Assembly (NCBI RefSeq): GCF_040054535.1
Contig: NC_090781.1
Location: 20,183,579 to 20,247,578, forward strand
DNA from: Antennarius striatus
Taxonomy: Eukaryota; Chordata; Actinopteri; Lophiiformes; Antennariidae
Length of the DNA stretch: 64,000 nt
Reading direction: 5' to 3'
A model generated the notes under the pieces. That model was not told where the DNA came from. It worked only from the letters and a program-made list of their open reading frames with translations, and made no database searches. Shown in pieces: positions 1-64,000 of the stretch (positions are counted from its first letter, which is position 1; every line of letters begins with the position of its first letter). Made by a program: the position numbers and the translations under genes.

Positions 1-1252
1 CTATCAGAAATCTGTCTTTGCTGGTGTAGACAGTCCATGATAACAGAAAGAGATGAGCTGAAAGGAATACAAACATAAATGACTTTGGCTAATATGTGAA
101 CTCGCATAAAGAATAACTTACAAAAACAAATTGTTGATGCAAATTGACATCTATGGGTCTCAAATTCACCCATTTCTAAGCTCTCCTGCATTTAAACGCA
201 TCGCCCACCTTCCATATTCACAGCTTGACCTTCTGACTTGAATTGGATGCAGGGTTGATGCTTGATATTAAGACAGAAGTAAAAAAATAAAAGGTGTCCT
301 TTGCCTCCCCATTAAGTACCATATAAAAACGCTCACTTTGCTTAGCAGGCAAAGGTCTTGTACAACTGGAGCTCTCTTGTGCTGACTACTAATGTGATGA
401 CCTCAGTTATATCCCCAGTCTGGGGTAATTTCAGTCAAAGTACTTAGAGAAATACCGATGTCTGCTTAAAGTGGATTAAACAGCTTTACTGTCAAATATT
501 TCTGCCCATCTGATGTTGAACAAAGCTGAATCCAAGAGGTGGGGCTGTTTCTGAGTAATCTGAATACACTGAGTATTTCACTGCAGTCAGAATTTTCCTT
601 CAATGAAGAACACAAAAGGAGCTTGTATTTGCTATATGATACAGCAGCCAATCAAAGACGACTTTATGTTAATTGCTAATGAAGCTAATAGTATTTTTTT
701 CCATTCCCAGATGGGAAAACTCTTTTGAAAATGTGGTAAGTCATTAAAATTATCAGTGAGCCTGCTTAAGTGCAGAAACACACACAAGTTTACTGTACAT
801 ACACACACCCAACACCCAACACATCTGTGCTGGAACATTAAGCTGCAGCAGATGATTGGCACCTCCCACTTGTATTCTGCTCTTTGCTAATGTGAGATCA
901 AGATTTAAAAATATATATTTGACTCGATTTTGACACATCTTCAAGTTTATTTCATAGAGCAGATGTAGCACACAAAACAAAAAGAAAAAAAATCTAATTT
1001 AGGAGCTTTCTAGCTTAAAGCCAGCTCATTTATGAGCAACGACAGAGCGCCATTTCATATCCCACAAACCTGAGTCAATAGGAGTTCAAGCACCGTCAGA
1101 AAAACTTTTTAATGTAAATGTGAAATAACTTTAGTGGTTTCTTTCAGTGCAAAGCTGCTTAGCCTACAGAAACACCTACGGGTGGCTCTGAATGTTTCTG
1201 AGGATGTGGAGTAACTGATAACCTAGCAACCATCATTAGAATTTAAGACATG

Positions 1253-1510
1253 ACTTATGGGACTTCATTGATCCCAGTGGGGAAATTCTTTTAACACTCG
1301 ATATATAAAATGAACATAAAGAAGAGATGGTCATGGGCAGCCGTGAAGCAGCACCCTAGGAGCAGCTTGTGGGGTTTGGTGCCTTGCTCAAGGGCAGTTT
1401 CACACTATTCAGGAGGTGAGCCCACAACCTCCCAGTTCAGATTCCAGATTTTGGTCCATGTTGGACTTCAACTGGCCATCCTCTGGTCCCCAAGAGGTTA
1501 CTGCATGGTG
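1253..1510 (-). repeat. tRNA-headed SINE-like repeat, minus strand
   Basis: The right part reads on the minus strand like the degenerate head of a tRNA-derived element, with a B-box-like AGTTGAAGTCC near 1465-1475. The centre carries the stretch 'ggtgccttgctcaagggca' that I recognise as widespread in fish genomes. The left end, read on the minus strand, is a LINE-style tail with 'gaatttccccactgggatca'. Head, body and tail order suggests a SINE whose 3' tail copies a LINE end. I do not assign a family name. The copy is clearly old. Confidence 0.5.
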
Positions 1511-1973
1511 GGTGAATTTTATTTAAATCCTGACTCGTTCCTTCATCAGAATGTCCGACAGATGAACGCAGCACCACGGTAAAATCTAGTTTAAGACCTG
1601 ACAAAGTTAAATACTGACTGTTATGTTTAATAATAGCTGGAGAACAGCTTAAACTATGCTCTGAATGCTAGAAAAAACAATATATGAACGTTTCAGTCAG
1701 CCATTTTCCACTGTCTGGAGCACCTTGCAGTTTCGCAGTCCCTTTTGTCAGCTTGTTCATTTCTCTTTGGCATGAACACTCTGACAGAAGTCAAAAGCTT
1801 CGGGGATTTCGACTGTTCTTTTGCATTCTTTAAGCTTTTAGGCTGTAGATTTTTCCAAAAGACAAAGAGACGGGAGGAGAAAGTATTCTGAAATGCATTT
1901 GTAGGAGCAGAACTGTGTTAAAGTATTTGTATTACCTTACAGTATTGCACTTGTTCTGTGCTGGTAGGTGGGC

Positions 1974-1974
<1 letters not shown>

Positions 1975-2021
<47 letters not shown>
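1975..2021. repeat. (GT)n microsatellite
   Basis: About 23 uninterrupted GT units. The open frames across it that code for Cys-Val or Thr-His runs are products of the repeat and are not genes. Confidence 0.97.
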
Positions 2022-2022
<1 letters not shown>

Positions 2023-3327
2023 TGGAGGGGCGTTGGGGAGAAGCAGTGTGTGTTGGAGATGGAGCTCTGCATTGCTGACCACGGCGAGACTCATCCATCC
2101 AGAACGTGCTGAGCTGCCCTGCTTCGAATGCAAGAGACTGAATACTTTGAGAATAAATCCACACTGCACTAAAAAAAAAATCCTTTCACATCTAATCCTC
2201 ACAAAGGCACCAGGGCCACATTCTCACTAAAACAGTTGTTTTAAATCAACAAGAGACACCAGCTTGTCTTTACTTTGTACATGATGACCAAACAAGAGGC
2301 TCAGGTGATTTATTTCACTGCCAGCAAAGAATTTAATTATTCAAAAGATGCTCCTGTTGTGAGCTTCCACCCTGAATCACACTTAAGTGGCATGTGAAGT
2401 ACTGCCCACATCTGCCACTGGTCTATTTGTAGGAATGACAGACTGGAAACGGGGAGACTGGGCTGCAGGACCGGACTCGAATAGGGATGCATCGGTAACC
2501 TGAATGCTGCTGTCAGAGTTTCTGGGGTTTACAGCTGCCGTTGTTCCCTCCCTGCAACCAAACTCACAGTGCTCACAGGCGGATGATGTACACACATAGT
2601 TTTAAAAAGACAAATCATGTAAAAACAGGAATGCTCCCGTAACTAACTGCAATTTAAATGTTCTAGAAAACTTGACTCGCTTATCGGTCTGCTTTCTCTT
2701 CTGCTGTGCTAACATGGAGCAGAATGTAACATAAATTATTTCTTTAAGTGTCAAAACAGTTTGAGCTGAACTGTGAGGCAAATATGATTCTCTTTAAATT
2801 TTGCACCAAACAGTGACCGTTAAAAGAAACCTTTAAGCACAGATTTTTATTTGTCTCATTCTTTATACTTTAAGATATGAGTTTACATCTCAGTAAGATG
2901 TTGTTTACTCAACATACGACATTGCACACAGGTGCTAACGGATGCAGGTGTTTATAATAGGTGTTATGTGGATGAAAATGCATCTGACAAAATCAGTCAA
3001 GTGATGCAAAAAAATAATAACAGTGGAGGCTCTGTGTCTAAACTGTGTTTGATGGTGATTATATTTTATTGACTGCCAAGATTTAAAACACTTCACACAT
3101 TAACAGTGCTGTCGGTAATAAACTTGAAAGTTTGTAAAGAGTAAAGATATTACTATTCCTCCTCAAACGAACAGAGCTGGAACATCTGCGACTGCTGGCA
3201 AAATAAAGCCGTTGCCATCTCAAGCTGTGACAAACCTGCAGACCTGCAGTTCATTTCTCCAAAGGATGAACCAACAGCAGCGTGAAGTGTCAATCTCCTT
3301 CCGAGGCAGACTAATCCACGCGCAACT

Positions 3328-3341
3328 GGGGGGGGGGGGGG
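3328..3341. repeat. 14-base G homopolymer
   Basis: Uninterrupted run of 14 G. The length should be treated as uncertain because homopolymers are prone to sequencing and replication error. Confidence 0.9.
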
Positions 3342-3409
3342 ATCTCTCTACACGCTTATTGTCTTTTAAATTAATCATTGCAACTCATAAGTCGCAAAGT
3401 CCAAACTGA

Positions 3410-3453
3410 TCACACACACACACGCATACACACACACACACACGCACACACAC
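3410..3453. repeat. Interrupted (CA)n microsatellite
   Basis: CA units broken by several CGCA/CATA variants, about 540 bp from the first exon of the PCP4-like gene, inside its first intron. Confidence 0.9.
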
Positions 3454-3627
3454 ATCGACCAATGCCCAATTACGCTCGGTTCTCGCCGCCTTATGTTTCT
3501 CATAGCTGTCGTCAAACCACACCATTTAATTCAAGTCTTGCCTGATAGTGGAGCAGGTTTCATCCACTGGAGTGAATCATGATTATCTGTAGTAAACCCG
3601 CCGTGCTTGACGCTTCGGCTGGGGGAG

Positions 3628-3656
3628 GGTGTGTGTGTGTGTGTGGGGGGGGGGGT
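3628..3656. repeat. (GT)n followed by G run
   Basis: A short GT tract followed by an 11-base G run, within about 230 bp downstream of the PCP4-like exon 1. It is purine-rich on this strand and could adopt non-B structure, but this is only an inference. Confidence 0.85.
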
Positions 3657-3887
3657 ATTCCGCGCAACGACGACTCGCCCGGTGTCCCCCACTCTGACGC
3701 CGCTCAGCGCACGGCATCACACTCACAATGAAATCAGCGCTGGAACACTACACATCGGGTGAGAACACTCATCACTTAAGACAGAGCCACATAGCTTGGC
3801 CGTCAACTTCAATTTCCACCTGCGCTTTTTACGCACGAACCGTGCGTAATTGTGTTCCCTGTGTTTTAAAAGATGAAATATTCCTAC

Positions 3888-3896
3888 CTCGCTCAT
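3888..3896 (-). CDS. pcp4: PCP4-like (Purkinje cell protein 4), first coding exon, partial
   Basis: On the minus strand ATG AGC GAG is followed at once by a consensus donor GTAGGAAT. This gives Met-Ser-Glu ending in phase 0, which is how PCP4 starts (the family begins MSE, with the IQ/calmodulin-binding part on later exons). Nine coding bases alone could not identify a gene. The call rests on four points together: the start codon and donor, a TATA box at the right distance upstream, minus-strand orientation, and position next to IGSF5, PCP4's neighbour in the vertebrate 21q22-like block. PCP4 is a small IQ-motif protein that speeds calcium exchange on calmodulin in neurons. The remaining exons would lie left of the window. 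A different gene with a similar first exon cannot be excluded. Confidence 0.55.
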
Positions 3897-4017
3897 GATG
3901 GATGAGGGTGTCGAGGTTTCTCTGCGGCTTCCAGTACGTGAGATGCAGAATGAGAAGTTTCAGCAACAACGGTTTCCAAAAGAATGACTCGCCGCGGACA
4001 GGGTCAGCTTTATAAAG
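3897..4017 (-). promoter_or_regulatory. PCP4-like 5'UTR and core promoter with TATA box
   Basis: The near-palindrome CTTTATAAAG at 4008-4017 reads as a TATA box on the minus strand. A start site 25-30 bases further on, near 3980-3985, would give a 5'UTR of about 85 bases before the ATG at 3896. The segment is richer in CpG than its surroundings. Inferred from sequence only. Confidence 0.5.
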
Positions 4018-4130
4018 TGTGATACTCAACTCCTCCGGTGTCATCACGTCGCCAACAAACCAATAGGAATGCCGCGGGCCGGTGTGTCTCCGGAGTCACC
4101 ACCCAGCAGCTTCAAATATTCATTCGCCGC

Positions 4131-4140
4131 GTATAAAAGC
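4131..4140 (+). promoter_or_regulatory. Second TATA-like box, plus strand, divergent from PCP4-like promoter
   Basis: GTATAAAAGC lies about 120 bp from the minus-strand TATA box and points the other way. The intervening DNA has CpG-containing stretches (around 4030-4135). It could drive a divergent non-coding transcript, or be fortuitous; I see no gene downstream on the plus strand. Confidence 0.3.
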
Positions 4141-5639
4141 CTTTTTAATCAGCCAAGCAGAGCTTTCCAGCAGCCATTATGTCATCATAGAATATTTTAT
4201 AACAGCACATGTACCCTTGTCTCTTCCAGTTGGATGAGATTCACAACAAAAGCTCTAAAATTACTTTTGTGCCTTTTTTAAATCTTTTTCAACAAACAGG
4301 GATTAATTCTTTGCAAGGTCTTTTTCTCTCCACGGTGTCCTCGTAATCTATAAATCCTATTTCTACATATCCTTTTATTTTGTTATAAGTGATGTTTATG
4401 GTGCATTCCCGTCACATATAGTAAAAGTTTAGTGATGTAGCCTAATAAGCCAGTTAGACTTTCTCTGCTGGATTCCCAAAGAGCAGCATATTAAATTTAT
4501 TGCATAGAAGAGACTTTAACTTTATTAAACTTCTTTTAATGGACAAAGTGCTGGTGAGTTATAAAAAAAACCAGCACCTATAAAATGGTTGTACAATTGT
4601 TTGCATTAATCTAACTGCATCCAGCCTCTATTCATTCCCTCCGTTTCAATCATCAACATCAATTTCACATATTGAGGTTAGCTGATTTCCATTTGTCCTA
4701 AATGTACCGATACACATCCAATTGAAAGAATTCAATACAAGCAGCATTCTTCAAAGTAAGCATTTAATTAACAAAAAGCAGCTTCACTGTTTGTAAGAAA
4801 TCCAAAGGTCAACTTGGATCTGCATTTGAGAACCAAGAGAAACAGGAACATTCACAGGACTCAATATCATGACGGCTGGTCAGATTGGTTATGGTCTGTC
4901 ACTGGAGCTCTAGTCAAGTCCCAATGGAGTCTTGATAGATGGAAGAAGACAAAACCGATTATAAATGAAGCCTGAGATCTCTGGTGCCGTGACCTGACCC
5001 GTGTATCTCTGAAGTAGTTCCTGGAAAATGCTTTGCCGTGGGGTATTGCAGTCTTCCAAAGCAGCAGATACATACAAAGGTTTTCATGTAAGCTCATGAA
5101 GCTAACAGTGGCAGCCCTAACATCCTTCAAAGGTGCCTTTCCCAATCTGCAACCAACAGAAGTCCTCTCTCCAAGGCCACTTCAGCTCAGAGGATTTCAT
5201 TTGGATTCTGTGCACTTTCCATTCAACCCCATTCAAAATACACTGCACTTAAGAGTAAGTACCTCCGTCAAAGCCCTACAGTCTTTTATAACTTCTTATT
5301 ATGGGATCATGAAAACCAGGAATTCAATTATTGTGGATGTTTTTATTTGGATTTCCACAATTGCCGATTAATTAACCAAAAATCAGAGGTGGTGATTGCT
5401 CTGCTTTATGTTGACATACGGGGCTGGATGTTACTCCGAGGTTCCCACTGCAGACTGCCGTTAGCTTGCACTAGACACACCTCCCATGTCAGGGCTACCA
5501 TAGTGCCTTCTAATCTCCGCAAAAGCCCTACAAACTACCGAACGCAACTGTAACCGTCGCTAACCTAAAGTGAAGACGCACGTATACAAAAAAGCAAAAA
5601 AAGACAGAGTGAATACACACGTAAAGACGCCACATTCTC
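4141..5639. other. Intergenic stretch without recognisable gene
   Basis: AT-rich sequence with no convincing exon on either strand. Part of 5170-5390 resembles a dispersed fish repeat: it has 'aagtacctccgtcaaagccc' and then 'tttatttggatttcca', and related wording recurs near 6400-6515 and 37408. The open frames here match nothing I know. Confidence 0.5.
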
Positions 5640-6160
5640 CTGTTTCTTTCACATCTCACTTAACTTTGTTAATGGACAAGGCCAAGCTGCAGCGTGTCAT
5701 CCGTTCTGCGAAGAAGGTGATCAGCTGCAGCCTCCCACATCTCCGGGAACTGTTCGACACAAGGACCAGCAGTCGTGCAGCCAGGATTGCCGCTGACCCC
5801 TCTCATCCCAGCCACAACCTCTTCCAGACCCTCCCCTCTGGCAAGAGGCTACAGTCCATCCGAACCAGGACCTCACGCCATAAAAACAGCTTCTTCCCCA
5901 CTGCAGTCAGCCTCATGAACAATGCCCCCCCCCCCAGGTAACCATCCGTCCCTCAACACTCAGCAAAGACAGTTTACTGTTTGGACTTCTTTTCTTCGCT
6001 CAACTCACCGTAATGTGAATTGTAAATAGTTTTTCTATTCCTATTCCTCATTCACTATTATTCTCTTCCACCTTTCAATGCACCAACACCGCGTAAAATT
6101 CCTCGATAGTAATTTTTACTGTACTTGGCAATAAAACCTTTTGATTCTGATTCTGATTCA
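5640..6160 (+). mobile_element. L2-like LINE, 3' fragment
   Basis: The plus-strand frame from about 5671 to 5941 encodes the C-terminal tail of a CR1/L2-type reverse transcriptase ORF. It has an RSAKKVI...LPHLRELFDTR start and the conserved pattern DPSHPSHNLFQTLPSGKR, then RTSRHKNSFFPTAVSLMN. A 3'UTR follows, with AATAAA near 6131 and a terminal TTCTGA-type repeat (about 6141-6158). This tail structure is typical of L2-clade elements in fish. Everything 5' of the C-terminal tail is missing, so this is a dead 5'-truncated insertion. It is inserted between the PCP4-like promoter and the DRC4-like gene. Confidence 0.85.
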
Positions 6161-7287
6161 TTGGAATATTTTTTATATATTTATACAGTATGTGACATCA
6201 AACAGCAAACATCCCAAAGCAAAATGTTCCGTAATTGTCTGCCTAGGAGTCTAAGGCATCAGAGGTCAACCACAGAACACAGGAGATGGTGACTGTTAAC
6301 GTTTTGATGAAGGCCATTTCAGACCAGGGAACTGGATTCTGTGTAGTCTCCATTCAGTCTCAAGAAAGTGATATACTGGTATTAAAAATGGCACAGCACT
6401 CAGAGAGCAAGTACTTCTGCCAAGGTCCAACAGATCACACACACATATCAACATCACCATAAATTAACATTGGAAAAATCAAATGTAGTGGCTCTTTTTA
6501 TTTGGTTTCACACCAAACTGCCTAACCCTCATGTTGTGATTATTGTGATGCATTAACCCTGAGAAATTAAAGGAAATATCCAGGTACATAATTAATTTTT
6601 TTTTAAAAATACAAAACACAACTCCCCTTTTGCCCACTTCTGCACCAAAATGTCAGAAAGTTAAAACAGAATCCTTTCACTCTTTATTCAAACTTCTCAT
6701 TAAGTCTCTTTTCTCTGCAGTCCCATCCACTCTGTGAGCTTCTCTGTTGTATTTGTTCTGACCCATGAATTATTCTGAATACAGGCCTTAATTCTGCTTT
6801 GTTGTGAGGGGATGCGTTTTCCTCAGAGAGTTGCATGGAATCTATTTTTATCCTATGCATGTTTATAGAGGTGTCACAATGGGACGCGCTCAGAAATATA
6901 AGGCAAATTTGTAGAATTTACATACATTTCTCCATGATTAAAATGATGTTGATGCTTTGTTTGGTTAGATTAGCGCTTGCTTGCTGAGGTCCATTGGTTA
7001 AGTCTGGGGAAAGTGTTGAAACAATTTATTGACCTGTGGGCCAACATTCGCTCTTTTTGGTAGCAGTAAAAAAGAACTTTCTAGCTGCAGACGCAGTTTC
7101 TTGATTTCGGATTCTTTGCAGCCCTGACGGCCCAAACACAAAGCACATTACTCAGGCAGCAAAGGGGATGAAAATGAGATGATGACCTTGACCTTGAGAT
7201 TACTATGTCAAGGTCAAATTTCAACTTTTGTATACTCAGGAACCGGATAAGAAAGAAAGAAGAGGGAGAAGGCCAGTATGAGTAAGA
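6161..7287. other. Intergenic stretch, old repeat debris
   Basis: No gene seen. About 6380-6520 again contains the 'gagcaagtacttctgccaagg' and 'tttttatttggtttcacacc' wording of a dispersed repeat. About 7185-7260 has a 'ccttgaccttgagattac' stretch that also looks repetitive. Confidence 0.45.
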
Positions 7288-7686
7288 CCATTGATCACAT
7301 GCGTCACGCTCAAGGCCCGGGGGCCACATGTAGCCCGTCACATCATTTTTTGGGAAAGCATAAAAGTTCAGTGTGTAAAAATAAATAGGTCAAAAGTGTG
7401 CTTTGAGCAAAACTACATTTCCCACAATGCAGTAATTAAGCCCGTTTTAACATTGAAAAAAGTTTTGAACAAAGTTAATGTCCTAACATGTATTTGAGGT
7501 CATTTTTCTTTATTCACTTGGATAGTTTGATACTTGATTGATGGAGTTATTTAACATTAAGAAGTAGTTACATTTATTTTACATTATATTGACTTAGATT
7601 TTGTTACATTCATTAGTTACATATGAACAGCCATTAAGCTGATGCGGCCCTCTGTGAAAATGAGTTTGGACACCCCTGCCATAGAG
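7288..7686. mobile_element. hAT-type non-autonomous element (MITE) with degenerate 8-bp target duplication
   Basis: The element spans 7296-7678. The right end is 'gagtttggacacccctg'; the left end is a degenerate counterpart, 'cacatgcgtcacgctcaagg', followed by the 'ggcccgggggccacat' subterminal motif. Inside is 'ctacatttcccacaatgc', familiar from hAT-derived repeats. The flanks are CCATTGAT (7288-7295) and CCATAGAG (7679-7686). They match at 6 of 8 positions, as expected for an aged hAT 8-bp duplication. No transposase is encoded. Confidence 0.7.
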
Positions 7687-7879
7687 CACAGCTAGTGCTT
7701 TGATCTATGAAAATAGGTCAGGGTAATATTTTGAATTCAGGGGTGTCGCGCGGTGTTGCAGTCTCTGACCGGCTTGGTTCTAATTTGGATTTGGTGTCGT
7801 CACTCAACCCCAAAAAATAATATAACCAAAAATACACAGCAGTCAGACAGCAATTACGTCCATCTAAGCCTACATGCAT

Positions 7880-8045
7880 GATTATGGCCACAAACTGCCT
7901 GAATTTCTTTCATTCATTCACCTTCTTGAAGTCGAAATGATTATGATCGTCTTGTCTTCAGCTGCTTGTTCAATATATGGGAAGATATTGGAGCCTATCA
8001 CAGCTGTCTACAGGCGAAAGGAGGGATACACACCAGCTCATCGCA
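7880..8045 (-). repeat. Fragment of teleost dispersed repeat (same family as 9866-10195)
   Basis: It contains 'ggagcctatcacagctgtc' and 'cgaaaggagggatacac', diverged versions of the body of the repeat seen more fully at 9866-10195, with a 'cattcattca' tail on the left. It lies about 90 bp beyond the stop codon of the DRC4-like gene and might be part of its 3' untranslated region. Confidence 0.55.
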
Positions 8046-8132
8046 ATAAAAAACATCCCACCTGCATTCCACCTCTATGCATGTTTTCAGAGATGGAAGG
8101 AAGCCAGAGAACCGTAGAGAACTCACTTATGT

Positions 8133-9233
8133 TTAGGGTTGTGAGAGTTGTTGGAGCCGAGCCTCTACCATCAATGTCTCTTCTTTTATGTCTGCAACCT
8201 TAACCTCATGCAACAACTTCCTCATGTCCTTTTCCTGCTTTAAGTTCTGGATGGTCTGCTGTTGTGCCTTCAGTATCTCATCACGCTTTCTCTCAATCTC
8301 TTCACAGTCATGCAGCAAACACTCATACTCCACCGTCAAATCTCTCAACGTGTGTTCAATCATGTTTTCCTTCAATCGAGTTTTGGTCGACACTCTCACT
8401 TTTTTGCTTTTAACATAGTCTTCCTTGTCTTTTTGGAGCTCTGTCAGTGTCCGTAGTGAATCCTTCACTGAGTCATGTAGAGCTTTGTTGTTAAGAGCTT
8501 CTGTAAGCTCTTTGTCCAATTCCCACTGTGTTAGCCTTAAATTCCCACGTTTATCATACAGCTTCTTCTGCTCCAACATCACTGCTATCGTTTGCTGAAC
8601 GAGAGCCTCCTCCATCTTTGCGAGAGACGTTTTTTGTTCTTCTTTCATGTTCGTCATGTGTTCTTTCATATTTTTTTCGATTTTCTGAAGTTCAGCGTTG
8701 GTCTTTTCTTTTTTAGCGTTGATCAAATACTGCATTTTTTGGCGATATATTTCCTCGTGTTCTTTGATGAAACTTTCATAGGTCTTTGCCAATTCAAGTG
8801 ATTTCATCTCTACTGTTTGGTCCAACTGCTCTTTGAATATTTTGCTCTGGAGGTTCATTTTTCTGAGGCAAAATTCCAGGCCTTGAATTTCTTCTTGACG
8901 GATGAGCTCTGACTGAAGGAACTCGTTCTCAGCCAATGAGGACGCAGCCATGCTTTCCATCAGCACACTACATCTTTTATTGTTTTGTTCAGATAGAAGA
9001 TGCTCCAACTGATGTTTAAACTTATTGATTTCCTGCCGGTGCCTTTCCTTTAACTCTTCTTCTAGAAATTTGCGATCCCTCAACTTGGATCTTTTCTCCT
9101 CTACATTCCTCTTGGTGATTTCCCAGTAAGCGCGGATGTTGGCTTTCTCCAGCTGGAGGTTCTCCTTCTCCTTTCTCACTGCCTCCAGTTCCTTTTGGAG
9201 GGAAGCTACTTTGGCTGTCAGCTCTTTGGCCAT
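8133..9233 (-). CDS. Intronless DRC4/GAS8-like coiled-coil protein (366 aa)
   Basis: A single open frame of 366 codons with no intron. The product is charged and helical almost throughout, with heptad-like coiled coil. Residues ~28-50 read LEKANIRAYWEITKRNVEEK, close to the 'FWEITRRQLEEK' region of DRC4/GAS8. Residues ~285-360 (TKTRLKENMIEHTLRDLTVE, then ERKRDEI) align with the family's C-terminal conserved block. DRC4 is part of the nexin-dynein regulatory complex of motile axonemes. Family members are about 480 residues and split over many exons. This one lacks some 30 residues at the N-terminus and about 50-100 at the C-terminus. The start has a good context (A at -3, GCC after ATG). An intact frame despite high divergence suggests an old functional retrocopy. 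It is not part of the ancestral gene block. A 3' exon cannot be excluded: a GTGAGT-like donor lies just past the stop. Confidence 0.75.
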   Translation of the reverse strand: MAKELTAKVASLQKELEAVRKEKENLQLEKANIRAYWEITKRNVEEKRSKLRDRKFLEEELKERHRQEINKFKHQLEHLLSEQNNKRCSVLMESMAASSLAENEFLQSELIRQEEIQGLEFCLRKMNLQSKIFKEQLDQTVEMKSLELAKTYESFIKEHEEIYRQKMQYLINAKKEKTNAELQKIEKNMKEHMTNMKEEQKTSLAKMEEALVQQTIAVMLEQKKLYDKRGNLRLTQWELDKELTEALNNKALHDSVKDSLRTLTELQKDKEDYVKSKKVRVSTKTRLKENMIEHTLRDLTVEYECLLHDCEEIERKRDEILKAQQQTIQNLKQEKDMRKLLHEVKVADIKEETLMVEARLQQLSQP

Positions 9234-9479
9234 TTTTCTGCTTGGAGCTTCTAAATTACTTATTGTTTATTTATCCTTGACTTCTCGGCCAGAGAGTGGA
9301 ACTGAAACTGAACAGAAAAGCAATATATATGTATATATGTATCTCCAAACTTTTAATCTCAGATTACATCTCAGACTTCATGAACCAACCACTTGAACTT
9401 CAAACACTTCAAAGGACGAATAACATAACATAAAAAAACAATAATCTGTCAATACATAAAAAACAAAGGAAACATACAG

Positions 9480-9640
9480 TACATATATAAATATATATAT
9501 ATATTCATATAAATATATTTTTATATATATATGTTTATATATATGTTTATATAAATATATACATACATACATACATACACGTGTGTGTATATATATATAC
9601 ATGTATATACATGTATATATATATATACATGTATATAAAC
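9480..9640. repeat. Complex TA/TATG/CATA simple-repeat tract
   Basis: About 160 bp of TA, TATATG and CATA units about 250 bp upstream of the DRC4-like start. It has several short palindromes such as ACATGTATATACATGT and could form cruciforms. The Tyr/Ile/His-rich open frame over it is a product of the repeat. Confidence 0.9.
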
Positions 9641-9865
9641 ATTAAAACTGTTACACATCTTTAGAAGTTACACATTTCACACTTTCTTCAATGTTTCCTT
9701 TGTTGTTATTTATGTACTGACAGATTATTCACTTCAAAGCCCTCAGTGCATCATTTCCATGAGGACACGTAAATCTTTGAAATGGTCACAAAAAAACTTT
9801 TTTTGAATGCCTTATTTGCTTCCCATAATTTGCCTTCTGAAAATGATATAGTTTATATAGTGAAT

Positions 9866-10195
9866 TATTCATTCATACATTCATTCATTTCCTACCGCTT
9901 GCGGGTCACGGGTATTGCATGAGGCTATCCCAGCTGACATGTGGATGAGAGGCAGGGGACACTCCGAGCACAACACCAGCGTACTGCAGAGTCACATGGA
10001 AGACAAACAACCTCTCAGGCACACGGTCACACCTACAGGCAATTTGAAATGATCACTTCACCTAATGTGCATGTTTTTGGAGTTTGGAGAAAGCCAGACA
10101 ACCCGGAGAAAATCCACATAGAAACGAGAAGACAAACTCTGCTCAGAACAGGACTCAAACCCAGAACAGTCTTGCTGTGATGCGACAGCACTAGT
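9866..10195 (-). repeat. tRNA-headed dispersed teleost repeat (SINE-like), near full length, minus strand
   Basis: On the minus strand the element starts near 10195 with a tRNA-like head. It shows 'GTGCTGTCGCATCACAGCAAG' wording (only part quoted from 10187 down) and then a B box, GGTTTGAGTCC, near 10149-10159. The body has 'ccaaaaacatgcacatt' and 'gtgtgaccgtgtgcctga'. The end is 'gctgggatagcctcat', the 'aagcggtagg' motif and an (AATG)n tail at 9866-9890. I recognise it as one of the most common fish repeats but do not assert its database name. Confidence 0.75.
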
Positions 10196-13100
10196 AATAT
10201 ACAGTACAGTATAGCGCTCTAGCACACTAACTGTGTGCCAGAGTGGAAAAATAATTTCCCTCTTGAAATTAATAAAGTTCCTTTTAATTAGTTTGGTCGA
10301 TCTTGCTGAGTTATATTTGTTTAAAATGGTTTCACACAGAAAGAGACTGATTGCTGGGTGAGTTAGATTGACCTCTAACCTTGTCCGGACTGCAAGAAGT
10401 CCTTCCATGTGCCCTCCAGAAGGTTAAAGCCAGGCAGAAGTTGTTTTTCATTACATCCTGTTATCTTGGATATTGACTCACAAATTGTTTCCAATAGCTT
10501 CGCCTTGGATTCGTGTGTTCTCAAGCTTCAGAACTTGTTTTATCCTCCTGTAGAGGGAATTCACGGTCCTTGAATTCAACAGATTTCTGCTGCAGACGCT
10601 GCTGCAGACCCAATGTCAGCTACCTGGCTTTAAGAGTGCACATATTTTGAACAGCAGTAGCTAAGTGTAAAGCATAACTCACAGTCTCTGTGTTCTGCCG
10701 GGGACATGGACAGACATGCAATGCAGTCTGTTGAGCACACAGCACAAATCAGTCCTCATGTAGGCATTCACCCGAGGCGTTACAGAGAAGTATGTCCTCC
10801 CATGCTTTGTTCCAGACAATGTGATTGTATCTGCAGAAGGAAGAGATTTATCTTTATCATCAAGCTGTTTGAGAGGAGAAAACTGAGCTACACTTGCAGT
10901 TTGTTGAAAGCAGAAGCTGAGCGTGAAGAAGCTACAACAAAGACAAGCTTTCAATCACACACACACACATTGCGGTTTGCTTTGCCTGGAAGCAGTACAC
11001 AATATCCTCACACGTCAGCTCGATCAGTCACTTCAATCGAACACCACGTGTTCTTTTTCCTATGTAAACATCACTAACAGGACAGGAATTCTACTGTTTG
11101 CAAGGAGAGTCTATCATCAGTTGGTAATGATTACATTTTTATGGTTAATAAAACCAATACATCCACTAATACCAATCAGGACCACAATAACCACTTTGGA
11201 AAAAGGGAAAATGCAAATGCTGCTAAACTGTCAGTTTACAATGAAATGCTTTTTTTCTTCAAATTGCTTCAGGTTGAGCTTTTTTTTTTATTAACTGAAA
11301 ATTAGCGGGGCCTGTGTTAATTACATGGGCAGGCCAAAGCCAGACTAAAATTTGATCTACTCTCCCTTTGATCGTACCAACTGTACTATTGGTTGCAGAT
11401 TCAACAGTCCTTTGTTTGTCATACAGCTTGTGCTTTGATCTACGTCCTTTGTTACAGGCGTGCATACTAACTAACGGAGGGATAAATGCAACTATAATAT
11501 ACTATAGATCAATAAACATTCTTTTCAAACACATCAACTTCATACATTTCAGTCCAATTGAAAAAACAAATGTGTTTTATCATTAGCTGTGTCATTTACT
11601 CCAAAGGTGAAGGGGTTAATTGACAGTGGGTGATAGTAGTATGTTTGGCTAAGTGTAAAAGGAGGCAAGGCTCAGTGTAAAACAATGAATACTGACAATG
11701 TGGAGCAGCTAAATTAAATAGTCATGACTGTAACCAGGAATAACCATATACTGTATATGTTGTAGCATAAAATCATAATAGTGATTAGAATGATGAAAAT
11801 GTCTCAGATAAATTAGAAAATAATAGACTGATAATCATGAAAAGAAAACAACTAAATATGGGGCAAGTTGGAACCCCTATACAGTACATCAGTGAAAAGG
11901 CTAGACTGGTTTCACCACAGACAAAAGGGGGAAGACACTTATGGGTCTTCAAATGTCACACCTCCAAGTCTTTTCACCATTATTTCCACTTCTACACATT
12001 TTAATTGATTCAATGTCTTTAACATGTGATCACCTTTTGAGTGTATACATGCAGCTCTTCCCCAAACAAACACTGTCACCAGATCCCCAAGTGCTCCTCC
12101 TTGATTTTCTGTCTGAGGCTGGCAGCCTAATCTAATGCTGTGAACGCTGCCATGACTATGACGCCCAGAGACGGGCCCATAATGAAATCTCACACAAAGA
12201 AAACCTGGCAGCTCTGCCTGCCTGAATGCTTCACTTCATCATACGACTATTGTTGGCGTCTCTCTCTTCTACCATTTCTTTTCTCTTCATGTCCCCTTTC
12301 TCTGTGGGGCTCCTGAATGCCGTCAGATGCCTAATAACTATCCATACCCATGATGCCTGGAAGAGTCTGGTTCACCATGGTTCTGTCTCTCATTGGTGAA
12401 GCACTCATTTCCATCAGGCTGTGCAGAACCATTTTTATAATAAGCACTGGCGGCTGGGCGCTGGCTGCCTCAAAACCAATCAGCGTCTATTAACACACAG
12501 CCCACTGAAGACAAAGAGGGTACAGCTAATGAGATTCATGCTGTTTGTGAGGTGACAAAAAAAAAACATGGCTGCACCACATTGGCTGGTGGGTTTGTTA
12601 GCAGGAGTACAAGAAACTGCTAAACAGATTTTCATGAGACTTTGGATGGAGAATAAGGCAGAATAGAGCCTATTACATTTAGTACCTGGAAGACAGAAGG
12701 GAATAAACAATTTTAATTCCTTTTTTTTAAATATGCAAAACATTTTTCATAATTTTATTTAGACTTCTCTGGGAATAAAGTATGGATCTTGAAAAGTGAT
12801 CATGCATATCTTGGGAATTTTGAGGGTATCTTTGAATCTGCAGTTTGGTGTGGATCCAAACAAAAATCCTCTCGATATAAAGAGGTTTTCAAATGACTGT
12901 AAACCTGTAACTACCAGCAATGAGTGTTCAGATGGGACTGAGTGGTAGTGACACATGTCTGACAATCACAGGGACACATCCAGAAGAATAGGACATATTT
13001 GGTGCTGATCCAGATCTGCCAAAGACATGTGGTTACTGTTCATAAGCCCTGATGGTCTCTTACACAGTGCAATTTCTGTGCAATTAATTAATTCTGTTGT

Positions 13101-16100
13101 TTTTTTATCATTCCCAATGGAAATTATGTTTTCATCTGTGCTGTTTTGTTGGCTTAGTGGTTCCCTGTTATGCATCCAGTAATCAGCAGGTCCAGTAAAT
13201 TGTGGTTAAGGGGCTTGAAAACCCTCTGCTTGAATTAAAATAGTAATACTGCATTGTGTGAAATTTTCAAACTAAGAAAGCCTATAAAATAATGAATCAT
13301 TCCCCAAAAAGCTTAAAGCATTTTTCTTCAGAACTCATCGAAGAGGAAGAAGCGTTTCTTTAATGGAAGTCTATTCCTTGTCAAACCCTGCAACGTAGAT
13401 ACCAAAGTAAACATGAGAAAGATGAACAAATATATGCAATATAGTATGTGCACACATGCAACTCCACACACATGCACATGACACACACTCTTTCCTCACC
13501 CTTGAAAAACTGTGCAGCTCTCCAGTTCCGAGTTCTGCACAGCTATCTGTGCCTAATTACTGGGAATGTTGCCAGTCAAAGGAAAGCGATGATGGGTTTT
13601 CTCCGTGTCAGGTGCCAGCTGAATGACTGACTGAGAGAGATGGCAACCAATGAAGTGGAACCCACCGAGTCGGTGTCCTGAGTGAATTTAGAGCTCCTTC
13701 CCCACCAGATTCAATTTGTCTTGCCTTGTCTGTACTCCTGATCAATACCAACTGTGTTACAAGTGGAGTGGAGCCAAACCGGCGTGCACTGTCAGCACCT
13801 TCTGATGGATGGATCGGTCCTGGAGTGCTGGCATTAATGTTGTTTATTCATATCAAGGAGAGAGGCGGTGATGGTAAATGAATCCATCTGACACCGACTT
13901 TTCTCATCATATACGTCAATAGCAAATTAAGATAATTCCATCTTCTTTTGATTATATAGTCGATCTAATTATGGCCTGGAGCTTTGCACAAAGTCATACA
14001 TCCACAGGAGGGAATGAAGAGCATGTAAAGGCATATTAAAATAGCAAAAACCATGCTCTGAAGCTAAAACAAGCAAAAATCCCTTAATATGACCTCTCCT
14101 AATTTTTGTTTGCTTTAAATTAATTGAATTGCTTCATAAATCTATTTTCAAGGATGGGTGGAACACTCAATTCTAGAAAAGCAACTGCAGGTCAAGAGAA
14201 AATACATAATTTAACTAACATCCAGGCATAACTGTGACCTTAGTGTCGTCCACTTCAACCCTGGATAGAGATTCATCTATATCTTGTCATTTTTATGTTT
14301 CAAGTACATTTTAGTAAATTTCATTTTCACATCTCTAACAATAAATAAACTGAATGCAGACTACAGCTTCGTTCTGAGCAAATCTTGATGCAAATGAGGC
14401 TAAATAATATGGGCCTGTAAAGTTTGAATGCCTTTTACATTAGCAGGACCAGGTTTATGGAGCTGTTAAGAGCAGCTGTTTCATTATGTTGAAGTGTTTT
14501 TATTGTCTCAAAATGCTGCACAGAAAATAGCAAATCTGCAAAACCAGAACGACCAGAAACTGGCATTGAGGAGAACAAACTGTCTTTCCAAAAGAATAAA
14601 AAGTCTTACAGAGGACTGATAGGGGAGGTGTTTCCTGGAAAAGAGATGATTCTGTGATGAAATTCCTTGCCTCGACAGAAAGGGTGTAAAAATCAAGACA
14701 TGCACAAAGACATTCCACTCTGCAATTATGTTGTTTCACACTGTTCCTGGCTCAGTCAGGGGGCTGTGTGTTCCCCCATTAATGCAATAATAGTGTTTCA
14801 GTTCTGAAAGAAAAAACCGGTCAAGTCAGCATCAAAGGACAGACATCCACGAAGACGCTGCTTAATTACTACACAACCAGAAGACCAACCCCGGTTTCCT
14901 CCGATTTTTCTGTGACATTACAGGAAACTATGGATTAAAGCCGTAGTTTATGAAATGCAATGGCTGAAGGAATCTGAACAGGAAAACAAAAGGTTCTGGC
15001 ATCACCGATGGCCCGTCAATATCCATGAACTCAGAGACCAAATAATCATTTCTAATTCACGCAACTGTACAGGAAGGAGGCAATGAGACAAGCGGTGAAC
15101 TCGAGGCAGGTTCATTTGGGATGGAGAACATGTGGAGACATTTTTAAAACTAAACCGTGATATCAACTCAGCTAAAACTGACAACTAAATGAAAGGTGTC
15201 TTCAGGATTAAAACTAGTGTCCTGCATTTAAGTGGATTTAATCATACAAAGTTGGAATTTCTAATATTTGAGTGAATAGATTTGAAATAGAATACACTGG
15301 GGTTTATTGATGTAAAAAAGAAAAATGCAGCTCACCCTGAAGTCAATGGTTTTCCAATTTCAGCTAGATTTGTTCAACAAGTGCAAAGTGCATTACAAAA
15401 GCTGTTTGAGTGAAAAATTAGCTGACTTTAAACTAATAAGTCTGCCGCTGGAATATTCCAAACCGCCATCAGTTACACGACAAATAGATTTGTCATGTTG
15501 CCGCCATTGATTGGTGTGTTTGTTGTAAATAGAGGGAGCTGCTCGGTTGCCTCCTAATAGCCCAGAGGACGTGGTGGAGAATTTAATCAGTTCACAAGAC
15601 CTTAATGGGGAGAATTAAATGAGATAAGAAACATCTCCTTTATTTTAATAGCACTATTTATACGTAAAGGATTTGGGGGGGAGATGCATAAATGTTGGCC
15701 TTTCACCTTTTTTACCTTTTCAGATGTAAAATTCTTCCATAATTTTGTGCAGTCTGACATCAGTTTGTCCTTGATCATTTTTTCCTGGTAGAAGTTTATA
15801 TAAAAAAGTCATCCTCACATGAATCCTAAGGTAATAGCCCAAAACACTTTATTTTATGACTTGACAGGATTGAAATCAGTTCATCCTGGATATTTTATAT
15901 GAAGTTGAATAAATTCCTTCAAGGCGTTACCCAGAGCAGGACAGACCAGAAAATATGTCACCGCTGACCGTCACTGTCTCCACATGTATTAGTAATATCT
16001 GCTTTTGAGAGGCATCCATCTTCATGTTGCTCTCTGCCGAATGTAGCAGGAAAAATCTGTCTTTATATCTTCACAATTTCTTTCCTTCTACTCGGCCTAT

Positions 16101-17639
16101 TCTGAGGTGTAAGGCAGATGAAGCGTGGGCGGCGTTCCTCCCTGAGCCTGAGGTGAATTCTCTCATGTAGTAGTGAAATAGCCTTCATCTCTCCCCCTCA
16201 TCCTCCCAAAGATTCTACGGAGTGATTGAAACTACAGATGAAAGTTTTTTTTCGACTAAGACACTTTGGAAGCCTCGATATCAGAAGAAAAACGTGTCGG
16301 AAGATCTTAAGATAACTTGCTCTCGCTATCCTCACCTTGAGGCTATTTTTACAGCCGACTACCGAGGACTGTCAGATGGTGCAACGGCAGTCGCCATCAG
16401 CGACTTGAGCTTGTGATTGATCGCTACTAAGAGCCAGTCTAGTTAGCGTCGTGATTGCAGTTGTGAGGGAGTTTTAACCAGGACTCTATCAGTGGCTAGA
16501 GGAGTCCAGCGGTCTGTACTATTGATTGAGAAAGAGGTCCTGACAAGTACTATTTGTGAGGTTTTCAGTATTCGATGAAAATTGTCCAAACTAAGAATTT
16601 TGATTGCTCTTTTGTATTGGGATGTTTGGGTGTTTAATGGTGGAGGCTGTAAGCAGTATGACAGATGAGACTAGATTAATGAAAGCATAACAATTAAAGT
16701 TAATCCGTTAACAGTTCAGAATGTCTAATCTTCACTCTGAACTCTTTCCTTAGCTATGGCCATAAAGAGTATTTTTGAAGAACTTGATGATCCACAGTAA
16801 AGTTGGCCTTTGACTTTTTGGATATGAAATGTAATCAGTTCATCATTTCCAAATGCCAACAGACATTTGTGTCAACCTGTGTCCTGATTATCATCAGTTT
16901 TGTGAGGCCACAGCGACTTTTACTTAAGAAGATTTGAGGTCAGTTTGAAGAAATGCCCTCAAAGGTTTCAAATCCCCTCCACAAGAATGAAAGCACAGAC
17001 AGATGGACGACCTGAAAGCTCACCAGCCACAACGGGTTGTTGTTGTGTGGATTCCTGTTTTCCATCTTTTTATGTCCATCATTACTTTAGTTTGTGAAAT
17101 TGTTGGGTAAATCTTTACCAAGTTCTTTCTGTAACAGGAGACACAAGTTTTTTCAGTGACAGCTGGATATCATTTATCAGGACAATGCCGTTATGCGTTT
17201 TGGTCCGGAGAAGCGATGACGTGCTGAGCTGCTTCTGCTTCACCGCCAGTGTTTCCACCTGATGTCGGCCATGACAGATGGACAGGTTGAAGACACATAA
17301 AGAAGGGGCCGGGTTGGCAGCACTCCCTGTCCCTTTGGGAGACACTTCAGGATTTCGTCGTGTTTGGACCCACCTTGGCTAGAGCAGAATCGTAAATTAT
17401 TTTGCAAAAGTAAAATAAATTCTTATCAGCACATATACTAAACTGCTGGAAACTGGAGCAACGACACCTGAGATGCATCAACGCACCTCACAGGCAGGAG
17501 GTTGTGTTTTTACTCACCTCGATTTATTTGTTAGTTTTATTTTAAAGATGGTTTCAATAAAAGATCACACAACTGAGAAAATATTTTAAAAAATTAAAAA
17601 TCCTAAATAAACCATGCAAAACACCAGCAACACTAATGT

Positions 17640-17960
17640 GTCTATTTTCTCCCCTTTAAATGCTGACTGCTGAAAAACGTTTTACTGTTCCGTTAATTAG
17701 CCAGCAAAATCATCTGCTGAGTGAACCAGCAAATCAAAATTACCCAATGCTAACAAGGTTGTGTCAAGGATTTTAGCCTCAATTGCAGGTAATGGCCCTT
17801 GACACGTAATAAATAGAATGATGGGCCCCCTGACACGATGCTCTTAAGAGCACTGGCTCTTATTAATGAGAATGTTTTAAGTCATCAGCCGTGCTTGATC
17901 AGAGCCGGGCCCTCGAGTTCCTGAACTGTGAACATCTTGAGCCTGACCGGTGCAGACGGG
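17640..17960. promoter_or_regulatory. Candidate conserved non-coding element
   Basis: A block with several homeodomain-like cores (TAAT/ATTA), e.g. 'ttccgttaattagccagc' and 'ctcttattaatgagaatg', and no repeat character. Texture like this is common in vertebrate enhancers. No alignment was possible, so this is a guess from composition. Confidence 0.2.
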
Positions 17961-20619
17961 GCCCATTCCATTCAAGTCAGCAGAGCTTTAACCGCGTCAT
18001 CCCAGACCGTTGTGCTGGAATACATATTTATAAATGTGACGGTTCCTAGGGTTTATGTTCCATTAGTATATTCATGTTGAAGGAGGAACAGCAGAGTGCT
18101 TCGGGTCTTGTGGATTTTAATTCAATGGCAATAGATGGGTGTGTTGCCACCATTTTTATTGATTTCTATTATTACAAGATCCCATGTCCAAAAAAAGACC
18201 AACAAATTAACAACAGATTGACTGTAATAACTTCTGTGCTGCCAAAACCTGATTCATCTTAAGTCTCTGGACCTGGACGTCACCTTTGTCCAGAAATACT
18301 ACTTTCATTACAAAAATGCTTTTTTCCTTCATTACAATGAATTTGATCTCCGTTGTTTATTTGTTAGTAACTGTTGTCATACACCTTCCTGCTGCTACAA
18401 CTATTCACTAGACCACCAAATGAGTGTCGATGTGCACCTGAAAATAGTCCCCAAATGACGCAAACTTTAATCCTGTGTGAGTAGACAAACAAATGAAACA
18501 CACAACAGCTGTTAAAGAACCTGGTAAAGATTGGCACACAAAGAAGCCAAGTTACATTCAAGATCCAACATGTTTGGAAGTGTGTGGATCGTCTTCCTGC
18601 GGCAGTGTACCGACTGGACCGCTAATGGACCCTGACGAATAGGAAGTGGAAAGTAGAATCTAACAAGCCACTGGAGACAATGTGTCGTCCTCCAGAGAGC
18701 CATTAGCCAAAGTTTCCATTTATTTATCCATACATTAAAAAAGAGTGCACTAGCTTCCTGCTAATTGCCAACAGAAAATAGTTGGGGTAGCTTGGGAGCT
18801 GCACCCTAGCAGCCACCTCCTCTCCTCCCTTCGTCCCTGAAGGTTCTGTTCCACTCGGTAATTTTCTGTGATGCATGCAGAGAGGAAGGAGATACCTTCT
18901 GTCCTCACTGTACAGGTTTGCATGATTACCTAAGAGTCAGGGTTGCAGCCGGAGACTGGAGGCACTGACTGGTGTGACTTTAGTGTCACGCAATGACGTG
19001 AGGAGCAGATTAGCTTGTGGCGGGCGGGAAGCAAGAGAACAGACAGTAAACGAATGACGAATCACAAAGGGCGAAAGTGAAGGATGTTGTTACAGCTTGA
19101 TTGCAGAAACTGAGCGGGCCTGGCCGCTTTCAGACGATGTAAACTCGCCGTTCTGTGGAGCGTAACTGACACTGATGCAGCACCCACAGTAAGCCCCAGG
19201 GAAGGGTAAGGTTAAGCTGGAAAACACAACACCGAAGCGGGTCATGTAATAGGCCTCTCATTTTACGCCCTGTCTTTGTCATGCTCACAAGAGGAAAACT
19301 AATTTATTTAATAGCTTGCCGCTCCAATGCCAAACATTTGGTGCGAAAAACAGACGGCGGCAACAACCGAAGCATAGCAAAAGAGAGAGAGAGAGAGATG
19401 GGGGAAACATTTTCTTCACATTCGCTGGTGAGATGTGACTTCCTGCTAAGATCTGTGTCAGCCATCTGTGATGATGATTGCAGGAAACTATGTCAGCATG
19501 CTATTTTCAATAATGCAAGTGTGCATGCTGTCACTACAAAGCAGACAAAATTCAAGGGGCGAAATATCGACTTTTCCATACATTTTCCATACAGTCTGCT
19601 TTCAGTTCCAATAAATCTATACATCCGTTTTTGTATCCATCCTCCGACGCAGAAAACCACACATGTGAAGGTTGGTATGGTAATTTATTTGTGGTAAATG
19701 ACTGTCAAAAGTGTCACCAGGGTGAAGGTTTGAGGTTTAACTTGGCATTTCCTTCGTGTTTTGCCTGACAGCTGTGGCTGTTGTCTGCACGCTTGCACGG
19801 ATGCATTTGCAAAATGTTGCAGAACCTGGTACCTTTAATGGTACAACGTGCAAAACTCAAGCTTATGTAAAACTTTTCAGGCATGCATGGTACCCAAAGG
19901 ATGAAACCCACAGGCTTTGGTGATCACTGGATATTTCCTCCTTTCCTTTGAGAGAAATGTGTCAGTAGATATTGGATTGACAAAAGAAGACTCCTGAGGG
20001 CTGGGGTTAACAGTCCCTCTAACAGCTCCCCTCAAATGACTTGCTTTCAGCATCATTTGAATTTGCAGCGATTCGTCCGTCACAACATTCTCTTACAGGC
20101 TTGCAGTCATATTCAGCTAATCAAGGTTTGCCATCAGGGATAAATCAAATCCAAAGCTAAAAGCTCCAAACAGAACGTGCATCAGCCTTCAGTGACATGA
20201 TTGGTTTCCTGTTCAACAAAATATAAGTGCATTATTCACAATCTTTTTCTAGACCTATTCCCTTGTGAGAGTAGAAATAAATAATGCATAAACATAAAAA
20301 AAAGTTAAAATATCACCCAAAGATAGCTGGATTGTTTCCTCATGAGTTTAGATGCTCAAGTTTGTTTTTGTTTATAAAGATATTTTTACATCCTCAAAAA
20401 ATTATAATAACTTGATTTACATTTCATTTTCAAACCGTTTTCTGAAATATGAAAAGTATCATAAATAAGTTTCCAAAAGGAATTGCATCGGCAGCAGAGT
20501 TTATTTCTTGGGAAATATTTTTCTCCCAGACAACTGGCTGTTGTGATTTTAATGCACCTCATCTCTTTTATGAACTGTTGTGCTGATGAAATTATAAAAC
20601 ACCTGAAGGATTCATGGGC

Positions 20620-20790
20620 CCCCGCCTCATCCAGCTCCCCTCCGTCCTTTACTATTATAGAATGCAAATGATATGTCACCCACTTCACACAGAGATAAAT
20701 CTGTTATTCTGTGCATTCTGCTGAGAGCCTCAACGACGCATTGTTCTTTTTGGAGCCTCAGACAGAATTAATTTTCTCTCCAGCCCTTAT
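20620..20790. promoter_or_regulatory. Octamer-containing candidate regulatory block
   Basis: A perfect POU octamer ATGCAAAT at 20662-20669, with 'agaattaattttctc' about 100 bp further on. Low-confidence candidate enhancer in the 3' flank of IGSF5. Confidence 0.2.
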
Positions 20791-21553
20791 GGCTAATACA
20801 CTGCATTTTATATCCATGTCCTCTCCCTGACTTGAAATAACTGAGGTTGAGATTATGCTATTTGTGAAACAGAAAAACAGGCACATGCATTATTACAGCT
20901 TCCTTGAAAACAGGATTAGAACTGATGGAACGGGGTAACGTTGGGTTGGTGTAGGATATGCGGTGCAGTTGGGAGAGGAAAGTCTTTCTTTATTCAGGAG
21001 ATCTTGATGTTTGTCCTTTTCGGTCTTTGAGAGACAATGAGTAGACAGCAGAGATACAGGTAACAGGAAATTGTTGTTTTCCCTGTACATTTTGTGCAAA
21101 ACAAACACCAGTCTTTATTTCTGTTCTGAAGAGGACACTAAACAAAAGCCAACTGTAACCACAAGGTTGTCCTTATCCAGCATGTAAAAGCACGCATACT
21201 AAGGTTTTACTCATTCCTGATGAATCTTACGGCCCCTGGCTGAGGTTAGCTCTGCATTAGCAACGCTTGTGAAGCCACGGCTACGCTATCCGTCAGTCAT
21301 CTGTGCTGTGGGCAGCGTGAAAAGACTTGAAGAGTCATAAACTGGAGCCACAAACTGCAGTACAGTCGGTAGCAAATCACAACAGATTCAGGTAAATGTT
21401 GACAGATGAGATCATTCTGACAGCTTGTGCAACAACGCCCAACTTAAATGACAGTTTCTCAGTCCAAGAACATACCACAGGTATTTTTTTAATCATTTCT
21501 ATCCATTACTGTGAATTGCATAAACAATTTCATTATAATTATAGAAAATGACA

Positions 21554-21559
21554 TTTATT
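21554..21559 (-). promoter_or_regulatory. IGSF5 polyadenylation signal AATAAA
   Basis: AATAAA on the minus strand about 190 bases past the IGSF5 stop codon, in AT-rich sequence; cleavage expected near 21535. Confidence 0.5.
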
Positions 21560-21749
21560 GAAAATTAAAAGGCGGTGTGTTCATTTAAAAAAAAAAAAAG
21601 CAGTCGATCTTTTAAGAACATGTTGGCCGTTTAAAAATAAATGTGTCACATTCAAAATGTGAAACCATGCAAACACTAGTGACTACCTGTAAATCCTGTA
21701 ACATATAGTTTTCACTCATATATGATAAATAAGGTCATAATGGACATGT

Positions 21750-30145
<8,396 letters not shown>

Positions 30146-31718
30146 TTTAGTCTTTAAATCTGATTAGGATATGAAAACAAATCCAAAATCAAGAAACCAC
30201 TCTCTAATATGGTACTGATGAAATAGATGGATTCCATTCTAATGTCAAGTATGTATGAACCAATAGAGTAAGGCGTTAGTTAGCTTAGCTTAGCATGAGA
30301 CATTTCAAGCAAAGAAGTGTATTTTAATATTTGAAAGCATCTAGAGGGACAAATTGAAGCTGAAGATAAAAAGAAAATGGTGAAGAAAGAGAGCGAAATG
30401 AAGTCAACCTTAAAGAGACAGGAAAATAAGGTGTGTTCTCCTTTGGCTCTGGTCATCCCAATGGCGGTTAGTGATTTGGTTGTGTGCATAAATGAGGACA
30501 AATATACAGATTAACAAGAAATAGTCTAAATTAATCTGCAGCTGTCAGCAATAGGCTGCAGCATCCTCCTGCAGACTTAACACTTTAACAGTAACCTGCA
30601 GGATTCAATAAAGCACTAATGATTACACGAGAACTAAAACAGAGGGCTATACAGGGAAACCACTCTCCTCTACAGTTACTATGTGAACATCACAGAAGCA
30701 CATTGAGGCTCACGTCCCCAGCTGACTGCCAGCAGATCTGTGGCTTTCTGTCGCTGACAAATAAAAGAGGGAAGAAATTTAATTAACAGCAAAGCGTGAA
30801 ATATGAAATAAGCAATTTACACCACGATACTCAGGGTGATGTATAACATGTTGGTGGTGAGGTGGTGTTACCTTCTACAGCCGGCATGCAGAATCGTAAA
30901 TTATGCATCCTTTGAGGAAATGAGGTCTGAGAAATATCTAGGCCAAGCTATACAGCCGTTTCTTCCCATTACAATCAGAGACTTGTAGATTATTGAGCAT
31001 AAATTGTGCAAACTATCTATCGGGTCCGTGAAGCACTGACTCTGAAGTCGACTGGCCACTGGCTGCATCTCCCTCTTCACTGAATCAAATTAATCTTTTG
31101 GTGGAAATAGATAATTTTCCCCTCTAATTGGATTCCTGGTTTAAACTGAAGGATGCAGCTGTAAAGCAAACCACAAACCAAATTCCCGAACAACTCTACA
31201 ATCAAATGAGCCTCGTTTGTTGGGAGCTGAATTCTTACCTCCCAACCTGTATGAAAGCAGGAACAGACACAAATAATAGATGCCCATGGTTAATCAGCCA
31301 ATGTGGTCAATCCATTGCTCGGCGCTGAATCGACCTGAAACATATAGAATTGAATTATTCTCTATGGTGGATGACAAAAGTGCTTAATGAGCAATGTGGC
31401 TCAAACCAGGAGGTTTGCCTCGTCTCATTGCCTAGATGTAACTTCTTACTTTCATATCCACTTGACAGTTGAATCAACTCTTCTTCCCAAGATGCACCAC
31501 TGATTTGAAGTGTTAGCCACTATTTAATTCAGGTCAGTGTATAATTACTCCCTGCTACCCAATCAGATCACTCAGATCGTGCACACCACGTCCAACACCT
31601 GCTTTTGGTCTTTTTCTTTCACACACAGCTGAAAGTACCTCCAAAATAAAGTTGAATTTCAAGTTAAATGAAGAGTAAATGACGATAAATCCTGTAACGT
31701 TGTGTTTGAGTGACTCAC

Positions 31719-31785
31719 CTCGGGCTGTTGTCTCTGTGGATCAGCAGCGGATGCATGTCAGCAGAGCCTCTTCTTCCTCATGCTT
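31719..31785 (-). other. Possible upstream (5') exon of IGSF5
   Basis: On the minus strand 'aacagcccgag' is followed by a consensus donor GTGAGTCA at 31718. The frame from the ATG at 31756 would end in phase 2, which does not fit the phase 1 acceptor at 30111. If real, this exon is therefore untranslated or a linking exon is missing. Another small donor, MPAVEG then GTAACA near 30872, fits phase 1 but has no signal sequence. Both are weak. Confidence 0.25.
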
Positions 31786-34161
31786 GGTGAACAGCCATCT
31801 CACCCAAAACTGTCCTGTTAAATATTACCAAACTCGGTGGGAACTTTGTCCTGTGCTACACACAGATGTAAATATAGAGAGGGACTCAAACTCCAACAAT
31901 GTCTGGTGTGTTTCCCTCCACCTTCTTCAAATAAATGGATGTGGCCACACCGGATGAAGGTCAACGTGTAAACATGTCAGATGTATGGTGGCTCTGGATG
32001 GTAACGTCAGTCTGCAAAAATATCTCTTTAACGTTGGGATGGATTGATCAAGTCCATTACTGCTATTTTTAACTCTTTTTTGTGTTATTCTCCCCTGGCT
32101 TGAGCTCAACAAAGCAGATTCATATAACTTTGAACTAGTAAAAATGAACAAATAATCAAATTTAAAGACTTTTCTGTGAGCTATTTTATGTTCGGTGCTA
32201 ACTAGCATGTTACTATGACAACATGCTTCATGAGGGCATCATCTACTACATTTTAGCATCTTAACAGCATCATTGTGAATCGGCTGCTGCAGTGTCCTGC
32301 ATGGTTGTAGACTTTTAGCTTCATTTCCAGGCTTTGTCTCATTAGAGAAAAATAAATGTTATCAATATTTTGTCATTTAATGTCATTTGACTAAGTTTCA
32401 TCATCAAAGTTCCTTAATTCTAATGGTACTGTGAATACCTGACACTGATAAACTCTCACATCATGCTCTAAAATGCCTCCAAAATACAGTATGTTGTGTC
32501 TCATCATTACCGGAATCTCTCGGGACATTTTCTTTCTTGTTTTGCCCCCCCACCATACAGCTCAGACCGCACAACAATCATTAATCTATAAATACATGGA
32601 CAAAAGGCTTCAAAATATAACAAAGTCAAACCTCTGAGGGTTTTTTTAAACAGCCTACTTTATTGCATTTTCCACTGCATCTAAGTCTTAGTCACATGTT
32701 TCACTCTTCATTCAACAAAGTGCATTGATTAGACAGCAGTATTGGCAGGAGTAATCGTAGTGGTGGTGAAGTAGTTTGCAGTCTTGCAATATGTGCATTT
32801 TTTTTTTTCTCATGTGGCCGTTAGAAGTCTTAGTTTGCATTTATACAGTTGGTTGATAGACGGAGTCTTCAAGGCTCTGCTGCGATAAAAGGACAGAGCG
32901 CTAACTGCAGAATGAGTTATGAATCTGAAGTAAATGCCAAAAGTGAAAGTATGCCAAGGTAATGTGTTTCCGAAAAGGTCGCTGCCTCATTGTGTTAAGA
33001 AACTAGAATTCCTGAAAGTAAAACATGAGAAATAAGTTTGAGTCAAACAAAATATCTGTTCTGTATTTTACAAAAGCTACTCTTTAAAGTAAAATGACAC
33101 CACTAGGCTACTCTGCACAGTTTCATTCCAGCATGTCTCTAGTCACAAAATATAAAAATTAAGTCAACGTTGCAGTCAAAAGGGAAAGAACTGTGGCCAG
33201 ATGCAGAAGAAGAATCCAGTTTGAACGGCGCCTTCAGCACACAAACGATGAGGAGTCAGGTACGGCCTGGGGAGGGTGGGGAGAGGTGGGTGACTGGGTG
33301 GTTTGACGAGGTTGGGGGGGGGGTCAAGCATCAGGGGTCGGGGGGAGATGGAACAAGAGGCTCCTTCAGGCTGAAACACAGAAGAAAAAAATCAAACAAG
33401 GTCGCACATTCCCACAGTTGTCTCTGACGGCGGGGGCATCCACCGCCACCGCCGCTGCGCCTGTGCCACCCAGCTCGCCCGCTCCTCCGGAGGCGCATCT
33501 GAAGCTCACTTAGCAGCTTCCTCTTAACGAGGCGTGACAGGGGCTCGCAGGGGTTGGAAGGCAGTTGATAGCGGAGGGAGGCATCCCTTCAAAGCCAACT
33601 TTGTGGCTGTTCCTACAGTGGATCACGGATGCCTGGCATGCAAAAGAGGAGGGACGGCCTTTGAAGATTGAGATTGTTATTGTGATTAGTATCATCATCA
33701 CTGCCCCAAAGGGGGCTTATTTTGGATGTTTTTGTCTTATGGCTCCATCTGACCCTCAGGCTCTTTGAGTGTTCACTGAAGCTGTTTGGAAATTGAGAAA
33801 GCAGTGGAAAACCCCTTCAAATAGGCTGGCTGCTTTATTTCTTTTCCGCTGATCGATCACCTCAGATGGCATAGCAACAGTACACTAGCTCCACACCAAC
33901 AAGCAGGTGTAGAGACTATCAACGCTGATGTGTGAGACTCATGCATCCCATTTGTAAAGGCTACAGCACTCCAGTGAATACTAAAACACTGTTTGTGCTC
34001 AGATGAGTCAGTGAGGCTGATGAATTTTCTCTTATCATTCGTTAGCTTTTGATTTAAGACCAAGATCAGGCAGGTAAATGGAATAAAACACTATTCTGCT
34101 TGCAGGTTAATCTTTTTTAATAATCCTGTTACACAAATACCAAATAATAAAAGCGTGAAGA
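31786..34161. other. Intergenic interval between IGSF5 and SH3BGR
   Basis: No gene seen. A GC- and CpG-rich patch at 33420-33500 (CCACCGCC-type runs) stands out from AT-rich surroundings. In mammals B3GALT5, a single-exon glycosyltransferase, lies between SH3BGR and IGSF5. No frame of that size or with its motifs is present here. Confidence 0.5.
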
Positions 34162-34167
34162 TTTATT
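34162..34167 (-). promoter_or_regulatory. SH3BGR polyadenylation signal AATAAA
   Basis: AATAAA on the minus strand about 135 bases beyond the SH3BGR stop codon. Confidence 0.5.
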
Positions 34168-34301
34168 TATGTTGTGGAAATACCTGCTACCAATTCACTC
34201 AATGTGTTACTGCCCCCTAGTGGCGCAGGGAGGACACTGAATCTACATAGTGGAGTGCAGTTTTACCTGGGTAGCGGTCAATGTTGCAGGCCAGACTTTA
34301 A

Positions 34302-42357
<8,056 letters not shown>

Positions 42358-42467
42358 GTTGTTAAAATCTGTTTTTTGTAGCGTCTATGCAACAAGTAGG
42401 CCCTTAAAGGAGCAGGCAGCCTCCCCTATTATTAGAGCTCAACCGGGACGGAGACATAGCACCGCGA

Positions 42468-42468
<1 letters not shown>

Positions 42469-42556
<88 letters not shown>
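42469..42556. repeat. (CA)n microsatellite in the SH3BGR promoter or 5'UTR
   Basis: 44 uninterrupted CA units, read as TG repeats in the SH3BGR direction, only 112 bases upstream of its start codon. The repeat therefore sits in the 5'UTR or core promoter. Length variation could affect expression, by inference. Confidence 0.95.
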
Positions 42557-42558
<2 letters not shown>

Positions 42559-44711
42559 CAGGGGCTATTTTTGTCTTGGGGCTCCATTAGTGGGCTGATT
42601 GGCGGGTGTCCCCGAGGGTCGCAGCGCCACACGACCTGATTGGCAACTTCAGCTGTCCGTTGGTGTCGCGTCCAGCTGCCACTGCGTGCTTATATGGACA
42701 GAAATAGTAGAGGACCGCTGTGTAGGCTTTAAGTCTTTGTTGTCCAAAAGCAGAAAATTGGAAATGTTTATTTGCCCCACAACTAAAATAAGAGCAGTGT
42801 TCATTAGAGTTCTTCAGCGTTATGAGAGAGACATCTTCAAACTCTTTTGCCAGAGTCAGATTAAATTAAAAAAAATTGTATACCGTGCATGGACTGCCCG
42901 AGAGCAGATGAGTTTTCCACATTTAAATAATTCTTGTGTGAAAAATTAAATCTCATCCATGTTGGTATGTTCCTAAACACCTTCCTGCCCCCTTTTCCAG
43001 AATGTTTTGGTGCCCTAAATAATTGCTTATCGTTTTTTCCCTGTCAGTGCATCTCTCAATGTCAATTTCAATTTTAACCTATAAAATGGAAAAGGTTATA
43101 TTTAAATATATTTAGGTGGAAAATCATATTTTTTGACAACCCAAAATCTACTAAGAATAGAAATTATTCCAAATGTGACGCATGAAATTTCTGAGTGTGT
43201 CCTTGTTTTAAGACAGGCCTTTTAAATAAAATGCCTGAGGTGAATTTTTTTAAAATTAAATCTTAGGACAACTCTTTCACGTTTCGAGCCAAGGACATCA
43301 GTTCGCCTCCTAAAACTACATCAGGAAGCTGCAATCAGGTGTCGGACCCGCAGCCTCAGCCGATGGATCAGGACTAGGACCAAGCTGAAGATTCCCTCTA
43401 TCGCCACACGGCGGCGCTGCAAGACTTCCAAGACTAATCAATCTTCCACAGATGAGTTGGGTTCAGTTTGTCCGTTAGATGTCTGTCATGCTCACTGATC
43501 GGATTCCAATCAGTTCCAAAGAGTCGAGGCTGTTATATTGGTACTCATTCTTTCATCTACTGGAAACTTTTATTCAATATATTAGCTCCTTCATTTCTCC
43601 AAGGAGCAAACGTGATTTATTTGAAAGTCTTGCCTTAATATTTCCCCAAATTACCAGATAATTGCATAATTGCCCAGAATTCATAACAGCAGGCAGTTAT
43701 TTTCTTACATTTGTACCACCGGCCTTATTCTGTCCAGATCCTCTGGGAGCTGGCAACATCAGTCCTGCACACAATGCATGGTGGCATATGTTCCTGCTGT
43801 GACCATTTAGCAAGGCAGCTCTAAGCCACACAGGAAACGAGCTGCTCAGCATGAAGGACGAGCTCCAACACCTGCAGCTGCTCAGCCACGATCACAGCCC
43901 GTGGAGGAGGGAGGAAGTCCGCCCCATGGTTAACCGAGGCCCCTGCAAAGCTCCGGGAGGAGAGGAAGAGGAGGAGTATGAGGAAGCAGCAGCGTGCTGG
44001 TGAAATGGTCCGTTTGGATTTTCCTCTCAGACATGGATATTTAAAACACGAATAATAATTAGTAAGCCAGTTTTATTTTTTAGGTTTAAAAGGCAAAATT
44101 GGAATACAAGGTGCTTTTGTAGGCCAAAATTGAGGAGTGAAATTTCAAAACTTTTTTTTCTTTTTCTATCTTGAATAAGAACAACCAACCCCTCCAGCAC
44201 AGAATGTTTTAATGTTCTTTTCCGTTCCCAGAGACCGGATGTGGTCGTCTGGCTACAAAACAAAAGCACCTAATGCTAACTTTGGACTGCCGGTGTAGAA
44301 GACATTGTTCGGTGACGTGTTGGTACTGGTGTTCCTACGATAGAAGGTTCAGTGTTCTTCTTATTGTAGACTATTCTGAGCCACAATTAGCCTGCCGGGA
44401 CCCTGTGCCACCCATTTTGGCGCTCTTGTTTTGTAAGCCAGGTGACCACTTCCGGTCCCAGAAAACAAAATATGATCGAGAAGCCAAAAAGTGATCCAGT
44501 TTCGCTTTTGTATTTTCATTTTTTTAAATATATAAAAAACAAAAGGTAATAATGGAATCGTTTTTTATTACACTGAATATGCAACATATTTAAATGAAAC
44601 ACAAAATAAGTACTTGTCATTAATTTTTTTGAGATCATCCAAAACAGAATTATCAAAAGGTACACAGACTGTCGATGCTGTTCAAGGCTAATTACATGAA
44701 ACATCAGTGTT
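42557..44711. other. Intergenic interval upstream of SH3BGR
   Basis: No gene recognised. LCA5L lies between SH3BGR and GET1 in human. I see no coiled-coil exons of that type on either strand here or at 46200-47330. Confidence 0.45.

Positions 44712-44807
<96 letters not shown>
44712..44807. repeat. (GATA)n microsatellite forming the 3' tail of the adjacent LINE
   Basis: 24 perfect tetranucleotide units, reading ATCT on the minus strand. It directly follows the LINE end 'cgtcgggattattaaaat'. Fish LINEs of this type commonly end in short ATCT repeats, so this is an expanded element tail. Confidence 0.95.
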
Positions 44808-46195
44808 TTTTAATAATCCCGACGGAAATTGTATATAACCACTGCTCAGGCATTACATAACGAATAAATACTGGAAAAACACCAGGACAAAAAGAAACAC
44901 TGACATCACAGGACATAACACAAGACAAACACTACACTAACAGACACATGCAGGATTAACAGGACTTATATACTAAACTATAACTAAAATATAAACAGTT
45001 TAAATTAATTTAAAATATAAACAGTATAGAATTAAAATATAAACAGTATAACATTAAATTAAATCTGTTCAACCATGTGCTGACACCCCCCCCCCCCGCT
45101 CCTCCTGACAGAGTCATTGTACCCCTGATGGCACGGGGCACGAGGGAGGACCTCAGTCTCTCTATGGAGGTGATGTGTGACAGCAGTCTGCTGCTGGAGG
45201 TGCTTCTCAGCTGGTAGAAGGTGGTGTGTAGGGGGTGGCTGGTGTTGTTCATGATAGCCCTGGACATGGTCCTGCTCTCCAGAAGCGTATCCACAGAGTC
45301 CAGGCTCAGACCAACCACTGAGCCAGCTCTGCGGATGAGTCTGTTAAGACGATCCATATCTCTTTTCCTGGCCCCACCACCCCAACACACAATGGTGTAT
45401 GACAGCACACTGGAGACTACGGACTGATAGAACATGAGAAGGAGCTCAGGACAGATGTTGAAGGAGGCCAGCCTCCTCAGGAAGTACATCCTGCTCTGCC
45501 CCTTCTTGTACACACAGTTGGAGTTGAGTGACCAGTCCAGTCTGCTGTCTAGCTGCAGATCCTGGTACTTATAGTTTTCTACCACCTCCACCTCACTGCC
45601 CTCGATGATCACTGGCTGTGGAGAAGGAGGTGCCCGCAGGAAATCCATTACCATCTCCTTCGTCTTGGAGATGTTGAGCTGGAGCTGGTCCTGTTGGCAC
45701 CAGCCCACAAAGTCAGCCACCAATGCCCTGTACCCCCCCTCATCACCCTCCCAGATACATGCCACAATCGCAGTGTCATCAGAGTACTTCTGTATGTGGC
45801 ATGTATCCGAGTTGTGCTTGAAGTCTGGTGTGAAGAGAATGGGGGAGAGAACGGTCCCCTTTGGCGCCCCCGTGCTGCTGGTCACCGTAGAAGACAAACA
45901 GTCCCCCATACGGATGTACTGGGGCCTGTCCGTTAGGTAGTCTGTGATCCAGCTCACAAGATAGGGGTCCACAGCCATGGAGGTCAGTTTATGCTGCAGG
46001 AGCCTTGGCTGAGTGGTGTTGAAGGCACTCAAAAAGTCAAAGAAGAGCACCCTGATGGCACAGCCCCCGACATCCAGGTAGGAGAGCATGCAGTGGAGGA
46101 GGTACAAGACAGCGTCGTTAACTCCAACCTTGGCCTGATAGACAAACTGGACAAGGTCAACAACATCAACAACAACATCCGAAAAGAAAAAAAAA
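44712..46195 (-). mobile_element. Rex1-like (CR1-related) LINE, 5'-truncated, frame still open
   Basis: The minus-strand frame at 45010-46260 covers the C-terminal two thirds of a non-LTR reverse transcriptase. Landmarks in order: FVYQAKVGVNDAVLYLLH, FFDFLSAFNTTQP, SWITDYLTDRPQYIR, APKGTVLSPILF, the catalytic YSDD, LNISKTKEMVMDF, a YLGI-equivalent region reading NYKYQDLQLDSRL, and the RLIRRAGSVVGLSLDSVD tail. It has no stop or frameshift across roughly 370 residues, so the insertion is fairly young. The segment between SPILF and the YSDD box looks a few residues short. Sequence 5' of about 46195 is absent. No endonuclease domain remains, so it cannot move on its own. I judge Rex1 the best match from the motif wording and ATCT tail; the clade is less certain than the class. 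Confidence 0.85.
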
Positions 46196-47336
46196 GGGTT
46201 GACGGGTAGAAACCATAATGGATGGACATAGAGCTGCAAAGACACAATATTTACTCCCAAAGATTCCTAAAAGGATTTACCAAAAAAGATGTGGAAGCAC
46301 AACAGGGGGCTCAAGCTCAATTTGTCTGTACTGTATCTGATGTGTTATGCATGAGTGAATGCATGAGAGGCTTTTCTGGTAGACAGGGCTAGAAAGTGAG
46401 ATGTCTCAAACAGACAAGTTCATCCTTGTCCACGCTGAGGCCAGGAATCTTTTGGAGTTGGAAAATAGAAGAATGGTCGTAAGAACAGGAGAGTTTACTG
46501 GACACATTATATCATTCAAGTATTATGTTGAGTATTTTACTTGCCCAGGTTAGGTTAAGGTCTTAATTTATGCTGATTCCACAGGACATTTGAAGATGTG
46601 TCCACACCTCTGCAGTTGTTCATGAAATTCAGATAGTATAGATTTGTATCTGAAGGATAAATTCTGTTTATAATTTCAGTGCTGTTATAAATGACTGCAA
46701 TGTTTGGTACTAGGAACTCAGAAGAGACATCTATAAATGGCACATTTGAAGAGTATCACCAAGAGGATACTGTGACGCATGAAGGTGAGCTGTTGTGTGT
46801 CACAATAAAATTGCTGTCTGAAAATACACGTCAGAAAGACAAAAGATACCACTAACAATTATTTCCAGGATAAACAAACTTGTTATATACCATGAACTGC
46901 GGGGGAAAACTTGGGTTTTTAAGAGGGAGTTTAATAAGTTTTGTACTCAGATCATTTTGTGTTTTAAAGTGTCAGAACAGAGCAATATGGAAGCAAAGTA
47001 TTCTACATTCCGTATTCTACATTCCCAATGTATACACCTGAACCTCCGACAGGATACACCTTCAAAGTATTCAGAACCTGCACTGATGAGTAGATATCTA
47101 CGGAGGTAGTGTTGTATTTATGAACCTGCTTAACCAAATGGGAAATAAGAGGTGAAGGCAGCCCTGAGAACACAGTATTTTCTAAAATATGATACCGGTA
47201 TAAGTTTATTGTATGGTATGATATAGTATTTTATAAAGTATAGGGCAGATCTAACAGAAACAGAACACATTGTGGTCTGAATAACTGTTTTAAACCCAAG
47301 AGTGACACGAGACCCACCAGTATCCATTGTTTTAGT
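46196..47336. other. Intergenic interval between LINE and GET1 3' end
   Basis: AT-rich sequence with no exon or recognisable repeat family. Short open frames only. Confidence 0.5.
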
Positions 47337-47342
47337 TTTATT
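47337..47342 (-). promoter_or_regulatory. GET1 polyadenylation signal AATAAA
   Basis: AATAAA on the minus strand about 350 bases after the GET1 stop codon. Confidence 0.5.
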
Positions 47343-47688
47343 GTAATTTTACTTCATGAAAAAACGCCACATGTTTTTGCTCCAGTCCCATTTAATGATA
47401 CTGGGAGACATTTTCCCCCCTTACAGACACTTTTACATTCCAAAATCAATGTTTTGAAATAATATACAGTCAAACTTGGTCAAAGTGAACAAAATATAAA
47501 AAAATAAGACCATATTGCAACACGACACTATCAACACCAAATTACTTAGCATTTTTACAAAATTAGCATTTTTAGGCCAACTCCTGTTGGGTTGGCCTCA
47601 AACACCAGGAGCATTTAAAAAAAAAAAGACTTTTAATCCTCAAAATATTCATAATTTAGAAAAGCAGTCCAAATAACTCAGCTGGAGT

Positions 47689-50352
47689 CTAGCGGATGGC
47701 ATGGAGTCCCAGAGTAACTACTTTGTTGCAGACCACCAACCAGCATGTGATCCCCACTCCACCTGAAGGGAGGCAACAGCTGAATGAGCATTGACGACTC
47801 AATTCATAAATAAAATATGAAGATAATTCAAGTACCTGCAACTCCTGTTGGGAAGGCTACAAGGCGTTCCACTGGGGCGATCCATTTACTGGGGACCACG
47901 GTCACCGGATCAGGATAATACTTCCATATCAAGGAGATCATCAGAGCAGCCTATCAAATAAAAATATGTAACACTTATTTGTAGGCTTGCCTTTTACAGG
48001 TTAGAACTATTTTTATTTGAAGTGCATGAATAGCATTAAAAATACAATTCTTTTGTGATTTCAACCTACCTGCAATATATAGAAGACAATGTTCACAACC
48101 CATTTCATTTTGGCTTGTTGTGCTGTTCTTGATTTCACTGCAGGGGTGAGAAAATACATTTTAGACTTCATCCAAGGATTTTTGAAGCTACCAAATCCCA
48201 ACCCTGCCTTTTTAAGCCATTAATCAGATTCAATAACTTGGTACTACAGTTTGACACCAACTCTGTCATGGTCTATAATAGTCTTTGCTCTGCTGGTTGC
48301 GTGTATTATGATGATAACTGGACAATCCTGGGGGTGACGAGGAAAGACAGCAACAGGCAGCAGCTGTTCCCAATGAACAATGTTCTAAGCAACCTGCAGT
48401 TGGTGCTTTGACTGCATGGATCTTCTGTAATATACACCAACAGATGTGGAAGACACTATGTGCCATTTGAAGGAAAAGTGACAGAGCACAAAGAGAAAAT
48501 TATAGGGCTGGACAAATAAGAACAGTTCTGTAAAAAACGTTTCCTTTGTAAAATTTATGGTCGTTTTTGTTGAAACTGCCAAAGAAAAATATTGTATCTA
48601 GATAATTAATAGTGATGCTGCAAATTGTTACCAGATTCCCCTAATGTTGTGAATTGAGCTGAATTGCATCTCTTTCAGTTGGATGCTGTAATTAAGTTAA
48701 TTTTCCTGTCACAAAATCTATCTTATTTATAATGGTCACAATAACTACTTCCGTCTCTCACCATGTGTTTTCAGTTTGTCTGTCATCTTGTTGATTTTGC
48801 GCTCCAGTCTGGCATATCTAGCAAACTCATCCATCATGCTAATTGAGGCCTGCTCCTTCTTCATCTCCTGGATTTCGGTCCTCATTTCGCTCTCCTGCTC
48901 AGCATCTTTCTGCACCATCTTGGAGAGCTTGAAAGATGGAAAAAGATAATTAATTACAAAATGTCTTCAGGTGAAACTGACCTGCAGCTGGATGAAAAAT
49001 TATTCCCCCATTGTTGGCCAAAGGAGAAAAACAATCATGGTGATCAACTGATTGCAATAACCAAACAAGCAGTTATAGTTATTCGATGCTACTTTCCTCC
49101 CAAAAATTTTGCTCGAAATCTAATTGTAATGACTCAAATTCTCAGGATTCAACAACCTAAAGATAATCCTTTGGCTGAAGTACTACTACAAATCAGATGT
49201 CAAACTATTGTGCCAACCTTCATACACTGATGTGTTTCCTGTTAGGCCCAAATTCTATGAGGAATTAAAAAAGAAGCACATTTCTAGCAGTGAGGCCATG
49301 ATGCTCTGGGGCTCCTTTGCTTTCTCAAATACTGCAAACCTGCAGCATCTAGATCAGGAAATTCTAGAAGAAAACATCTTGACATCTGTGTAAAAGCTGA
49401 GGCTTGGGTGTCACTGAACATTCCAAAAGGAAAATGATCTCATCAGCCATTAAGCTGCAGTTTTAGAAGTCATCCTGGCATGGTCTACTGCAGTAAATTA
49501 AAACCAATAGAAATCCCCTTGTGAGATTTCAAAAGGTGGCTGCAGCACAAAAAACCAGGAACTTTATGTATCTGGAGGCCTTCCTTTGCTTGTGAGCAAT
49601 GGAATAATAACATCAAGCCGGAATGCTTCCGTCTTGATATGCATCACATTTACACTTGAGGCCATAGCTGCCTCAGGGTGCTCCAGTCTACATGATACTA
49701 GACATTTAGTAATAGTCTAACAAACAACTGATTAATAGAATAGTTTGCCTATAAACCTACATATACTGAAGTATATGCATTTTTTCTTTCCAGTTCTAAC
49801 TTGGGTTAATGTTTGCAGAAATGCAGTCATACACTGTAGATTGTGAAGTGATTCTGTAAGACCATAATCTGGCATGTTATGCTTTACTGACTCTAGATCC
49901 CATTTTGGAAAGCTAAATTTAGCAGGAAAGCTAAATTGTAAACACTTATCGTTTGACGTACTATGGTCTCCAAACATGTTCACAGCGGTGCAACACTGAA
50001 ATGTTTCCTCCCTGCGTGCAGCAGCCACTATGCCAGGATGTCGGGGGGGGGGAAAACCCCACCCTCTGGAGGAACAGCCACCGATTTTCCAAGCTAGCAG
50101 GCGAGCTACGTAGCATCGCCATTAACTTTTGTTTACAGTAAGCTAAGATCGCAAACCGTAGCGACTGTAGCTCCAGAAATTAACATTAAACACAAAACGC
50201 CACCATTAGTATAAACGTTAAAGACACTCACGTTATATATCTAACCAATAAAAAACACTTACGAAAGAGGAAATGGTCGGCAGCAGCGTTTTCATGAGGT
50301 TGCAGAGCGAAACAGACCCCAGCACAAGGAACCACACATAGCCGGTCGCCAT
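47689..50352 (-). CDS. get1: Guided entry of tail-anchored proteins factor 1 (WRB)
   Basis: ER membrane subunit that, with CAMLG/GET2, receives tail-anchored proteins from GET3/TRC40 and inserts them. Five exons (minus strand): 50263-50352, 48762-48927, 48070-48137, 47836-47950, 47689-47762. Phases fit, giving 170 residues (human 174). Residues ~5-25 form membrane helix 1 (start MATGYVWFLVLGSVSLCN). Residues ~31-86 form the charged coiled coil that docks GET3, with MMDEFARYARLERKINKMTD nearly identical to human. Residues ~97-120 form helix 2 (WVVNIVFYILQ, LMISLIWKYY). Next comes the loop VVPSKWIAPVERLVAFPTG, then helix 3 (GVGITCWLVVCNKVVTLGL). Intron 1 holds a Tc1-like relic on the opposite strand. 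The start codon is 743 bp from that of HMGN1, head to head. Confidence 0.96.
49200..49620 (+). pseudogene. Decayed Tc1/mariner-type transposase in GET1 intron 1
   Basis: Plus-strand translation shows scattered Tc1-family landmarks in the right order but broken by stops and frame changes. Near 49291: EAMMLWGSFAFSNTANLQ (family: 'SVMVWGCFAASGTGNL'). Near 49420: TFQKEND (family: 'FQQDND'). Near 49505-49600: NRNPLVRFQKVAAAQKTRN, then LEAFLCL (family: 'NPIENLWRDLKKAV...LEAFA'). The acidic catalytic triad is not intact. The element is antisense to GET1 and old; its inverted terminal repeats are not evident. Confidence 0.7.
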
Positions 50353-51095
50353 GTTTGTTTCTCCTCCTCAGCCTTCGAGTTGTTGCAGCTGCGGAGCAGA
50401 TGGGAAACACCGTTCACTCACAATTATTACTCCACTTTGGTTTTGTCGGCGTCGACAATTACATTTATACTTAAAGCACAGTCGCCTTTGCGCCGGAGAA
50501 GAACATGACTCAATGTGGCGTGATTTTTGGAGCTTTTGCAGATAATTAAGACAAGTTGTGTCAAAGCTTTGTCAATGTCAGCAAATGTGAAGGTCGACCT
50601 CAACAAATTAGCACAGGAAAAAAGTGGAGAACTTCAAAGCAGACACGCTTTTTGTACTTCATTTTGTGTAGACATGTTCTTTTTCTGTACCTCAGAACAT
50701 TTTCATGGTCGCCATAGACTTTTCAGTCTACTGTTACTCGCAGCCACCCTGGGACCTGCTGGTCATTAAACAATAAATGTTGTTCTTGGTGACTGATTGG
50801 CATTCATTCCTGCCCACACAGGTAAGGTGTTATGGTTCAAAAATATGTACCCTCCATGTCACAGCCAATCACTGAAGGCGAGAGGCGGGCTTTAATACTT
50901 CCTGGTTGGTTGGTAGGATAAGGGATAAAATGTAATGAGAGGGGGATCCAATCCGGTTTTAGCTGGTTCTAGTACTGGTCGGACTTTTATGTTAAGTTAC
51001 AGACTGTTCTTAAGGTCTAGACAGAGACGCGAACTGCAAAGTAGTTTCCTGAAACATTTCTTGTATCGGCCCTTACAGGAAAAAAAAAAACAAAA
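50353..51095. promoter_or_regulatory. Divergent GET1/HMGN1 promoter region
   Basis: The 743 bp between the two start codons must hold both 5'UTRs and promoters. Two CCAAT boxes lie in opposite orientations: ATTGG at 50796-50800 and CCAAT at 50865-50869. There is no convincing TATA box. CpG-bearing stretches occur near both ends (50440-50520, 50870-51030). The same pair is head to head in human but much farther apart. Confidence 0.6.
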
Positions 51096-52918
51096 ATGGG
51101 AAGGAAAAAGGTGAGTTAAAACGGATAAAATACGAGATAGAGGCTACATATAGTCTATCTTGTAGCATTAGTTTGCAGTGGTTTTAGTTTTATGGCGTCA
51201 CGTTGTTTCCCCGCATTGCATGAACTGGAACGTCAAAAACTTGCTCCATGTGCGTAGATGAAGTCCACCTTGGCTGCGCTCAGGTCTGTCGAGTCCACCC
51301 TGTTGATTCAGGGAAGTGGCGCCTTTTTTTACTTAATAAAAAACAGCGCAACACGCATTTTCTTAGCAAGTCAGTAAAAAATGTGTTTCCGATTAAAATG
51401 GCTGTCTGGGCCGGGTTGAACAACAACTCCCTTAATTGTGTACTCAGGTTAAAAACAAAAGAGGTGTAACCATCGTCGAAGGACATGTTGGCATTTCTAG
51501 GAAGCCGACATGCATCTGCGTTTTCGAACGTAATCCGCTGTACTTTTTTTTATTGTCCGGGCAATAATTTGGCCTCATGATGTCGACGTTTTGCGTATTT
51601 ACGGTCCACGTTATTGCGATTTTGACCTATGCCTGTGCGTAATTTCAAGCCATCAAGCGTCACCTTCGAGGAGTAGATATTTTTTTTCTTTCGCAGCGTC
51701 ATGGCAGCCCAACCATCTTCGAGACGATCGCGACACATGTTTAGTTTAAGTACAACGTTCAGTCCGTGTGATATGGCTCAGATTACTTAAAGTCACGTTT
51801 TGGAATCGGAAGGAATTCGGTGTGTGGCCATGCATGCGGAGGCTGAGCGTCATTACGCGTTTTAAGCAGCCACAGCGCCATTCCGCTCCACCTTTTGTGC
51901 ATCGTGCACGACGTTTTATCTTGCATGGCGGGAATGCGCAGGGACTTATTGAATCCTTTTCAATTTAGAAACGTGTCTGATTTCCCTCCTACATTAAGAT
52001 TGCATAAGTTCTTTGTGACTTAAGGGGGAGGGATAGGTGCCCATCCCCCCTTTGCGCTACACACCCACTTTCACTCGTGAAGCACTCCCGAATCCTTGTT
52101 CCGACTTCACTAATTCATTTTCTCTCTGCTCCTCTGTAGGCAACCGCTGCTGCTGCTGAGCCCGCTGAAGAAGTTAAGGTTGAAAAGGAAGGGTCTGAAA
52201 AAGAAGGGGTTGGTGTTCGAGTTTTGGTTTCCAAACTAACCCAAATGCACCTGAACACCAGATCCGACACACAAATGAACATTTTGTTCTATATTAATTT
52301 AGGTTAGGAGAAGATCCTGCTTTAGACAGTGTGATGCGTTTCAAAAAGATAATGAATTTGTGCCATTCAGTTTTGATTAAGTCAAGACTGATTATATTTG
52401 ATTTTAAAGAATATTTTATTATTACAGTATTAATTATGGAGATGAGCTGTGTGGCCTATAGGGGGCGCTGGTTAGTAGGGGCCGTCCCAGTTTGGTTATA
52501 GCAATCGGAGGAAATGACTAGTAGAGTTGGTGCTTCAGAAATGACAGCTATTGACATGGAGTTAATAGCATGAACACCTGGTGGTATTCTTATGAATCTC
52601 ATAATGAGCGCTTATTGCAAGGTAATGAGTTTAGAGTGGGAATGGTTCACATGCAGCATATCAGTCAGCCAGTCTATTTTTTAAATCTGAATTATTAAAG
52701 ATCTTTCTGTTTAAGTCTTGGTTTCAGTTTCCAACATCCATTTCCCCTGTCAAAGATGTTGCAATTTCACTTTGGGCAATAACTAGTAAAATTCATGCAT
52801 ACAAAGTTAAGAAATTGTCAATTTGATAAGGAGAAATCTGTATGCAAAGCCTCACATCTGGCTATAGTCTGTCATTAAATGTTTATGCCTTTGATAGAGT
52901 TGAAAAGATAACCATTTG

Positions 52919-52954
<36 letters not shown>

Positions 52955-53678
52955 AAAGCTACTTGTAAGATGCACACCGACTTCGTATTAAAATACATCA
53001 CATGTTAGCCCTGTTCTATTGTAGTAAAAGTGTTTATCAGTACTTTCAGATGACTGAACTGACAATGTTGTATTTCTTCAACAGCTAAGAAGGTCCAAGA
53101 GGAATCTGAGTGTAAGTGCTTTAAGAAAAGTGCTGTTGTACATAACACCTGTTCCCATTGGATAATTATATGCACATTCTGTTGGTGTGGTGTTTCAGAT
53201 ATAAATTTATGTAATCTTTTTATATTAAAGAACAAGACACAAGATCAGAGTCCATCAGAAGATAAGGTAAAGGAGCGTGTCAATGGAGATTGTAGCTCTG
53301 CAGTGTATTTTCAATTCACCATTCTATTCTAAATTAAATCAAGTGGTGCATCTGATGCAACATGCCATTATTTTTGACATGACAGCAACCCACTAAGGCC
53401 AAAAAGGCAAAGGTCAAGGCAGAGGAGCCGAAGAAAGAAGAACCTCAGGTAGAGAAAGAAGAAGTTCCTGCAGAAAATGGCGAGGCCAAAGCTGATGAGG
53501 TATTACCACACTTTTCATTGTAACTATGCATCATCTTGCAGTGGGAAATGTGTTTGTTTGCACTGTAATGTCAAGGATCATTGACCACCGTGTGTTCTCC
53601 GTCCTACAGCCGGCTGCAGCAGCAGAGGAGGCAAACGAGAAAGAGGAGCAGACTACACAGGACGAGAAATCAGAGTAA
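51096..53678 (+). CDS. hmgn1: HMGN1-like nucleosome-binding protein with diverged core
   Basis: HMGN proteins bind the nucleosome acidic patch and loosen chromatin. Exons: 51096-51110 (MGRKK), 52140-52208 (ATAAAAEPAEEVKVEKEG...), 53085-53111 (LRRSKRNLS), 53231-53266, 53386-53499, 53610-53678. All are phase 0, giving 109 residues (human HMGN1 100). Support: six tiny-to-small phase 0 exons as in the family, a 27-base exon where the 30-base RRSARLS exon is expected, Lys/Glu/Pro-rich composition, VPAENGEAKADE near the C-terminus (human LPAENGE), and position between GET1 and BRWD1. Odd: the normally invariant RRSARLSA core reads RRSKRNLS, and the following PKPEPKPKK-type segment is not evident. 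The exon 2 donor (GGG|GTTGGT) is weak; AAG|GTTGAA at 52178 is an alternative that keeps phase. Confidence 0.78.
52923..52953. repeat. (GT)n microsatellite, HMGN1 intron 2
   Basis: About 15 GT units, 130 bases upstream of the third exon of the HMGN1-like gene. Confidence 0.9.
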
Positions 53679-54713
53679 CAGTGACACGGTTCAAGTCGCT
53701 CGCCAATGCTCCGTGTACCTTGTTTCTTGTACAATGCAGAGATTATTTTTTATCAACTATTTTCATAAGATGGCATGTTTTTAGGGGCATGACTGCAGAA
53801 GTGCATTTTAAAGATACAACCATTTTTCATGGCTTCTGTGAAGGGAAGGTTTCAGTCATAGCATTGTTGTTGTTTTTTTCTCGTTTTGTTTTTATTTTAT
53901 TTTACTTTTGTCATTCTTTCTCTCTCTGGCTTCTTACTTTTTGCCTTTTCAGCTGTTTTCTACGAGATATGCTGTTGTGCCTGTGTCAGGAGTTTGATGC
54001 TCAACTCTGGGGGAGTTTAGCCAAAACATTCCCGTCTTAACAGTTTTTTTTGTAACCCGTCATGTTTTGGAATTGAATACATCGTAATACTGTGTGTTTG
54101 ATAATGGTATAGGATAATTGACAAATTTGGAGAGTTGTGCAGAGCGTGGTCTGTGTTCAGTCGTGTTTGACTTTAATTGTGTTTGCTATTACTGGAATTG
54201 GTCGGGTTGATTTTTTTCTTTTCTCGATGCAGTTGGTACATTTAAAGACTGTTAAATGATTTGTATTCTAAGCTGTATTCAAAACAAAATACATTGTGAA
54301 TTTAATCAGACTTTTCCTACTCTCACTGCAGTTAACAACATGGGCGTGCCACAAATTTGTGGCTGTAACCAGTAGGGTTTTGGATGTTTCCCTATTGATG
54401 TACAGTGTCCTTTTTTTTTTTTTTTCTAAGAAAGTAAAAAAATTTCTTTGTGATTGTAAAATGCCAATTAAAGTGGGAATTTCTTAAGCGATCAATTGTT
54501 TCTCATCAGTAATATGTATTTTACTGCTTCATATAGTGATTGAGTAATTTTAATGTAATCTTTAACCACTGAAATAAGAATTTGATTGCAAAAGTGGCAA
54601 AATCAGGCTGCAAATGAAACTAAAAGTTGTATTTTAATAATGGTTTTGTATCAACGTGCTTCACAGTAAAATTGAGAAATGTTTTCAGATCTTAACATTA
54701 AATGAAAATAAAT
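53679..54713 (+). promoter_or_regulatory. HMGN1 3'UTR with candidate polyadenylation signals
   Basis: T-rich sequence without further coding. ATTAAA at 54467-54472 and AATAAA at 54708-54713 are the likely signals. A 3'UTR of 0.8-1 kb suits HMGN genes, which have long ones. Confidence 0.5.
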
Positions 54714-56499
54714 GGACTGACTTGTTTTATTTTACTATTAGAAGATACAGGAGCCATGTTTTGGTATTACTGTATTCATAACAAAGGTGTGACATTCTTA
54801 AGAATTGTCACAAGATTTTCTGATAAATTGTACAAAATCAGGTTTTTCAAATGTTTTGCCATTAACTTTAAATACCTAGTTATATCCAAGATTTGATCAT
54901 AAATTATGCTATCATTTGAAAAGAATGCCTTCCACATGTTTAGTAATGGTGTCCCTGATGATCAGGTCATTTGGGGGAGGTTCTAGCTATGCCACATTTT
55001 ATTAAATCTAAAGCAGAAAAAAAACTTAGGTGACATATTAATCTTTTTAGTGCACCTGTGCGCAAGTAGTTGTGACCTGTCGAGTCAAGAGCCTGTCTGA
55101 GAGCTTTCAACTGTATCTCACCTAATTTCTTTCTAGTGCCTGAGGTGAACTTTGATTTCAGAATCTCATGTCAAGCATGTATTCAATTCCAAACATAATT
55201 TTGTGTAACAGATTTTGAAGGCAGCATGCTCTTGCCTCAGTTTTTTTGTAGTCAACAAGGCACATTGGCATGTAGATGAGACGACTACACACCAATACTA
55301 ACTATAACATTTCAGTTGTGGTAATACAATAAAACAAAGGTGTTCTATGAAAAAACTAAAATAGGTCAAACAAATTATAATGTAGTTCAAGAAGTCCTAA
55401 ACAAATGTGCAACTATTCAAATTAAGGAAGAATCAACTGATGCACTGAACGTAGAGTCTTTTGGTGCACTTGGCAGTGACCAATTTTCCTTGTTGGTCTC
55501 TCAGATCGGCAATTTTGGAATATTCAAGAGAATATTCAAGAGACTCGACCAAGATGCATCTCGCCCAATGTCAGGACAGACCGCACCACCTCTGACCTTG
55601 TCAAAGGTAAACTAGATGAATGAATGGATAGATGATACCTGGTTAGACTACTTTGTTCCATTAAAACAGCATACGCGCAGATATGGTGCAGTATAAAAAA
55701 GATTAAGGTTGATCCTATATGGTTTAGTACATGGTAGATGTACACAAAAACACTGAAATAGATGATTCTGCATACAGTACACAGGCTGACATTTCTGTTT
55801 TTTAGGATGTAACTAATTTCCAAATGTGGTTTGAAAACTGCTGTTCTGTCCAGTAAACAAGTCATTTTTGTTCATACAACACTAAATCATAAGTTACCTT
55901 AAGGCAAAGGAGCAGGTCCTGACCACATACAGGTACTGGAGATCCAATATTCTTCAGTGAGCAAACGCTTGGCAGCAATGGCAAGAAATAATAAAATAAA
56001 ATAAAAAAAAACGCCAATTTAAAGGCAGAAACGTCTAAACAGACAATAAAACTAAGTAGGCAGAGAAAGAAACCGAGAAAAAGATAATAGTATTATTATA
56101 GCCACCTGCCCCAATAACTATACAATAGTAATAAGAATAAAATAAGAATTAGCATAAAAAAAGGACCAATGCGAATTAGAAAATAACGGAATTGGGGTGG
56201 CGGAAAGTTAGTAATAGGAATAACGACCAATGTAGTGTACGGTTTTATCCATCAGACATTTTGGCTACATGAAGCCACCTCTTTAATGGTCTCTACAAAG
56301 CATCAAAGTATTCAAAGCACCATTAAGTTAAACGTGTAGAACTCACGAACGTGGTCATTAAATAGGGGTGTTCGTCTGTACGTTAATGTCGTGGAATTTG
56401 TAATACCACACTTGTGTTTGTTGAGACATATGGCGTTAGAATTGTCAACGTCGTTAGGCTAGGCTAACATCGAGCTAACGTCGCTAGCCGCCATGCTAA
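54714..56499. other. Intergenic interval between HMGN1 and BRWD1
   Basis: AT-rich, no exon recognised. The 91-codon frame at 55340-55615 has no known domain. CpG density begins to rise toward 56440, where the BRWD1 promoter begins. Confidence 0.5.
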
Positions 56500-56755
56500 C
56501 GCTCGCGTGTGTCTTTTGTTGCACGCGCTCCTCCCCACCCCCTTTTTCCTGTGTTACTCCGCTGTGGCGGAAGTAAGTCGTATTGCTCAGGCCTCATCCT
56601 TCCAATGGCGACTGCAAACAGGCTGAATAGAAAGCGGGAGCAACCGTGGAGGGGGTCAGAGCGGTGCTACTGAAATTAAATAAATATATCATATTCTGTG
56701 TAGTCATAAAGTTAGCCTGAAATTTGTTTCACCTTACTAAATCACGGCCGAATCA
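56500..56755 (+). promoter_or_regulatory. BRWD1 promoter and 5'UTR
   Basis: TATA-less sequence, CpG-containing at its left end. A strong ETS site CGGAAGT lies at 56568-56574 and CCAATGGCG shortly after (about 56602), typical of housekeeping promoters. The translation start is at 56756. Confidence 0.5.
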
Positions 56756-63903
<7,148 letters not shown>

Positions 63904-64000
63904 TAACTCACTGCATTGTAGAGACTAAGAAACCACTAAAGCCCTTGAACTGTACAGAACAAAAATGCAACCAGTAGTCAACTTGTATCTTCTTCCTGGT

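Follow-up and report, generated by a model that had tools for sequence, protein, structure and literature searches.

An intron-free DRC4/GAS8-like coding frame in Antennarius striatus, probably an old retrocopy retained as a coiled-coil rod

The locus and its neighbourhood

The window, which is the whole 64-kb stretch of Antennarius striatus DNA that was analysed, contained the following features around the coding frame under study:

8078-8113 and 10068-10103: dispersed-repeat-like pieces of 36 nt, 81% alike and in the same orientation
9483-9637: imperfect AT dinucleotide array of 77.5 units with 72% matches
26624-27121: Ig-like exon, under the Pfam cut-off
29600-30163: Ig-like exon, under the Pfam cut-off
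38794-39174, minus strand: glutamate-rich frame near SH3BGR, no Pfam match
40956-41321: SH3BGR
45010-46266, minus strand: stop-to-stop frame of 418 codons carrying a reverse-transcriptase domain (Pfam RVT_1), the longest listed frame in the window
47701-50349, minus strand: GET1 (WRB) exons, five tblastn pieces that were 48-82% identical to human GET1
From 60689: WD40 exons

We take the two Ig-like exons to be IGSF5 and the WD40 exons to be BRWD1. On human chromosome 21q22.2 the gene order is IGSF5, SH3BGR, GET1 and BRWD1, and the order in the window fits. The GET1 pieces support a block resembling human 21q22.2, in which no copy of DRC4 is known. The original prediction had placed the coding frame next to the PCP4 promoter. 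This was left unconfirmed, as human PCP4 gave a best tblastn E value of only 0.57 in the 64-kb window and no MSERQ-like start was present there.

The glutamate-rich frame at 38794-39174 is perhaps the acidic tail of SH3BGR. The reverse-transcriptase frame at 45010-46266 indicated that the region of the intron-free DRC4-like gene also holds a LINE-type element. The two repeat-like pieces flanked the DRC4-like frame at a distance of about 2 kb from each other; both look longer by eye, blastn aligned just 36 nt of them, and a third copy was absent from the window. Insertion of the DRC4-like gene into one repeat was thus not obvious. The AT array sat 250 bases upstream of the DRC4-like start codon.

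The coding frame and its immediate flanks contained:

8133..9233, minus strand: DRC4/GAS8-like coding frame, 366 codons plus TAA, no intron, matched by Pfam GAS and by DRC4-type chains of the PDB
9267-9269, minus strand: in-frame stop TAA 5' of the ATG, bounding the frame
9308-9310, minus strand: acceptor-like CAG behind a pyrimidine run, candidate 3' end of a 5' UTR intron
8121-8126, minus strand: donor-like GTGAGT, 6 nt 3' of the stop codon, candidate splice donor
7573-7578, minus strand: AATAAA, poly-A signal candidate from the sequence scan
7509-7514, minus strand: AATAAA, another poly-A signal candidate from the sequence scan

On the minus strand the frame ran uninterrupted from the ATG at 9233 to the last codon at 8136-8138 and the TAA at 8133-8135, in agreement with the 366 codons described originally. 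The in-frame TAA at 9267-9269 showed that the frame is complete and no piece of a longer one. It was the second-longest among 80 listed stop-to-stop frames of at least 90 residues in the 64-kb window, and its third codon positions were 53% G+C compared with 36% in sampled flanks. The earlier statement that the gene has no introns held for the coding frame; in the UTRs, splice-like sites leave introns possible. The DRC4-like transcript may have gained UTR introns, and each candidate site could also have arisen by chance; for GTGAGT, one or two hexamers were expected per 3.3 kb scanned by our own arithmetic. No RFX X-box above chance was found in the 2 kb upstream of the frame, where the best score on either strand was 9/12 and scores of at least 9 were reached in 74 of 100 one-strand shuffles.

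Homology and colinearity with DRC4

The predicted resemblance to DRC4/GAS8 was borne out by Pfam, PDB and shuffle results. Pfam GAS (PF13851) matched the DRC4-like protein with an E value of 2.5e-8 and 34 bits, just above its cut-off of 32.3, and was the sole family over its cut-off (two others were listed at E 0.11 and 0.15). When the protein was used as a phmmer query against the PDB, all six sequences with E<=1 were DRC4-type. The best match was human DRC4 (8j07; E 2.8e-21, spanning residues 5-349), followed by a chain 91% identical to human DRC4 (E 1.3e-19); a 7ju4 chain matched at E 5.6e-15. The remaining matches were annotated as "trypanin-related protein" (E 3.4e-10), "T-lymphocyte triggering factor" (E 0.0014) and "growth-arrest-specific microtubule-binding protein" (E 0.02), and these three chains were also retrieved with human DRC4 as the query. 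We take the 7ju4 chain to be from Chlamydomonas. Two 8tek chains, presumably the two Tetrahymena DRC4 paralogues, matched human DRC4 over 25-457 and 3-473. A better match to a non-DRC coiled-coil family, against which the original prediction had warned, was absent from both Pfam and the PDB. The Smith-Waterman score was 374, whereas 300 plain shuffles reached at most 150 and 300 shuffles preserving the hydrophobic pattern at most 218, showing that composition is no explanation for the DRC4 match.

No relatives of the DRC4-like protein were detected in the viral contig set (tblastn discarded 13 and 114 pattern matches) or in the prokaryote contig set (29 and 105 discarded), as expected of such sets. 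In the titles, abstracts and passages of a mostly open-access literature, no report of a fish DRC4 paralogue was found. Within the same material "DRC4B" was used in cilia papers and "gas8-like" in Plasmodium papers and one in chemistry, and the passages describing zebrafish Gas8 mutants did not mention a paralogue (PMC4263700).

The human DRC4 sequence used for the alignment agreed with the PDB at every position (478/478). Seven rows were aligned, consisting of the DRC4-like protein and six PDB DRC4-type rows that included two mammal rows and Chlamydomonas. The DRC4-like protein was colinear with human DRC4 27-391 over 364 residue pairs, interrupted only by the loss of one residue and the gain of two. 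The two separated blocks reported earlier were thereby replaced by one continuous alignment with two tiny gaps. Identity was 24-25% with Chlamydomonas and both mammal rows (24% with human) and 19-23% with the other three. By comparison, human and Chlamydomonas DRC4 were 57% identical and the five other PDB rows were 35-91% identical to human DRC4, so that the DRC4-like protein, at 24%, lay farther away. The six other rows agreed completely in 46 columns, of which the DRC4-like protein kept 21 and changed 25. The invariant residues retained include Q27, E29, W37, I39, E63, H65, K73 and H78-L80; the IKNYYNDIT block was mostly gone.

Conservation was uneven along the protein, with borderline heterogeneity among 30-residue bins (permutation p 0.069). 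The stretches that stood out, and the Pfam match, were:

8964..9143, minus strand: best-kept N-terminal stretch, residues 31-90 with YWEITKR, ERH and HLL, human 57-116
8538..8969, minus strand: most strongly eroded part, residues 89-232, aligned with human 115-258
8145..8567, minus strand: Pfam GAS PF13851 match, residues 223-363

Of the columns conserved between the human, mammal and Chlamydomonas rows, residues 31-90 kept 20/46. Residues 89-232 kept 16/78 conserved columns compared with 45/119 outside (Fisher p 0.012, for a region chosen post hoc). We take human 115-258 to be the microtubule-association domain; erosion of the stretch aligned to it counts against simple microtubule binding by the DRC4-like protein. 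A microtubule-association domain is named in two papers on GAS8 (PMC2797798, PMC4966937).

Both ends of the family protein were missing, as had been predicted. Human DRC4 1-26, which holds the KKKGKKGKAK tail, was absent, and the start codon of the DRC4-like frame aligned one residue from human Met26. The frame ended at human 391, and the last 87 DRC4 residues, including the block from NLDP to FGIP...GF.PL, were absent. Neither end was found elsewhere in the 64-kb window, as the best tblastn match including human DRC4 1-21 had an E value of 1.1 and the best including human 372-478 had an E value of 2.4, both at chance level. The coding frame is thus homologous to DRC4 and colinear with it, and has lost both ends. 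Mutation of human N276 has been reported to disturb the DRC4 coiled coil (PMC10504270); this residue was retained as N249, and human E199 corresponded to A173. AlphaFold, run on the single sequence, predicted four long helices only, with a mean pLDDT of 73.3 and a pTM of 0.26.

Selection, age and origin

Neutral decay of the human DRC4 frame produced stops that averaged 7.6 once identity had fallen to 70% and 17.6 once it had fallen to 25%, and none of 60 simulations was stop-free at any of seven divergences; these neutral simulations start from human DRC4 and not from the fish parent sequence. In a test of architecture, 500 neutral runs with stops forbidden were taken to the observed identity. 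The DRC4-like protein had 3 Pro and Gly residues in total, compared with a neutral mean of 38 and a minimum of 21 in the 500 runs, and 37% E+K+Q compared with 19%. Coherence of heptad phase with human at replaced sites was 0.669, while neutral runs gave 0.179 +/- 0.169; the observed value was reached by a single run in 500, and by none of 500 when decay was halted at 35% identity. By the same measure the Chlamydomonas row had 0.739 and the Tetrahymena row 0.772. Hydrophobics were retained at replaced sites only slightly more (0.536) than under neutrality (0.455 +/- 0.053); a plain permutation gave p 0.00015 for this retention, but ignores the genetic code. The 3.5-residue period was present at p<0.05 in 2 of 10 single 35-residue windows (human DRC4, 2 of 13). 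The selection case is therefore carried by the phase, the missing Pro/Gly and the open frame, the hydrophobic and single-window tests being weaker.

While 275 of the 364 aligned residues changed, the protein remained a long coiled coil with length and register maintained, showing constraint against stops, helix breakers and register changes. The idea that the copy was kept by selection thus gained support from the neutral-decay, Pro/Gly and heptad-phase tests, and we regard retention as probable; a very recent loss of function may also fit the frame data.

The branch of the DRC4-like protein was 2.57 substitutions per residue under the best model (median 2.60 in 40 bootstraps, 2.04-3.02) and 1.90 under LG+G4, approximately three times the whole path from human to Chlamydomonas. 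A codon holds about 2.3 replacement sites. With the zebrafish silent rate of 4.13e-9 per site per year (PMC3091775), the branch corresponded, by our arithmetic, to approximately 200-270 million years of unconstrained change. A branch of this length indicates that the copy is old, or that its replacements accumulated at the neutral rate or faster.

The tree grouped the DRC4-like protein with mammals (support 86.3/84). The approximately-unbiased test left all seven placements open under two models and six of seven under LG+G4. Site patterns leaned against a mammal-side placement: in the 46 columns in which both mammal rows departed from a state common to Chlamydomonas and another row, the DRC4-like protein matched Chlamydomonas in 12 and human in 3, and in all 156 columns that differ between human and Chlamydomonas it matched them in 27 and 25, respectively. 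These patterns could reflect an old split, or a fish gas8 retaining the older state.

An old retrocopy is the likeliest origin of the frame, because human GAS8 has 11 exons (PMC2797798) and the DRC4-like coding frame has no intron. No mark of a retrocopy was recognised for this part of the original prediction, and the tree fixed neither the time of the split nor the lineage from which the copy came. Neither a poly-A tract nor a target-site duplication was recognised by eye in the flanks or among 20 of 21 direct-repeat families of at least 14 nt; in a copy this old they would be expected to have disappeared.

Possible roles and significance

On balance, we favor the view that the frame encodes a functional DRC4/GAS8 paralogue, most likely derived from an old retrocopy, whose product is a near all-helical rod of DRC4 length and register. 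Its probable function is that of a specialised spacer or partner. The protein would dimerise by means of the DRC4 coiled coil, either as a homodimer or in combination with DRC4. Paired with DRC4 it could weaken or vary the link; it could also pair with itself, or act as a spacer elsewhere. With no lysine-rich tail, no C-terminal part and a much eroded microtubule-association sequence, the DRC4-like protein would not replace DRC4. At 24% identity to human, surfaces for binding partners may also be lost.

In the passages available, DRC4 is described as a homodimer in Chlamydomonas with C-terminal fragments in the base plate, and Tetrahymena DRC4A and DRC4B as mainly forming a heterodimer (PMC10504270). 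The lysine-rich regions of DRC2, DRC4 and DRC11 were reported to face the next doublet (PMC10266980); judged by its sequence, the DRC4 region in question would be the N-terminus. In GAS8 disease, mutations were reported at C309, A334, G357 and A391, with a mouse gene trap at K337, and the area was called critical (PMC4966937). The DRC4-like protein spans this area in the alignment. Residue 334 was arginine and not A in the human sequence used, indicating that the numbering in that paper may differ. The disease truncations also remove the C-terminus, which hints that a rod without the C-terminal end would not replace DRC4. Sea bass gas8 was among the genes peaking in late spermatogenesis (PMC13342237), which makes the sperm role suggested originally possible, though speculative, for the DRC4-like copy.

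The DRC4-like protein resembled DRC4/GAS8 (also GAS11, PF2 and trypanin; nexin-dynein regulatory complex subunit 4) in its colinear coiled coil over human 27-391, its match to Pfam GAS, the shared WEIT, ERH and HLL, the start one residue from human Met26 and the retained heptad register of the rod. It differed in its identity of 24% to human, the missing lysine-rich N-terminus and NLDP-to-FGIP...GF.PL block, the eroded microtubule-association region, and an intronless frame as opposed to the 11 exons of human GAS8 (PMC2797798). Like the mainly heterodimeric Tetrahymena pair DRC4A/DRC4B (PMC10504270), it is a second DRC4-type protein; unlike them, it lacks both ends and has diverged much further. 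Coiled coils described as molecular spacers likewise change in sequence while length and register stay (PMC5082667), whereas the DRC4-like protein descends from a known axonemal subunit and still has some family-specific residues. In zebrafish, 652 retrocopies were reported, of which 440 were intact (PMC3091775). As in such fish retrogenes, the DRC4-like frame is an intact, intron-free relative of a multi-exon gene, but no tail or insertion-site marks were recognised.

A possible but less probable explanation is that the frame encodes a DRC4-derived coiled coil which has given up its axonemal work and been recruited to serve as a generic spacer, at the centrosome, manchette or Golgi for instance. 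Length and heptad register were retained while the sequence was replaced, a pattern for which the term molecular spacers has been used (PMC5082667), and a Golgi localisation of GAS8 has been reported for COS7 cells (PMC2797798). The absence of an X-box above chance in the 2 kb upstream, and the fact that the stretch aligned to the microtubule-association domain was the most eroded, also agree with such a recruitment. However, some of the best-kept residues (WEI, ERH, HLL) are common to distant DRC4s and are not those of a generic coiled coil, and pattern-preserving shuffles stayed far under the observed score (218 compared with 374).

A pseudogene, or a gene with only recent loss of function, is improbable. 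Although the branch was very long (1.90 to 2.57 substitutions per residue) and both ends were lost, 366 codons without a stop, an almost gapless alignment at 24% identity, 3 Pro/Gly residues and a preserved heptad phase argue against it. Given the intact frame, the Pro/Gly count and the phase, only a very recent functional loss would fit among pseudogene readings.

It is very unlikely that this is an ordinary gene serving as the DRC4 of the host. The family match did extend across 364 residue pairs, but neither the conserved C-terminal block nor the lysine-rich N-terminus was present, just 21 of 46 invariant residues were kept, and identity to human (24%) was below that of the five other PDB rows (35-91%). 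Spurious matches can occur among coiled coils, yet an unrelated coiled coil resembling DRC4 by composition only is scarcely credible with a score of 374 where 300 pattern-keeping shuffles reached 218 at most, only DRC4-type PDB matches at E<=1 and near-gapless colinearity.

A bolder scenario is doubtful. The protein would be a second DRC4 of the vertebrate lineage, perhaps older than the fishes and reduced to the rod, in which sequence turned over nearly without constraint while length and heptad phase were locked. It would pair with full-length DRC4 in sperm, giving a nexin-dynein regulatory complex minus one lysine tail and one base-plate end, and thereby a lineage-specific tuning of doublet sliding.

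The link that controls ciliary beating contains DRC4 as a core subunit. If the DRC4-like protein is already annotated as such in fish, the matter would be more ordinary. If it is a selected vertebrate paralogue without the ends, the scaffold of this link can be retooled, and the copy would offer a natural experiment on the function of the DRC4 ends. In that event it would also clearly exemplify a coiled coil under selection for length and register more than for residues.
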